Assembly (NCBI GenBank): GCA_029269725.1
Contig: JARJHS010000006.1
Location: 1 to 64,000, forward strand
Direction: 5' to 3'
Origin: Pollutibacter soli
GTDB lineage: Bacteria > Bacteroidota > Bacteroidia > Chitinophagales > Chitinophagaceae
Length of the DNA stretch: 64,000 nucleotides
Shown: piece by piece, positions 1-64,000 of the stretch
How the letters are laid out: the number at the start of each line of letters is the position of its first letter
Numbering within the stretch: the stretch's first letter is position 1
Program-made: the position numbers and the translations under genes
Notes under the pieces: model-generated
The model's input: the letters and a program-made list of their open reading frames with translations, nothing else
The model's database searches: none
What the model was told of the DNA's origin: nothing

Positions 1-64
1 ATACACTTCATCGAAATCCTTGATGGGTAATTGAAAAAACTTATACGCCAACCTAAAAAAATAA

Positions 65-100
65 AAAGAGGCCGACTCATTGTTTTGAGACGGCCTCTTT
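65..100 (-). terminator. Rho-independent terminator after pyrG
   Basis: Inverted repeat with 15-bp arms (65-79 and 86-100, one mismatch) and a 6-nt loop. On the minus strand it is followed by a T-rich run, so it should end pyrG transcription. It shares arm core and loop with the hairpin at 29223-29257. Confidence 0.85.
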
Positions 101-118
101 CTAATTCATTTCTGACAA

Positions 119-2092
<1,974 letters not shown>

Positions 2093-3229
2093 TTGAAACC
2101 GCAATCGCTGTTGCTTCTAATCTGCTTCATGCAGATTTGTATTGCAAGGGGCCAGTGCCCGGGGGGCACTTTATTTTCACCTACACCAATTGCTGGAACG
2201 ACTTCTGCTAACGGCTTTGTCCAGGGGACCGTTGCGGCTCATATCCAGTCATCAGGCAGTTTTGCAAGCGGCAGACCAATATATGTTCACCAGAACCTCA
2301 CCTATAATGGGTTCACATGGCGATCGATCCAGATCATCCGCGGACATAGTTTTCCCGCGTCAACATCCACCTATATAAAACTGGCGCAGCCCTTAAGTAG
2401 TACCTATATCCATTTTCGCGTAAGTGATGTGCGCGGTGATGCAATCAACCAGAACGAAACGCAACGCATTGAGGGATATAACAACGGCGTTCCGGTTACA
2501 CCGAATTTCGAAGATTTCGTCAACGGTGCATACATCACCGGTGGGAATATTATCAATGGTGCATCTACAACTACATCGACTGTACAGTCTGCTGTACGCA
2601 TATTTTTTTCAGGCCCGGTGGATAGTGTTGTGCTGACCCGGACGGCATGGAGTGATTATGTAATATTTGATATGTTCTCCCGATGCGCAATCCTTTTGCC
2701 ATTTACACTTTCCTCTTTTGAAGCGACATGGAAAGAAAACAAATCATTATTATCATGGCAGGTGGAAAGCGCATGGAGTTTTAATGAATTTATAGTTCAA
2801 CGCTCAGGAGATGGACGTGACTGGGAAGATATCGGAAAGAAAAATATTGAGGATAACGATGGCTTCGCCGGACATTACACGTATACAGATCGATCTCCCT
2901 TAAGGGGTCGGAATTTCTATCGACTTAAAACCATTGACACAGATGGTTTGATCAATTATTCTTTGGTGGTCAATCTGATTGCGGGTGGAAAATCATTCCA
3001 GAAATTGATTTCCAAAATCCAAAACCCGATAAGCAGTTCATTTCAATTGGAGATCACGAAAGAAGCAACACTGAATATTTACTCCGCGCAGGGAAGTTTA
3101 ATTTACAACCATCGCTTAAAAACAGGTGTACACCAGATCCCAACCTTAAACTGGCAACCCGGTACATATTTCTTAAATATCATTGATCTTTCCGGAAATA
3201 CAGAAAGTCAGAAACTCGTGAAGTTCTGA
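2093..3229 (+). CDS. Secreted protein with type IX secretion sorting domain
   Basis: 378 residues from a TTG start. No in-frame ATG lies just upstream, and the TTG gives a proper signal peptide: a short basic start, a hydrophobic stretch LLLLICFMQI, then a likely cleavage after about residue 20. Residues about 200-296 match the fibronectin-like segment common before T9SS tails (LSSFEATW, LLSWQVE, FIVQRSGDG, FYRLKTIDTDG). The last about 75 residues are a T9SS C-terminal domain (LNIYSAQGSLIY, then PGTYFLNI and QKLVKF at the end). The protein is expected to cross the outer membrane and be released or anchored at the surface. The N-terminal 180 residues are not recognised, so its activity is unknown. 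It stands alone between pyrG and a convergent lipoprotein gene. Confidence 0.85.
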   Translation: MKPQSLLLLICFMQICIARGQCPGGTLFSPTPIAGTTSANGFVQGTVAAHIQSSGSFASGRPIYVHQNLTYNGFTWRSIQIIRGHSFPASTSTYIKLAQPLSSTYIHFRVSDVRGDAINQNETQRIEGYNNGVPVTPNFEDFVNGAYITGGNIINGASTTTSTVQSAVRIFFSGPVDSVVLTRTAWSDYVIFDMFSRCAILLPFTLSSFEATWKENKSLLSWQVESAWSFNEFIVQRSGDGRDWEDIGKKNIEDNDGFAGHYTYTDRSPLRGRNFYRLKTIDTDGLINYSLVVNLIAGGKSFQKLISKIQNPISSSFQLEITKEATLNIYSAQGSLIYNHRLKTGVHQIPTLNWQPGTYFLNIIDLSGNTESQKLVKF

Positions 3230-3259
3230 TTCCTTTGAACCAGACACTGAATAAAAAAA

Positions 3260-3283
3260 CCCGCAACGAACGTTCATTGCGGG
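3260..3283 (-). terminator. Terminator after lipoprotein gene
   Basis: Arms CCCGCAA (3260-3266) and TTGCGGG (3277-3283), enclosing an inner GAACGTTC palindrome. A run of seven A's precedes it on the plus strand, so the minus-strand transcript ends in U's. It lies 28 bp beyond the stop of the minus-strand lipoprotein gene. Confidence 0.75.
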
Positions 3284-3310
3284 CCAGAATTATAATGGGT
3301 AAGTAAAAAA

Positions 3311-3706
3311 CTATTCGCGCACCAGTTCGATATCGGCGTCAGTTCCACCGACGGAATGGATAACTAAAGAGAAATTACCTGAACTGATTGTTTCCGGAGA
3401 AGGTGTTGCACAACGCACCACAGCGTTGTACGATGAACCTTTTACTTTGAAAGTACAGGCCGGAGTTCGGTATGCACTTTGAATTACCTGGTATCTGCTG
3501 GTATTTCCGGGAGTGACATCACCGTAACTATATTCACCTTCCAGCGCGAAAAAAACAAGGTTCTCCAGTGCCACTGAAGATTTATTTTCTACACGCAAAA
3601 GAAATGGATTCGTATTTTCTTTGGTACAGCTGACTGATGCCAGGACGATAAACGCGAGAGAAATATTTCTAAGCGTTTGATTTGCAGATAGGATGGTTTT
3701 TTTCAA
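3311..3706 (-). CDS. Small predicted lipoprotein, unknown function
   Basis: 131 residues from a TTG start at 3706. A longer frame reaches 3784, but that extension overlaps proC and would bury the signal peptide; from 3706 the protein begins MKKTILSANQ with a hydrophobic core and a lipobox LASVSC, Cys at about position 27. The mature part is Thr/Ser-rich with no recognised domain and looks beta-stranded. It is probably exported and lipidated. It follows proC by about 64 bp on the same strand and ends at the 3260-3283 terminator. Start choice is an inference. Confidence 0.65.
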   Translation of the reverse strand: MKKTILSANQTLRNISLAFIVLASVSCTKENTNPFLLRVENKSSVALENLVFFALEGEYSYGDVTPGNTSRYQVIQSAYRTPACTFKVKGSSYNAVVRCATPSPETISSGNFSLVIHSVGGTDADIELVRE

Positions 3707-3770
3707 GAGATATTGTCGTTTTGTCAACAAAACATTTAAACGACAACAGCTCTGTTTTATTATCGCAAAT

Positions 3771-4568
3771 CTAGTCCTTTGCAATTTTCATATAACTGGC
3801 TGAAATACCTTTTATTAATGAAGAACTAAAGCCCTGGTGTTCCATTTCATTCAGGCCCGCGATGGTACAACCTTTCGGTGTAGTTACTTTATCGATTTCT
3901 TCTTCCGGATGTCTTCCTGTTTGAATCAGCAGTTCAGCAGCGCCTTTTACAGTTTGCGCAGCAATCAGTGTTGCGGTCGATGCATCAAATCCAATTTCAA
4001 TTCCTCCCTGGATATTCGCACGAATAAAACGCAGTGCATATGCTATTCCGCAGGCGCCTAATACCGTTGCTGCATTCATCAGCTTTTCATCGATACTCAC
4101 CACTTTTCCCAGCTGATTGAACAAGCTCATGACATATTCCTGCTGTTCATCACTTGCTCTCCTGCTGCATATGCAGGTCATGCTTTCCTGGATTGCAATA
4201 GCGGTATTCGGCATCGCACGTACAACAGGCATATCATTTCCTGTAACACTCTGAATGTCTTCTATGGAAATTCCGGTAATTACTGAAATAAGCAAATGCC
4301 TTTTGCTATCCAGATCAGGCTTGAGCTGTTTTAATACTTCGGCAATCTGAAATGGTTTTACAGCAAGCACCACGATATCCGCATATCGTACAGCTTCATT
4401 ATTATTATTTCCGATCGTTACACCCTTCTGTTCGAGATAACGAATCTGTTCAATATTTCTCCTGGTAATCAGTATATGTTGCGGCAAAGTAAAACCACTC
4501 ATAATCAAACCTTCAGCTATTGCCTTTCCAAGATTTCCTCCACCGATGATTGCAATTTTTTTGTTCAT
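3771..4568 (-). CDS. proC: Pyrroline-5-carboxylate reductase
   Basis: 265 residues, normal length. It reduces 1-pyrroline-5-carboxylate to proline with NAD(P)H, the last step of proline synthesis. A Rossmann GGGNLGKAIAEGL motif lies at residues 9-21, VLAVKP marks the end of the nucleotide-binding domain at about 69-74, and the dimerisation domain carries the family signature near residues 220-240 (KVTTPKGCTIAGL). It lies in a same-strand run after hldD but behind a terminator hairpin (4590-4617), so it may have its own promoter; none was clearly seen. Confidence 0.96.
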   Translation of the reverse strand: MNKKIAIIGGGNLGKAIAEGLIMSGFTLPQHILITRRNIEQIRYLEQKGVTIGNNNNEAVRYADIVVLAVKPFQIAEVLKQLKPDLDSKRHLLISVITGISIEDIQSVTGNDMPVVRAMPNTAIAIQESMTCICSRRASDEQQEYVMSLFNQLGKVVSIDEKLMNAATVLGACGIAYALRFIRANIQGGIEIGFDASTATLIAAQTVKGAAELLIQTGRHPEEEIDKVTTPKGCTIAGLNEMEHQGFSSSLIKGISASYMKIAKD

Positions 4569-4589
4569 AATTCAAGCATTTAAAAATAA

Positions 4590-4617
4590 AGCCACAAGAA
4601 AAAGAATACTTGTGGCT
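4590..4617 (-). terminator. Terminator between hldD and proC
   Basis: Perfect 9-bp arms AGCCACAAG (4590-4598) and CTTGTGGCT (4609-4617). On the minus strand it is followed by TTATTTTT. It sits 26 bp after the hldD stop and 21 bp before the proC start, so it should separate the two genes. Confidence 0.75.
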
Positions 4618-4642
4618 GGATATTTTAATTCATTTTTTTGCT

Positions 4643-5638
4643 TTAATAATAACTGCTGTTCGCAAGATACTTACTTACATAATCCATCACACCTTCCTCC
4701 AAAGTATAGAACGGATGTATGTAACCCGCTTTTTCCAGTTTATGCATCCTTGCCTCGGTGAAATACTGGTATTTGTCCCTGATGTCTTCCGGCATATCGA
4801 TATACCTGATATCAGCTTCTTTTCCTATTCCGGCAAATGTAGCTTTAACCAGATGTTCAAAGCTTCGCGCATTACCTGTGCCAAGATTATACAATCCTGA
4901 AGCAGGTAAATGACGATGGAACCAATAGCATACTTTTATAACATCCTTCACGTAAATAAAATCACGCAACTGCTGACCATCTTTAAAATCCGGTCGATGT
5001 GATTTGAAAAGATTTACAAAACCACGCTCACGTATCTGGTTAAACGAATGAAAAATCACGCTGGCCATTCTGCCTTTATGATATTCGTTGGGGCCGTACA
5101 CGTTGAAAAATTTCAAACCATACCAATGCGGAGGCGTTTGTGTCTGTTCAAGTGCCCATTTATCAAACTCATTTTTTGAAACACCGTAAGGATTCAGTGG
5201 ATTAAGTTTGTATGGCAATGCGTGATCATCATCATAACCAAGCGAACCATCGCCATAAGTTGCAGCTGACGACGCATAGACGAGCGCGGTATTTTTGCTG
5301 ATACAATAGTTCCAGACAGATTTCGAATACTCAACATTCAATCGTTCATGGATTGAATAATCGAATTCAGTAGTATCCGTTCTCGCGCCGAGATGGTAGA
5401 AGAAAGAAATCCGGACATTATTTTCATTCAGCCAGGCAAATAAATCATCGCGTTCAATTCTTGCTGAGAAATATTTTCCGCTGAGATTGCCCGCTTTATC
5501 ATCCCTGCTGAAATCATCGACAACAATGATTTTATCGATGCCCTGGCGATTCAGAAAACCGACCATGCAGCTCCCGATAAATCCGGCAGCTCCGGTAACT
5601 ATTATATATTCTTCATTCAGATCGATCGAAACAGCCAT
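4643..5638 (-). CDS. hldD: ADP-L-glycero-D-manno-heptose 6-epimerase
   Basis: 331 residues, extended SDR family. It epimerises ADP-D-glycero- to ADP-L-glycero-D-manno-heptose for lipopolysaccharide core or glycan assembly. Visible are the NAD(P) site TGAAGFIGS (residues 15-23), the family pattern around the Tyr-Lys pair (LNPYGVSKNEFD), NVYGPNEYHKGRMAS (HldD-specific) and a C-terminal GTGNARSF. The N-terminal extension of about ten residues is slightly longer than usual. It lies 33 bp after purL on the same strand and is likely co-transcribed with it. The GT9 enzyme at 18025-19023 could be a downstream user of the product; that link is inference. Confidence 0.93.
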   Translation of the reverse strand: MAVSIDLNEEYIIVTGAAGFIGSCMVGFLNRQGIDKIIVVDDFSRDDKAGNLSGKYFSARIERDDLFAWLNENNVRISFFYHLGARTDTTEFDYSIHERLNVEYSKSVWNYCISKNTALVYASSAATYGDGSLGYDDDHALPYKLNPLNPYGVSKNEFDKWALEQTQTPPHWYGLKFFNVYGPNEYHKGRMASVIFHSFNQIRERGFVNLFKSHRPDFKDGQQLRDFIYVKDVIKVCYWFHRHLPASGLYNLGTGNARSFEHLVKATFAGIGKEADIRYIDMPEDIRDKYQYFTEARMHKLEKAGYIHPFYTLEEGVMDYVSKYLANSSYY

Positions 5639-5671
5639 AGTTCAATTTCTTTTACCTCAGCTATGCAAAAG

Positions 5672-7891
5672 CTATTCTGGCAGGTAGTGATTGAGATGCT
5701 TTTCAATTGCAGTATCATACCGATGTTTCCAGCTTTCAATATTTCCCCAGCTGTCATTGTCAATAAAAATCTCACCATCGGTCACCTTTCCAATTCTCAC
5801 CCAGGGTAATCCTGAAGAATTCAGAACGGCTTCAAGCTGCGCTGATTGCTGATAAGTTGCGGAAACCACGACCCTGCTTTGAGATTCACCAAACCAGAAC
5901 GCATCTTTTCTCACAGGTATATCAACATCGATTTCGAATCCAAGATTGTTCCATGCAGCACTTTCAAAAAGCGTGATGAACAAACCGCCTTCACTGATAT
6001 CGTGAGCAGATTCAATGAGACCTTCCTGGATCAGGTGTTTAACTGATGACTGAAGGCGAAACTCATCTTCCAGGTTAAACAATGGAGCCGGGGAAAATTT
6101 CACGTTACAGATTTTGTTCAGATACTCTGAAGAACCAAGGTCATCAGTCACTTCACCGACCAGGTATATAAAATCACCTGGCTTCTTGAAGTCAAGCGTC
6201 ATTTTATTTTGCACATCTTCCAGCAAACCTACCATACCAATGGTTGGAGTCGGGTATACGGCACCGTCAGGATTCTGATTATAGAAACTGACATTTCCTC
6301 CTGTTACCGGAGTGTCAAACTTTCTGCAAGCTTCTCCCATACCCTTGATAGCATGTACAAACTGGTAATAAACTTCAGGATCATATGGGTTACCAAAATT
6401 CAAACAGTTGGTTACGCCCAGGGGTGTGCCACCGCTGCAAACGATGTTCCTCGCAGCTTCACTCACCGCAATCATACATCCCACCTGCGGATCTGCATAA
6501 ACGTACCTGCTATTGCAGTCGGTAGTAACAGCAAGACCTTTTGTGGTACCCTTCACCAGCACAACCGCTGCATCGCTGGGTTCATTGGTGGAAGCATTCA
6601 CCGTTCCCACCATGCTATCATACTGGCGATAAATCCAACGCTTGTTGGCGATGTTTGGAATCGACACCACCTGTTCTGCAACGTTCTTAAGATCAGTCGG
6701 AACAGGAACAGCGGCCGGATCAAAAGAACTTATTTTTTCAAAATATTTTGGCTCATGGTATTCTCTGTCGTACACAGGAGCTCCACCACCCAACACCATA
6801 CTTTCAGCAGGTAGTTCAGCTTCCAGTTCACCATTCATATAGAATTTGAGTAACCCATCATTCGTCACTTCCCCGATTTCTGAACAGGGCAGATCCCATT
6901 TTTCAAAAACCCCGATCACTTCTTTTTCTCTGCCTTTTTGTACAATGAGCAACATTCTTTCCTGGCTTTCGCTTAAAAGCAGTTCCCAGGCCTTCATATT
7001 CTGCTGACGTTTGGGAACTTTATCCAGATTGATAACCATTCCTACGCCACCTTTTGCACTTGTTTCCGCTGTGGAACAAATAATACCAGCAGCACCCATA
7101 TCCTGCATTCCCACCAATGCACCTGTTGGAATTACCTCCAAACATGCTTCTAGCAGTTTTTTTTCCTGGAACGGATCACCCACCTGTACTGACGGCAGAT
7201 CCTGGGCACTTTCTTCTGTAATATCTGCTGAAGCAAATGAAGCTCCGCCAATTCCGTCTTTACCAGTAGCAGAGCCGACGATAAACACCGGATTGCCCTC
7301 ACCCCAGGCAGTTGCACTTACCGTTTTCCCGGCCTCCACAACTCCCACACTCATTGCATTCACTAAAGGATTGGTATGATAGCAATCTTCAAAATATACT
7401 TCACCACCGACAGTGGGAACACCGAAACAGTTTCCATAATGACCAATGCCATGTACAACTCCGCTGAGAAGGTGCTGCGTTTTCTGATCTTTCAGATTTC
7501 CAAAACGAAGTGAATTCAGCGCAGCGATAGGTCGGGCCCCCATTGTAAAAATGTCGCGATGAATTCCACCAACACCAGTGGCCGCACCCTGGAAAGGTTC
7601 TATCGCAGAAGGATGATTATGCGATTCAATTTTAAAAACCACTCCCAGTCCGTCGCCAATATCCGCCAGACCTGCATTTTCTTCACCCGCTTTCACCAGG
7701 AGTTTACCTCCTTCACGGGGAAGGGTTTTCAGCCATTTGATTGAATTTTTATAACTGCAATGTTCGCTCCACATCACCGAATAAGCCGCTAGTTCGGCGA
7801 AATTGGGCGTTCTGTTGAGTATTTCTTTGATTTTTTCAAATTCTCCGGCAGTCAAACCCAGTTGGGCGGCCGTTTCCACTGTTGTATCCAT
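5672..7891 (-). CDS. purL: Phosphoribosylformylglycinamidine synthase subunit II (short PurL)
   Basis: 739 residues, the short PurL form that needs separate PurS and PurQ (neither is in the window). It converts FGAR to FGAM with ATP and ammonia in purine synthesis. The active-site region [14 protein letters not shown] is near residue 45, and both AIRS-type halves are present. I start at the ATG at 7891 rather than the TTG at 7909: a perfect -7 box (7907-7914) overlaps the TTG, which would therefore lie upstream of the transcript. It is the first gene of a minus-strand run with hldD and is divergent from the GT4 gene. Confidence 0.96.
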
Positions 7892-7906
7892 AGTCGAAAG
7901 TGTGGT

Positions 7907-7914
7907 CAAAGGTA
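7907..7914 (-). promoter_or_regulatory. -7 promoter element of purL
   Basis: The minus strand reads TACCTTTG, a full TAnnTTTG match, 15 nt before the ATG at 7891. It decides the purL start by excluding the TTG at 7909. Confidence 0.6.
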
Positions 7915-7981
7915 AAGCTATACGACCAACCTGTAAAATCAGCCATCATGAAAATATCAACCGCATTTGCAGGTTTTTATA

Positions 7982-7989
7982 TACCATTG
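7982..7989 (+). promoter_or_regulatory. -7-like element of GT4 gene, leaderless arrangement
   Basis: TACCATTG (7 of 8 to TAnnTTTG) ends 3 nt before the ATG at 7993. This would place the transcription start at or next to the start codon. See the finding on leaderless genes. Confidence 0.4.
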
Positions 7990-7992
7990 CGC

Positions 7993-9123
7993 ATGGAACA
8001 AAAGAAAAAAATCGCCTTTGTTTCCAATACACTCTGGAGTATTTTTCGATTTAGATTTTCCCTGATCCGTCAGCTTTTAAAGGATGACTATAATGTTCTT
8101 GTTGTAGCGCCCGAAGACAATACACGCCCACATTTCGATAACATCGAAAACCTGGAATTCGTCCCTTTACGACATCTCAAACAGGGTTTTTCTTCGCCAT
8201 GGGGAGAGTTAAAGCTGAAAAAGGAACTGGAGCAGGTATATCTTCAACATAACCCCGACCTGGTTTTTCACTATACCATCAAACCCAATATTTTCGGCAC
8301 TCTTGCTGCGAGGTCCGCAGGAATTCCATGTATTGCGGTGGTTACAGGGATGGGATATGCATTTATTAATTCCGGTATTCTTGGATTGCTTGTGATACCG
8401 CTCTACCGGAATGCCGCCAGAAAAGCCAACCAGGTCTGGTTTCTGAACGAAGGTGATAAAATACATTTTATCAGAAAGGGGATCATCAGGCGCACTCCAT
8501 CGCTGATTCTGCCGGGCGAAGGAATCGATACCGAAAAATTTCAGCCTATGGCAAACAATTCGCGCGAGCCTGAAAAAATTCGTTTCCTGATGATCGCGCG
8601 GTTGCTGAACAATAAAGGTGTAAGGGAATTTGTATCAGCAGCTGCTCAAGTAAAAAGCAAGTTTCCCGATATTGAATTTACAATCGCCGGAAGCTATGAC
8701 CCTTCTCTGCCGGATAGCATACCCGAAGAATTGTTCAATCAAATCAGTGACGGAAAGCGTATCAGTTATGTCAGTCAGTCGCAGGATATACGCAATGAAA
8801 TCCGGCAGGCAGATGCTGTAGTGTTACCGTCCTATGCAGAAGGACTAAGCATGAGCCTCATGGAAGCAGCAGCGATGGAAAAACCACTTATTGCAACCAA
8901 TGTCAGTGGTTGCCGCGAATTGGTAATGCACGGAATATCTGGTTATTTATGTGAAGTGAAGAACGCTCATGATCTTGCTGAAAAAATGATACGCTTTATT
9001 CAACTTCCTGCAGAAAATAAACTGATGATGGGTAAGAATGGCCGTAAACTGATGATAGAAAAATTTGATTTAAAAGAAGTCATTCATATCTATAAAGAAA
9101 ATATCAGGCAGCTCCTGCCATGA
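7993..9123 (+). CDS. Glycosyltransferase family 4 (PglA-like)
   Basis: 376 residues from the ATG at 7993 (MEQKKKIAFVSNT). Upstream in-frame starts at 7900 and 7948 add residues unlike the family and would overlap the promoter region. The protein has two GT-B domains: an N-terminal acceptor half with KIAFVSNTLWSIFRFR and HYTIKPNIFGTLAARSAGIP, and a C-terminal nucleotide-sugar half with LMIARLLNNKGVREF, VLPSYAEGLSMSLMEAAAME and a downstream G-rich segment. The layout resembles Campylobacter PglA, a GalNAc transferase acting on undecaprenyl-linked sugars, but the donor cannot be read from sequence. A polytopic membrane protein follows 64 bp downstream, so the pair may serve cell-surface glycan assembly (inference). 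Confidence 0.88.
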   Translation: MEQKKKIAFVSNTLWSIFRFRFSLIRQLLKDDYNVLVVAPEDNTRPHFDNIENLEFVPLRHLKQGFSSPWGELKLKKELEQVYLQHNPDLVFHYTIKPNIFGTLAARSAGIPCIAVVTGMGYAFINSGILGLLVIPLYRNAARKANQVWFLNEGDKIHFIRKGIIRRTPSLILPGEGIDTEKFQPMANNSREPEKIRFLMIARLLNNKGVREFVSAAAQVKSKFPDIEFTIAGSYDPSLPDSIPEELFNQISDGKRISYVSQSQDIRNEIRQADAVVLPSYAEGLSMSLMEAAAMEKPLIATNVSGCRELVMHGISGYLCEVKNAHDLAEKMIRFIQLPAENKLMMGKNGRKLMIEKFDLKEVIHIYKENIRQLLP

Positions 9124-9187
9124 TCTATGGCAAAAGAAATATTTTAGTAAACCAATAGGTTTTTATACCGTCAGCCAAAATATTTTT

Positions 9188-10450
9188 TTGCATACTATTA
9201 TTTTCATAGCATACCTGATGTTTTTTTCCTGGCTGATTACCAGGATTCGTTTTAACCGAAAATCAGAACTCGCACCCGTTCTACTCGTGTTCTTTTTTGT
9301 TTTCCGTGTGATCACAGGTTGTATTTACGGTTGGGTCCATAGTCTTCAGCCAGACTATCAGACAACGATGGATACATGGAAGTTTTTTTCTGATGGATTG
9401 AATGAAACAAAGTTGCTCATCAATGATCCGGCTGCTTTTTTTAAAGAATTGGTACGCAATCCCTATCAGGGTGGTTTTGGAAGATTTTTCAGTACTTCCG
9501 ACAGTTACTGGAATGATCTGAAACATAATATCATGATCAAGTTTGCAGGGATACTGAACCTGTTTTCCGGCAGCAACTATTATGTCAATATCATATTTTA
9601 CAATTTCATAGTATTCTTTGGGCCTGTTGCTCTTTATCGGTCAGTCAGGTATTTCACCTCTGAAAACAAAAACATCTACTTGTTTTTATGTTTTCTTTTT
9701 CCGACTACTGTGTTCTGGACCTGTGGCTTTCATAAAGAGGGATTGCTTTTTACATCGGTGTCGCTGATCATTTTTTATTGTCTAAAAGCATTTTATAGTA
9801 CCTGGAGATGGACATCTGTGCTGATGATTATATTTCTTTTTGGTTTAATTTTTCTGCTCAGAAATAATATCATTTTTGCGCTTGTACCAGCGTGGCTTCT
9901 CTGGATGCTCAGCCATCATTTTCCCAAAAAAACTCAAGTCATTTTCGTTAGCGGTGTTGTATTTTTTCTCCTGCTATTCTTTACAAGCAAATATTTTATC
10001 CCAAGGCTTGATTTACCGGAATCCGTGAGGCAGAGACAGATTGAATTTATGTTACTCGGAGGCAATACCTACGTGCAGATGGATACCCTTCAGCCCAATG
10101 TTATGGGATTTGTAAAGCATCTTCCGATTGCTGCAGATATGGCTTTCCTTCGTCCGCATCCGGGAGAAGGAAGTTTTTTTTATATACCCTTTACTATTGA
10201 ATCTGTTACCGTAATTGTATTCGCCATACTTGCTTTAACAAGAAAAAGGAAACCCATGCCCGACAAACCCTTCCTTTATTTTATGCTGATGTACGCTATA
10301 GGGTTGCTATTATTGATTGGTTATACTATCACCAACACAGGAGCAGTAATCCGTTACCGCAGTATAGCCTTCCCTTTTCTGCTAATGGCATTAGCGCTGA
10401 TCATCAATTGGTCATCATTCAGGAAAAATCGGGCTTCAATCAAATTTTAG
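9188..10450 (+). CDS. Polytopic membrane protein, unknown (possible glycan polymerase-like)
   Basis: 420 residues from a TTG at 9188; an ATG at 9218 is a possible alternative that would trim part of the first membrane segment. About nine or ten hydrophobic segments are visible, with a soluble loop after the first two (residues about 55-120) and another near residues 275-315. There is no motif I can name. Segment number, loop pattern and position after a GT4 gene are reminiscent of O-antigen or exopolysaccharide polymerases, but no conserved polymerase residues were identified, so the function is open. Codon use and AT-richness resemble the neighbours apart from a high Phe content. Confidence 0.7.
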   Translation: MHTIIFIAYLMFFSWLITRIRFNRKSELAPVLLVFFFVFRVITGCIYGWVHSLQPDYQTTMDTWKFFSDGLNETKLLINDPAAFFKELVRNPYQGGFGRFFSTSDSYWNDLKHNIMIKFAGILNLFSGSNYYVNIIFYNFIVFFGPVALYRSVRYFTSENKNIYLFLCFLFPTTVFWTCGFHKEGLLFTSVSLIIFYCLKAFYSTWRWTSVLMIIFLFGLIFLLRNNIIFALVPAWLLWMLSHHFPKKTQVIFVSGVVFFLLLFFTSKYFIPRLDLPESVRQRQIEFMLLGGNTYVQMDTLQPNVMGFVKHLPIAADMAFLRPHPGEGSFFYIPFTIESVTVIVFAILALTRKRKPMPDKPFLYFMLMYAIGLLLLIGYTITNTGAVIRYRSIAFPFLLMALALIINWSSFRKNRASIKF

Positions 10451-10586
10451 AATTGATAATATATGGTTTAGCGCGCAGTTGCAACCGATTTTAAACCGTA
10501 ATCATTTTTTTTCTTTGTTATTTATCAATTTTTTTCAAAAACTGACAAATACCTCTTTTCAAATGTCATTTTTAAACTGAAAAATT

Positions 10587-10596
10587 GCAAATTTGC
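10587..10596 (+). promoter_or_regulatory. Candidate glnN promoter element
   Basis: GCAAATTTGC, a 10-bp perfect palindrome that contains CAAATTTG (7 of 8 to TAnnTTTG), 24 nt before the glnN ATG. It could be a -7 box or a small operator. Weak evidence. Confidence 0.3.
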
Positions 10597-10620
10597 TATT
10601 CCTAAAAAAATTAAACCATC

Positions 10621-12813
10621 ATGCAGTCTCTTCGTTTCAAAGCAATCGACAACCTGACAACATCCGAGCCCGGAGTAAATGTTGAAGGTGCCCCAAAAAT
10701 CACCGGTATTTTCGGTGAGAATGTTTTCACGCTTAAGACCGCCCGTGAATTTTTGAGTGATGAAGCTTATAAAAGCCTCGCTGCTTCAACAAAAACCGGT
10801 CATAAAATTGAACGAAATCTTGCCAACCAGATAGCTGCAGGGATGCGCCAATGGGCCGAAACTAAAGGAGTTACGCACTTCACCCACTGGTTTCAGCCTT
10901 TAACTGGTACTTCCGCTGAAAAACACGATTCATTTTTCACATTGAAATCTGACGGTACCGCTTTAGATACCTTCGATGGTGATGCATTGGTTCAGCAGGA
11001 ACCAGATGCATCTTCATTCCCAAGCGGTGGGTTACGTGCAACATTTGAAGCACGTGGATATACTGCATGGGATCCGACATCACCGGCATTCATCATGCAC
11101 ATCGGTCAGGGTCTTACGCTGTGTATCCCTACAATCTTCGTTTCATACACAGGGGAATCACTGGATTACAAGGCGCCGTTAATCAAATCGATCGAATCTT
11201 TGAACAAAGCTGCTGTTGATGTATGTCACTATTTTGATCGTAACGTAAGTAAAGTATACGCTACACTCGGATGGGAACAGGAGTATTTTGTTGTCGATGA
11301 GGGATTGGCCAATGCACGCCCGGATATCGTAATGACCGGCCGCACTGTTTTCGGTCATACGCCAGCGAAAGGACAGCAGATGGAAGATCACTATTTCGGA
11401 TCAATTCCTGAAAGGGTATATGCATTCATGCGCGACTTCGAATATGAATCCTATCGCCTGGGTATTCCTCTCCGTACGCGTCACAACGAGGTGGCACCTT
11501 CACAGTTTGAGTGCGCCCCTATTTTCGAAGAACTGAACCTTGCTGTTGATCACAATACACTATTGATGGACGTGATGAGCCGCGTTGCCAAGCGTCACCA
11601 GCTGAAAGTATTGTTGCACGAGAAACCTTTTGCAGGAATCAACGGAAGTGGTAAACATAATAACTGGAGCCTTGCTACAGATACCGGTGTTAACCTGCTG
11701 GCGCCTGGCAAAACTCCGAAGACTAACCTGATGTTCCTTGCATTTTTCGTAAACACCATCAAAGCTGTTTATGATCATGCTGATCTTCTCCGTGCGGCTA
11801 TCGCTTCTGCCGGTAATGATCACCGTCTGGGTGCAAACGAAGCTCCGCCTGCAATCATTTCTGCATATATCGGGCAATACCTGTATAAAGTTCTCGACGA
11901 AGTGGAAAGCCGCGTTGGTGACAAATTCGATGAGCAGGATGAAGTGATGCTGAAGCTGGATATCCATAAAAGCATTCCTGAACTGCTGCTCGATAATACC
12001 GACCGTAACCGTACTTCACCTTTTGCCTTTACTGGTAATAAGTTTGAGTTCCGTGCAGTAGGGTCAAATGCTAACTGCGCAAATGGAATGATCATTCTGA
12101 ATACCATTATGGCGGAAACATTGTCAAACTTTAAGAAAGAAGTTGACAGCCTGATTGAGAAAGGTGACAAGAAAGAAGTTGCCATCATGCAGGTAATCAA
12201 AAAATACATTAAGGATAGTAAGAAGGTACTGTTCGAAGGGGATGGATACAGCGAAGAATGGCAGAAAGAAGCTGCAAAGCGCGGATTGCCAAACCTGAAA
12301 ACAACACCGGTTGCTCTTGATCCCCTGATAACCAAGAAGGCAAAAGATCTGTTTGAAAAACACAACGTGTATTCGCATTCAGAACTCGAGGCACGGCATG
12401 AAATTGAACTGGAGAAATACGTAAAAACAGTTCAGATTGAAGGTCGTGTAATCGGTGACCTGGCAGGCAACCATATCATTCCCGCTGCTATTCGTTATCA
12501 GAATGTACTCATCGCGAATATCAAAGGTTTGAAAGATATCGGCGTCAAAGCAGAAGCATATGCTGCACAGCTGGAGATCCTCAATGCCATTTCAGAGCAT
12601 CTGAACAAGGTAAAGAGTCTTGCTGAAGATATGACCGAAGCCCGCAAAGCTGCAAATGCGCTGACTGATACACGCGAGAAAGCAATTGCGTACTGCGATA
12701 AAGTAAAACCTTTCTTCGACGAGATCCGTTATCATGTCGACAAGCTCGAATTGCTTGTTGATGATACCGAATGGGAACTTCCGAAGTATCGTGAACTGTT
12801 ATTCTTGCGTTAA
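10621..12813 (+). CDS. glnN: Glutamine synthetase type III
   Basis: 730 residues, the length of GSIII and much longer than GSI or GSII. It makes glutamine from glutamate, ammonia and ATP. Typical GSIII segments are visible: the N-terminal extension (ENVFTLKTAREFLSDEAYK), the core metal-binding region GWEQEYFVVDE near residue 220, the ATP and glutamate sites with FAGINGSGKHNNWS near 340, and NRTSPFAFTGNKFEFRAVGS near 463. This type is standard in Bacteroidota. It is a single-gene unit; 7-bp repeats begin at its TAA stop (12811-12813) and a strong terminator follows at 12912-12950. Confidence 0.97.
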   Translation: MQSLRFKAIDNLTTSEPGVNVEGAPKITGIFGENVFTLKTAREFLSDEAYKSLAASTKTGHKIERNLANQIAAGMRQWAETKGVTHFTHWFQPLTGTSAEKHDSFFTLKSDGTALDTFDGDALVQQEPDASSFPSGGLRATFEARGYTAWDPTSPAFIMHIGQGLTLCIPTIFVSYTGESLDYKAPLIKSIESLNKAAVDVCHYFDRNVSKVYATLGWEQEYFVVDEGLANARPDIVMTGRTVFGHTPAKGQQMEDHYFGSIPERVYAFMRDFEYESYRLGIPLRTRHNEVAPSQFECAPIFEELNLAVDHNTLLMDVMSRVAKRHQLKVLLHEKPFAGINGSGKHNNWSLATDTGVNLLAPGKTPKTNLMFLAFFVNTIKAVYDHADLLRAAIASAGNDHRLGANEAPPAIISAYIGQYLYKVLDEVESRVGDKFDEQDEVMLKLDIHKSIPELLLDNTDRNRTSPFAFTGNKFEFRAVGSNANCANGMIILNTIMAETLSNFKKEVDSLIEKGDKKEVAIMQVIKKYIKDSKKVLFEGDGYSEEWQKEAAKRGLPNLKTTPVALDPLITKKAKDLFEKHNVYSHSELEARHEIELEKYVKTVQIEGRVIGDLAGNHIIPAAIRYQNVLIANIKGLKDIGVKAEAYAAQLEILNAISEHLNKVKSLAEDMTEARKAANALTDTREKAIAYCDKVKPFFDEIRYHVDKLELLVDDTEWELPKYRELLFLR

Positions 12814-12853
12814 ACGTAAAACGTATAACGTTAAACGTAAAACGTAGAACGTG
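12812..12853. repeat. Heptamer-phased repeat (AACGTN type) after glnN
   Basis: Six units in exact 7-bp register, for example AAACGTA twice, then TAACGTT. It starts inside the glnN stop codon. The same pattern recurs at 13123, 17610, 18012, 19023 and 25604. Confidence 0.85.
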
Positions 12854-12911
12854 GAGTCGTTTAAGTTCAAATCAACATGATTAGACGCAAAGCGTGAAAG
12901 TCTGTTATAGC

Positions 12912-12950
12912 TAAATAAAAAAATCCGCCGCTGGCGGATTTTTTTATTTA
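12912..12950 (+). terminator. Strong terminator after glnN
   Basis: Perfect 18-bp inverted arms (12912-12929 and 12933-12950) with a 3-nt loop. The GC-core AATCCGCC/GGCGGATT is flanked by A-run and T-run, so it can act in both directions. The rest of the 12814-13148 gap holds the second hairpin and two heptamer repeats. Confidence 0.9.
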
Positions 12951-13047
12951 ACCATTTTCGTATTACGTATTGAACATAAAAATATAAACCCGCGCGGAGA
13001 AATTTTGGAAGAACTACTATTTCCAGCTCTTCAGTCTCCTATCATAT

Positions 13048-13082
13048 AAATAAAAAATCCACCAAAGGCGGATCTTTTATTT
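13048..13082 (-). terminator. Terminator after accC
   Basis: Hairpin related in sequence to the one at 12912-12950 (TCC..CC / GG..GGA core, 16-bp arms, 3-nt loop). The two arm mismatches become G-U pairs only when read on the minus strand, which fits a role for the accB-accC transcript. Confidence 0.8.
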
Positions 13083-13122
13083 GCTCTTATTATTTCGAAA
13101 GCCATTTACATTATAAACGACC

Positions 13123-13150
13123 TAACGTTAAACGTTACACGTTCTACTTT
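13123..13150. repeat. Heptamer-phased repeat at the accC 3' end
   Basis: Four units in 7-bp register beginning with TAACGTT and AAACGTT; the last unit overlaps the accC stop codon. Confidence 0.7.
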
Positions 13151-14507
13151 AAACCATCTTGAAAGACTCCATAAACTTCGTATTAAAATTGCCACTCTTG
13201 AAGTCTTCATTTTTCATCAATTGCTGATGGAACGGAATTGTGGTATGAACACCTTCAATAACGTACTCACTTAATGCGCGACTCATCGTATTGATGGCTT
13301 CCTCACGCGTACGTGCAACCGCAATTATTTTGGCTATCATTGAATCATAGTAAGGAGGAATCACATAGCCAGCATATGCGTGTGAATCCACACGGATACC
13401 ATGACCTCCCGGCTGATGAAGAACAGTAATTCTGCCGGGGCTTGGCCTGAAATCATTATATGGATCCTCTGCATTGATACGACACTCAATTGCATGCATG
13501 GATGGGAAATAATTCATTCCAGAGATAGCATCACCAGCGGCAATTTTTATTTGTTCTTTGATCAGATCGAAATTGGTTACTTCTTCTGTAACGCAATGTT
13601 CCACCTGTATCCTGGTATTCATCTCCATAAAATAAAAATTCCTGTGTTTATCAACCAGGAATTCTATAGTACCTACACTCTCGTAGTTAATCGCAGAAGC
13701 GGCTTTTACAGCAGCAGCGCCCATCTTTTCTCTCAACTCTTCTGTCATGAAAGGTGATGGCGATTCTTCCACCAGCTTCTGGTGGCGACGTTGTATTGAA
13801 CAATCTCTTTCACTCAAGTGACACACCGTGCCATAACGGTCACCCGCAACCTGGATTTCTATATGTCGTGGTTCTTCAACGAACTTCTCCATATAGATAC
13901 CGTCATTCTTGAATGATGCACCAGCTTCTATTTTAGCAGTGTTGTAATTCTTTTCTATATCAGCTTCCTGCCAAACTACACGCATACCTTTTCCACCGCC
14001 GCCAGCTGTTGCTTTCAGAATAACCGGGTAACCGATTTCCTTAGCAAGGCGTTTGGCCTGATCAACGCTTTCAAGCAGGCCACCACTTCCGGGAACAACA
14101 GGAACACCGGCTTTGATCATCGTTTCTTTTGCAGTAATCTTGTCACCCATCGATCTGATCTGATCCGGAAGCGGGCCGATGAATTTTATACCGGACTCAT
14201 TGCAGATTTCAGCAAATTTTGCATTCTCTGCAAGAAATCCATAACCCGGATGTATTGCATCAGCATTTACAATTTCTGCTGCGGCCATCAGGTGAGGTAT
14301 GTGTAAATAAGAATCGCTGCTTGCCGGCTTACCAATACAAACAGCTTCGTCTGCAAATTTTACATGCAGGCTGTCCTTATCTGCTGTTGAATAAACTGCT
14401 ACGGTTTTAATTCCCATTTCGCGACAGGTTCTGATCACACGTAATGCTATCTCACCGCGATTGGCAATCAATATCTTTTTGAAATTGGTTTTTGAGTCTT
14501 TTGTCAT
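13149..14507 (-). CDS. accC: Acetyl-CoA carboxylase biotin carboxylase subunit
   Basis: 452 residues, normal length. It carboxylates the biotin of AccB with ATP and bicarbonate, the first half of malonyl-CoA formation for fatty acid synthesis. Visible are [20 protein letters not shown] (residues 11-30), the glycine-rich ATP loop GGGGKGMR near 168-175, the EIQVAGD region, and the catalytic [10 protein letters not shown] near 295. The residue after that His is Cys (HCVTE) where Pro is usual in the family, a mild oddity. It lies 69 bp after accB on the same strand, with a shared terminator at 13048-13082. Confidence 0.97.
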
Positions 14508-14576
14508 TGGATTACGTTAGTTGAAACTTAGCCGGGCATATCGGTCGGGCACCTGCCGGGTCAAGAATTAATCAGC

Positions 14577-15068
14577 TTAATTTACTTCCACCAAAAACAA
14601 CGGCTGATCATATTCAACCGGAGAAGCGTCATCCACGAGGATCTTAATTACTTTTCCTGACACTTCACTTTCGATTTCATTAAACAGCTTCATAGCCTCG
14701 ATGATACAAACCACTTTGCCTGGCGTCACTTCATCGCCAACTTCGATAAACAGGGGTTTGTCCGGCGAAGGCTTGCGATAGAATGTACCGATCATCGGAC
14801 TTTTAATTACAACAGTATTTTCAGGCTTGGCGCTCGCCGGGGCTGGTTCGGCCGCTTGCGTAGCGGGACTTGCACCAGGCAGCGCAGCTGGTGCCTGAGG
14901 TTGATATACCGGCATTACTGGCTGCGGAGAAGCATAAGTTAATACCTGGTCTTTTTTCTGCTTAATAGTGATCTTAAACTCTTTCTCTTCAATCGTTACT
15001 TCGCCGATATTGGACTTGTTGATCATTTTGATCAGGTCCTGTATTTGCTTAAAATCCATGGACTCCAT
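14577..15068 (-). CDS. accB: Acetyl-CoA carboxylase biotin carboxyl carrier protein
   Basis: 163 residues. It carries the biotin that shuttles CO2 between the two half-reactions of acetyl-CoA carboxylase. The N-terminal helix (MDFKQIQDLIKMINKSNI), an Ala/Pro-rich linker (about 45-83) and the biotinyl domain are in the usual order; the biotinylated residue is Lys127 in EAMKL. The ATG at 15059 (MDFKQIQ) is an equally likely start and matches relatives better. It sits between efp and accC on the same strand. Confidence 0.96.
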   Translation of the reverse strand: MESMDFKQIQDLIKMINKSNIGEVTIEEKEFKITIKQKKDQVLTYASPQPVMPVYQPQAPAALPGASPATQAAEPAPASAKPENTVVIKSPMIGTFYRKPSPDKPLFIEVGDEVTPGKVVCIIEAMKLFNEIESEVSGKVIKILVDDASPVEYDQPLFLVEVN

Positions 15069-15217
15069 GTTGGGTTCTTAAAATTGTTTGAAACAGGTCG
15101 TGCAAACTAAGGTATGAATCTTTTCTTTTAAAAAACCAGTATTATTTTGAGAAAAAAGGGCAAAACTGCCCAAAATCTGGTCGTTTTTGCCCATTTTTCG
15201 CTGAAAATTGCCTGATT

Positions 15218-15784
15218 TTATTCTTTTACGCGCTCGAGATATTCGCCTGTTTTGGTGTTGACGCGGATCACATCGCCTTCGTTTACAAAAAGCGGAACCA
15301 TAATAGTAGCGCCGGTTTCAATGGTTGCCGGTTTAAGTGTACGGGTAGCGGTATCACCGCGAAGCCCCTGTTCAGAATAGGTAATTTTAAAAACGATTTT
15401 ATCGGGTAACTCAACGCTCATGGGCTGTTCAGTCTCTGTGTTGATCAAAACAGATACAGCCTGCCCTTCCTTCAGGAACTGTGGAGAATCGACTTTATTC
15501 TCTTCGACAGTGATCTGTTCAAAGGTTTCATTATCCATGAAATTGAAGCCGGTTTCATCTTTATAAAGGAACTGGTAATCCTTTCTTTCAACCCTTACAG
15601 GGAATATATTATCCCCTGAGTTCCAGGTCTTTTCAATAGTGCGGTTATTGTCGACACCCTTCAGTTTAGCCCACACTTTCGCCGCTGCTCTTGCAGTTTT
15701 ATTCTCACCAAATTCAATTACGGTATAAAGGCTGCCATCGAGTTTGATAATTAAGCCTCTGCTGATATCAGCTGTACTCGCCAT
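15218..15784 (-). CDS. efp: Elongation factor P
   Basis: 188 residues. It binds between the ribosomal P and E sites and relieves stalling at proline stretches. KOW-like domain I plus two OB domains (about 66-130 and 130-188), with the C-terminal signature GDTATRTLKPATIETG. The domain I tip loop reads NKTARAAAKVW; aligned on the following KLK, Arg32 takes the place of the usual modified Lys (E. coli Lys34), and the PGKG context is gone. This suggests either Arg modification or an unmodified factor. It heads the efp-accB-accC cluster, with a promoter element at 15830-15837. Confidence 0.96.
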   Translation of the reverse strand: MASTADISRGLIIKLDGSLYTVIEFGENKTARAAAKVWAKLKGVDNNRTIEKTWNSGDNIFPVRVERKDYQFLYKDETGFNFMDNETFEQITVEENKVDSPQFLKEGQAVSVLINTETEQPMSVELPDKIVFKITYSEQGLRGDTATRTLKPATIETGATIMVPLFVNEGDVIRVNTKTGEYLERVKE

Positions 15785-15829
15785 AACACAAAATTAAAAA
15801 GTTATTAAGCTATTTTTATGAACAGGGCG

Positions 15830-15837
15830 CAAAACTA
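15830..15837 (-). promoter_or_regulatory. -7 promoter element of efp
   Basis: The minus strand reads TAGTTTTG, a full TAnnTTTG match 45 nt before the efp ATG, with TTTTG about 15 nt further upstream as a possible -33. Confidence 0.5.
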
Positions 15838-15887
15838 AGGCAATTTCACATGCAAAACACCGCAACCACCGGCTCATCAATTTGGAT

Positions 15888-15895
15888 TAAATTTG
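15888..15895 (+). promoter_or_regulatory. -7 promoter element of thioredoxin-like gene
   Basis: TAAATTTG, a full TAnnTTTG match 23 nt before the ATG at 15919. A TTTG at 15881 is too close to be a -33. Confidence 0.5.
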
Positions 15896-15918
15896 ACGAT
15901 TAAAATAAATCATTTCCC

Positions 15919-16413
15919 ATGTCACTTCGTTTTGGCAGTACCCTTTTCTTTTTTTTGCTGATGTTCAGCCTGGCAAATGCCCAGGCCCCTTATCAGAAAA
16001 ACCCGACCATTCCGGAATTTGGCCTACTTGCAAAAGACAGTGCTGCCTGGATTACCCCTCAAACTTTAAAGGCTGGGAAACCCGTAATGATCGTGCTTTT
16101 TAGTCCTGATTGTGACCACTGTGTAAAATTTGCAGAGGAATTGAAAAAGGATTATTCCAAATTTACCGGCGTCGAGATTGTAATGGCGACTTATCAGCCA
16201 ATTACAAAAATGAATGAGTTTTCAAAAAAGCTGGGATTAGATAACTATAAAAATGTTTACTTCGGACGCGATGTAAAATATTTCTTCGGGCCATTCTATA
16301 AATTGAAAAGTACTCCGTTCGTCGCGCTGTATGATTCTTCACATAAACTGATCACGGCATATGATGGCGGTGCGCCGACGGCTAAGATTCTTACGGATTT
16401 TAAAGTGAAGTAG
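15919..16413 (+). CDS. Exported thioredoxin-fold protein
   Basis: 164 residues. A signal peptide with hydrophobic core FFFLLMFSLANA ends near residue 21 (ANAQA). The thioredoxin fold has an active-site CxxC, Cys65-Asp-His-Cys68, after MIVLFSPDC, and a cis-Pro in KSTPFVAL, which are the two hallmarks of a redox-active protein. It resembles TlpA/ResA-type periplasmic reductases but lacks the usual longer N-terminal region, so the partner is unknown. It is a single gene, followed at once by a heptamer-phased repeat. Confidence 0.85.
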   Translation: MSLRFGSTLFFFLLMFSLANAQAPYQKNPTIPEFGLLAKDSAAWITPQTLKAGKPVMIVLFSPDCDHCVKFAEELKKDYSKFTGVEIVMATYQPITKMNEFSKKLGLDNYKNVYFGRDVKYFFGPFYKLKSTPFVALYDSSHKLITAYDGGAPTAKILTDFKVK

Positions 16414-16416
16414 GGT

Positions 16417-16465
16417 AATCGTTGTTCGTTGATCGTTTTTCGTTGTTCGTTGTTCATTGTTCGTT
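16417..16465. repeat. Heptamer-phased repeat (TCGTT type)
   Basis: Seven units in exact 7-bp register, such as AATCGTT, GTTCGTT and GATCGTT, starting 4 nt after the stop of the preceding gene. It differs in base composition from the AACGTT type but has the same period. Confidence 0.8.
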
Positions 16466-16469
16466 TGAA

Positions 16470-16535
16470 CTGGCGGCTGTTGCCCGCCTGCCGGCAAGCA
16501 GGCTATTGCCTGCTTACTATTGCCCGCTGCCTGGC
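16470..16535. repeat. GC-rich degenerate repeat upstream of mdh
   Basis: TTGCCCGC or TTGCCTGC recurs three times, with inverted pieces such as AAGCAGGC and GCCTGCTT. No ORF here looks real. A similar CTGCC-rich stretch precedes the aminotransferase gene at 39.9 kb. Confidence 0.5.
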
Positions 16536-16590
16536 TCTTTTATTCGAACTTCACGGTACTTCTCACCTATCACTTTTTACTTAAAAAACC

Positions 16591-16598
16591 TACCTTTG
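16591..16598 (+). promoter_or_regulatory. -7 promoter element of mdh
   Basis: TACCTTTG, a full TAnnTTTG match 83 nt before the mdh ATG. Confidence 0.5.
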
Positions 16599-16681
16599 GC
16601 CGCCCGTGAAAACCGGTATTGGCGGCAGCTTATACCTGTTCGTTCGTAACTATTTTTTTCCATTATAAAATTTCTCTCATT

Positions 16682-17611
16682 ATGAAAGTTACTGTTGTTG
16701 GAGCCGGCGCTGTTGGTGCGACTACTGCAGACAATATCGCCCGTGCTGCTCTCTGCCAGGAATTGGTTCTTTTGGATATCAAAGAAGGCCTTGCGGAAGG
16801 GAAAGCCCAGGATATGATGCAGACAGCTGCTCTTCTCGGGTTTGATACCCGTATCACAGGAAGTACAAATGATTATTCTAAAACGGCAGGCAGTTCTGTG
16901 GTTGTTATTACTTCAGGTATTCCACGTAAACCAGGAATGACACGGGAAGAACTGATCGGCACCAATGCAGGAATTGTTAAAGGCGTTTGCGAAAATATTC
17001 TCAAATATTCTCCTGATGCAATTATCATCGTGATCAGCAATCCGATGGATACCATGACTTACCTCGCATTGCAGTCAACAGGTCTTCCAAAAAACAGGAT
17101 CATTGGCATGGGTGGTACGCTCGACAGCAGCCGCTTTAAATACCAATTAAGTCAACACCTCGGATGCAGCCCATCTGATCTGAATGCAGTTGTTGTGGGT
17201 GGTCATGGAGATACAACGATGATTCCGTTGATTCGTCTCGCTACATGGAACAGTGTACCGGTCACAAAATTCTTAAGCGAAGATCAACAGAAACAGATTG
17301 TTGCTGATACAATGGTAGGCGGAGCGACCCTTACCAAACTGATTGGCACATCTGCATGGTATGCCCCAGGTGCTGCAGGAGCTGCATTGGTTGAAAGTAT
17401 TGTCAGAGATGAAAAGAAATTGTTCACCTGTTGCGTATCGCTCGAAGGTGAGTATGGCCAGAAGGATATTTGTCTCGGCGTGCCAGTTACTATTGGTAAA
17501 AACGGCTGGGAAAAAATCCTGGATTTTGATCTGAACGAAGAAGAAAAAAGTCTCTTCAATAAGAGTGCGGAAGCAGTTCGTACAATGAATGATGTTTTAA
17601 AAACACTCTAA
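16682..17611 (+). CDS. mdh: Malate dehydrogenase (LDH-like type)
   Basis: 309 residues from the ATG at 16682; an upstream frame extension to 16619 is not family-like. It interconverts malate and oxaloacetate with NAD in the TCA cycle. The nucleotide loop is GAGAVGA (7-13), the substrate arginines are Arg82, Arg88 and Arg151, and the catalytic His175 is in GGHGD. Arg82 at the specificity position points to malate rather than lactate. It is a single-gene unit; a heptamer repeat starts at the stop codon and a terminator follows. Confidence 0.97.
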   Translation: MKVTVVGAGAVGATTADNIARAALCQELVLLDIKEGLAEGKAQDMMQTAALLGFDTRITGSTNDYSKTAGSSVVVITSGIPRKPGMTREELIGTNAGIVKGVCENILKYSPDAIIIVISNPMDTMTYLALQSTGLPKNRIIGMGGTLDSSRFKYQLSQHLGCSPSDLNAVVVGGHGDTTMIPLIRLATWNSVPVTKFLSEDQQKQIVADTMVGGATLTKLIGTSAWYAPGAAGAALVESIVRDEKKLFTCCVSLEGEYGQKDICLGVPVTIGKNGWEKILDFDLNEEEKSLFNKSAEAVRTMNDVLKTL

Positions 17612-17650
17612 ACGTTTAACGTTCAACGTGAAACGTTTAACGTAAAACGG
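17610..17650. repeat. Heptamer-phased repeat after mdh
   Basis: Six units in exact 7-bp register (AAACGTT, TAACGTT, CAACGTG and similar), beginning inside the mdh stop codon and ending in the terminator stem. Confidence 0.85.
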
Positions 17651-17680
17651 CCCTGTTGCAAAAATGTAACGGGGCTTTTT
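17650..17680 (+). terminator. Terminator after mdh
   Basis: Arms GCCCTGTT (17650-17657) and AACGGGGC (17668-17675) with one G-U pair, followed by TTTTT. Confidence 0.8.
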
Positions 17681-17732
17681 GTTTATACTATGCGGCTGTC
17701 CGCTTTCGTTATATTATTCAAATCCTTACCCC

Positions 17733-18020
17733 ATGACAAGATACTTCGACTCACCGTTGAAAGTGACCGGCATTCTATTAACCTTTGCCGGATTCATTTC
17801 AGCTTTTATCAGCCTTCATCCTTCACTTCCGGAAAGCTACATGATCTCCCTTGTCGGAGTTCTGGTTTTTCTCACAGCAGATGCACTTACCCATACATCA
17901 CTGACATTCAAATGGAGAAGATTTTTTGAAGTCGGGTTGATTGTAATAATAGTAGTCTCCACGATTTTATTGACGATGGACTTTTATGGAATGATCACGT
18001 TGAGGCACTTTCAACGTTGA
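17733..18020 (+). CDS. Small membrane protein, unknown
   Basis: 95 residues from the ATG at 17733 (MTRYFDSPLKVTG). Three hydrophobic segments are visible: GILLTFAGFISAFISL, MISLVGVLVFLTADAL and VGLIVIIVVSTILL. No family was recognised. The last residues (HFQR and stop) are encoded by the first unit of a heptamer repeat (18012-18046), so the natural end of the gene may have been altered by repeat invasion. The next gene is convergent, with its stop only 4 bp away. Confidence 0.6.
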   Translation: MTRYFDSPLKVTGILLTFAGFISAFISLHPSLPESYMISLVGVLVFLTADALTHTSLTFKWRRFFEVGLIVIIVVSTILLTMDFYGMITLRHFQR

Positions 18021-18046
18021 ACGTTTAACGTTGAACGTTGAAAGTA
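18012..18046. repeat. Heptamer-phased repeat forming two convergent gene ends
   Basis: Five units in 7-bp register (CAACGTT, GAACGTT, TAACGTT, GAACGTT, GAAAGTA). It encodes the C-terminus and stop of both the small membrane protein (plus) and the GT9 gene (minus). Confidence 0.85.
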
Positions 18047-19023
18047 AGCTGTTCAATGCGCAGTGCTATTCCTGATGTATCCTGTTCAAGCATGCATTTA
18101 AAGTGCTTTTTCGGACAATGATCATAACCGATTTTTGAACAGGGCCTGCAAGGCAGATTTTTTACTTCAAAATTGACCGTGGGAATTTTATGATCGCCGT
18201 AATAAGGATACATTCCGAATTCCGGAATGGTATTTCCCCAGACAGCAACAACAGGTTTTTTCAATGCGGCTGCAATGTGCATGAAACCGGTATCATTACT
18301 AAGTACCACGGAACTTTGTTGTACAATACTTGCTGATTGATGGAGATTATACTGTCCACAGGTATTTACTACGAAGCCAGACGCATTTTTCCTGATTTCT
18401 TCACCTTCATCAAAATCCGCTTTTCCGCCAATAAGAATGACCGGCTTCGATATTCGATTGATCACTTCAACCACTTTTGCCGGAGGAAGTTTTTTTGTCG
18501 CGTGTGCTGCACCTATTACTACGCAAACATATCCCTTTGATATTTCACCAGGTAAAGTTTCGAAATCGACTTTGGCATTTTCAGGAATGAAATAATCAAG
18601 TCCTTCACCATCGTTTTCTATTTTCAATGTTGCTGCTGTTTGCAGATATCGATCAACGATATGAATATCCGGCAGACGATTGATTTTAAAATTCGTAATC
18701 AGCCATTTTTCAATGTTGAGTTTACCGAAAGAATGTGATGAAACACCAAGTGAATTCTTAACACGAAGTGTTCTCAGGTTCTTATGCAGATCAAGAATTA
18801 CATCAAATTTCTCTTGCTTTAATTCATCCATTGTGTCACTGAATTTTTCATTCAACAGATGAACCTTATCGAGGTAAGGATTTGTTTCGAGAATGGACGC
18901 GAATTGTTTTTTTGTGAGATAATGAATTTTTGCAGAAGGCATCTGTTTCCGGATACAACGAATCACCGGAGTTGTGAGAACAATATCACCAATGGAAGAA
19001 AATCTGATGATCAGTATTTTCAT
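18025..19023 (-). CDS. Glycosyltransferase family 9 (heptosyltransferase-like)
   Basis: 332 residues. GT9 enzymes such as WaaC and WaaF transfer heptose from ADP-heptose to the lipopolysaccharide core. The N-terminus KILIIRFSSIGDIVLTTPVI is the family signature; the C-terminal half has the nucleotide-binding segment with GGKADFDEGEEI and LSNDTGFMHIAAALKKPVVAVWG. A Cys-rich segment (LPCRPCSKIGYDHCP) near the end is common in this subgroup. The final residues NVQR are encoded by the heptamer repeat at 18012-18046, and a second repeat starts at its start codon. HldD at 4643-5638 would supply the donor precursor (inference). Confidence 0.9.
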   Translation of the reverse strand: MKILIIRFSSIGDIVLTTPVIRCIRKQMPSAKIHYLTKKQFASILETNPYLDKVHLLNEKFSDTMDELKQEKFDVILDLHKNLRTLRVKNSLGVSSHSFGKLNIEKWLITNFKINRLPDIHIVDRYLQTAATLKIENDGEGLDYFIPENAKVDFETLPGEISKGYVCVVIGAAHATKKLPPAKVVEVINRISKPVILIGGKADFDEGEEIRKNASGFVVNTCGQYNLHQSASIVQQSSVVLSNDTGFMHIAAALKKPVVAVWGNTIPEFGMYPYYGDHKIPTVNFEVKNLPCRPCSKIGYDHCPKKHFKCMLEQDTSGIALRIEQLTFNVQR

Positions 19024-19070
19024 GACGTTAAACGTTGAACGTTAAACGTTAAAGTTCAACGCTCAACGTA
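19023..19070. repeat. Heptamer-phased repeat between GT9 and MFS genes
   Basis: Seven units, nearly all 7 bp (one is 6), such as AAACGTT, GAACGTT and CAACGTA. It fills the whole 32-bp spacer and encodes the last residues and stop of the MFS gene. Confidence 0.8.
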
Positions 19071-20288
19071 ATTGAGGTCTTTTTTAAAGGTTTCTTCTGT
19101 ATACCATGCTGCAACCAATGTAATGCACATAACAATAAGTCCCGTAACAATTCCACTTTTTACTATAGTCCAATGCCAGTTGTCCTGGAACAGGTCTTTA
19201 AACATCAGATTAATCAATGGTAAGGCGCCGCGCACCATATTCGGAATAGTAGTAGCCGCAGTTGCACGGAGATTTGTTCCGAATTGCTCAGCTCCCATCG
19301 TAACAAATATGGCCCAGAAGCCGGTACTGAATCCAAGCGCCGTACAGAAAATATACATCCTGCTATCTGAATTATTCAGTGGACTGAAAAACAGAACGGC
19401 TGAAATAATAGTAAGACCGTAAAAAATATACAGCGCTTTTTTCCTGCTTTTAAAATACTGACTTACCAAGCCAACACTTATATCTCCAATGGCAATTGCT
19501 GCGTATGCAAACATGATCGATCGACCAGAATCAATCGCGTTTTCCCCATACAGTCCTTTGGCAAAGGCGTTGCTGTAATTGACAAGAATACCAATCACGT
19601 ACCATGTCGGCAAACCAATCAAAATTGCAAGGATATATTTTTTAAGTCGCTTACCATCAGTAAAGAACATCAGGATATTTCCCTTAACAACATCTTTCTG
19701 TTGTATCTGTTTAAACATACCACTTTCGGCTACACTTATTCGGAGTAACAATAATACAATCCCAAGTCCTCCTCCGATTTTATAGCATAGCCGCCAGTCA
19801 TTTGTTGTTTTATATATGAAATAAGCAAACACAGCTCCAAACAAACCAATACCGGCTACCAGCGAAGTGCCCACACCTCTTTTTGTCTTTGGCAGTAATT
19901 CACTTACCAATGTAATACCTGCGCCAAGTTCACCCGCAAGACCGATACCGGCAATAAACCTCGCGAGTGCATACTGATTCACCGTTTGTACATAACCGGT
20001 AGCAAAGTTCGCTACGGAATAAAGCATGATTGAACCGAACAATACACTAAGCCTCCCCTTTTTATCACCCATGATTCCCCAGCAGATTCCCCCGATCAGC
20101 AGACCAATCATCTGGTAATTGATGATCTTTGTACTTGCCGTAAGCATTTCAGCAGCACTCACCTGCAATCCCTGCAGACTCGGGACACGTACGATAGTAA
20201 ATAAAAGGAGATCATAGATATCAACGAAATAACCTAAAGCTGCAACTATTACAGTGAGGTTAAAAACAGACTGCTGTTTCTGCTCCAT
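19056..20288 (-). CDS. MFS transporter (metabolite:H+ symporter-like)
   Basis: 410 residues with about 12 membrane segments. The loop 2-3 motif GIMGDKKGRLSVLFGS and the helix 4 RFIAGIGLAGELGAGITLVSE place it near the sugar porter / metabolite:H+ symporter families; the substrate is unknown. The gene follows dedA by only 5 bp, so the two are likely co-transcribed. The last residues (YVER) are encoded in the heptamer repeat at 19023-19070. Confidence 0.88.
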   Translation of the reverse strand: MEQKQQSVFNLTVIVAALGYFVDIYDLLLFTIVRVPSLQGLQVSAAEMLTASTKIINYQMIGLLIGGICWGIMGDKKGRLSVLFGSIMLYSVANFATGYVQTVNQYALARFIAGIGLAGELGAGITLVSELLPKTKRGVGTSLVAGIGLFGAVFAYFIYKTTNDWRLCYKIGGGLGIVLLLLRISVAESGMFKQIQQKDVVKGNILMFFTDGKRLKKYILAILIGLPTWYVIGILVNYSNAFAKGLYGENAIDSGRSIMFAYAAIAIGDISVGLVSQYFKSRKKALYIFYGLTIISAVLFFSPLNNSDSRMYIFCTALGFSTGFWAIFVTMGAEQFGTNLRATAATTIPNMVRGALPLINLMFKDLFQDNWHWTIVKSGIVTGLIVMCITLVAAWYTEETFKKDLNYVER

Positions 20289-20293
20289 GGAGA

Positions 20294-20995
20294 TCAGGAA
20301 TGGGGAGTGGATGAATCGCTTGTTTTTTTCTTTGAACGACCGGAAGTAACCAGTTTAAATATTACAGGAAGCGTAGTCACCAGAACGATTCCCAGTACTA
20401 TCACCTCAAGATGTTCTTTCAGATCGAAACCAAGTTTGTTCAGGAAAAACTTGTACAAATAGTGCCCTGCAAAAAGCATAGACACGGCCCATGCCAGGCA
20501 ACCAACGATGTTGTAGTAGGAAAATTTCTTTTTATCCATGCCTACGATTCCCGCAATGATCGGCGCAAAAGTTCTGATGATGGGCAGAAATCTTGCGAAT
20601 ACAATAGCTCCTCCGCCATGTTTATCATAAAATTCCTTGGCAGCGAACAGGTGTTTTTTCTTGAAAAAAAATGTGTCCTCCCGCTTAAAAAGGTACGGGC
20701 CGCTTCGTGCGCCAAACCAATAGCCAACAGTATTACCAATCACACCGGCAAGCACAACAAGCGCAGTCAGCAATAAAAGGTTTACGAAATCACTATTGGT
20801 ATTAAATAATTCAGCCGTCAGTTCATTGCTGTAAATTCCCGCAACAAATAAAAGTGAATCACCGGGTAAGAAAAAACCGGCAAACAAACCCGTCTCAGCA
20901 AATACGATAAAAAGAAAAACCCATAATCCGCCATTCTGAATATAAAATTCAGGGTTCAGCAAATCCCTCCATGTAAATTCCAGCAAGTCTAGCAT
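20294..20995 (-). CDS. DedA family membrane protein
   Basis: 233 residues. DedA proteins are inner-membrane proteins; several help recycle undecaprenyl phosphate or flip lipids. Family motifs are visible: an acidic residue and FLPGDSLLFVAG near residues 34-52, and FARFLPIIRTFAPIIAGI near 140-157. Five or so hydrophobic segments, with a basic Ser-rich tail. It precedes the MFS gene by 5 bp on the same strand. Confidence 0.92.
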   Translation of the reverse strand: MLDLLEFTWRDLLNPEFYIQNGGLWVFLFIVFAETGLFAGFFLPGDSLLFVAGIYSNELTAELFNTNSDFVNLLLLTALVVLAGVIGNTVGYWFGARSGPYLFKREDTFFFKKKHLFAAKEFYDKHGGGAIVFARFLPIIRTFAPIIAGIVGMDKKKFSYYNIVGCLAWAVSMLFAGHYLYKFFLNKLGFDLKEHLEVIVLGIVLVTTLPVIFKLVTSGRSKKKTSDSSTPHS

Positions 20996-21047
20996 TTTGT
21001 AAATTTAAAGGATGTAATCTTCAGGTACAATAACTCCGTTTCGATGA

Positions 21048-22319
21048 TTATGTTTCGTATGTGACTTCAGGATTCACAGGATTTCCCAATTCCCCTTCCC
21101 ACTTACTTACTGCTGTTGTGGCCAATGCATTTCCGATAACATTGGTCATCGACCTGAACATATCACAGAAATGATCGATCGGCAATATCAGTGCAATTCC
21201 TTCCGGTGGAATATTAAACATGGCACAGGTTGCCGTCACGACAACCAGTGAAGCTCTTGGTACACCCGCTATACCTTTGCTTGTTAACATCAGTACCAAC
21301 AACATGGTAAGTTGTGTACCGAGATCGAGATGTATTCCAAAAACCTGCGCAATAAAAATGCTGGCGAATGTCATGTACATCATACTTCCATCCAGGTTAA
21401 AACTATATCCCAGCGGAAGTATAAACGCGACGATTTTATTCTTGCAACCGAACGCTTCCAGTTCCTGAACCAGTTTTGGAAACACAGCTTCGCTGCTGGT
21501 TGTACTGAACGCAATAAACAGCGGATTGGTTATTCTTTTAATCAGATCAAACAATCTTTTTCCAAGGATCAGATAACCGACCACGAGCAACAATATCCAT
21601 AAAGTAAAAATCCCCAACAGGAACGAACCGAAAAACTTTACATATACTACTCCTATATCCCGTACGCCATATAAAGCCACAACGGCAGCAATCGCTCCGA
21701 AAACACCCAGCGGTGCAAAATTCATCACATAGCCGACCATCTTCAGAATGATATGCGCAAACGTATCTAATGCATGAATTATAGGTTTGGCTTTTTCACC
21801 AATGGCCGCTGCCGCAACACCAAAGAAAATGGAGAATATTACTATCTGCAATATTTCGTTTGTGGCCAGTGCTTCAAAAATGCTTTTTGGGAAAACGTGA
21901 TTTATAAACTCGACGATGGAAAATGATTTTGTTTTTGAGATGACGTCGTCAGCCCCCGCAGCCTGTTCACTGATTGTTTTTGGAAAATCAAGACCAGGCT
22001 CTGTAGCATTTACCCAAAACAATCCTATCAGCAATGAAAGAAGAGAAGCTGTAATAAACCACAACAAAGCTTTTCCTCCTACGCGACCCACAGTTTTCAG
22101 ATCTCCCAGCTTGGCTATGCCAGCGACCAGTGTTGAAAAAACGAGCGGCGCAATAATCATCTGCACCAGTCGGAGAAAAATATTGGTCAGCAACCTTACA
22201 TTGGTTGCAAAGCTTTTGATAAACTCCGGCGAAGCCTGCTTATGAATGAGGTAACCGATGATTCCCCCCAATACCATTGAGATAAAAATATAAATTGTCA
22301 GCCGGTTCCCTTTGCCCAT
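21048..22319 (-). CDS. Dicarboxylate/amino acid:cation symporter
   Basis: 423 residues, DAACS (GltP/DctA) family: takes up glutamate, aspartate or C4-dicarboxylates with H+ or Na+. The Ser-rich reentrant loop AFSTTSSEAVFPKLV (about 272-286) and the core NLDGSMMYM (NMDGT-like, near 312) are the transport signatures. It is a stand-alone gene on the minus strand with no clear terminator. The exact substrate cannot be read. Confidence 0.94.
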   Translation of the reverse strand: MGKGNRLTIYIFISMVLGGIIGYLIHKQASPEFIKSFATNVRLLTNIFLRLVQMIIAPLVFSTLVAGIAKLGDLKTVGRVGGKALLWFITASLLSLLIGLFWVNATEPGLDFPKTISEQAAGADDVISKTKSFSIVEFINHVFPKSIFEALATNEILQIVIFSIFFGVAAAAIGEKAKPIIHALDTFAHIILKMVGYVMNFAPLGVFGAIAAVVALYGVRDIGVVYVKFFGSFLLGIFTLWILLLVVGYLILGKRLFDLIKRITNPLFIAFSTTSSEAVFPKLVQELEAFGCKNKIVAFILPLGYSFNLDGSMMYMTFASIFIAQVFGIHLDLGTQLTMLLVLMLTSKGIAGVPRASLVVVTATCAMFNIPPEGIALILPIDHFCDMFRSMTNVIGNALATTAVSKWEGELGNPVNPEVTYET

Positions 22320-22506
22320 ATTTCAGATCGGGTTAAAGTTTGCAATATAGCGGGAAATGCGCTAAAATTCATGGTGTTCCGGATATTAAGTCTATTTCTA
22401 ATAAAGCCTATTTCCTATTTTTTACACATGGGAAAGAAAGAAATATTTATCTTGTTTCCTTTAGTATCATTGCATTTCAACTTCTTTACTTAACCAATAA
22501 ATCTTT

Positions 22507-23994
22507 ATGAGTTTATTCAGGAAGAAATCCCTCAGTTCGTTGCTGTCGCAGGCTTCGGACTCTGAGAAAGGACTGAAGCGAACGCTCGGTTCAGGTAGTC
22601 TGATAGCATTGGGTATCGGCGCAATTATCGGTGCCGGTTTGTTTGTGAGAACTGCGGCAGCGGCCGGCGGCCATGCTGGTCCTGCGGTAACATTATCTTT
22701 TGTCATTGCCGCGATAGGTTGTGCTTTTGCCGGCCTCTGTTATGCGGAATTTGCTTCTATGATTCCTATAGCAGGTAGTGCATATACTTATGCATATACC
22801 ACCATGGGAGAATTAGTGGCATGGATCATCGGATGGGCCCTTATTCTTGAATATGCACTTGGCGCAGCAACCGTTTCTATCGCCTGGAGTGAATTTTTGA
22901 ACAAGCTGCTGGGAGGGGCTATTCCATATGAGTGGACCCACTCCCCGTTCCAGAGAGCATTGGACGCTAATGGTGTTATGCATCATGGAATTCTGAATGC
23001 GCCTGCACTTTTCATTCTCCTGGTATTGTCTTTATTGCTTATCAAAGGAACACAGGAATCTGCCATCGTAAACTCCATCATCGTAATCATTAAAGTTGCA
23101 ATCGTTGTTGCATTCATCCTGATCGGCTGGCAGTTTATTAATCCTGATAACCATAACCCTTACCTTATTCCGGCTGATGCAAAACCTGGAATACTGCCTG
23201 ATGGAACTGAATACTCTTATACAGATACTTTCCGGCATGGATGGGGAGGTGTGCTACGGGGAGCTGCCATTGTATTCTTTGCATTCATCGGTTTTGATGC
23301 CGTTTCAACAGCAGCACAGGAAGCGAAGAATCCAAAAAGAGATATGCCGATCGGTATTCTTGGTTCCCTGGTCATCTGTACTATCCTGTATATCCTGTTT
23401 TCCTGGGTCCTTACAGGCGTTGCCCCGTATACAGATTTCGTACGTGAAGGTCGTGAAGCATCGGTTGCTTATGCCATTGAAACCTATATGAAGAATTACC
23501 ACTGGCTGGCTACTGCTGTAACAGTAGGTATTCTTGCGGGTTTCTCATCGGTAATCCTGGTGATGCTGATGGGTCAGAGCCGCGTATTTTATTCGATGGC
23601 CAACGATGGATTATTGCCTAAAGTGTTCTCTGAACTTCACCCGAAATTCAGAACCCCCTATAAATCAAATGCACTGCTGTTCCTGTTTGTAGGAGCTTTT
23701 GCAACCCTGATCCCTGGTGATATCACAGGAGACCTTACCAGTATTGGTACCCTGCTGGCATTTGTACTGGTTTGTCTTGGTATTATCATCATGAGAAAAA
23801 CAGATCCGAATACACCGCGGCCATTTAAAACTCCGCTGGTTCCGCTTGTACCAATCCTGGGTATCCTCGTTTGTTCCGCAATGATTATTTCCCTTGATAA
23901 TATGACTCTCTCCAGTGCGCTGGCCTGGATGGTATTGGGTCTGATCATCTATTTTATGTACGGAAAGAATCACAGTAAGTTGAAAAACCAATAA
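22507..23994 (+). CDS. APC superfamily amino acid permease
   Basis: 495 residues. The first helix carries GIGAIIGAGLFV (residues about 37-48), the broken-helix substrate site of APC permeases; the sixth has FFAFIGFDAVSTAAQE, typical of the cationic amino acid transporter / YfnA branch. About 12 membrane segments. Divergent from the DAACS gene with a 187-bp gap, and followed by a strong terminator. Confidence 0.94.
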   Translation: MSLFRKKSLSSLLSQASDSEKGLKRTLGSGSLIALGIGAIIGAGLFVRTAAAAGGHAGPAVTLSFVIAAIGCAFAGLCYAEFASMIPIAGSAYTYAYTTMGELVAWIIGWALILEYALGAATVSIAWSEFLNKLLGGAIPYEWTHSPFQRALDANGVMHHGILNAPALFILLVLSLLLIKGTQESAIVNSIIVIIKVAIVVAFILIGWQFINPDNHNPYLIPADAKPGILPDGTEYSYTDTFRHGWGGVLRGAAIVFFAFIGFDAVSTAAQEAKNPKRDMPIGILGSLVICTILYILFSWVLTGVAPYTDFVREGREASVAYAIETYMKNYHWLATAVTVGILAGFSSVILVMLMGQSRVFYSMANDGLLPKVFSELHPKFRTPYKSNALLFLFVGAFATLIPGDITGDLTSIGTLLAFVLVCLGIIIMRKTDPNTPRPFKTPLVPLVPILGILVCSAMIISLDNMTLSSALAWMVLGLIIYFMYGKNHSKLKNQ

Positions 23995-24016
23995 ATTGTA
24001 AAGAGATTATATCTGG

Positions 24017-24050
24017 AAACTGTTCTGGCATTACAGAACAGTTTTCTTTT
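24017..24050 (+). terminator. Terminator after APC permease
   Basis: Perfect 11-bp arms (24017-24027 and 24034-24044), a 6-nt loop, then TCTTTT. Confidence 0.88.
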
Positions 24051-24065
24051 TATGGGGACTCTGCG

Positions 24066-24073
24066 TAAATTTG
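24066..24073 (+). promoter_or_regulatory. -7 promoter element of yebC
   Basis: TAAATTTG, a full TAnnTTTG match 50 nt before the yebC ATG. Confidence 0.5.
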
Positions 24074-24123
24074 CAACCTCAAATGCAAACAGTCTGCCAT
24101 CGCCAGACTATCAATGATTTTCT

Positions 24124-24846
24124 ATGGGACGAATTTTTGAAGTAAGAAAGGCCACCATGTTTGCCCGGTGGGACAAAATGGCGAAACAGTTTTCCCGTAT
24201 CGGGAAAGAGATAGCAATTGCAGTGAAAGCCGGTGGCCCCGACCACAATACGAACCCCGCTTTGCGCCGGTGTATGCAGAATGCGAAGAGTGTGAACATG
24301 CCAAAGGACCGCGTGGAAGCGGCGATCAAAAGAGCGCAGGGTAAGGAGATGGAGAATTACGAAGAGATCCTGTATGAAGGTTATGGCCCGCATGGTGTAC
24401 CCATTCTTGTGGAAACAGCCACAGACAATCACGTACGTACTGTCGCTAATATCAAGTCTTATTTTAATAAACTGAACGGTACATTAGGAAACAGTGGGAG
24501 CGTAAGTTTTCAGTTTAAAAAAATGGGTGTTTTTAAATTGAAACCCGAAGGTCTTTCTGCGGAAGACCTGGAACTCGAACTTATCGATTTCGGCCTGGAA
24601 GAACTTGGTGAAGGCACCGGAGAAAACGGAGAGCCTGTACTCGTTATCCATTGTGCTTTCAATGATTTCGGAAATATGCAGAAGGCGCTTGAAGAAAAAG
24701 GTATTACTCCCATCAGCTCGGAAGTGGAATGGATCCCATCAGCATTAACAGAACTTGACGAAGAAAAAGCGCAGGAGGTTTTGAAGTTAGTTGACAGACT
24801 TGAACAGGATGAGGATGTTCAGAAAGTATTTCATAGCCTGAAATAA
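24124..24846 (+). CDS. YebC/PmpR (TACO1) family protein
   Basis: 240 residues, normal length. Members act as DNA-binding regulators or in translation of proline-rich stretches; which applies here is unknown. The segment [26 protein letters not shown] and [14 protein letters not shown] are near-universal family signatures, and [19 protein letters not shown] marks the middle domain. The N-terminus ([10 protein letters not shown]) is the Bacteroidota variant. If translation-related, it has EF-P as a functional neighbour in the window. Confidence 0.94.
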
Positions 24847-25045
24847 GTGGTAAGTGTTAAATTTTAGATTTTAAGTACGAGGCCGCTGATACTGTGCTGT
24901 TCTCCATATCGGGATTTTGAAGTTGATTGTTCAATGCACTTTTGAATATCAGTTTTTCAACTTTTCTTTTTCCATTGTTTGCAAATCGCAATCGCTGAAC
25001 ATCAAAAGAAGTTAACTTAAAACTTATCACATACAACCTCCCACA

Positions 25046-25444
25046 TTGACCGAATACCCGGTTATCCTTTTTGATGGAGTATGTAACCTCTGTACTGCCT
25101 CGGTTCAATTTGTATTGAAAAGAGACAAAGCGGGTATATTCCGTTTTGCATCATTACAAAGTACTTACGGAGAACAGGTTCGGAAAGAATATTCAACCAC
25201 TTCCGGATTAAATTCATTTCTGCTAAAGGAAGGCGACAAAATCTATTCGAGATCAACTGCTGCATTAAGGGTAGCAAAAAAACTCGGCAGTGCTTGGTCA
25301 TTGCTGTACATTTTTATTATCGTTCCTCCGTTTATACGCAACGCCGTCTACGATTGGGTTTCAGCTAACCGTTACCGATGGTTCGGAAAAAAAGAAGAAT
25401 GCTGGGTGCCAACTCCGGAGTTGAAGAAGCGATTTCTGAGTTGA
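25046..25444 (+). CDS. DCC family thiol-disulfide oxidoreductase (DUF393)
   Basis: 132 residues from a TTG start at 25046; no better ATG is available. The DCC motif is present at the N-terminus: FDGVCNLC with Cys13 and Cys16, followed by KRDKAGIFRFASLQS, a family hallmark. Predicted thioredoxin-like fold; no physiological partner is known. The stop codon lies at the first unit of a heptamer-phased repeat (25443-25470). Confidence 0.88.
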   Translation: MTEYPVILFDGVCNLCTASVQFVLKRDKAGIFRFASLQSTYGEQVRKEYSTTSGLNSFLLKEGDKIYSRSTAALRVAKKLGSAWSLLYIFIIVPPFIRNAVYDWVSANRYRWFGKKEECWVPTPELKKRFLS

Positions 25445-25520
25445 AAGTTGAATGTTAAAAGTTGAACGGAAGAGATTCAGAAATTGAAAACTGAAAAAAT
25501 GGGAAACTGAAAATTGTATA
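25443..25520. repeat. Heptamer-phased repeats (AAGTT and GAAAACT types)
   Basis: First 25443-25470 with units GAAAGTT, GAATGTT, AAAAGTT; then about 25484-25520 with GAAAACT-like units (ATTGAAA, ACTGAAA). Both have a 7-bp period. They fill part of the 235-bp gap before the E1 gene. Confidence 0.65.
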
Positions 25521-25603
25521 ATCGTATTGTATTCGAAAGAAGCGACGACATTCCCGAGTGAGAACCTGTTTCTGAATTAAATCGACTCTACCCTCAAAAG
25601 AAA

Positions 25604-25683
25604 ATACGTTATACGTTTTACGTTTTACGTTCAACGTTATACCCTGTAAAGTTCACTTTCAACTTTATACTTTAAACTTTCAC
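25604..25683. repeat. Heptamer-phased repeat reaching the E1 stop codon
   Basis: Five units of ATACGTT / TTACGTT / CAACGTT, then a second flavour read on the minus strand as AAAGTTN units running up to and through the E1 stop codon (25680-25682). Confidence 0.8.
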
Positions 25684-28073
25684 TCTTTGAACATCTCCTT
25701 AATTACTTCAGTAATCTCTTCAAGATTAGGCTTGGAAAAGTAATCTCCATCGCTGCCGTAACCTGGCCGGTGTGCTTTGCCGGTGATAGTGCGCGGAGCC
25801 GCGTCAAGCCAGCGATAACCATTTTGCTTTTCGATGACTTCATTGAACATGAATGCTGCTGCTCCACCTGGTACATCTTCATCAACAAAAAGAATTCTGT
25901 TGGTTTTCTTTAATGACGCAAGAATGATATGGTGAATATCAAAGGGAAGTAAAGTTTGTATATCGACGATCTCCACATCGATGCCAAGTTCATCAAGTAG
26001 TTTTGCCGACTCCTGGATGATGCGAAGTACTGAGCCATAGGAAACCACGGTGATGTCAGCGCCTTCGCGTATAACCTCCGGAACTCCCAATGGAACTTTC
26101 ATTGTCGCAAGGTTGGTCGGAAGTTTTTCCTTCAAGCGGTAACCATTCAGACATTCAATTACAATGGCAGGGTCGATCCCTTCCAGGAGTGTGTTATACA
26201 TTCCCGCTGCCTGCACCATATTTCTCGGCACGCAAACATGCAAACCACGAAGAGAGCTGATGATCAGCCCCATCGGTGAACCACTATGCCAGATACCTTC
26301 TAAACGATGACCGCGTGTACGCACAATCAGCGGCGCAGCCTGTCGGCCTACAGTCCGGAACTGCAGTGTAGCAAGATCATCACTCAATGGCTGAAGGCCA
26401 TACAACAGGTAGTCTACATATTGTATTTCTGCTATCGGACGTAGTCCACGCATTGCCATCCCTATGCCCTGCCCCATGATTGTAAGCTCCCGGATAGCAG
26501 TATCAAAAATGCGGTGTTTACCATGCTTTGCCTGCAATCCGGCAAAACCCTGGTTTACATCACCGATCTGACCAACATCTTCGCCGAAAGCGATTACTTC
26601 CGGTTTGTTTTCAAAAAGCTGATCGAAATAGCGGTTGAGTATTTCATAACCATTTACGACTTGCGCTTCAGGAGCATATTCTGGCGCTTGTGGTGTTACG
26701 CGCAATGAAGAGCGTGGACCTTCGTGGTAAAGGCTGGTATTATATAGTTCAGCGTTTTCTTCTTTGAGTAAATCGTAATAATGAGAAGCTTTCCTGCATG
26801 CGTGCGGGTTATCCGCAATCAGAATCGCCTGCCCAAGCGCCTGCATGATATCCTTGCGACTCGGCTCCCTGTTGGCACTCAGCTTTTCAATTACATCATG
26901 AATTTCATGTGACTTTTCTAAACTCACTTCTGTAATATCCTTCAGGAGCGTAACTGCTCGCGTGACCTGGTTTTTAATCGGATGCTGATACTTTTCCCAG
27001 GCTTCTGTTCTACTGGCAAGGATATGTTTTTTTGCGTCTGTTTCAATTCTGGTGATCTCGTCTTCTGTGGCCAGGAAATTTGCGAGAATCCATTCGCGCA
27101 TTTTCCTGATACAATCCCACTCACGTTCCCATTCCAGGCGTGCAGTTGGTTTATAACGTTCATGGCTGCCCGAAGTCGAATGGCCCTGAGGTTGCGTCAC
27201 TTCCTCCACATGAAATAAAACAGGTGTATGTGTATTTCTCACCCTGCGTATTCCCTCTTCAAACACTTCACACATGCCGGCATAGTCCCATGCCTTCACT
27301 TTATAAATGTACATGCCATTGGTTCCATCTTTTTTCTGAAAACCACGCATAGCTTCTGAAATCGAACCTTTGGTCGTCTGGTATTTTTTCGGAACAGATA
27401 TTCCATAACCATCATCCCATACAAAAAATGCTATAGGGACCTGCAGTACACAGGCGGCATTCACCGTCTCCCAGAAATGACCTTCGCTCGTTGATGCATC
27501 TCCGATTGTGCAGAAGCATACTTCATCACCTCTGCGGGAAAGGTTCCGCATCTGCTGCAAAGCAGGATTTTCCCTAAAAACTTTTGAAGCATAAGCGAGA
27601 CCCAAAGCTCTCGGTAACTGACCCGCGGTTGGTGCTAAACCGGCTGTCAGATTTTTTCTATTCACCAGGTCGAGCCACTCACCCTGCGGATCCACGAATG
27701 CGGATGCGAAATGGGAATTCATCTGCCTTCCGGCGCTGTGCGGATCGTGTGCGGGATCAGGATCAGAATACAATTGCGAGAAAAACTCAGGGACTGTCGC
27801 CACACCAGTAGCGAATGCGAAAGTCTGGTCGCGGTAATAACCACTGTAAAAGTCTCCGGGTTTGAAGAATTTAGCCATTGCCACCTGGGGCACTTCCTTG
27901 CCATCACCGAAAATGCCAAACTTGGCCTTTCCGGTCAGCACTTCCTTCCGACCGAGCAAACTGGCCTGTCGGCTGTCGCAGGCCATCCGGAAATCCTGCA
28001 AAACAGCCGTACGAAAGGCTTCGAACGACAGCTGGTCCGACAGGGCTGTATCATTTACCGCTATGGTGTCCAT
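25680..28073 (-). CDS. Fused 2-oxoacid dehydrogenase E1 (alpha-beta)
   Basis: 797 residues; E1 alpha (about 1-440) and E1 beta (about 465-797) in one chain. It is the thiamine-dependent decarboxylase of a branched-chain or similar 2-oxoacid dehydrogenase complex. The TPP motif is slightly changed: GDASTSEG (191-198) instead of GDG, and DDGYG (220-224) instead of NNGY, though related fused E1s may share this. The beta half shows AFGEDVGQIGDVNQGF and EIQYVDYLL. E2 and E3 are not in the window. The promoter lies 4 nt before the ATG (28078-28085). Confidence 0.93.
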   Translation of the reverse strand: MDTIAVNDTALSDQLSFEAFRTAVLQDFRMACDSRQASLLGRKEVLTGKAKFGIFGDGKEVPQVAMAKFFKPGDFYSGYYRDQTFAFATGVATVPEFFSQLYSDPDPAHDPHSAGRQMNSHFASAFVDPQGEWLDLVNRKNLTAGLAPTAGQLPRALGLAYASKVFRENPALQQMRNLSRRGDEVCFCTIGDASTSEGHFWETVNAACVLQVPIAFFVWDDGYGISVPKKYQTTKGSISEAMRGFQKKDGTNGMYIYKVKAWDYAGMCEVFEEGIRRVRNTHTPVLFHVEEVTQPQGHSTSGSHERYKPTARLEWEREWDCIRKMREWILANFLATEDEITRIETDAKKHILASRTEAWEKYQHPIKNQVTRAVTLLKDITEVSLEKSHEIHDVIEKLSANREPSRKDIMQALGQAILIADNPHACRKASHYYDLLKEENAELYNTSLYHEGPRSSLRVTPQAPEYAPEAQVVNGYEILNRYFDQLFENKPEVIAFGEDVGQIGDVNQGFAGLQAKHGKHRIFDTAIRELTIMGQGIGMAMRGLRPIAEIQYVDYLLYGLQPLSDDLATLQFRTVGRQAAPLIVRTRGHRLEGIWHSGSPMGLIISSLRGLHVCVPRNMVQAAGMYNTLLEGIDPAIVIECLNGYRLKEKLPTNLATMKVPLGVPEVIREGADITVVSYGSVLRIIQESAKLLDELGIDVEIVDIQTLLPFDIHHIILASLKKTNRILFVDEDVPGGAAAFMFNEVIEKQNGYRWLDAAPRTITGKAHRPGYGSDGDYFSKPNLEEITEVIKEMFKE

Positions 28074-28077
28074 AAAA

Positions 28078-28085
28078 CAAATCTA
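28078..28085 (-). promoter_or_regulatory. -7 promoter element of fused E1, leaderless
   Basis: The minus strand reads TAGATTTG, a full TAnnTTTG match ending 4 nt before the ATG at 28073. The start of transcription would fall on or beside the start codon. Confidence 0.5.
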
Positions 28086-28229
28086 CCTGAATTTTATATA
28101 CGCGAACGTTTTGTGGATCAATGTTATGCACGTAAGGGTAAATTTCAACACATTGAAAATCAAATATTTAAAAAGAAATGCACATCCTGGGTGCTTTTCT
28201 GTTAAAAAATACCTGAGCCGACGTTTCCG

Positions 28230-28261
28230 TTGGAGATTATAATCTACAATATGTAGATTTG
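28230..28261 (+). promoter_or_regulatory. Promoter of DUF1573 pair with overlapping inverted repeat
   Basis: TTG at 28230-28232, a 21-nt spacer, then TAGATTTG at 28254-28261: a well-formed Bacteroidota promoter 36 nt before the first ATG. A perfect inverted repeat, AATCTACA (28241-28248) and TGTAGATT (28252-28259) with a 3-nt spacer, overlaps the -7 box and could be an operator. Confidence 0.65.
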
Positions 28262-28296
28262 TAAGATCGTTATTAGGCATTCAAATTTCCCTGAAA

Positions 28297-28758
28297 ATGA
28301 AAAGATTACTGTTTGCGTTTTGCATGGCGACAGCTTTTTCATCGCTGTCCGCACAAACAGCTGTTTCCCCCATCCCAGCCCAATCATCTAAAGATGCTGA
28401 AGTTCTCACCTTAAAAGAAACCAGTTTCAACTTTGGAAAGATTGCCCAGGGCAAACCGGTAACTCATATTTTTGAAGTTGTCAATTCGGGCAACGAACCT
28501 TTGCTTATTGAAAATGTGCAGGCTTCCTGCGGGTGTACCACACCTGAATGGAGCAAGGAGCCAATAGCGCCGGGTGCATCTTCAAAAATAATCGTGGGTT
28601 ATAACGCAGCCGCAGAAGGTGAATTCGAAAAATCGATTTCTATTTTCTATAAAAATGGAAAAATGAAGACAGTGTTGATCAGGGGAAATGTCTGGAAAGC
28701 GCCCGATCAGTCAGCACCATTAAATAGTTCATTAACCTTAATAAAAAATTTAAACTAA
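28297..28758 (+). CDS. DUF1573 domain protein, exported
   Basis: 153 residues. A signal peptide (hydrophobic LLFAFCMATAFSSLSA, cleavage near residue 20) precedes one DUF1573 domain, an immunoglobulin-like fold typical of Bacteroidota periplasmic proteins. Hallmarks: FNFGKIAQGKPVTHIFEVVNSG and SCGCTTPEW. Function in the family is not established. The next gene is a close paralogue starting 4 bp after this stop, so they form one operon behind the promoter at 28230-28261. Confidence 0.88.
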   Translation: MKRLLFAFCMATAFSSLSAQTAVSPIPAQSSKDAEVLTLKETSFNFGKIAQGKPVTHIFEVVNSGNEPLLIENVQASCGCTTPEWSKEPIAPGASSKIIVGYNAAAEGEFEKSISIFYKNGKMKTVLIRGNVWKAPDQSAPLNSSLTLIKNLN

Positions 28759-28762
28759 GACT

Positions 28763-29203
28763 ATGAAAAGAGTATTATTGGCTTTAACCCTTGTAGGAAT
28801 CGGCATGGTGTCCTTTGCACAGGAAGGGGTGAAAAAAGTTGAAGACTTTATCAAATTCAAAGAATTAAAGTACAACTTCGGAAAAATCAAACAGGGTGTG
28901 CCCGTAACACATGACTTTGTCTTTTCAAATGTCGGAGATGGACCCGCAGTAATCGAAAACGCATCAGCTTCCTGCGGTTGTACAACACCCACCTGGCCCC
29001 AACAGCCGATCATGAAAGGAAAGAGCGACAAAGTGACTGCAGGCTTCAATGCAGCAGCACCAGGAACTTTCGAAAAATCAATTTACGTTAAACTGAAAGG
29101 GATTGATTATCCATTGGAAATAAAAATTTCCGGCGAAGTACTGAACGCTGATGAGTACGCTAAATACGAATCAACAAAAAAACCTAAGACAGGTTCTAAA
29201 TAA
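28763..29203 (+). CDS. DUF1573 domain protein, exported (paralogue)
   Basis: 146 residues with signal peptide LLALTLVGIGMVSFAQ and one DUF1573 domain (YNFGKIKQGVPVTHDFVFSN, SCGCTTPTWP). Clearly similar to the upstream gene, from which it is separated by 4 bp; a tandem duplication. It ends before a strong hairpin terminator. The Lys-rich tail is unremarkable. Confidence 0.88.
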   Translation: MKRVLLALTLVGIGMVSFAQEGVKKVEDFIKFKELKYNFGKIKQGVPVTHDFVFSNVGDGPAVIENASASCGCTTPTWPQQPIMKGKSDKVTAGFNAAAPGTFEKSIYVKLKGIDYPLEIKISGEVLNADEYAKYESTKKPKTGSK

Positions 29204-29222
29204 TTGATGTTCTACATGAAAG

Positions 29223-29257
29223 AAGAGGCTGTCTCAAAACAATGAGACAGCCTCTTT
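29223..29257 (+). terminator. Terminator between convergent DUF1573 and CotH-like genes
   Basis: Perfect 14-bp arms (29223-29236 and 29243-29256) around a 6-nt loop, followed by TCTATT. It shares arm core and loop sequence (opposite strand) with the pyrG terminator at 65-100. It can serve both convergent genes. Confidence 0.85.
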
Positions 29258-29279
29258 CTATTAAACACAGCTAAAGAAG

Positions 29280-30389
29280 TCAGTTTGTTCGTGCATTATC
29301 AATAAAAGCCATTCTAATCCCGCGGTCAGAATTGATTGTCTCATAAAACTCGTTCAGGTAGCTAATCATTTTCGTTTTCTGTCTTTTATCCAAAGGCTGG
29401 AAATTGTTGACCAGGGCGTAGATCGAATCCTTCTTCGCCTTGAATATAGCTACCACTTCATTCAGTTCCTGCGGTGATCTTGCATAACCTCTATACACAC
29501 GTTCTGTTACAGAAGTAGTACCGATACTTTCCGGTGGCACAGCATAAGGAGCATCTACCAGTCCCGCATAATCGAAGTCGTAGGGTATGGCGTAAGGACG
29601 ATGAATACCCGAATCCCGGCTGATTACGAATTTAATGTTGTGCGCACCGGGAACTGACCAGTCCAGGTTGCCGATCATGTATTGAAAGATATTGACCATA
29701 GTCATATACTTTCGATCAGTCAATTCCGAATTCAGATTTTTTATTTCGTACTCTTTACAATCGTTACGTTTGGCCACATCATCAACATCTTCAATCAAAA
29801 ATCCGTAATACTGGAAGGGCTTACGTTTATTCGTCACATCAATAAAATTTACTTTGGTCAGTCTCACCCTGAAACTTACATCAGTGAGCAGGTTGAATAT
29901 TTTGTAAGTCAGGTATTCTTTCAACACCAGCTGTTCAAAATCACCTCCTGTTTTGCAAGTACATACCATTTTGATTTTGCCCAGTGAGGATAATTTTGTT
30001 TTCTCTCCCTTCTTTTTAAAATTGAGCATCACCGATGGAAAATAACAAAACTCTCTTCTGAAATTCCCACGCGCACGAATCTCAATTTCATCTTCTGCGT
30101 CTGTGCTATCGGGCAAGCGAAGCCTGACCAATGCTTTTTGAAAAACAGTATCTTTTTTTTCGCCGATCATTGCCCGGATGTCTGCGGTTATCGACATCTG
30201 CAAAGGCTCATCATCTTTGAATAATTTTACTTTTTTAATGCTATCCGAAGGATCTTTTTCTTTCTTCTTTTTACCCGAAGAATCCGGTTGAGCTGCAACT
30301 TCTGATACCTGTTGCGAAGCAAAACCAATTGACGATAGGAACAGAAATATCGCCAGGATGGTATTCCTCTTAAGCGTTAGATTGAACAT
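29280..30389 (-). CDS. Exported protein of unknown function, possible CotH/kinase-like fold
   Basis: 369 residues with a hydrophobic N-terminus (TILAIFLFLSSIGFASQ) and a Lys/Ser-rich linker (about 35-58). The body has ALVRLRLPDSTDAEDEIEIRARGNFRREFC near 85-115 and, near 240-275, GNLDWSVPGAHNIKF followed by YAIPYDFDYAGLV. The order Asn-X-Asp-Trp, His-Asn-X-Lys, Asp-Phe-Asp resembles the catalytic layout of CotH-type protein kinases, but the match is short, so I call this a possibility only. It stands alone, convergent with the DUF1573 pair. Confidence 0.6.
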   Translation of the reverse strand: MFNLTLKRNTILAIFLFLSSIGFASQQVSEVAAQPDSSGKKKKEKDPSDSIKKVKLFKDDEPLQMSITADIRAMIGEKKDTVFQKALVRLRLPDSTDAEDEIEIRARGNFRREFCYFPSVMLNFKKKGEKTKLSSLGKIKMVCTCKTGGDFEQLVLKEYLTYKIFNLLTDVSFRVRLTKVNFIDVTNKRKPFQYYGFLIEDVDDVAKRNDCKEYEIKNLNSELTDRKYMTMVNIFQYMIGNLDWSVPGAHNIKFVISRDSGIHRPYAIPYDFDYAGLVDAPYAVPPESIGTTSVTERVYRGYARSPQELNEVVAIFKAKKDSIYALVNNFQPLDKRQKTKMISYLNEFYETINSDRGIRMAFIDNARTN

Positions 30390-30592
30390 GTTGGTGGAGA
30401 TTGGAGTTAATTTACGACAATGGATTCAGACCCAAAAAATAAAGTGCAGGCCTTTTCCGGGCAAAAAAACAATCTGCTTTCAGGAAACTATTTTATTTGT
30501 ACTGATAAGTGTTTTTAACCTGATCTTTCTTATTTTGAATCTTTGCAAATCGTTCTAGCAACTCAATACCGGATTTATATAAAAAAATTGCT

Positions 30593-31921
30593 ATGCCAAC
30601 TTCCCGTAGAAAATTTATCGGTCAGCTTGCAGGATCTTCCCTTGTGTCAGGATTGATTGTCCCGGAAACTGTTGCTGCATCTTTTGCTCCGGCAAATAAA
30701 AAATCTGCGGCTGATAAAATCAATATTGCACTAATTGGCTGTAAGGGTATGGGGTTTTATGATCTTGAAAATGCTCTTAAGCAGCCAGGTGTTGAGTGCG
30801 TGGCTCTATGCGATATTGACGACGAAGTGCTTACAAAACGTACTGCTGATGTACAACGCATACAGGGTAAAGTTCCCGTTACTTACAAAGATTTTCGTAA
30901 GGTGATGGATGATAAAGCGATCGATGCGGTGATCATTGGCACGCCGGATCACTGGCATTGTCTGCCTTTCATTGCAGCATGCCAGGCCGGGAAAGATGTG
31001 TATGTGGAAAAGCCTTTGGCCAACAGTATTGCAGAGTGTGATCAGATGGTGAAAGCAACAAGAAAGTACAATCGGGTTGTACAGGTTGGTCAGCAACAAC
31101 GAAGCGGGCCGCATTGGAAAAAAGCCATGGAGATAATACAATCGGGTGGTATCGGCCAGTTGAGACGAATAAATGTCTGGGGAAATTTCAATTACGGTAT
31201 CGGCCAGCCGAAAGTGCCGGACAGTCCTGTACCCAAAGGTGTTGACTTTGATATGTGGCTGGGGCCGGCACCGCAAAGAAGTTTTAATTCAGCACGTTTT
31301 CATGGTTCCTGGCGCATGTTCTGGGATTATGGCGGAGGCCTCGTGACCGATTGGGGTGTACATTTACTTGACATGGCATTATGGGCCACAAATACTACTA
31401 CACTTCCGCTTTCAGTTGCAGCAACAGGTGGCAATTTTGCATTTGCTGATCATGCACACGAAACATTTGATACGATGGATGCTGTGTTCCAGATGAAAGA
31501 TCATGTCATACGATGGGAGCACAATGCTGGTTTACAACAAGGTCCTTATGGAAGATTATACGGACTTGCATTTGTCGGAAACGATGCAACCCTGGTTGCT
31601 GATCGCGGAGGTTATGAGTTGTTTCCTGAGAGCGATAACGGCAAATACAAGGTGCCTGCAATTCCAAAACAATCCGGTTCCGAATCGCATGAGCTCCACA
31701 TGAAAAATTTCATCGAGTGTATCCGCAGTCGCAAGGACCCGGCTTGTCCGATAGAAGCCGGCAGACTTGTTGCTGCCTATGCGCATATGGCAAATATTGC
31801 GCTGAGAACAAAATCCTCTTTGGTTTGGGATCCGAATAAAAATGATTTTGGAAATAATGCTGCAGCAAATGCATTGATCCGCCCAAAATATCGCAGTCCC
31901 TGGGTATTCCCAGCTATCTGA
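30593..31921 (+). CDS. Tat-exported Gfo/Idh/MocA family oxidoreductase
   Basis: 442 residues. The N-terminus has a twin-arginine signal SRRKFIGQ (residues 4-11) and a short hydrophobic stretch, so the folded enzyme is probably exported. The Rossmann site is INIALIGCKGMG near 44-55, and EKPLANS near 138 carries the family Lys. C-terminal Gfo/Idh domain: VTDWGVHLLDMALW. Members oxidise or isomerise sugars and sugar-linked substrates, often in glycoside degradation. It opens a plus-strand run with two rhamnosidase-like genes. Confidence 0.92.
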   Translation: MPTSRRKFIGQLAGSSLVSGLIVPETVAASFAPANKKSAADKINIALIGCKGMGFYDLENALKQPGVECVALCDIDDEVLTKRTADVQRIQGKVPVTYKDFRKVMDDKAIDAVIIGTPDHWHCLPFIAACQAGKDVYVEKPLANSIAECDQMVKATRKYNRVVQVGQQQRSGPHWKKAMEIIQSGGIGQLRRINVWGNFNYGIGQPKVPDSPVPKGVDFDMWLGPAPQRSFNSARFHGSWRMFWDYGGGLVTDWGVHLLDMALWATNTTTLPLSVAATGGNFAFADHAHETFDTMDAVFQMKDHVIRWEHNAGLQQGPYGRLYGLAFVGNDATLVADRGGYELFPESDNGKYKVPAIPKQSGSESHELHMKNFIECIRSRKDPACPIEAGRLVAAYAHMANIALRTKSSLVWDPNKNDFGNNAAANALIRPKYRSPWVFPAI

Positions 31922-32007
31922 TAGTGCTGATTTTTTGAGTCAGCAGGACAGTACTGCACAACAGCCTGCAATAATTGGAGTAGTTTTCTTATTACAATAA
32001 GATTGCT

Positions 32008-34902
32008 ATGTCAACGAAGCTGAGAGGTCTCTTCGGTCAAATACTGCCGTTCGTCTTTGTGCTGATGGCAGTATGCCCATTAAAAACACCTGCACAGAAA
32101 AAAAGCAGCACAACCGAATCGGAATTTTTAAACCCTCCGTTGATCGCCCGCCCAAAAGCGCTGTGGCCCTGGGTGAATGGAAACTTCAGCCTTGCACAAA
32201 TCACATATGAGCTTACTGAAGCAAAAGCAAAAGGCATGGCAGGTTTTGATATCTGGGATTGCGGTATTCTTGTAGACCCAGATAAAGCAGTACCTGCCGG
32301 CCCGCCTTTTCTTGGAGAACAATCGATGCAAGCGATTGCCCATACCGTTCGTGAAGCAGAAAGATTGAAAATGGAAATCGGGCTCATTAGTTCGAGCTCC
32401 TGGAATGCGGGCGGTGCCTGGGTGAAACCAAAACATGGTGCAATGGGTCTTTATCGTTCTGATACTGTTGTGCAGGGTCCCGCAAATTTTCATTCAGTCA
32501 TTCGATTTCCTTCCATTCCGCCCGACTCGCGTGGCCCAGCATCTACTATAAGATTTTTAGACTCACTCACAGGACTACCCGCCTTTTATAAAGAAGTAGC
32601 TATTATAGCACATCCGTATTCAGAGGATTCCATTATCGGTTCCTCGAGCCAGGTAAAAGATCTGTCAAAGTCGATGAATCAGCGCAGCGAATTACAATGG
32701 CAGGTGCCGGAAGGAAAATGGAGAATTGTAAGATATGTCTGCATACCCACGGGGCAGCCTTTGACAATACCCAGTCCAAATTCAAAAGGATTAGTAATTG
32801 ATCATTTCAGCAAAGCTGCACAGGAAGCGAACATGCAATTCATTCTTAACAAACTCAGTGCAACCTTAGGCTCATTAAAGAATCGTTCGCTGAAATACAT
32901 TTATGAAGATAGTTACGAAGTAAACAGCGCTGTCTGGACACCGCTCCTTCCGGACGCATTTCTAAAAAATTATCATTATCCGCTTACGAATTATCTGCCG
33001 GTATTCGACCGGTTCATTATTGGTACACCTATCGAAACAAATCGATTTTTATTCGATTTTAAAAAGCTGTTGTCGAATCTCATCATCGAAAACCATTATC
33101 TCAAAGGAAGAGATATGGCTGCCAGAGAAGGACTTGGATTCTATGCTGAAGCCGGCGGGCCGGGCGAACCTATTCATAATGTTCCTTTTGAAGATCTGAA
33201 AGCGTTGGGTGCATTAACGGTTCCCCGTGGTGAATTCTGGAATAAACATCCTCAGGGTGAATTGTTGCAGATCGTAAAAGGTATCAGCAGTTCTGCACAT
33301 ATCTATAATCAACGTTTTGCAGAAGCAGAAGCTTTCACCAGCGTTTGGTTGTGGCAGGAAGGTCCGGGCGAATTAAAACCACTCGCAGACCGGGCGATGT
33401 GCGAAGGACTGAACAGATTTGTGTACCATACTTTCCCGCATACTCCTCCTGAATCGGGCAGACCCGGATGGATCTATAATTTTGGAACGTTGATCAATAC
33501 AACGAACGGATGGTGGCCACTTTCCGATGGATTTCATCATTACATCGCAAGAGCATGCTATCTTCTGCAACAGGGAAATTTCAGAGGAGATATTGCTTAC
33601 TATTATGGCGACCAGGCTCCGAATTTTGTTCCTCCAAAACATTCCGACAACGATCCGGGTGAGGGTTATGATTATGATGTTGTGAATACAGACATTATTC
33701 TGAACCACATGACGGTAAAGAACAACCGTATTTACCTTCCGCATGGACAGTATTACGAAGTATTGGTATTGCCGCACGATGAGCGCATGAATCCAGCAGT
33801 ACTCAGAAAACTAATGAAAATGGCAAGTGCTGGTGCAACAATCATAGGTCCAAAACCTCTGCGCGCATACGGACTTGCAAATGCTGCAGCTGCAGATAGG
33901 GAAATAGAAAAAAATGCAGAAATGTTATGGGGTAAATGCGATAGCATACATGTGAAGGAAAGAAACTACGGCCAGGGAAAAATCGTATGGGGCAAATCGC
34001 TTAAAGAGGTTTTGAATGAAAAAGGAATTGTGCAGGATTTTGCGTACAGCAATAATGGTAGAGATTCCCTTGATTTTATTCATCGTACCGATGAAGAAAC
34101 GGAAATTTATTTTGTAAGAAATAAAAGAAAGGAAGTTTATAATGGCGAATTGAGTTTCCGCGTTACCAACAAACAACCGGAAACCTGGCGCGCTGAAGAA
34201 GGAAGCCGCTCTTTAATTAAACATTTCAAAAATACCGGTAAACAAATAGCAATACCATTTACACTTGAAGGTGAAGAATCGGTTTTTATAATTTTCAGAA
34301 CTCCTGTAAAAAATATTGTTACCCAAAAATTATCAATTCCTACGACTGAAGAGAAATTGGTTTATTCGGGGAATAGGAGCATTCGGTTAGACAAGGCAGC
34401 TGAACCGATTTCCTCACCATGGACAGTTAAATACGCTTTCCAGCCTGGACTACCGGTAACGGATACTGTTAATGAGCTTATAGCCTGGAATTCTTCTTCA
34501 AAAGATTCAGTAAAATATTTTGGCGGTACTGCTACTTATGAGAGCAGTTTCAACTGGGAGGGCAACAGCAACACTCCCCTTTTTCTTGAAATCAACCGCG
34601 TGAGAGAAATTGCCAGGGTATATCTGAATGGAGAATGGCTGGGAGACCACTGGCATCAGAGTCAAAGATTCGATATCACAGGTAAAGTAAAATCCGGAAA
34701 AAATAATCTTACCATCGAAGTTGTTGCAACAATCAATAACTGGCTGATCGGTGAGGCGAAGAAACCTGCTGCCTTCAGAAATTCAAGAAGCAATATCACA
34801 AAGTTGGATAATGCCTGGCGTACTCCATTTGCGGATGCGAAACTGATTGAAGCAGGGTTAACCGGACCTGTCCAGTTGAGGAAAGGAACTATAATTCCAT
34901 GA
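32008..34902 (+). CDS. Glycoside hydrolase family 106-like (alpha-L-rhamnosidase-like)
   Basis: 964 residues with a signal peptide (LPFVFVLMAVCPLKTPAQ). The start of the mature protein, LNPPLIARPKALWPWVNGNFS, and ITYELTEAKAKGMAGFDIWD match the N-terminus of GH106-type enzymes, which release terminal L-rhamnose from pectin or plant glycosides. A beta-sandwich with YLNGEWLGDHWHQSQRFDIT lies near the C-terminus. Catalytic Glu residues cannot be fixed without alignment. It follows the Gfo/Idh gene by 86 bp on the same strand. Confidence 0.85.
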   Translation: MSTKLRGLFGQILPFVFVLMAVCPLKTPAQKKSSTTESEFLNPPLIARPKALWPWVNGNFSLAQITYELTEAKAKGMAGFDIWDCGILVDPDKAVPAGPPFLGEQSMQAIAHTVREAERLKMEIGLISSSSWNAGGAWVKPKHGAMGLYRSDTVVQGPANFHSVIRFPSIPPDSRGPASTIRFLDSLTGLPAFYKEVAIIAHPYSEDSIIGSSSQVKDLSKSMNQRSELQWQVPEGKWRIVRYVCIPTGQPLTIPSPNSKGLVIDHFSKAAQEANMQFILNKLSATLGSLKNRSLKYIYEDSYEVNSAVWTPLLPDAFLKNYHYPLTNYLPVFDRFIIGTPIETNRFLFDFKKLLSNLIIENHYLKGRDMAAREGLGFYAEAGGPGEPIHNVPFEDLKALGALTVPRGEFWNKHPQGELLQIVKGISSSAHIYNQRFAEAEAFTSVWLWQEGPGELKPLADRAMCEGLNRFVYHTFPHTPPESGRPGWIYNFGTLINTTNGWWPLSDGFHHYIARACYLLQQGNFRGDIAYYYGDQAPNFVPPKHSDNDPGEGYDYDVVNTDIILNHMTVKNNRIYLPHGQYYEVLVLPHDERMNPAVLRKLMKMASAGATIIGPKPLRAYGLANAAAADREIEKNAEMLWGKCDSIHVKERNYGQGKIVWGKSLKEVLNEKGIVQDFAYSNNGRDSLDFIHRTDEETEIYFVRNKRKEVYNGELSFRVTNKQPETWRAEEGSRSLIKHFKNTGKQIAIPFTLEGEESVFIIFRTPVKNIVTQKLSIPTTEEKLVYSGNRSIRLDKAAEPISSPWTVKYAFQPGLPVTDTVNELIAWNSSSKDSVKYFGGTATYESSFNWEGNSNTPLFLEINRVREIARVYLNGEWLGDHWHQSQRFDITGKVKSGKNNLTIEVVATINNWLIGEAKKPAAFRNSRSNITKLDNAWRTPFADAKLIEAGLTGPVQLRKGTIIP

Positions 34903-35137
34903 ACAAATAAAAACCTGGGATATGCGAGCATTAAAAAGTTAAGCGATGAAAAACATGAATCGAACCGATACCTGAAATTTACATCGGAATACATTTTTCC
35001 TGGAATATGTTTCAGTAAGTAATGGAATTGCTAGTTTTAACAATTACAATGCAGCAAATATTCTGATCGAAGCTACCTGTTGAAAATTACTGGTTTACGG
35101 AAACTGAAAACTTTTTTTAACCTGAAAAACACCATCT

Positions 35138-35713
35138 ATGCGCAAAACATTTTTGCCATTACTTCTCTTTTTTATTACCGCATTACAAGCTCACGCACAG
35201 CTTGAAAAGAAAAGCTGGATGGCAGGTGGATCTGCCGGATTTGACTTCGATTACAGTAACCCATCAGCTGGTTCTACTTCAAAAGGCTTTATATTTTCTC
35301 TGAGTCCCTCTGCCGGATATTTTATAATGGATAAACTGGCCGTCGGACTAAAACTCTCGAGCGCATATAGTCAGTCAAGTTATATTGATCCCGTTACTCC
35401 TGAACAAAAGACGAAATTTCTCTATTTACGTGTGGGAACCTTTGCGCGGTATTATTTTCTTAAGCCTGATGCGAAAGTTAACCTTATCGTCGAACCAGCA
35501 ATTTTTTACAGCAACTCTTTCAACCTCGACCAAGGTTCAAATACATCTGGCTTTGAATATGGTGTTGGAGGTGGCCCGGTGTTTTTTCTGAATAAATCGC
35601 TAAGCCTGGAATTGATCTTAAAATGGCTGAAAGTTCATTACTCCGATAGATTCACATACAATGAGATCAATGCGGAAATCGGATTACAGATCTATTTCCC
35701 CAATAAAAAATAA
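35138..35713 (+). CDS. Small outer-membrane beta-barrel protein
   Basis: 191 residues with signal peptide LLLFFITALQAHAQ. Alternating aromatic/hydrophobic strands (KGFIFSLSPSAGYFIMDKLAVGLKLS, VGTFARYYFL) and a terminal IGLQIYFP fit an OmpA-like eight-stranded barrel. No ligand is indicated. A paralogue follows 18 bp downstream. Confidence 0.75.
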   Translation: MRKTFLPLLLFFITALQAHAQLEKKSWMAGGSAGFDFDYSNPSAGSTSKGFIFSLSPSAGYFIMDKLAVGLKLSSAYSQSSYIDPVTPEQKTKFLYLRVGTFARYYFLKPDAKVNLIVEPAIFYSNSFNLDQGSNTSGFEYGVGGGPVFFLNKSLSLELILKWLKVHYSDRFTYNEINAEIGLQIYFPNKK

Positions 35714-35731
35714 CCTACACAACTTAATTAT

Positions 35732-36337
35732 ATGAGACCAGGAAAACTTGTTCTTTTGATTATTTTATTGATGCAATCATACGAGGGGAAAAGCCAGGTG
35801 GAAAAAGACAACTGGATGATTGGAGGACAGATCAATGGCGCATTCCAGAAATTTGGTGAAGAGACGCAGTTTAAAAACAGATCTATCGAAATTTCAATTA
35901 CACCTAAGGCAGGTTATTTTGTTCTGGACAAATTTGCTGTTGGAATAAATACGGGCTATTCATTTACACATTCAAAATATTTTAACTCGTCAATATCGGA
36001 TTGGGATGAAAACTCATTTTCCCGGTTTACTCCAGGAATATTTACACGGTACTATTTTTTGGCCCCTGCATCGAAAATTAATTTGTTCGGAGAATTAGCC
36101 GGCGGACTTCGGTTAGCGGCATTCAAATCAGATAATGGTGACACAAAATACAATGGGTATCAATACTCGGGAGCTTTTGGAATGGCGTACTTTTTAAACA
36201 AAACAGTTTCACTTGAAACATCATTAATGTACCAATATCAAACAGAAAATAGCCACAGTCCTGGGGTACATAACATTATATTGAATTTAGGCTTCCAGGT
36301 TTACCTCTCCCCTAAAAAAAGTTCTAAAAAACAGTAA
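35732..36337 (+). CDS. Small outer-membrane beta-barrel protein (paralogue)
   Basis: 201 residues; N-terminus MRPGKLVLLIILLMQS is hydrophobic. It shares with the upstream gene the pattern SITPKAGYFVLDKFAVGINTGYS, FTPGIFTRYYFLAPASKINLF and a barrel-ending FQVYLSP. A tandem duplicate of the preceding gene, 18 bp apart, likely in one operon. Confidence 0.72.
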   Translation: MRPGKLVLLIILLMQSYEGKSQVEKDNWMIGGQINGAFQKFGEETQFKNRSIEISITPKAGYFVLDKFAVGINTGYSFTHSKYFNSSISDWDENSFSRFTPGIFTRYYFLAPASKINLFGELAGGLRLAAFKSDNGDTKYNGYQYSGAFGMAYFLNKTVSLETSLMYQYQTENSHSPGVHNIILNLGFQVYLSPKKSSKKQ

Positions 36338-36401
36338 ATGGTAAAACATAAAAGCATTTTTTTGCAGGTCGTCAATTCTTACCTGTTCAATTTGTTCGAC
36401 A

Positions 36402-38816
36402 ATGAAACGATGCCTGCCTATAATATTTTTCGTCATTGCAATTCTCCAATCCCTTTCTGCACAGTCTATCCATCCGGATATACTGAACAAGAAATGGAGT
36501 GCGTACTGGATCAGTTTTCAATCTGAATCGGGAAGTGATTATCACGTTTATCATTTCAGAAAAAAGATTAGCCTCAATCAAAAACCAGGGTCATTTATTA
36601 TACACGTTTCTGCAGATTCGAGGTATAAGCTTTTTATCAATAACCAACTCGTATCGACTGGGCCTGCAAGAAGCGACATCTATCATTGGAATTTTGAAAC
36701 AGTAGACATTGCTGCAAATCTCAAACACGGCGAAAACACCATCCACGCGATAGTCTGGAATTTTGGGAGCAGAAATCCGGAAGCACAGGTATCCATTCAG
36801 ACGGCTTTTATATTGCAGGGAAACACTTCAGAAGAGTCAATTGTCAACACTGATAAAAGCTGGCAATGCATCCAGGATAAAAGATACAGCCCGCTTACTC
36901 CGGACCTGATATATACATTTTATGTCGCTGGTCCCGGGGATAAGGTGGATATGAACTCCGCATCCAATCCGTTCACGAGCGAGCAAGGCTGGACGAATTG
37001 CAGACAGCTTTCCAACGGACTTCCGAAAGGTGTGTTCGAATGGTCAGAGGGTTGGATGCTTACTCCGCGGAATATCCCGGCGATGGAGATGAAGCCTGAG
37101 CGGATGAAATCTGTTGTCCGAGCCGCCAATGTGACTGTTCCCAGGGAGTTTCCTTCTTCAAAAAAATCGTTCAGTATTCCTGCTCATACAAAGGCGACTA
37201 TTCTTATTGACCAGGGACATCTCACAAATGCATACCCGGTTTTGAAATTCAGTAAAGGGAAGGATGCTGCTATCAATATCGGTAATGCTGAAGCGTTGTA
37301 CATACAAGAAGCAGGAAACAATTGGAAAGCGCAGAATCAAAAAGGCAATCGTAATGAAACAGAAGGAAAAAGATTTGTCGGCGTAAGAGACATGGTTATT
37401 TCCGATGGAAGTGACAACCAGGAATTCAGTACACTTGCCTGGAGAACCTGGCGCTATATCCAGTTTGAAATTGAAACAAAAAATAACGCTCTCACCATTG
37501 AAGATTTCTATGGAATATTTACTGGATATCCATTCACCAGACAAGCTTCAATTAATTTCACCAATGATGATTCGGCAAGCCGGATTTTCGATGTGGGATG
37601 GAGAACAGCAAGATTGTGTGCGGCAGAAACTTACATGGACTGCCCCTACTACGAACAGCTTCAGTATATTGGAGATACGAGGATACAGGCGTTGATTTCT
37701 TATTACAACTCCGGAGATGATCGTCTCGCGCGACAGGCGATCAGCCAGATTGACCATTCCCGTTTAGCCGAAGGCGTTACATTGAGCCGATTCCCTACCA
37801 CGCATGCACAGGAAATTCCGCCATTTTCACTTTTCTGGATCGGGATGATTCATGATTATTACTATTACAGGAATGATCCCGCATTCGTGAAATCAATGAT
37901 CCCCGGTATACGTCAGCTTCTGTCTTTTTTCAGCAGGTACCAGCAAACCGATGGATCATTAAAAGATCTCCCCTATTGGACCTTTACTGACTGGTGCGAA
38001 AGCCATGGATGGTATCGAGGCATCGGACCGATGGGAAAAAACGGGAACTCTGCAATGCTGGATGCACAACTCCTGTGGGCATACAAACTCGCCTCAGAGC
38101 TCGAGAAAAAACTCGGTAATGAAGGAATAGCAAACGACTATGACCAGGCCGCAATTCTTTTACAAAATACTATCAGAGAAAAATACTGGGATAAGAACAA
38201 AATGCTTTTTGCTGATACGCCGGAAAAAGATTTGTTCTCACAACACACCAATGCTCTTGCCATTCTCAGCGGAATAATTTCAAAGGATTCTGCGGCTGTA
38301 ATTGCTGAAAAAATTGCAACAGATACAAGTCTCGCCGAGGCAACCATTTACTTCAAATACTATATCCACCAGGCGCTCGCAAAAGCAGGCAAAGGAAATG
38401 ACTATATGAACTGGCTGGATGTATGGAGAGAAAATTTAAAGATGGGAATGACAACCTGGGCGGAGATTTCTGATATCAATCGGACAAGATCAGATTGCCA
38501 TGCGTGGGGCGCTAGTCCGAATATTGAATTTTTCAGAATCGTATTGGGAATAGATTCTGATGCGCCTGGATTTTCAAAAGTGAAGATTCAACCTCATCTT
38601 GGAAAATTGAAATCAGCAAAAGGATCAATGCCACATCCTGCCGGTAAGATCGTTGTAGACTATCAATTTACGGGAAACAAATTTCTCGTAATGATAGACC
38701 TTCCTAAAGGCATTCCAGGCAGCTTTACCTGGAATGGCATGACTACACTTCTATCGGAAGGCAGAAATGAGTTGAAGATTACGACGACATCAGAACTAAT
38801 TCCACAAATACGTTGA
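36402..38816 (+). CDS. Glycoside hydrolase family 78-like alpha-L-rhamnosidase
   Basis: 804 residues with signal peptide CLPIIFFVIAILQSLSAQ. N-terminal beta-sandwich domains (SADSRYKLFINNQ, WNFETVDI) lead to the (alpha/alpha)6 catalytic barrel from about 400 to 690. Family 78 segments: ETYMDCPYYEQLQYIGDTRIQ near 410-430 and DWCESHGWYRGIGPMGKNGNS. Acts on terminal alpha-L-rhamnose. It ends 6 bp before a convergent ChbG-type gene. Confidence 0.88.
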   Translation: MKRCLPIIFFVIAILQSLSAQSIHPDILNKKWSAYWISFQSESGSDYHVYHFRKKISLNQKPGSFIIHVSADSRYKLFINNQLVSTGPARSDIYHWNFETVDIAANLKHGENTIHAIVWNFGSRNPEAQVSIQTAFILQGNTSEESIVNTDKSWQCIQDKRYSPLTPDLIYTFYVAGPGDKVDMNSASNPFTSEQGWTNCRQLSNGLPKGVFEWSEGWMLTPRNIPAMEMKPERMKSVVRAANVTVPREFPSSKKSFSIPAHTKATILIDQGHLTNAYPVLKFSKGKDAAINIGNAEALYIQEAGNNWKAQNQKGNRNETEGKRFVGVRDMVISDGSDNQEFSTLAWRTWRYIQFEIETKNNALTIEDFYGIFTGYPFTRQASINFTNDDSASRIFDVGWRTARLCAAETYMDCPYYEQLQYIGDTRIQALISYYNSGDDRLARQAISQIDHSRLAEGVTLSRFPTTHAQEIPPFSLFWIGMIHDYYYYRNDPAFVKSMIPGIRQLLSFFSRYQQTDGSLKDLPYWTFTDWCESHGWYRGIGPMGKNGNSAMLDAQLLWAYKLASELEKKLGNEGIANDYDQAAILLQNTIREKYWDKNKMLFADTPEKDLFSQHTNALAILSGIISKDSAAVIAEKIATDTSLAEATIYFKYYIHQALAKAGKGNDYMNWLDVWRENLKMGMTTWAEISDINRTRSDCHAWGASPNIEFFRIVLGIDSDAPGFSKVKIQPHLGKLKSAKGSMPHPAGKIVVDYQFTGNKFLVMIDLPKGIPGSFTWNGMTTLLSEGRNELKITTTSELIPQIR

Positions 38817-38822
38817 TGAATA

Positions 38823-39683
38823 TTATTTAGACATTTGTCTGAGATCAGCGTAACTGATCAACTGTATGCCCAATTTTTTAATTGCTGCCTTAACATCGGC
38901 ATCGGTCCACATGTCTGTAACCCCCTGTCTGTCTTCAGCAACGTTTTCATATCCGATATGTGATATTGCACGAAGCTCGGGCGTATCTAATCCAGGATGT
39001 TCAACAAAAATGTAAGTTTCACCTGTTTTCAAACCTTCCAGCATTTTGATGAAGCTTTGCTTTTTTTCTGCTGATGTTTTATGGGCTCCGACAAAAGGAG
39101 CATACTTGACATTATAGTCAGCCAGGTCGATATCAATTTTGTATTCTTTAGCAATTTTTTTTGCGATGGCTTTTGTTTCAGGGGTCATATCATAACACCC
39201 CATATGTGCTGAGATATGAGATATACGCGGAATCTTTTTTATCGCCAGTTCTATCTGCGCTCTTAATTCTTTTTCGATATCCTCGTTCTTAAATGCTTTG
39301 TCTTTAAGATTCTGACCGGGATAATTAATATTGGGCCAGATCATCGGGTAAAAATATCCATCTTCATTAACAAGACTTGGGCAGTTGGAAACGGGGCGGT
39401 ATTTCACATTATCCCATTCGCTGGTCAGAGCAATATGTATTCCCACATCGATCTTAGGGTATGCATTTAACATTTTTACAGCTTCCGGAAACCACGGTGA
39501 AGGAACGATGATCTCAACAGAAGTTACGATCCCATCACGATAGGTTTTCTGAATCGCTTCATTTCCCGAATGAGCAAAACCCATATCATCCCCGCGGACA
39601 ATCAACCTTGGTGATTTTGTTTGCGCCGAACAATCCGGAACGAAAAACAGAAAAACAAAGAGCAAACAAAAAAGAAATTTCAT
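38823..39683 (-). CDS. ChbG/HpnK (YdjC) family deacetylase, exported
   Basis: 286 residues from the ATG at 39683 (a TTG at 39692 is less likely). Signal peptide FLFCLLFVFLFFVPDCSAQ. YdjC-type carbohydrate deacetylases use metal bound by Asp and His; here RGDDMGFAHS (about 27-36) and ISAHMGCYDM near 155 hold these. Likely removes acetyl groups from an oligosaccharide, which fits the neighbouring glycosidases, though the substrate is unknown. Convergent with the GH78 gene. Confidence 0.85.
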   Translation of the reverse strand: MKFLFCLLFVFLFFVPDCSAQTKSPRLIVRGDDMGFAHSGNEAIQKTYRDGIVTSVEIIVPSPWFPEAVKMLNAYPKIDVGIHIALTSEWDNVKYRPVSNCPSLVNEDGYFYPMIWPNINYPGQNLKDKAFKNEDIEKELRAQIELAIKKIPRISHISAHMGCYDMTPETKAIAKKIAKEYKIDIDLADYNVKYAPFVGAHKTSAEKKQSFIKMLEGLKTGETYIFVEHPGLDTPELRAISHIGYENVAEDRQGVTDMWTDADVKAAIKKLGIQLISYADLRQMSK

Positions 39684-39730
39684 ATCAGGCAATTTCTATG
39701 AAAATAAGAAAAATGATGCAGTAAATAGCG

Positions 39731-39985
39731 GCAGTGAACCAAGGAGCCTGCAGGCAACAGACAACAAATACTACGCAACTAACCCGATGTTGCTCTCACC
39801 GTTTTCAATTTTCAGTATTCTGTTTACTGTTTCTAATATCTGTTTATGTTCAATGTTCTCTGTTTATGTTTTTATTCCAGTTGTCGGTTTTCAGTTCCAG
39901 TTTTCTGCCCTGCATTCCATATTTTCTATCCTGTCCCCGGCTGTTTCCTCCTGCCTCCCCACCTGCCTTCTGCCTATTTTACCTA
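39731..39985. repeat. Mixed heptamer-phased low-complexity region
   Basis: The 312-bp gap before the aminotransferase gene is filled by degenerate 7-bp units of several flavours: TTTTCAA / TTTTCAG / TTTACTG from about 39802 to 39907, then CTGCC-rich units to 39985. The long open frame into it from the aminotransferase gene is an artefact of this composition. Confidence 0.65.
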
Positions 39986-39991
39986 CCTTCG
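39984..39991 (+). promoter_or_regulatory. -7-like element of aminotransferase gene, leaderless
   Basis: TACCTTCG (7 of 8 to TAnnTTTG) ends 4 nt before the ATG at 39996, the same spacing as at the E1 and TonB-receptor genes. Confidence 0.45.
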
Positions 39992-39995
39992 CCTT

Positions 39996-41225
39996 ATGCT
40001 ATCCATATCAGAAAGGGGCAAACTGATGCCCCCGTCGCCGATCAGAAAACTGGTTCCCTACGCGGAAGCAGCAAAGAAAAAAGGTATTAAAGTTTTTCAT
40101 CTCAATATTGGCCAGCCCGATATTGAAACACCACCGGCGATTATGGATGCTGTGCGAAAAGCAGATATTCCTGTGCTGGAATACAGTCATAGCGCAGGTA
40201 ATGAAAGTTATCGCCGCAAGTTGACAGAATACTACAGGCATGTAGGCATAAATGTTAACCACCACCAGATTCTGATTACCGCAGGCGGAAGCGAGGCGAT
40301 CATTTTCGGATTAATGAGTTGTCTGAATCCTGGTGATGAGTTAATCATCCCGGAACCGTTTTATGCAAACTATAATGGTTTCGCAATTATGGCCGGTGTA
40401 AAAGTGGTGCCCATCACCTCACATATTGAAAATGGATTTGCCTTACCCCCCATCAGTGAGTTTGAAAAAGTGATCACGCCAAAAACAAAGGGCATTGTCA
40501 TCTGCAATCCCAATAATCCGACAGGGTACTTATATAGCCGACAGGAAATGGAAGAGTTAAGGTCCATATGTCTCAAACATAACCTCTATCTTTTTTCCGA
40601 TGAAGCTTATCGTGAATTCTGTTACGATGGTGAGTTTATCAGCGCCATGCAACTGGATGGGCTGGAAGAAAATGTTTTACTAATGGATACCATCTCGAAA
40701 AGGTATTCAGCTTGCGGAGCAAGAATTGGAGCGTTGGTAACACGTAACAAAGCCGTATACGATACAGCAATGAAATTTGCTCAGGCGAGACTTAGTCCTC
40801 CCGGTCTTGCACAGATACTCGCTGAGGCAGCAGTAGATCTGCCTGCTGATTATTTTAATGCACCCAAAGCTGAATATTTATCCCGCAGAGATTTGCTGGT
40901 AAAAAGATTGAACGCTATGCCGGATGTTTTTTGTCCTAATCCCGGTGGCGCTTTCTATGCGATTGCAAGATTACCGATCGATGATTGTGACCGGTTTTGT
41001 CAATGGCTTCTTGAATCTTTCTCGCACAACAACAAAACTGTGATGCTTGCTCCTGCAACAGGTTTTTATGGTACTCCAGGTCTTGGTAAAAATGAAGTTC
41101 GTTTGGCTTATGTGCTGAACAAAGAAGCAATCAATGACGCCATGGACTGCCTCGAAAAAGCGCTGGAGGTTTATCCTGGAAAGACGATACCCCAAAAACA
41201 GAAAGAAGGTTCAGCTGTTGCTTAG
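39996..41225 (+). CDS. PLP-dependent aminotransferase (class I/II, aspartate aminotransferase-like)
   Basis: 409 residues from the ATG at 39996 (MLSISERGKLMPPSP). An upstream frame start at 39846 adds 50 residues translated from the degenerate repeat and is rejected. The PLP lysine is Lys235 in DTISKRYSACGARIGA; NPNNPTG (171-177) is the usual substrate-side signature. Amino acid specificity cannot be read. Its last 15 bp overlap the end of the convergent EamA gene. Confidence 0.92.
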   Translation: MLSISERGKLMPPSPIRKLVPYAEAAKKKGIKVFHLNIGQPDIETPPAIMDAVRKADIPVLEYSHSAGNESYRRKLTEYYRHVGINVNHHQILITAGGSEAIIFGLMSCLNPGDELIIPEPFYANYNGFAIMAGVKVVPITSHIENGFALPPISEFEKVITPKTKGIVICNPNNPTGYLYSRQEMEELRSICLKHNLYLFSDEAYREFCYDGEFISAMQLDGLEENVLLMDTISKRYSACGARIGALVTRNKAVYDTAMKFAQARLSPPGLAQILAEAAVDLPADYFNAPKAEYLSRRDLLVKRLNAMPDVFCPNPGGAFYAIARLPIDDCDRFCQWLLESFSHNNKTVMLAPATGFYGTPGLGKNEVRLAYVLNKEAINDAMDCLEKALEVYPGKTIPQKQKEGSAVA

Positions 41226-42095
41226 TTTGGCAATATGTCTGGGATGGATGTTGATTAAAACTATCCCCGCTACTACGAGCAGTGCGCCAATCCATGTATA
41301 CCAATGAACATCTTCTTTCAGAATAACAACCGAAAGCAGTAAAGCAAATACGGGTATCAGGTAATTGAAGACCGCAGCTTTCGTAGCTCCGATTTTCTGA
41401 ATCGCATCAAAATACCAGATAAAGCCAAGCACTGTTCCGAACAATGCGAGATACACGAGAGCTATCCATACTTTCCCCGGTACAACTTTTGGAAATGTTT
41501 CTGTTGTCGTAAAGATCAACAACATAACACAACCTGTTAGTGTTGCCCAGGTTGCTGCTGACACTGCCGAAACCTTTTTCATCACATTTCGAATGGCCAG
41601 GGTATAAATGGCCCAGGCAATCGGGCAGAACAACATATACAGATCACCCTTTTCAAACTGGCTGAATAATCCTGTAATATGACCTCTTGATATCACAAAT
41701 ACAACTCCGCAAAGCGAGAGAATAATTCCTGGCGCTTTTAGTCCACCAATTTTTTCGTGATATAACCAGGCAGAAAGCAACATTACTAAAACCGGGTTCA
41801 AGGCAATCAAAAGCGCGCCATGACTCGCAGGAACCAATTGCAGGCCTTTAAAGAAGAAATAATTGTAGGCAGCAATTCCGGTGAAACCTAATAGTGACAC
41901 CTGAATAAACGTCTTCAGGCCGATCTTAAAAAAGTTTTTGTTGAAATGGAGCGCCAGCGGGATAAGAAATAACAATGCGAGAATATAACGCAAAGATGCG
42001 CCCCAGAATGGCTCAAACACCTGTGCAGCAACACGCGTTGCGATCAGCGTTCCTCCCCAGAATAAGGCAACCAGCGTAAGTTTAAAATATGTCAA
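41211..42095 (-). CDS. EamA (DMT superfamily) transporter
   Basis: 294 residues, about ten membrane segments arranged as two EamA repeats of five. The first repeat starts TYFKLTLVALFWGGTLIATRV and the second near residue 150 (LYMLFCPIAWAIYTLAIRNV). Substrate unknown; DMT carriers often export amino acids or metabolites. Its 3' end overlaps the convergent aminotransferase by 15 bp. Confidence 0.9.
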   Translation of the reverse strand: MTYFKLTLVALFWGGTLIATRVAAQVFEPFWGASLRYILALLFLIPLALHFNKNFFKIGLKTFIQVSLLGFTGIAAYNYFFFKGLQLVPASHGALLIALNPVLVMLLSAWLYHEKIGGLKAPGIILSLCGVVFVISRGHITGLFSQFEKGDLYMLFCPIAWAIYTLAIRNVMKKVSAVSAATWATLTGCVMLLIFTTTETFPKVVPGKVWIALVYLALFGTVLGFIWYFDAIQKIGATKAAVFNYLIPVFALLLSVVILKEDVHWYTWIGALLVVAGIVLINIHPRHIAKLSNS

Positions 42096-42237
42096 CCGAT
42101 AATTTTTTTGTTAGTAATAAAATTTATGTCGCAGCAAAAATAGGAGTGAGAATTCATACACATTTTCTATTCAAACCGAACATAATTGCACAATTGTAAA
42201 CCTTCATATTTGTAATACTGTTGAAAATACGAACAGA

Positions 42238-42280
42238 ATGTACAGGAATCTGTACATGTGATCTGGCAGTTATTCAGATC
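42238..42280. promoter_or_regulatory. Two adjacent inverted repeats upstream of DUF2383 gene
   Basis: ATGTACAG (42238-42245) and CTGTACAT (42250-42257), a perfect 8-bp pair with a 4-nt spacer; then GATCTG (42260-42265) and CAGATC (42275-42280). Both lie 40-80 bp upstream of the putative -24 box, a usual position for activator sites. Confidence 0.45.
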
Positions 42281-42319
42281 ATGTGAATTACATTTTTAAC
42301 AACATCATCTTTTAAAAAA

Positions 42320-42334
42320 TGGCATGGTTTTATC
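42320..42334 (+). promoter_or_regulatory. Candidate sigma54-type promoter of DUF2383 gene
   Basis: TGGCAT, five bases, then TATC. The -24 half matches sigma54 consensus TGGCAC well; the -12 half lacks the expected GC. Similar boxes precede the DUF1328 and YtxH genes. Confidence 0.4.
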
Positions 42335-42370
42335 AGATATATAAATATTCACCAAGTAAAACGTGTAGGT

Positions 42371-42838
42371 ATGATTAGTAATGAAAAAACGATCAGGGTA
42401 TTAAATGACCTGATCCAGACAAATCATGACCGCATTGCTGGTTATGAAAAGGCAATCAGTGAAGCAGGCGAAATGGACATGGATATTAAAGCCATTTTTG
42501 GTAAAATGATTCAGGAAAGCAGGCAAAACAATATTGAACTGTCCAATGAGGTAGCAGCATTGGGTGGTGAACCTGCTACAAGCAGTACAATCGGTGGAAA
42601 AATTTACAGAATATGGATGGATGTAAAGACAAGTTTGTCATCATCAGATCGACTGGCTATTCTTGACTCCTGTGAATATGGAGAAGATGTTGCAGTTGAA
42701 GCATATGAAGATGCGTTACAATCTGATGCCGACATGACCGTTGCTCTTCTTAACCTCATCACCAGGCAAAAAGCTGGTATACAACTTGCACATAACCAGG
42801 TAAGAAGTTACAGAGATGCAAACGCAGTTATCCGTTAA
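42371..42838 (+). CDS. PA2169/DUF2383 family four-helix protein
   Basis: 155 residues, no signal or membrane segment. It has the ferritin-like pattern of DUF2383: NDLIQTNHDRIAGYEKAI, then helices with ESRQNNIELSNEVAALGGEP and AYEDALQSD. Members are often stress-induced; function unknown. It has a 275-bp upstream region with two inverted repeats (42238-42280) and a candidate sigma54 promoter (42320-42334). It converges on the rpoN operon, with a shared terminator. Confidence 0.85.
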   Translation: MISNEKTIRVLNDLIQTNHDRIAGYEKAISEAGEMDMDIKAIFGKMIQESRQNNIELSNEVAALGGEPATSSTIGGKIYRIWMDVKTSLSSSDRLAILDSCEYGEDVAVEAYEDALQSDADMTVALLNLITRQKAGIQLAHNQVRSYRDANAVIR

Positions 42839-42896
42839 CGATAGTACACTTAACTCCATATATATCGGTAAAGGGTAATAAAACTCCCCAGCCAAT

Positions 42897-42928
42897 AAAA
42901 AAGTCCCGAAACCAACCGGGACTTTTTT
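42897..42928. terminator. Bidirectional terminator
   Basis: Perfect 12-bp arms including A-run and T-run (42897-42908 and 42917-42928) around an 8-nt loop, between convergent DUF2383 and kinase genes. Serves both directions. Confidence 0.9.
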
Positions 42929-42947
42929 AATTTTCTTTATTACAATA

Positions 42948-44390
42948 TTAGAATTCGCGAAAGCTCACTTTGAACTCAGTACCCTTACCAGGAACAGAAT
43001 TTACATCTACAGTCGCTTTATGTTGCTGCAGAATTATCAGTGTAGTTGCAAGACCCAAACCGAGTCCGTTTCTTTTTGACGTAAAATAAGGTTCGAAAAG
43101 TCGCGGGAGATTTTCTTCTGTAATGCCCACACCATTATCTCTCACGATCATTTTGTAACCACCTGGCTCAGCCATAATTTCAATTTCCAAAACACCGGTT
43201 TTCTCCGGCATTGCTTCAATTGCATTGATAATAATATTCAGCAAAGCGATCTGTAACTTCGAAGCGTCAGCATGAATCCAGGCAGGATCCGGCGGATATT
43301 TTACATGAAGACTGATTTGCTTTAAAGTAATACGATCCAATGCCGCGGAAATGCTTTCATCTACAATGGTTTGTAAAGCGGCTTTCACCTGCACAAGGTC
43401 ACCCGGTCGTGAAAAATCCAGAAGCTCAGAAATCAGATCTCCGATCCTCCGTGTATTTCTGTCAACGATTTCAAGATAGACCTTGGCCTGCTCAGAGAAA
43501 GGTTCCAGTCCTAATTGCTGTACAGAAAGACTGATATTGTTCAACGGATTTCTCACCTCATGTGCAAGGGTACGAACAAGGCGACCTGCAATAGCCAGTT
43601 TTTCGATCTGGAGATTGGCTTTCTCTACTTTTTTAAGGTTACTTATATCATGAATAATTCCCTGTATGTAACTATCACCCTGCAGATCGGTTTCCCGTGA
43701 CAGTGAGAGAATGCAGTATTTTTTCTCACCTGATTTTGTCACCAGCTCCACTTCCATATCATCAACGTCACCGGTATTCACCAGGTCATCAAGAATTTTT
43801 TGCTGATCAGTCTTGTTGATCAGAAGATCGAATACACTCAGAAAACCCAACTGCTCTTTCTCATACCCAAGCAATTCGGTAGTAGCGTAATTGATATCAA
43901 TAAAATAGAGTTCGTTGTCTGCGAGGAAAACTGCGTCTTTAGATCTTTCAAAAATACTTCTGAACTTTCGCTCGTTGGTGCGAAGTGCTTTTAGCGACAT
44001 CATCCTTTCCAGCGAATAGCGGATACTCCTTTCGAGTTTTTCAGTTGACAATTCCGGTTTAATAAGGTAATCAACAGCACCTGCCTGCATGGCCTGGATA
44101 TCGATTTCATGATTACCCTTTCCTGTCAGCAGGATGATCGGCTCTTCACAATTGAAAGTTTTTGCTTCCCTGATCAGGTCGAGGCCGGTTTTAGCTCCAA
44201 GGCGATAGTCAACAAAATACAGATCATATTTACGGGAGCTGATAAGATCAAGAGCCTCCCTGTATTTAAAACTCCAATCGATGATAAATTCATGACCGGG
44301 TATATTCTTGATATACTCACTGGTGATAAAAAAGTCATCTTCATCATCATCAATGATGAGTATCCTCGTGGAAGGTTTCTCAGAAGGCAT
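42948..44390 (-). CDS. Hybrid REC-PAS histidine kinase
   Basis: 480 residues from the ATG at 44390. A longer frame to 44516 overlaps the upstream kinase gene by 113 bp and adds a low-complexity leader; 44390 leaves a 13-bp gap. Order: receiver domain (ILIIDDDEDDFF; FVDYRLGAKTGLDL phospho-Asp), PAS (FRSIFERSKDAVFLADN), HisKA with His277 in LAHEVRNPLNN, HATPase (NIIINAIEAMPEKTG; GLGLGLATT). No membrane segment. Last gene of the rpoN operon; it could receive phosphoryl groups from the upstream kinase or act with the sigma54 activator (inference). Confidence 0.9.
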   Translation of the reverse strand: MPSEKPSTRILIIDDDEDDFFITSEYIKNIPGHEFIIDWSFKYREALDLISSRKYDLYFVDYRLGAKTGLDLIREAKTFNCEEPIILLTGKGNHEIDIQAMQAGAVDYLIKPELSTEKLERSIRYSLERMMSLKALRTNERKFRSIFERSKDAVFLADNELYFIDINYATTELLGYEKEQLGFLSVFDLLINKTDQQKILDDLVNTGDVDDMEVELVTKSGEKKYCILSLSRETDLQGDSYIQGIIHDISNLKKVEKANLQIEKLAIAGRLVRTLAHEVRNPLNNISLSVQQLGLEPFSEQAKVYLEIVDRNTRRIGDLISELLDFSRPGDLVQVKAALQTIVDESISAALDRITLKQISLHVKYPPDPAWIHADASKLQIALLNIIINAIEAMPEKTGVLEIEIMAEPGGYKMIVRDNGVGITEENLPRLFEPYFTSKRNGLGLGLATTLIILQQHKATVDVNSVPGKGTEFKVSFREF

Positions 44391-44403
44391 TTCAGTAGGT
44401 GAT

Positions 44404-46392
44404 TTAACTATATTGTTTTTCGGGTAGGATGAAGATAAAGCTTGATCCTTTTCCACGTTCACTCTCTGCATAAATAATCCCTTTATGGTGGTCAACAATT
44501 TTTTTGCAAATGGCAAGACCTATTCCCGAACCTGGATATTCCGATTTCCCGTGCAAGCGTTGAAATATTTTAAAGATCCTTTCTTCATATTCTTTTTCGA
44601 AACCGATACCGTTGTCCTGCACTCTCAGCTCGATGTAGTTCATTACCCCATTAAGGTTGAACCTTTTCTTCTCTTCAGCGGGAAGTATCCTGTATCTAAT
44701 CTGTATTTCCGGGGGAAGCCCAGGTTTAGAAAATTTAACTGCGTTTGAAATGAGGTTATTGAACAACTGCTGCATCTGGGATTTTACCGCCTGTATCTGC
44801 GGAAGGTTATCCGATATCACGATCGCCTTTGTTTCCTCCATCTTCAACTCAAGCTCTTTTAACGCATTATTGAGCGGCTGGTTCAAATCAATTTTTTCAA
44901 AATACGGCTCATTCCTGGTCGTCCTTGAAAATTCAAGAAGATTATCAATCAAGATCCGCATATTTTCTGATGCGCCCTTCATCCTTTCCAGGTATACGCC
45001 ACCATCCGTCCCCAGCAATTCCGAAAACCTTGAGCTCAGGCGTTCAGAGAAAGTGGCAATTTTTCTCAGTGGTTCCTGGAGATCATGCGAAGCAACATAG
45101 GCAAACTCTTCGAGGTCGCGGTTGCTTCTCGCTAATTCTTCTATTTTGTGCTCCAGCTTTAGTTCGTACTCCCGAAGTTTAGTGATATCCCTTGTGGTCC
45201 CCAGTACTTTCTCAACAACTCCTTTTTTATCCCGGATAATCTTTCCATAAGTCTCGATCAGTTTAGATTCTCCGCTTCTGGTTGCGATCCTTTCTTCTCT
45301 GATGAAATAGTCATCGGTGGCAAGTGCATGCTCCCACGACTCATTGCTTTTTATTGCCTCTTCAACACTCTGATGAGAGTTCATAAATGCGCGATCAACT
45401 TTACGCCCCGAATACTCTGTTGTATTCTCATAACCGAACAAATGAAACATTCCTTCAGACCATTCCATTGTTCCCGTAGCGACATCATATTCCCACGACC
45501 CATTATTAAGGAACAACTCTTTCTCGAGTACCATATTTTTATAATGCAAAAGATCACGATACAGAGAATAGTATCGCGTAACATCCCAGGTGATGCCAAG
45601 AACAGATTTAACTGTGCCATCCTCGTTAACTACAACGCGCGTTTTTGAAGAAACGCTTTTTGTAATTCCATCCTCTCCGGTGATTTCGTAGCTGTGTTCA
45701 AATTCTTTTCCTCTGATGATGCTGTCGTCAAACATCCCCTGCAAATCAGGCAGTGCTTCCTTATCAACATGGTTCAGAAAAAGAGCGAGATCAGGTTCAG
45801 GAACTTCTTTTTCATCAGGATACCCCAATAACTTGTACATCCCCCGGGACATTTTCATTTTTCCCGTCCCGATATCCAGTTTCCACGTACCGTACTTAAG
45901 CAGGTCTTCAGAATCGTCAATTAATTGAAGCGATGCTTTTACCTCTGCTTCCGAATTCACTTCGCGGGTGATATCCTGTGCAACAAAAAGAATAGAACCG
46001 GGTTTGCCATCAGGAGAACGTCTGAGCACAGTTCCTTTTACCCGAAAATGAAAAAAGTCTCCTTCTTTTCTGTTGAACCGACAGCCAAAAGAATAACTGG
46101 CATCATCCGTTAGTTCTTCGTAATGTGAAAGTTCCTGTTTTACGGCGTCAACATCGTCTTTGAAAACCATTTTCAACATATCCCCATCCCATCCCTTCAC
46201 ATCTTCAATACTGTAACCAAGTACCTCTTTGAGTTGTTTGTTCACATAACCCAACTGTTTTCTTTCTGCATCATATACATAAATGATCGCCGGGAAAAAA
46301 TCCGTGATTCTTTCAAACAAATTTCCGTCAAGCCCCTCTTCGAGGAGTAATTTGAAATGGTTGCTATGGTCGTCTTTCCCGGGATGCATCAT
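44404..46392 (-). CDS. Multi-PAS histidine kinase
   Basis: 662 residues, soluble. At least three PAS domains (about 20-140, 150-270, 285-400; FFPAIIYVYDAERKQLGYVNK, DLLKYGTWKLDIGTGKMKMS, NNGSWEYDVATGTMEWSEG), then a HisKA with His436 in ASHDLQEPLRKI and an HATPase (NNLISNAVKF; GSGIGLAICKKI). Directly follows the sigma54 activator gene (4 bp) and is probably its cognate kinase (inference). Confidence 0.92.
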   Translation of the reverse strand: MMHPGKDDHSNHFKLLLEEGLDGNLFERITDFFPAIIYVYDAERKQLGYVNKQLKEVLGYSIEDVKGWDGDMLKMVFKDDVDAVKQELSHYEELTDDASYSFGCRFNRKEGDFFHFRVKGTVLRRSPDGKPGSILFVAQDITREVNSEAEVKASLQLIDDSEDLLKYGTWKLDIGTGKMKMSRGMYKLLGYPDEKEVPEPDLALFLNHVDKEALPDLQGMFDDSIIRGKEFEHSYEITGEDGITKSVSSKTRVVVNEDGTVKSVLGITWDVTRYYSLYRDLLHYKNMVLEKELFLNNGSWEYDVATGTMEWSEGMFHLFGYENTTEYSGRKVDRAFMNSHQSVEEAIKSNESWEHALATDDYFIREERIATRSGESKLIETYGKIIRDKKGVVEKVLGTTRDITKLREYELKLEHKIEELARSNRDLEEFAYVASHDLQEPLRKIATFSERLSSRFSELLGTDGGVYLERMKGASENMRILIDNLLEFSRTTRNEPYFEKIDLNQPLNNALKELELKMEETKAIVISDNLPQIQAVKSQMQQLFNNLISNAVKFSKPGLPPEIQIRYRILPAEEKKRFNLNGVMNYIELRVQDNGIGFEKEYEERIFKIFQRLHGKSEYPGSGIGLAICKKIVDHHKGIIYAESERGKGSSFIFILPEKQYS

Positions 46393-46395
46393 AGA

Positions 46396-47886
46396 TTAGG
46401 TATTTTTTAATTCCTTGTAGAGGCTCATCTTATTGTAAAGTGTTTTCCTGTCAATATTCAGAATCCTGGCTGCCTTGCTTTTGTTGTAATTGGCCTCTTT
46501 CAAAGCATCCAGTATCATCTGGTATTCAGCATCGATTGTGGCTTTGCGCAGGGATGTTTCGCGAAATTTGAAGTTGCCGGCACTATTGCCATTTTCTTCA
46601 CCATCATGCGGCGAACTATTCTGGTTGGCGCTTTCATTGAATTGTAATTTTGAAAAGTGAGTAATCTCGAATGGCAGTGTGTACAATTCAATCTTCTCAC
46701 CTTCTGTAAGAAGGGTCGCTCTCTTTACTACATTCTTTAATTCACGCAGATTACCGTACCACACATAATTCTTAAACACTTCTTCTACATCCGGAGAAAA
46801 TCCTTTTACCTGTTTGCCGAGTTCACTATTTGTCTGGCGGAGGAAATGCTCAGCCAGCAACATGATGTCTTCTCTGCGTTCCCGTAATGGCGGTACATTG
46901 ATGCTGAATTCATTGAACCTGTGATAAAGATCTTCGCGGAATTTACCCGTGCGTGTAGCATCCCACAATTGTTCGTTACTGGCGATGATGATGCGAACAT
47001 CCAGTTCAATATCCTTCACTCCACCCACACGACGCATTTTTCTCTCCTGCACAACACGAAGAAGCGATACCTGTATTTCGTAAGAAAGATTGGCGATCTC
47101 GTCGAGGAATATGGTACCGCCGTTAGCCAATTCGAAACTTCCCACCTTTTGATTCAATGCACCGGTGAATGCCCCTTTTTCATGACCAAACAATTCACTA
47201 CCGGCAAGTTCTTTTGAAAGTGCACCGCAGTCAATGGCAACGAAAGGTTTTGCATTACGTTTACTCAGCTTGTGGATCTCATTCGCTATAGCTTCTTTAC
47301 CACTACCACTTTCACCGTAAATAATTACACTGTAATTAGTAGGTGCAACCAGCTTTACCTGGTGGATAATTTTCTTGAATGATTCCGTGTTACCGAATAT
47401 ATATTTTTCATTTCCGGAAGCTGATTGTCCGCCTGGCACAAAATGAACAGCTGATTGCTGAGGAGTTCTTCCGTTTTCCATTTCTGAAACAGGTGCTGCT
47501 TGTTTCACCGTGCTCGCCTGCGCAGGCTGACTCAAAGCTTTCTGAATCGTGATCAGGATTTCTTCAGGAAGCAATGGCTTTGTTACATAATCATATGCGC
47601 CCAGCTTCATTGCTTTTACTGAGGTACGGATGTCACTGTACCCCGTAATCATTATCACGGGAACTGATGGTATCATTTCCTTGATCTTTGCAAGTAGTGT
47701 AATTCCATCCATGTCATCCAGCCTCACATCACAAAGGATGAGATCGGTCTCGGAGGTTTCAAGATAAGCCAGGGCTTTGCGGCCGGTGGATACTTCATCC
47801 ACATGAAACTGATTCCTTGTAAGAAATCTGTTGAGTAAGAGACACATGTCCCTGTCGTCATCTATTACGAGAATTCGTTTATTCAT
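46396..47886 (-). CDS. NtrC-family sigma54-dependent response regulator
   Basis: 496 residues with receiver, AAA+ and DNA-binding domains. Phospho-Asp is Asp53. Walker A is GESGSGKE (191-198), the sigma54-contacting loop GAFTGA (238-243) is intact, Walker B is GGTIFLDEI (256-264), and a Fis-type helix-turn-helix closes the protein (about 447-496, NKSKAARILNIDRKTLYNK). It activates sigma54 holoenzyme from distant sites. The gene lies between rpoN (23 bp) and the PAS kinase (3 bp). Confidence 0.96.
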   Translation of the reverse strand: MNKRILVIDDDRDMCLLLNRFLTRNQFHVDEVSTGRKALAYLETSETDLILCDVRLDDMDGITLLAKIKEMIPSVPVIMITGYSDIRTSVKAMKLGAYDYVTKPLLPEEILITIQKALSQPAQASTVKQAAPVSEMENGRTPQQSAVHFVPGGQSASGNEKYIFGNTESFKKIIHQVKLVAPTNYSVIIYGESGSGKEAIANEIHKLSKRNAKPFVAIDCGALSKELAGSELFGHEKGAFTGALNQKVGSFELANGGTIFLDEIANLSYEIQVSLLRVVQERKMRRVGGVKDIELDVRIIIASNEQLWDATRTGKFREDLYHRFNEFSINVPPLRERREDIMLLAEHFLRQTNSELGKQVKGFSPDVEEVFKNYVWYGNLRELKNVVKRATLLTEGEKIELYTLPFEITHFSKLQFNESANQNSSPHDGEENGNSAGNFKFRETSLRKATIDAEYQMILDALKEANYNKSKAARILNIDRKTLYNKMSLYKELKNT

Positions 47887-47909
47887 ATTAGTAGATTAGA
47901 TTTTTTTAA

Positions 47910-49334
47910 TTATCCCCATATTGCGCGCATCTGCGCAACAGGTATTCTGAGTTGTTCGCGGTATTTAGCAACTGTTCTGCGAGCGATTCCATATCCCTTG
48001 TCCGTCAGCAGTTTTACAATCTGCTGGTCAGTGTAGGGATTCGACTTATCCTCTATACTGATGATTTCCTCGATACTGTTTTGTATCACTTTATTACTTG
48101 TCATTTCCCCGTTCGCATTGGAAAGTCCTTCTGAGAAAAGATTCTTCAGTGAAATATATCCGAATGGAGTATCGGCATATTTGTTTGAAGTGATCCTGGA
48201 AATAGTAGAGATATCCAGGTTTGTTTTTTCTGCAATGTTTTTCAATACCATCGGTTTCAACAGACTGATATTACCGTCCTGGAAATAATCATACTGCCAT
48301 TGCACAATCGCTTTCATCACTTTCAGCATATTTGATTCGCGCTGCTGAAGTGCATTTACAAACCATTGTGCAGAATTCAGTTTCCCACGCAGGTATTGTC
48401 TTGTATGCTGATCCTTTGTTTTATCATGTTCAGCATCCTGCACCATATTGATCCAGGATTGATTTATATAGAGGCTGGCTGCTCTCGATTTAAACAGATT
48501 TACCTGGATCTGTTCACCTTCCTGTGTAATTACAAAATCAGGAATAATACTATGATTACTCTGGAAAGATGAACCTGTTTCATCAATCGGGCGGGTTCTC
48601 AATGATGCAAGTAATTTCAGTATGCTTTGCAGATCATCTGCATCGATACCCAGTTCTTTTTTTATTCTTTCCATATTTCCCTGGCGGAGATGTGAGAAAC
48701 AGTCACGCACAACCGCAGTTGCATTATGAATTAAAGGGCAACTCTGATCTCTGTCGCAGAGTTGAATCAGAAAAAACTCCTGGAGATTTCGGCTGGCAGT
48801 TCCACGGGGCTCGAGAGATTGGATAGCCTCGAGTATGGGAGACAATGTAGACTCTTCCACCCAAGCCTGGTATTTAAAAGAAAGTTCATTTGCAATAGCT
48901 TCAAGATCTCCCTCAAGAAATCCCTGCTCATTAACCGAGTCAATCAGAAAATCCGCATAAATAGTTTCTTTCTCAGAAAAATCGAGAAAGCGGAATTGCC
49001 TTTTCAGTTCTTCACGGAAATCGACGGATTCGGCCAGCGGTCTGTCCGGCATTTTTTCCGTTGACAAATAATTCTCGTATTCTTTTTTATAATCCGGAAT
49101 ATCGTCATAACCATATTCGTCCCAATTCTGGAAATCCTGGACTGCATCCTTTGCAGTTTTATCGGCGACCAACTCATCTGTAGCCCCATTTTCTTCCAGT
49201 AAGGGATTATCATCGATTTCATCCTGGATACGTTGTTCCAATTCAAGGTTGTTCAGATGAAATAAGTTAAGAAGTTGAATTTGCTGAGGTAATATCTTAT
49301 ACTGCTGCTTTTGAGTTTGAACCTGATTAATCAT
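47910..49334 (-). CDS. rpoN: RNA polymerase sigma-54 factor
   Basis: 474 residues, normal length. Region I (Gln-rich, QTQKQQYKILPQQIQLLNL) lies at 5-45 and binds activators; an acidic linker follows; the DNA-binding core spans about 115-440; the RpoN box ARRTVAKYRE is at 451-460 and reads the -24 element. Found next to its activator and two kinases on the same strand, an unusually self-contained sigma54 module. Confidence 0.97.
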   Translation of the reverse strand: MINQVQTQKQQYKILPQQIQLLNLFHLNNLELEQRIQDEIDDNPLLEENGATDELVADKTAKDAVQDFQNWDEYGYDDIPDYKKEYENYLSTEKMPDRPLAESVDFREELKRQFRFLDFSEKETIYADFLIDSVNEQGFLEGDLEAIANELSFKYQAWVEESTLSPILEAIQSLEPRGTASRNLQEFFLIQLCDRDQSCPLIHNATAVVRDCFSHLRQGNMERIKKELGIDADDLQSILKLLASLRTRPIDETGSSFQSNHSIIPDFVITQEGEQIQVNLFKSRAASLYINQSWINMVQDAEHDKTKDQHTRQYLRGKLNSAQWFVNALQQRESNMLKVMKAIVQWQYDYFQDGNISLLKPMVLKNIAEKTNLDISTISRITSNKYADTPFGYISLKNLFSEGLSNANGEMTSNKVIQNSIEEIISIEDKSNPYTDQQIVKLLTDKGYGIARRTVAKYREQLRIPVAQMRAIWG

Positions 49335-49504
49335 AGCCGGTAATTTTGCAGGATGTATAAAACAAATACATTACCATTTCGCTGCAATTCCACACTTTTC
49401 TAAGAAAGAGCGCTAAAAAAGCCGTATTAAGCGGATATTTTGTAAATTTTATTTCCCAATTCCCCCGGATCGTCCTGTAAGATTACCAGCAAAACCCTGA
49501 AAAA

Positions 49505-49522
49505 TGTAGAAATAGATCTACA
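49505..49522 (+). promoter_or_regulatory. Inverted repeat upstream of CHASE3 kinase
   Basis: TGTAGA (49505-49510), six bases, TCTACA (49517-49522), 24 nt before the TTG start. Candidate operator. Confidence 0.4.
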
Positions 49523-49546
49523 AGTGTGTATTAAATTCCCAAAAGT

Positions 49547-50929
49547 TTGAAGTCGAAATTCTCTTATGCGATCATAGTTTTTGTGGTTTCACTGGCGACG
49601 CTGGTGATCCTATCACTAACATTTCAACGTCGCATAAACGAACTACTCAAACTGTCGCATAGCGAAGAACAATCCAATAAGATCATTATAGAACTTAATC
49701 GCCTCGAACATTTTATTAAGGAAGCAGAATCAGGGCAAAGAGGTTTTCTACTTACGGGTGATAGCAGTTTTCTCGAACCGTACATATATTATTCAAAACA
49801 GGTTTATCCGGCTACGGAGAAAATCCAGGAGCTGACTGAAGACGACATCAACACCCAGATCAAAGTAACGCAGCTCAGAGGCTACATCAGCAGGCGTATG
49901 GAGTCAATGCATTTTTCACTTCAATCATTTGATCAGGGCGATAGTATTTTGAGGGGTAACCTGCATCGGGGTAAAGTCCTGATGGACACCTGTCATATGT
50001 TAATAAGGCAGATTGAAGATGAGCAGGATAGCCTTTTAAGTAAGACCAGTGGCAGTAAAAACATACTTGAGTCAAAAACGCCGGAAAATTTCAGACATCT
50101 TTTTCTTGTATCACTTTCTCTCCTGCTGATCACATTTGCTTTAATTATGCGTGAAATTGTTCAGCGTTCCCGATTCCAGCGGGATTTACAGGCGAATATT
50201 ATCGAACTGAATCAAACCTATGAAGAACTTCAGCAGATCACCTTTATCACATCACATGATTTCCAGGAACCGCTTAGAAAAATACGAATTCTGAGTTCCC
50301 GGCTGGTTGAAAATCACGGGGATGCAGAAGGAAAGATGATCATCGACAGGATACAGGTGGCTGCGACAAGGATACAGGAACTGATACAGGAGGCTGTACA
50401 ATACATGGCGCTTTCACGAACCACCGAAGGCATGACTGAATTCAATCTTACTTCTGTGGTGAACGAAGCGGTGAACGACATGATTGATCATCCTGTGCTG
50501 AAGAAGGCGGATATTAAAATCAATTTGTCGGTTACAATATTGGGTTTTCGATCTCAGCTGAGGTTGCTGTTTAAGTCGCTTATTGATAATGCCATAAAAT
50601 ATGCTCATGAAGATCGCAATCTTCAATTGAGTATAACAGGTACGGTAACAGATAATAATAAACAGGATGAGCATGGAATTCTGCAGACCAGTTATTATAA
50701 AGTAAGTGTTGCTGACAACGGTATTGGCTTCGAACAGGAATTCAGTAAAAAGATATTTCAGCTTTTTAAAAGATTGCAGACTGCAGAGACAGCCCCGGAC
50801 GGGAAAGGTGTAGGCCTGGCGCTCGCAGAAAAAATAATGGTCAATCACAAAGGATATATTCTTGCGGAGGGAAAGCCTGGAGCGGGTGCTACCTTCCACC
50901 TTTATTTCCCGATCAGATCCCACCGTTGA
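49547..50929 (+). CDS. CHASE3 histidine kinase
   Basis: 460 residues from a TTG start at 49547 (MKSKFSYAIIVFVV). A first membrane segment (7-25), an extracytoplasmic CHASE3 domain (about 40-170; EAESGQRGFLLTGDSSFL), a second membrane segment (about 186-204), a short coil, HisKA with His237 in TSHDFQEPLRKI, and HATPase (KSLIDNAIKYAHEDR; VGLALAEKI). No partner response regulator is fused; a stand-alone receiver (51496-51927) lies downstream and could be its partner (inference). Confidence 0.9.
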   Translation: MKSKFSYAIIVFVVSLATLVILSLTFQRRINELLKLSHSEEQSNKIIIELNRLEHFIKEAESGQRGFLLTGDSSFLEPYIYYSKQVYPATEKIQELTEDDINTQIKVTQLRGYISRRMESMHFSLQSFDQGDSILRGNLHRGKVLMDTCHMLIRQIEDEQDSLLSKTSGSKNILESKTPENFRHLFLVSLSLLLITFALIMREIVQRSRFQRDLQANIIELNQTYEELQQITFITSHDFQEPLRKIRILSSRLVENHGDAEGKMIIDRIQVAATRIQELIQEAVQYMALSRTTEGMTEFNLTSVVNEAVNDMIDHPVLKKADIKINLSVTILGFRSQLRLLFKSLIDNAIKYAHEDRNLQLSITGTVTDNNKQDEHGILQTSYYKVSVADNGIGFEQEFSKKIFQLFKRLQTAETAPDGKGVGLALAEKIMVNHKGYILAEGKPGAGATFHLYFPIRSHR

Positions 50930-50938
50930 TTTTCAATT

Positions 50939-50977
50939 TTCTACATTTTTGTTAAACGGGTTTAACAAATTGTAGAA
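50939..50977. promoter_or_regulatory. Long interrupted inverted repeat after kinase gene
   Basis: Outer arms TTCTACA (50939-50945) and TGTAGAA (50971-50977), inner arms TTGTTAAAC (50949-50957) and GTTTAACAA (50960-50968). No T-run, so it is not a classical terminator. Could be a regulatory site or a processing hairpin. Confidence 0.45.
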
Positions 50978-51028
50978 TTCCTTACACGATAAAATTCGGT
51001 ACCTGTCATTTTTCAGGCTAAAAAAAAC

Positions 51029-51043
51029 TGGCACAAAATTTTG
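51029..51043 (+). promoter_or_regulatory. Candidate sigma54-type promoter of DUF1328 gene
   Basis: TGGCAC (51029-51034, perfect -24 match), five bases, then TTTG at 51040-51043. The -12 half is imperfect. 73 nt before the ATG. Confidence 0.4.
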
Positions 51044-51115
51044 AACTATATACTACGAAGCAGCGGTTGAAAAGTGATTAAAAGAGATAATTTTTAAACT
51101 ATTAAAACTTATTTT

Positions 51116-51280
51116 ATGATTCGCTGGACGATAACATTTTTGATTATAGCATTGATTGCAGCATTACTTGGATTTGGTGGAATTGCAGCAGGAGCAGCAT
51201 CAATTGCGAAAATAATATTCTTCATTTTTATAGTCCTGTTTGTGCTATCGCTATTAGCAGGCCTGGTAAGAAGAACATAA
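51116..51280 (+). CDS. DUF1328 small membrane protein
   Basis: 54 residues. Two hydrophobic segments, [25 protein letters not shown] and [19 protein letters not shown], and an Arg-Arg-Thr end match the DUF1328 (YtjA) family of small inner-membrane proteins, of unknown function. Expressed as a stand-alone gene with its own candidate promoter (51029-51043) and terminator (51320-51343). Together with the DUF2383 and YtxH genes it forms a set of small stress-type proteins around the sigma54 operon. Confidence 0.85.
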
Positions 51281-51319
51281 CAATGCATTTATAAGGATGG
51301 TTTTCATAGGTTTTAAAAG

Positions 51320-51343
51320 TGCAGTCTCCCAGACTGCATTTTT
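51320..51343 (+). terminator. Terminator after DUF1328 gene
   Basis: Perfect 8-bp arms TGCAGTCT (51320-51327) and AGACTGCA (51331-51338), 3-nt loop, then TTTTT. Confidence 0.88.
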
Positions 51344-51495
51344 AATTTTCAGCTGTTGATGACTGGAAGTATGTATTACAGCTACTGCGGTATTTTAATA
51401 GGTTTTCAGGTATATATGCGCTTTATATTCAAAGTATTATATAGTTGTTGCAAAAAATTTCAGGATCACCTCAAATTCTGTAATTTACCGCCCGT

Positions 51496-51927
51496 ATGGG
51501 AAAGTTTTTTATTCTCGTTGCAGAAGATGATGCAGACGACCGATTCTTACTTCAGACCGCATTCCAGGAACAGCAATATGGCGAACGAATTGATTTTGTA
51601 CAGAATGGAGTTGAACTCCTGAGTTACCTGGATTCTATCCAGCAGAACAAACATGTGGACACAAATTTTCCTGTTTTTATTTTACTCGATTTGAATATGC
51701 CCAAAAAAGATGGGCGCGAAGTGCTTCAATTCATTAAACAACATCCTGTTTACAAGCGTATTCCCGTAATTATATTTACAACAACAAAGAGTGATAATGA
51801 AGTGAGGAAGTGCTACGAACTTGGAGCGAATACGTATGTTGTTAAGCCGACCAGTTTCGATGGTCTAATCACTGTTCTGTCAGAAATCAGATCTTATTGG
51901 CTGAAGACGGCGACCGTACCTGCCTAA
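51496..51927 (+). CDS. Single-domain response regulator
   Basis: 143 residues, one receiver domain. The acidic pocket is EDDADD (10-15), the phosphorylated residue is Asp65 in ILLDLNMPK, and the switch Thr/Lys are in FTTTKSD and VVKPTS. No output domain: acts as a phosphorelay carrier or by binding partners. A clear paralogue of the receiver at 60978-61382. Confidence 0.93.
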   Translation: MGKFFILVAEDDADDRFLLQTAFQEQQYGERIDFVQNGVELLSYLDSIQQNKHVDTNFPVFILLDLNMPKKDGREVLQFIKQHPVYKRIPVIIFTTTKSDNEVRKCYELGANTYVVKPTSFDGLITVLSEIRSYWLKTATVPA

Positions 51928-52133
51928 AGCGCAGAGGGATGTATGCAATAGGTGACAGATACTACAGGGTGAGCCCGCTTTATTTTTTCCTGTATTTCGT
52001 ATCAGTTTTCTATGCCCTTTGGAAGAGCTCCGTTCGGACAAATATTCAATAGCTTGATTTTCTTTCCACTGTTTCTGTTTTCAGTTGTTCTTTCCGTATC
52101 CCCGTATTCTGAATTCTGTAATCTTAATAAAAA

Positions 52134-52165
52134 TGCCGCAGACCGGATCGCTCCCATCTGCGGCA
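52134..52165 (-). terminator. Terminator after ytxH-like gene
   Basis: Perfect 9-bp arms (52134-52142 and 52157-52165), a 14-nt loop; on the minus strand it is followed by TTTTTATT. The 255-bp gap 51928-52182 otherwise holds only AT-rich, TTCTG-rich sequence with loose 7-bp period. Confidence 0.8.
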
Positions 52166-52182
52166 GTATGCGTTTAAGCAGC

Positions 52183-52443
52183 TTACATTCGGCCCAATGA
52201 TTCTTCCGCTTTGGATTTAAGATGATTCATTTCTGACCTGGCCTTCACTTTTGCTCCTTCCAGTTCATGCTTCCCTGAAGCTGCCAGATCTTTTAATTTA
52301 TCTGACCAATCCCCTGCCATATCTTTCATTGATTTCCTGAGTTTTTTAGTTTTTTCGGGAGCCACAAGCATGGCAACTACGGCGCCTATTGCCGCTGCAC
52401 CTAAAACGCCCAGAAGTATTTTGTTCTTTTTTGAAATGTTCAT
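52183..52443 (-). CDS. YtxH domain protein
   Basis: 86 residues. One membrane segment near the N-terminus (ILLGVLGAAAIGAVVAMLVAP), followed directly by the YtxH signature PEKTKKLRKSMKD and a charged helical tail. YtxH proteins are small general-stress proteins; the exact role is unknown. Divergent from the receiver gene at 52638, and preceded by a candidate sigma54-type promoter (52495-52509). Confidence 0.85.
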   Translation of the reverse strand: MNISKKNKILLGVLGAAAIGAVVAMLVAPEKTKKLRKSMKDMAGDWSDKLKDLAASGKHELEGAKVKARSEMNHLKSKAEESLGRM

Positions 52444-52494
52444 AACCTCAAATTTTATTCATTAAGTAATAAAGGCAATTACACTATATCGGAT

Positions 52495-52509
52495 GAAAAT
52501 AACATGCCA
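52495..52509 (-). promoter_or_regulatory. Candidate sigma54-type promoter of ytxH-like gene
   Basis: On the minus strand TGGCAT (52509-52504), five bases, then TTTC. Same form as at the DUF2383 and DUF1328 genes; -12 half imperfect. Confidence 0.4.
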
Positions 52510-52637
52510 TGATTGATTAATTCTTCAATTTCCGTAACGCTTGATTGTTAAAATACAATAATGATTAGACCATTTGCAACAAAGACCCCTAATCTCCGTT
52601 CAAACAACAGATTTTTATTTAAATTGCTTGTTAATCC

Positions 52638-52982
52638 ATGCTTGGAAAGAAGAAAATACTGATTATTGATGACGAGGTAGATTTCTGTTTGCTCCTTCAA
52701 TCGTTCTATGCAAGAAAAGGCTACGAAGTAAATTTTTCGCATACATTAAAAGAGGGATTACAGAGCATCAGGAACTTTTCTCCTGATATTGTTTTCCTCG
52801 ACAACAATCTTCCTGATGGCCTGGGGTGGGATTTTGCAGCTGGTATTATGACAGACTATCCCGCTACAGAACTCACATTAATCAGTGCCTATAAATCAGA
52901 TTTCTCACATCTGAATATTCCGGGAGATGTTCGTATTCTGGAGAAGCCCCTGAATCTGGACAACCTCAATTTATTTTACTAA
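52638..52982 (+). CDS. Single-domain response regulator
   Basis: 114 residues, a receiver domain with IDDEVD (10-15), phospho-Asp55 in VFLDNNLPDG and Lys in LEKPLN near residue 102. Shorter than the other two stand-alone receivers and not a close paralogue. Start at 52638 (MLGKKKILIID). Faces the REC-kinase gene convergently. Confidence 0.88.
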   Translation: MLGKKKILIIDDEVDFCLLLQSFYARKGYEVNFSHTLKEGLQSIRNFSPDIVFLDNNLPDGLGWDFAAGIMTDYPATELTLISAYKSDFSHLNIPGDVRILEKPLNLDNLNLFY

Positions 52983-53044
52983 CACTTAAGATCAGGCGCA
53001 GCTTGCAAATGCCGACTGCCTCAAACTTTCTATAAATTTTCCGA

Positions 53045-54325
53045 TCAATCTTCTACTCGAGCCCTCGTGGGAACTTCAGCAGCTACCGAATTATAAACCG
53101 GAAATGAAAGGATGAAGGTGGCGCCTTTATTCACCGCACTTCTCGCTGAAATAAACCCTTTATGCTGCTCGAGTATTTTTTTGCATAGCGCGAGGCCGAT
53201 TCCTGTACCCTGGTATTCCGGCCCCTGGTGCAGGCGGGAAAACATGGCAAAGATTTTTTCCGCATACTGCTGTTCAAAGCCAAGGCCATTGTCCCGTATA
53301 TAAATCCTGCAGTATTTACCAATTTGATTTTCATCACCATTTTCATTGAGCTCCAACATCTCCGAACTGATGCTTATTTCAGGCCGAACATCCTTGCGAC
53401 TATACTTCAACGCATTGCTTAACAGGTTTTGAAACAGGGGATACATCAATCCCTGGATGAGATTCAACTTCGGAATTTCACCAACAGTAATAACAGCTTT
53501 TTTCTCAACAATCTGATCATCAAGTTCAGAAAGAATCTCTTTGATCACGCTGTTAACATCTGTTTCTTCAAGCGGATTGTTATCGAAACTAATTTTTGAA
53601 AATGTGAGAATATCTTCAATCAGCGCCTGCATACGGGCACCCGAATTCTGAATTCTGTTGATAAACATCTGCCCCTCTTCGTCTAGCCTGTCCCGGTATT
53701 TAATAGAAAGCCGGTCACAGAACATCCTGATTTTTCGTAGCGGTTCCTGCAAATCATGGGAGGCCATGAACGCAAACCTGTCCAGTTCGGTATTAGCCGC
53801 TTCCAACCTTCCGATATATTCAAGCAACTGGTGATTGAGTTCATTAACTTTCTCTTCAGAAGCCTTTCGTTCTGAAATTTCCTCTTCAAGATTTTTATTG
53901 ATGATGGACATCCGGCGCTCCTGCTCACGCAATTGCCTGTTCTTACGATACAGATCGACGAAAACGCCGACTTTAGTTCTCAGCAATGCAGGATTTACAG
54001 GCTTGTAAATATAATCGACTGCTCCTGACCGATAGCCTTTGAACATATTCTCATCACCATAATTATTTGCGGTAATAAATATGATCGGGATGTGGCGCAG
54101 TCGCTCCCTTTCATAGATAAGGGTAGCGGTGTCAAATCCGTTCAGATTCGGCATATTTACATCCATCAGGATCAATGCGAAATCAAACTGATTCAACAAT
54201 ATTTTCAACGCTTCACGCCCCGAACGGGCTTTTACACATTGGTAACCGTCAGGTTCAAGGGTAAGCTCTATGGACATCAGGTTATCTTCCCTGTCATCCA
54301 CAAGAAGAATTTTATCCTGTATCAA
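53045..54325 (-). CDS. REC-histidine kinase
   Basis: 426 residues. N-terminal receiver (phospho-Asp55 in LILMDVNMPN), a coiled-coil linker (about 128-175), HisKA with His190 in ASHDLQEPLRKI, and HATPase (FQNLLSNALKYSRKD; GTGIGLALCKKI). Soluble. Starts 6 bp after the giant kinase stop, so the pair is probably one operon, with the receiver of this protein a likely acceptor from the giant kinase (inference). Confidence 0.92.
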   Translation of the reverse strand: MIQDKILLVDDREDNLMSIELTLEPDGYQCVKARSGREALKILLNQFDFALILMDVNMPNLNGFDTATLIYERERLRHIPIIFITANNYGDENMFKGYRSGAVDYIYKPVNPALLRTKVGVFVDLYRKNRQLREQERRMSIINKNLEEEISERKASEEKVNELNHQLLEYIGRLEAANTELDRFAFMASHDLQEPLRKIRMFCDRLSIKYRDRLDEEGQMFINRIQNSGARMQALIEDILTFSKISFDNNPLEETDVNSVIKEILSELDDQIVEKKAVITVGEIPKLNLIQGLMYPLFQNLLSNALKYSRKDVRPEISISSEMLELNENGDENQIGKYCRIYIRDNGLGFEQQYAEKIFAMFSRLHQGPEYQGTGIGLALCKKILEQHKGFISARSAVNKGATFILSFPVYNSVAAEVPTRARVED

Positions 54326-54331
54326 AATATA

Positions 54332-57300
54332 TTATTTATAGAACCATACGCGCATCAGAGACAATAACTGATCCACTTTCAATGGTTTGGTAATATAATC
54401 TGAAGCACCTGCTTCGATACATTTCTGCCTGTCGCCTTTCATTGCCTTTGCAGTGACCGCAATGATCGGGAGTGAACTGTTTTTATGTTCTCTCCTGATC
54501 TTCTGCATCGTTTCATATCCATCCATCTCAGGCATCATAATATCCATCAACACCATATCCACTTTTTGCTTGTCATTATTCAGAATGGAAATCGCTTCTT
54601 TTCCACTTTCGGCCGTTATTACATTCATGTTATAACGTTCAAAAACGGTTGTAAGTGCGAAGAGATTTCTTACATCATCATCAACAACCAACACATTCAT
54701 ACCAATCAGAATATCTTCTTTTCTCCTCAGATTTTCAATGAGCTTCTGCTTCTCAGGAGCAAGGTCACTGTAATTGATATGCATCTGCAACACCGCTTCT
54801 TCAAGCAGGTACTCAATTGAATTCACCCCTTTCGCAACTACAGCATTGCTGTGATGGTTGAGCTGAATCCATTCATTCTTATTGAAATCCTTTGCTGAAT
54901 AAACAATCACTGGCGTATTACTCTTTTTACCTGCAGCTATCTGCCCCAGGAGTTGCTCACCCGGGATATCCGGCAGTGTATAATCAAGAATGATACAATC
55001 GTACTCTTCTTCCGTCAACTGTTTCAACGCTTTATTTCCAGTATCGGTAATTGTTATATCGATATTCTCTTCCTTTAGCAATTGCGCAATCTGTGATGAT
55101 TCAATCTCATTATCTTCCACGACAAGAACATTGCGCTTCTGTTTGTTACGCAAAGAAATAATATCATCAAACAAATCATCCAAAGCTTCATTGGTTAGCG
55201 GCTTCATCAGAAAACTTCTTGCGCCTCTCTTCATTGCCAGGCTCTTATTTTCTTCACCTGAAATCAAATGAATCGGAATATGACGATAGTTAAGATCATT
55301 GCGTAGAAGGTCAAGCACTTTCCAACCACTGGTGTCCGGAAGTTTTACATCAAGCGTTACAGCTACCGGATTGAACCTGTTTATGAAATCAAAAACATCA
55401 AAATAACTGACAGCAATAACCGCTTTTAATCCGCGCTCATGCGCTTTATCTACAATGATCTTACCGAAACGAAGATCATCTTCAACGATCAGTATTACAC
55501 CGTCACCTGGTTGAATATTACTTCTGTCGTCACCGGTTTCATTGATCATTTCATTCACCTGCCCCATCGTGCGCCCGTCTTTCGCTTCAGCAGTAAGCCT
55601 GTTGAGCAAAGTATTGATATCGCCGTCGCCCTGGCTTAAACTATGAGCAACACTTCCTTCTTTTTGTAAAGGAAGATGCTGAATGGTTTCTGTTACAGAA
55701 CTTAATGGCACAAAGAGTGTGAACGTACTACCCTCTCCCGGAATTGATTCCAGTTCGATTGTACCGCCAAGCAGTTCTGCAAGGCCGCGACTGATGGAAA
55801 GTCCAAGACCGGTGCCACCATATTTACGACTCGTTGAACCTTCCGCCTGCTGGAATGCCTCAAAAATAATGTTCTGTTTGTCCTGCGGAATTCCGATACC
55901 CGTATCCGTTATCGAAAATGCAACCACTTTCTGTGCCTGGTCAAGCGAATGAATGCCTGGTTTCCATCCTTTATCTGCTGCGAAAATTCTGAGCTTCACC
56001 TCACCTTTCTCGGTAAACTTGAATGAATTCGAAAGCAGATTCTTTAAGATCTGGTTGAGACGCTGCAAATCCGTATGCATTATATCCGGCAATTGCTGAT
56101 CGGTATCAATACTAAACCGGAGATGTCTTGCTTCTGCGATCGGCTTGAATGTGGTTTCCACAAACGAAGCAATTTCGAAAAATTTGACCGGTGAAATATT
56201 CGTGGAAATAAATCCGGATTCGATCTTCGAAAGATCGAGAATATCATTGATCAGCTGAATAAGGTCATCACCACAGGAGTGAATCGTTTTCGCATAGCGG
56301 ATCTGTTTTTCCGTAAGGTTTCCTTCGGCATTGATGTACAGCTGTTGCGCAAGGATCAGCAATGAGTTCAGGGGTGTACGCAACTCATGGGACATGTTTG
56401 CAAGGAACTCTGACTTATACTTGGACGTTAGTGTCAGCTGTTCTGCCTTTTCTTCAAGCGATCTCCTGGCTTCTTCTACCTCTTTGTTTTTCGCTTCTAC
56501 CTCATTTTTCTGTTTTACCAGCAGCAAAGCTTTATCCTGGAGCTCATCATTTGTTCTGCGCAGCTCTTCCTGCTGAATCTTGAGCTCACCAGCCAGAGAT
56601 TGTGATTGTGCAAGAAGTTCTTCTGTTCTTGTATTTGCTTCAATTGTATTCAACACGATTCCGATACTCTCTGTAAGCTGACTGATGAAAGCCAGATGCG
56701 TCATGCTGAAAGATTCCAGTGAAGCCAGTTCAATAACGGCCTTCACTTTATTTTCAAACAACACCGGTTCAACAATGAGGTTGGCTGGAGATGCACTTCC
56801 GAGACCTGAGTTGATTTTGATGTAATTGTCAGGCACATTGGTAAGCATGATACGTTCTTTTTCAAGTGCGCACTGCCCCACCAAACCTTCGCCGATACCA
56901 AACTCCAGCGGGATATTTTTGCTTGCCCTATACGCATAGGAAGCAAACAACGTCAGTTTGAATTTCTGTGTCTCATCATCCTGTCGGAGAATGTAGAATG
57001 CACCGTGGTGAGCATTTACTACCTGTGCAAGCTCTGAAAGAATTTTTTGTGTTACTGTCTGCAGATCTTTTTGTCCCTGCAGCATCTGGCCAAATTTCGC
57101 GAGGTTGGATTTCAGCCAGTCCTGTTCCTGGTTCCGCAAAGTGGTTTCACGCAGGTTGGTGATCATCTGGTTGATGGTATCTTTCAACGCTTCCACTTCA
57201 CCTTTCGCTTCCACGCGTATATTTCGTGTAAGGTCACCTTTCGTTACCGCGGATGCCACTTCAGAAATTGAACGTACCTGCGTTGTAAGATTTTGGGCCA

Positions 57301-60300
57301 GCTGGTTTACGTTCTCCGTAAGGTTTTTCCAGATACCGGACGCACCAGGTACACTCGCCTGCCCCCCCAGTTTTCCTTCAACTCCTACCTCACGCGCAAC
57401 CGTTGTTACCTGGTCAGCGAACACCGCGAGAGTTTCAATCATTTCATTGATCGTGTCCGTAAGCTGAGCCACCTCACCTTTAGCCTGGATAGAAAGTTTC
57501 TGACGAAGATTACCTGTTGCCACTGATGTTACCACCTTCGCAATACCACGCACCTGGCTGGTCAGGTTACTGGCCATCATGTTCACGGAGTCTGTCAGAT
57601 CTTTCCATGTACCTGCAACACCGCGTACTTCAGCCTGGCCGCCGAGCTTACCTTCAGTACCAACTTCACGGGCCACACGTGTTACTTCAAACGCAAATGA
57701 GTTCAGTTGCTCCACCATCGTATTGATGGTATTTTTCAGATCAAGAATTTCACCTTGTACATCGATCGCCACTGTTTTTGAAAGGTCACCTGAAGCCACC
57801 GCCTTGGTCACCTCTGCGATATTACGCACCTGCGCCGTAAGGTTTCCTGTCATCTGGTTCACAGAGTCAGTCAGATCTTTCCATGTGCCTGCTACACCTG
57901 GTACGAATGCCTGACCTCCGAGTTTACCGTCGGTACCTACTTCACGCGCCACACGTGTAACCTCCGATGCAAATGCACGCAGCTGATCCACCATCGTATT
58001 GAGTGTTTCTTTCAGCATCAGGATTTCACCACGCACATCCACTGTAATTTTTTTGGACATATCACCATTAGCAACCGCGATGGCCACTTCGGCGATGTTA
58101 CGTACCTGTGCGGTAAGGTTACCTGCCATCTGGTTTACAGAGTCTGTCAGATCTTTCCATGTACCTGCCACACCCGGTACGAACGCCTGACCACCCAGTT
58201 TACCATCTGTACCTACCTCACGCGCAACACGTGTTACTTCTGATGCAAAACCGCGGAGCTGATCCACCATCGTATTGATCGTGTTTTTCAACTCGAGGAT
58301 TTCACCTTTTACATCCACTGCAATTTTTCTCGACAAATCACCATTCGCAACAGCTGTAGTTACCTCAGCGATGTTACGTACCTGTGATGTCAGGTTACTC
58401 GCCATTTTATTTACACTCTCGGTAAGATCTTTCCATGTACCACCAACACCTGGCACATCGGCCTGGCCACCCAATTTTCCTTCGGAACCTACCTCACGCG
58501 CCACACGTGTAACCTCGGAACCGAAGGAATTGAGCTGATCCACCATCGTATTGATCGTGTTTTTCAACTCAAGGATCTCTCCTTTTACATCCACCGTAAT
58601 TTTTCTTGACAAGTCACCTTTCGCAACCGCCGTCGTTACCTCGGCGATGTTACGTACCTGACCGGTAAGGTTACTCGCCATTCCATTCACACTATCCGTA
58701 AGATCTTTCCATACACCGCCAACACCTTCTACTTCCGCCTGGCCTCCAAGCTTACCTTCTGACCCTACCTCACGCGCAACACGCGTCACCTCAGATGCAA
58801 AACCACGGAGCTGATCCACCATCGTATTGATTGTGTTTTTTAACTCGAGGATCTCTCCTTTTACATCCACATCAATCTTACGGGAAAGGTCACCTGTAGC
58901 TACCGCAGTGGTTACCTCTGCGATATTTCGCACCTGGCTGGTAAGGTTACTCGCCATTTTATTTACACTGTCTGTCAGATCTTTCCAGGTACCACCTACA
59001 CCCGGTACTACGGCCTGGCCTCCAAGCTTACCTTCTGACCCTACCTCACGCGCAACACGTGTTACTTCAGAACCAAAAGAATTGAGCTGATCCACCATCG
59101 TGTTGATCGTGTTTTTCAACTCAAGGATTTCTCCTTTTACATCCACCGTAATTTTCCTGGATAAGTCACCCTTTGCCACGGCAGTCGTTACCTCTGCGAT
59201 GTTACGTACCTGGCCGGTAAGGTTACTGGCCATCTGGTTAACAGAATCCGTAAGGTCTTTCCACGTTCCCGCAACACCTTTTACATTCGCCTGTCCACCA
59301 AGTTTACCTTCTGTACCTACTTCAAGAGCCACACGGGTAACCTCACTCGAAAATGAATTGAGCTGATCCACCATCGTATTGATCGTGTTCTTCAACTCAA
59401 GGATCTCTCCTTTAACATCTACTGTAATCTTTCTCGACAAGTCACCTTTCGCCACCGCTGTAGTTACCTCTGCAATATTTCGTACCTGGGCAGTAAGGTT
59501 ACTACCCATCTGGTTCACTGAATCAGTAAGATCTTTCCATATACCGGCAACACCCTCCACCGTTGCCTGACCACCAAGTTTACCTTCGGAACCCACTTCA
59601 CGTGCCACACGCGTCACTTCCGATCCGAATGAATTCAGCTGATCCACCATCGTGTTGATCGTATCCTTCAATTCCTGGATCTCTCCTTTTACGACCACAG
59701 TAATTTTTCTTGACAAGTCACCTTTCGCAACCGCTGTAGTTACTTCAGCGATGTTACGCACCTGGCCCGTAAGGTTACTCGCCATCTGGTTCACAGAATC
59801 CGTAAGATCTTTCCATGTACCCGCAACACCACGTACCTGTGCCTGTCCGCCAAGTTTACCTTCTGTACCTACTTCGAGCGCCACACGGGTAACCTCACTC
59901 GAAAATGAGTTGAGCTGATCCACCATGGTGTTGATCGTATTTTTCAACTCGAGGATCTCTCCCTTCACATCTACTGTAATCTTTTTTGAAAGGTCGCCCT
60001 TCGCCACTGCCGTTGTTACCTCTGCAATATTTCGAACCTGGGCAGTCAGATTACTACCCATCTGGTTTACTGAATCTGTAAGATCTTTCCACACTCCAGC
60101 CACACCTTTTACTTTCGCCTGACCACCAAGTTTACCTTCGGAACCCACTTCACGCGCAACACGTGTTACCTCCATGGAAAACAGATTCAACTGTTTCACC
60201 ATGTCATTTACCTCTTTTGCAATAGTCGAGAATTCACCCTGAAGGCTGTTTCCGCCAATCTTCAATGGCATCTGTTCCGAAAGGTTACCCTGCGCCACCG

Positions 60301-60754
60301 AACTGATTACATTCGCAATCTCAAGAATGGGATTCACAAGATCGGAGATCAGTTCGTTCAGCGATTCAATACCTGCACTCCAGGCTCCTTTGGTATTTGA
60401 TATTTCTATTCGCTGTGTGAGCTTTCCCTGCTTTCCGATGATATCACCCGCTTTCGTAAAATTCATCATCATCGCTTCATTCAGCAGAATGATTTCATTC
60501 AACGTATCGCAGATCTTGCCGGTCAACCCTGTCTTATCATAAGGCATGCGTACATTAAAATTACCATTGCGTATTTCCATAAGTACGGCTAACAGTTCAC
60601 GATAGTCGAGCTGATTGGAAAGACCTTCCGAAACTTCATCGCGGATGGCAGATGTTGCAATAACTTTTGACTGATTTACCTTTCTTCGAGCGGGAGATTT
60701 TTTCCCTGGGGCCGGGCCGTTCAGGATAGCGGAACCTGATTTCTTACTGCTCAT
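54332..60754 (-). CDS. Giant soluble poly-HAMP hybrid histidine kinase, fungal Nik1-like
   Basis: 2140 residues, no membrane segment. N-terminal unique region with two HAMP-like pieces (about 45-185), then an 11-unit array of 92-residue repeats (about 185-1195), each holding a canonical HAMP ([20 protein letters not shown]) and a divergent one ([19 protein letters not shown]). A GAF domain follows (about 1225-1390), a coiled coil, HisKA with His1456 in [10 protein letters not shown], HATPase (about 1550-1690), and three receivers starting near 1758, 1875 and 2018. The repeat sequence is very close to that of fungal group III osmosensing kinases, which carry five or six such units. Likely an osmotic or envelope stress sensor (inference). 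Confidence 0.93.
57170..60205. repeat. Eleven tandem 276-bp HAMP repeats
   Basis: DNA repeats inside the giant kinase gene in exact 276-bp phase; the anchor coding GKLGGQA lies at about 60121 in unit 1 and 57361 in unit 11, ten intervals of 276 with no indel. Units alternate in type, giving a two-unit (552-bp) higher-order period. Ends are approximate. Confidence 0.85.
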
Positions 60755-60800
60755 AACTTTGGTTTATATAGGTTTTAAAGGACAACAGTAAAGTACACAC

Positions 60801-60856
60801 TGTGGAAAATCTTACCCGCGATGGGTAAATAATCCACATACTAACCGGTGGTTAGT
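60801..60856. promoter_or_regulatory. Nested inverted repeats upstream of giant kinase
   Basis: TGTGGA (60801-60806) and TCCACA (60833-60838) enclose TTACCC (60812-60817) and GGGTAA (60823-60828). Next to it, ACTAACC (60840-60846) and GGTTAGT (60850-60856), a perfect 7-bp pair. All within about 100 bp of the start. Confidence 0.45.
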
Positions 60857-60977
60857 GACTCGAATTTAATAAAGCATTGTTACTTAGTTGAATTACAACA
60901 GAGATTCACACACTGCCCATATTTACTGGAAAAATTCATACCAAAAAAAAGTAAAAATGTTCAGTGTAAGCGATGTT

Positions 60978-61382
60978 TTACAAAGGAGATATCAATACAT
61001 TATTAATACTTTTTGCAAATTCAAGAAGTGCGTTGTAGTTAATGGGCTTTACGAAATAACTATCTGCACCAAGTTTTATGCAATCCTGAACTTCAGTCTC
61101 GTTTTTTGTCGTGGAAAAAACGACAATATGAACATTTTTAAAATTATTGTTACTCCGGAGTTCCTTTAAAACTTCCAACCCGGTTTTCCGGGGCATATTG
61201 AGATCAAGGATGATTACGCCCGGATTCTCAGATTTGTCAAGACGCTGAAGAAACTCAGTCAACTCTTCACCGTTTGACACAAACTTTACTTTACCGGTGA
61301 ACCCGATTTCCTGAAATGCCGTTTCAAGCAAAAGCTTGTCATCTGCATCATCGTCTGCAATCAGAATAAACGAGTTTCGCAT
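60978..61382 (-). CDS. Single-domain response regulator
   Basis: 134 residues, a receiver with ADDDADD (9-15), phospho-Asp60 in VIILDLNMP, and FSTTKNE and FVKPIN for the switch residues. Paralogue of the 51496-51927 receiver (same DADD plus TAFQE pattern). Upstream of the giant kinase on the same strand (223-bp gap) and a plausible phosphorelay partner. Confidence 0.92.
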   Translation of the reverse strand: MRNSFILIADDDADDKLLLETAFQEIGFTGKVKFVSNGEELTEFLQRLDKSENPGVIILDLNMPRKTGLEVLKELRSNNNFKNVHIVVFSTTKNETEVQDCIKLGADSYFVKPINYNALLEFAKSINNVLISPL

Positions 61383-61646
61383 ATCCGCTTTTTAACTACA
61401 CTTCCATTTTCCAAAAAGCATTCCAAAAAAACAACTGTTAGTCAAAGCCACCTGTGGAGTTATCAGATATTCAAAAGGGAACTGTGATTTAACAACTTGC
61501 TGCCGGCCGATTAAAGGTTAACAGAGAAAACGGGAACTACTGTTATTGGATTTCAACAGCCGGGGTCAAACATTGAAAATAGAATTTGATCGGCACAAAA
61601 AAAAATTTGAAATACAATTTCTTAGCTCTCCGTTGCTTCATTGCAA

Positions 61647-61654
61647 TATCTTCG
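61647..61654 (+). promoter_or_regulatory. -7-like element of TonB-receptor-like gene, leaderless
   Basis: TATCTTCG (7 of 8 to TAnnTTTG) ends 4 nt before the ATG at 61659. Same spacing as at 28073 and 39996. The 276-bp gap 61383-61658 holds nothing else recognised. Confidence 0.4.
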
Positions 61655-61658
61655 TCAA

Positions 61659-64000
61659 ATGCAAAAAAGGCTAGTGGTTTCCAGCCATAAAGTCAGGTTG
61701 TCAGGAAAAAAATTGTTGGCAATCCTGTTGTTTTTATCAGTTTACTTTTTATCGCACAGTCAGGCACAAACGAAAGTGGGCGTAAGCGGAAAACTTATCG
61801 ATTCTGCAACTGGTAAAATGGTTGTTTCCGCTACAGTGCAGCTAATTTCTTCAGATGGCGACAGTCTGATCCTGACAGGACTTTCAAATGAAAACGGAGA
61901 ATTCAGTCTCGATCTCCGTCCCGGCAAATTTTATTTGCTCATCGAATCCCTTGGTTATAAAGATTACAAATCCGCACCGATCACCATAGAAAGTTCCTTA
62001 CAACCTGTTAACCTCGGAATAATTCGCCTGTCCGCTACTGTTAAAATGATGGAGGATGTGGTTGTACAGGCGCAGAAAAGCAATATGGAACTAAGTTTGG
62101 ACAAGCGTGTGTTTAATGTGGGACAGGAACTCGCGAACTCGGGTGGTACAGCATCAGATATTTTGATGAACATACCTTCAGTTTCTGTTGATGGTGAAGG
62201 AAACGTCTCTCTTCGGGGTAGCGGAAGCGTACGAATTCTGATAGATGGAAAACCCTCGGGTCTGGTAAGTTTAAATGGAGGCGCAGGTTTGCAACAGTTG
62301 CAGGCCAGTATGATTGAACGTGTCGAGATCATTACGAACCCATCGGCGAGATATGAAGCTGAAGGCATGTCCGGTATCATTAATATTATTTTGAAAAAGA
62401 GCAGAAAGCGCGGATTCAACGGATCTTTCGATGTCACTACGGGTTACCCGCTCAACCTCGGGCTGGCAGCCAACCTGAACTACAGGCATAACAAAATCAA
62501 TTTTTTTATTAATTATGGTATTGCCTACCGCATCCAACCTTTTAATGGGAAGCTTTACCAGGAAGTGTACAATGGCGATACCACAAGTTATCTGCGCCAG
62601 GCAAATGATGGCAGACTGAAAGGGTTTAACAACACGATTCGTGGTGGTCTCGACTTTTTTTTCAGTGAAAAGAGTATACTTACCGGATCCTATCTTTTCC
62701 GCAGAAGCGACGCGAACAGGATACTGGATATTAAATATGAAGACTATCATTATGATCCTTCAAAAATGAGTTCCTATACGCTCCGCAACCAGAATGAAAC
62801 GGAAGACGAACCGAATTCTGAAATCGCAGTAACATGGAAAAGAAATTTTAAAAAAAAGGGGCATGATTTTACTCTTGATCTCCGGTACCTGGATTACTGG
62901 GAGAAGTCCGACCAGGTTTTTACTCAGCAAACGTATAATCCCGACGGATCAAAAATTCCTGAGTCGGATATCCTGCAGCATTCGGTGAATGATGAATTTG
63001 AAAAACAATACCTGATTCAGGCCGACTATGTTTTCCCTGTTACTGACAACAGCAAGCTGGAAGCCGGCATGCGCGCCAGCTTCAGGGATATGGTAAATGA
63101 TTATGTGGTTACCCAACAGGATGACAATGGCAATTTCTATCCATTACCAGGTCTCGACAACTACTTTATTTATAATGAAGATATCCAGGCATTGTATGCG
63201 ATTTATGGAAATAAATATAAAAAGATTTCCTACCAGGCAGGGCTACGCGCTGAATGGACAAATGTGAAAACAACATTGCTATATACCAATGAAGTAAACC
63301 CCAGGAAATATGCGAACCTTTTTCCGAGCGCTCATATCTCTTTTGACCTGGGGAATGACAATGCGCTCCAGGTAAGCTATAGTCGTCGCGTACGCAGACC
63401 CGTGTATAATGAGCTAAGCCCATTTTTTACATTTTCAGACAGCAGGAATTTCATGTCAGGAAATCCCAACCTGAATCCTGAGTACACAAATGCATTTGAA
63501 ATCGGGCATATCAAAAACTTTGAAAGGGCAACGCTGAGTACATCATTATACTTGCGTGATTCCAAAGACAAAATCATGTATATCCGTTCGGTCAATGACA
63601 GTGGGTTCTCTATCACCAGGCCTGAGAACCTGAATGGAGAGAAAGCTTTCGGAGCCGAATTTGTGAGCACATACAACCCCTGGAAATGGTGGAAAGTGGA
63701 TTTCAATTTCAATTTCTTCCGCGCAATTACAGATGGAAAAAATATTGACGAAGGATTTAAAAGTGATACCTGGAGTTGGTTCACCAGGCTCAATTCTCGT
63801 TTTAATTTTAACAAGAAATCCGAAGGACAGGTGAGATTGAATTATGAAGCTCCGCAGAAAACACCCCAGGGAAGCAGAAGGGCGATGTTCTATATGGATC
63901 TCGCAGCAAGCATGGACATTCTGAAAAACAATGCGACACTGACATTAAATGTCATTGATGTTTTTAACAGCAGGCGCACACGTTCAATCACAGAAGGGTC
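61659..64000 (+). CDS. TonB-dependent receptor-like outer-membrane protein (cut by window end)
   Basis: 780 residues visible; the frame runs past 64000 with no stop. A signal peptide (LLAILLFLSVYFLSHSQAQ) leads to a carboxypeptidase-regulatory-like domain (about 42-130; VSGKLIDSATGKMVVSATVQL), a plug (about 140-245; SDILMNIPSVSVDGEGNVSLRGS, IERVEIITNPSARYEAEGMSGIINI) and an outer-membrane barrel. The plug and barrel are of the OMP_b-brl_3 type rather than SusC: no SusD follows in view. Ligand unknown. It uses a leaderless-type promoter (61647-61654). Confidence 0.88.
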   Translation, partial: MQKRLVVSSHKVRLSGKKLLAILLFLSVYFLSHSQAQTKVGVSGKLIDSATGKMVVSATVQLISSDGDSLILTGLSNENGEFSLDLRPGKFYLLIESLGYKDYKSAPITIESSLQPVNLGIIRLSATVKMMEDVVVQAQKSNMELSLDKRVFNVGQELANSGGTASDILMNIPSVSVDGEGNVSLRGSGSVRILIDGKPSGLVSLNGGAGLQQLQASMIERVEIITNPSARYEAEGMSGIINIILKKSRKRGFNGSFDVTTGYPLNLGLAANLNYRHNKINFFINYGIAYRIQPFNGKLYQEVYNGDTTSYLRQANDGRLKGFNNTIRGGLDFFFSEKSILTGSYLFRRSDANRILDIKYEDYHYDPSKMSSYTLRNQNETEDEPNSEIAVTWKRNFKKKGHDFTLDLRYLDYWEKSDQVFTQQTYNPDGSKIPESDILQHSVNDEFEKQYLIQADYVFPVTDNSKLEAGMRASFRDMVNDYVVTQQDDNGNFYPLPGLDNYFIYNEDIQALYAIYGNKYKKISYQAGLRAEWTNVKTTLLYTNEVNPRKYANLFPSAHISFDLGNDNALQVSYSRRVRRPVYNELSPFFTFSDSRNFMSGNPNLNPEYTNAFEIGHIKNFERATLSTSLYLRDSKDKIMYIRSVNDSGFSITRPENLNGEKAFGAEFVSTYNPWKWWKVDFNFNFFRAITDGKNIDEGFKSDTWSWFTRLNSRFNFNKKSEGQVRLNYEAPQKTPQGSRRAMFYMDLAASMDILKNNATLTLNVIDVFNSRRTRSITEG

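Follow-up and report, generated by a model that had tools for sequence, protein, structure and literature searches.

A poly-HAMP hybrid histidine kinase is encoded on the reverse strand at positions 54332 to 60754 of the window (the whole stretch of 64,000 nucleotides analysed here), in one open frame of 2140 amino acids that begins with ATG. Pfam placed 11 HAMP stretches, a GAF domain, HisKA, HATPase and three receiver stretches on this protein, and all the features given below lie on the same strand. Its N-terminal tail (residues 1 to 48, 60611 to 60754), with 9 K/R against 3 D/E in residues 1 to 44, precedes a cap (residues 49 to 185, 60200 to 60610) in which the sequence and the AlphaFold helix spacing suggest three HAMP-like elements. 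Then comes the array of 11 units of 276 bp or 92 amino acids (residues 186 to 1197, 57164 to 60199), delimited by TRF, a motif and a position matrix and followed by GAF (PF13185, residues 1229 to 1368, 56651 to 57070, E 2.4e-18), HisKA (residues 1447 to 1514, 56213 to 56416) with the phospho-acceptor H1456, located by Pfam and motif, and HATPase_c (residues 1562 to 1685, 55700 to 56071, Pfam). Three receivers, found by Pfam, close the protein at 55169 to 55495, 54782 to 55129 (the ends of these two are approximate and set by motifs) and 54356 to 54694 (residues 2021 to 2133, confirmed by motifs). On inspection of the sequence, the motifs around H1456 and at the Asp and Lys positions of the receivers are intact; they are read here in their customary sense. 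No membrane helix was found in the kinase, its top 19-residue Kyte-Doolittle mean being 1.36 against 2.72 in the positive control, a CHASE3 kinase at 49547 to 50929 of the same window. Frame, Pfam, hydropathy and spacing thus confirm what an earlier note on this DNA had described: a soluble kinase of 2140 residues with 11 repeats of 92 residues, a GAF domain, a kinase core and three receivers. The gene is genuine, looks intact and encodes a large signalling kinase from a bacterial family that is known and widespread.

The regularity of the array was seen in three ways. The motif GKLGGQA occurs 11 times, exactly 92 residues apart throughout; TRF reports a 276-bp array at 57548 to 60172 (score 2509), the other nine of its 10 rows all having periods of at most 21; and a position matrix, built partly from these same 11 units, recovers 11 units of at least 216 bits each, all at a distance of 92 residues. 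The unit can be divided into two halves, the longer being VDQLNSF...VNQM and the shorter ...INTM; their alignment is in register and weak (hhalign probability only 8%, P 0.0011), and the best Pfam HAMP stretches fall on the second half. In an AlphaFold model of residues 36 to 337 (44 sequences, mean pLDDT 65), whose confidence is limited to the first 160 residues or so (the cap with the beginning of unit 1), the array units scoring mostly below 60, long helices begin every 45 to 49 residues, as in concatenated HAMPs. The top three Foldseek matches of this model were poly-HAMP structures of Aer2 (probability 0.92 to 0.99, E 0.12 to 0.39), and no match of the model had an E value of 0.001 or less. 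PDB entries 9trk and 9trj (histidine kinase,Gcn4p), both fragments, the former a solved N-terminal one, are collinear with residues 15 to 318 and 15 to 238 (E 4e-114 and 2e-66, respectively); no paper on them was among the matches listed in topic-based literature searches. A sequence scan showed the DExG motif to be missing from residues 1 to 1215. This motif of membrane HAMPs is absent in poly-HAMPs as described in PMC3570549, and the concatenated HAMPs of Aer2 of Pseudomonas aeruginosa (3LNR, 4I3M, 4I44) likewise go without it. Unlike the window kinase, Aer2 is a chemoreceptor with five HAMPs, a haem PAS domain and no kinase core. The earlier note had counted one HAMP per 92-residue unit; given the halves in register, the helix spacing and the description of CaNik1p repeats as HAMP pairs of 92 residues (PMC3848655), the unit most likely comprises two. 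On these grounds and on the match to 9trk/9trj, we infer about 25 HAMPs in the front half of the protein, 22 in the 11 units and three in residues 49 to 185, a count based on pattern, a partial model and literature.

Six bases downstream of the poly-HAMP gene lies a gene for a receiver and histidine kinase of 426 amino acids (53045 to 54325, Pfam), the partner kinase, and a single-domain response regulator (60978 to 61382, Pfam) is placed upstream, all three genes being in the same orientation. The poly-HAMP gene of the congener is adjoined by a single-domain regulator that is 75% identical. Among the 76 relatives testable for the downstream gene, with 5 further loci standing outside this count, a receiver-kinase follows directly in 23, from five phyla and 16 of them Bacteroidota, which is a lower bound; the same search found none directly downstream in the other 53. 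The Rhizobium partner is a kinase with two receivers. The best PDB match of the partner kinase of the window was 8f71 (E 3e-43), and LvrB was also among its matches (E 2e-14). The same genome carries a paralogue (C35:199711-202988) in which Pfam identified CHASE3, GAF, a kinase and three receivers, with a hydrophobic stretch after CHASE3 and a single HAMP below threshold (20.9 against the Pfam cut-off of 25 bits). This paralogue (L002, L005) is 44% identical to residues 1385 to 2139 of the poly-HAMP kinase and is neighboured by a kinase that shares 42% identity with the kinase region of the partner at 53045 to 54325. Since its output half matches those residues, the array stands in place of a membrane sensor. 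Contig C35 also bears, at about 33 to 166 kb, dozens of short kinase or receiver matches, nearly all on one strand, over some 130 kb. The first half of the window contains short tandem arrays of 7-bp units, most with CGTT or CGTA, at 12808-12852, 16419-16465, 17610-17649, 18013-18042, 19025-19069 and 25604-25642.

Concerning a signal, no conserved metabolic neighbours pointing to one were identified among 16 Bacteroidota loci and the window; the families present in at least three of these were regulators or kinases, frames antisense to these, and two genes common to three Chitinophaga loci. On three Rhizobium plasmids (L108, L110 and L111) treZ, of trehalose synthesis, comes after the poly-HAMP gene and the receiver-kinase gene, with a toxin-antitoxin pair between receiver-kinase and treZ in L108. 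The treZ genes are a possible hint at osmotic stress.

The kinase belongs to the bacterial poly-HAMP hybrid kinases, termed group III-like in PMC7643160, together with AskA (MXAN_0712), AskB (MXAN_6735) and Amb07 of Sorangium cellulosum, which according to the same text likewise have a long membrane-free N-terminal poly-HAMP region, a kinase and several receivers. Traits of the Ask type that are found here are more than five N-terminal HAMPs, no transmembrane region, HisKA and HATPase, and several receivers. The presence of a receiver-containing second kinase immediately downstream is common to askB-askC and the window, as a shared trait and not as a definition; askC encodes such a kinase directly downstream of askB, and PMC7643160 also describes binding of AskA receiver 3 to the AskC receiver and DNA binding of AskB in vitro. 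SpoIIID-like matches on the HAMP units are another point in common, described for the Ask kinases (PMC7643160) and found in the window kinase. The SpoIIID, RHH_6, WXG100_2 and GatB_Yqey matches on the units at 57164 to 60199 passed the Pfam cut-off for the whole protein with no single stretch passing it, and we set them aside as likely repeat artefacts; they bear on the DNA-binding reading of the Ask kinases. The Ask kinases (Myxococcus xanthus) and Amb07 come from a different phylum, and their roles in development or ambruticin sensing need not apply here. In all these cases AskA, AskB, AskC and Nik1 were likened to the window genes by way of their published descriptions. LvrA and LvrB of Leptospira offer a likeness for the partner, LvrB being a receiver-controlled kinase for which a mechanism is given in PMC13269768; the abstract of that paper mentions no poly-HAMP array in either protein, and the NCBIfam LvrA model scored 197 bits on the kinase half against a cut-off of 1200.

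The bacterial family is a closer comparison than the fungal Nik1 that the earlier note had invoked. Fungal group III kinases (Nik1/Os-1, CaNik1p, TcsC, Bos1) are also membrane-free hybrid kinases with N-terminal HAMP pairs of 92 residues, and the window kinase shares this repeat, firmly as to spacing and weakly as to pairing. They carry five to six repeats, with nine HAMPs in CaNik1p (PMC3848655 and PMC3418262), against 11 repeats in the window kinase, which has three receivers and a GAF domain in place of their single receiver. The analogy with Nik1 therefore stands through the repeat, and membership in its group fails on repeat number and on the single receiver. Kinases of the Nik1 group act on the HOG pathway and answer to osmotic stress and fludioxonil. 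To our knowledge, Nik1 has no GAF domain and bacteria have no HOG pathway.

Relatives are numerous and widely spread. A search of genome contigs gave 590 candidate stretches among the matches listed, of which 589 were relatives (thus at least 589); the best 80 of these were kept for unit counts, and together with the congener they span eleven named phyla, with three Myxococcota relatives (L019, L039, L058) among the 80. Matches at E 1e-100 were found in 213 of 72,556 plasmid records, and an even phylum sample matched at E 1e-150 in 12 of 392 genomes, own genome included. Close to home the gene is patchy: at E 1e-100 only 2 of 60 genomes matched, the own one among them, and the second (G033, 95% identity) is one among 36 other genomes of the genus. 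Next to its main frame, one relative (L074) carries another, short poly-HAMP frame with a single spacing of 65 residues between units.

The unit spacing is nearly invariant across these proteins, and the repeat number differs by whole units. In 82 proteins, 769 of the 770 distances between neighbouring units were of 92 residues, the lone exception spanning unknown bases. The 81 relatives counted (L010-L090) had 11 units in 33 cases, 10 in 16, 12 in 7, 9 in 6, 8 in 5, 14 in 4, 7 in 4, 13 in 3, 6 in 2 and 5 in 1; several of them, the shortest included, are truncated where a contig or frame ends, and relatives without visible contig-end cuts have 6 to 14 units. The counts in the best 80 are biased, because the ranking of these loci reflects their similarity to a query with 11 units. 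Less biased is the evenly drawn phylum sample, in which five genes had 11 units, two had 10, two had 9 and three had 8; one of the two 10-unit genes, in a genome of the same family (G428; L095/L105), is broken by one TAG. Repeat number was constant in six of the seven genera with at least two loci, namely Streptomyces (8/8 with 10), Bradyrhizobium (8/8 with 11), Chitinophaga (4/4 with 10), Flavobacterium (3/3 with 11), Candidatus Sulfotelmatobacter (2/2 with 11) and the own genus (2/2 with 11), Nostoc being the varying one with two loci of 11 and 12 units. Within the phylum sample, genus code g41 gave 2/2 with 11 and g47 3/3 with 8, although these codes may overlap the named genera. Sixty plasmid rows taken from all along the ranking included 21 Rhizobium records with a one-piece match to residues 50 to 2140, all of 6207 to 6213 bp, some of them probably near-duplicates; a shorter match of R. 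beringeri (H24), split in two and 4962 bp long, probably represents a paralogue. Six Rhizobium loci comprised four with 11 units, one with 10 and a single doubled spacing (553 bases), and one with only two scoring units, 2750 bases apart; frame changes were present in three of the six. PMC4603909 reports a poly-HAMP tract that differs in length between the MXAN_6735 orthologues of M. xanthus and M. fulvus. The change in copy number anticipated by the earlier note was thus borne out as whole-unit differences between genera and was not seen in most of the genera looked at. A number that varies among close strains, as expected of a contingency locus, was not found in six of the seven genera, in G033 or in the 21 Rhizobium records.

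The units themselves are far from the near-identity once claimed for them, since their DNA identity is 58 to 86% and the longest exact tract shared by two of them is 47 bp. Third-position identity is about 53% between neighbouring units and averages 54% over units 1 to 9, compared with 49 to 65% between the gene and that of the congener and 41% for random codons. As third positions differ among units about as much as from the congener, the array is not a recent expansion. The alternation of residues quoted in support of growth by pair duplication is present in units 1 to 7 and does not extend across the whole array. In units 1 to 7, amino-acid identity at lag 2 exceeded that at lag 1 (exact permutation P 0.017), with no such excess for DNA (P 0.125) or third positions (P 0.29), and over all 11 units lag 2 was not above lag 1 (P 0.37); units 1 to 7, and later 2 to 7, were picked post hoc, after the last four had been seen to differ. 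Pooling six related arrays, which share ancestry, gave a lag-2 excess with P 0.005. Across 70 arrays with at least nine units, lag 2 exceeded lag 1 at P <0.05 in 3 (DNA) and 4 (protein), about what chance would give. Pair duplication is nominally favoured by the protein signal in units 1 to 7 and by the grouping of units 2 and 4 in a unit tree, common to the window and its one congener (support 100/99), but as a general rule of growth it is weak and post hoc, being at chance level over the 70 arrays, and we reject it. What the earlier note had named as contrary to its view, no pair structure with a fixed repeat number, was half found. Gene conversion within the array was rejected as well: the 47-bp tract common to units 5 and 6 is longer than expected from codon shuffling with column preferences preserved (3/500), and the tracts shared at lags 2 to 6 are not; a plain codon shuffle is exceeded by those of lags 1 to 4.

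The strongest new statement from this work is that the number of repeats and the end units persist and that the middle units lose their correspondence between genera. A DNA tree was built from the 66 units of six arrays with 11 units each, the window included and the bootstrap not fully settled; in it, units 1, 8, 9, 10 and 11 each form one side of a branch (unit 1 with support 90/98), and units 2 to 7 need four to six changes each. The best matches in 30 ordered pairs of these arrays agree: unit 1 (59924 to 60199) and units 8 to 11 (57164 to 58267) kept their position in 30/30, and units 2 to 7 (58268 to 59923), which have no one-to-one correspondence among the six relatives, in 30 to 67%. 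The 12-unit MAG arrays and the 10-unit Chitinophaga arrays also resemble the window array at their two ends and diverge from it in between. For arrays of one and the same genus (Bradyrhizobium, Streptomyces, Chitinophaga or Flavobacterium), by comparison, 82 to 100% of the best matches fell on the same position for every unit. Lineage-specific clusters of units were seen in L012 and in the window with its congener, which argues for some true exchange, and the third-position identity of 49 to 65% even against the congener means that the loss of signal in units 2 to 7 may partly be saturation. Lineage-specific homogenisation, supported in these two lineages, accounts for part of the lost correspondence of the inner units, and saturation may account for part. 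Among the matches listed in our searches, no literature on the repeat evolution of HAMP arrays was on point.

The protein is probably, in our judgement, a soluble hybrid kinase of the AskA/AskB type in which a dimeric rod of stacked HAMPs relays a cytoplasmic cue to the kinase, its receivers and the partner kinase. In the dimer, the first 1200 residues would make up a parallel rod in which about 25 HAMP bundles, alternately of two types, are stacked; it would be about 60 nm long by our estimate, if each HAMP adds 2.5 nm. A cue acting on the N-terminal cap, the rod or GAF would shift the stack between two HAMP conformers, and the change would pass from the last HAMP via GAF and then residues 1369 to 1446, probably a coiled coil, to H1456. 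The three receivers would then take up the phosphate and hand it on to the partner kinase (53045 to 54325) at its receiver; this kinase would be switched in the manner of Rec-controlled kinases such as LvrB, and the single-domain regulator upstream would perhaps also receive phosphate. As one unit equals two HAMPs, the gain or loss of a unit would leave helix register and conformer parity unchanged. By analogy with CaNik1p, in which removal of all HAMPs activates Hog1 according to PMC3848655, the resting array probably restrains kinase output. The likeliest cue, by analogy with Nik1 and Ask, would be osmotic or small-molecule stress. A further proposal, which we think rather unlikely, is that array length is itself the selected trait and the roughly 25 HAMPs an allosteric rod of fixed length with specialised ends and interchangeable inner units, which recombination homogenises or replaces by whole di-HAMPs while their number stays the same.

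Three other readings were weighed against the relay. The array could be mainly a scaffold or ruler, a rod that tethers or spaces kinases, for instance on the nucleoid through its basic tail, with little signalling along it. A unit number steadier than unit identity would suit such a role, as would the DNA binding of AskB noted above (PMC7643160) and the nucleoid position of FrzCD, a cytoplasmic di-HAMP receptor (PMC12077210). Tails with a net charge of +3 or more were found in 26 of the 62 relatives (out of 81) with a usable N-terminus, the start being taken as the first ATG or else another start, against 3.4% of internal windows of the same length, an excess that is probably overstated because the controls were internal and not N-termini of unrelated proteins. 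However, the other 36 tails fall below +3, those of cyanobacteria and one of Rhizobium are short or acidic, and the alignment shows unit columns conserved more strongly than a spacer would seem to require, so that we consider a scaffold unlikely. Quite improbable is a second reading, in which GAF is the only true sensor and the array a passive dimerisation stalk. GAF does adjoin the kinase and is retained in the CHASE3 paralogue, yet exact spacing over eleven phyla and position-specific end units suggest more than a stalk, and HAMP deletion alters the output of CaNik1p (PMC3848655). That the array is a contingency locus, whose units recombine to vary their number within a population and tune the sensor in this way, is hardly credible, for in spite of the 6 to 14 units among relatives, the two Nostoc loci and the Myxococcus tract difference, number is constant in six of seven genera and in span over the 21 Rhizobium records, the units differ by 14 to 42% in DNA, and nearly every unit keeps its position within four genera.

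The family bears on the questions of what stacked HAMPs do and why some kinases have two dozen of them. It offers naturally occurring arrays in which about 6 to 14 units are exactly spaced, from eleven phyla, as a ready set for chimera and unit-deletion tests, to which the paralogue of the same genome, with the same kind of output and a membrane sensor, and the recurring partner kinase may be added. Such tests would address whether the number, the parity or the identity of HAMPs carries the signal.
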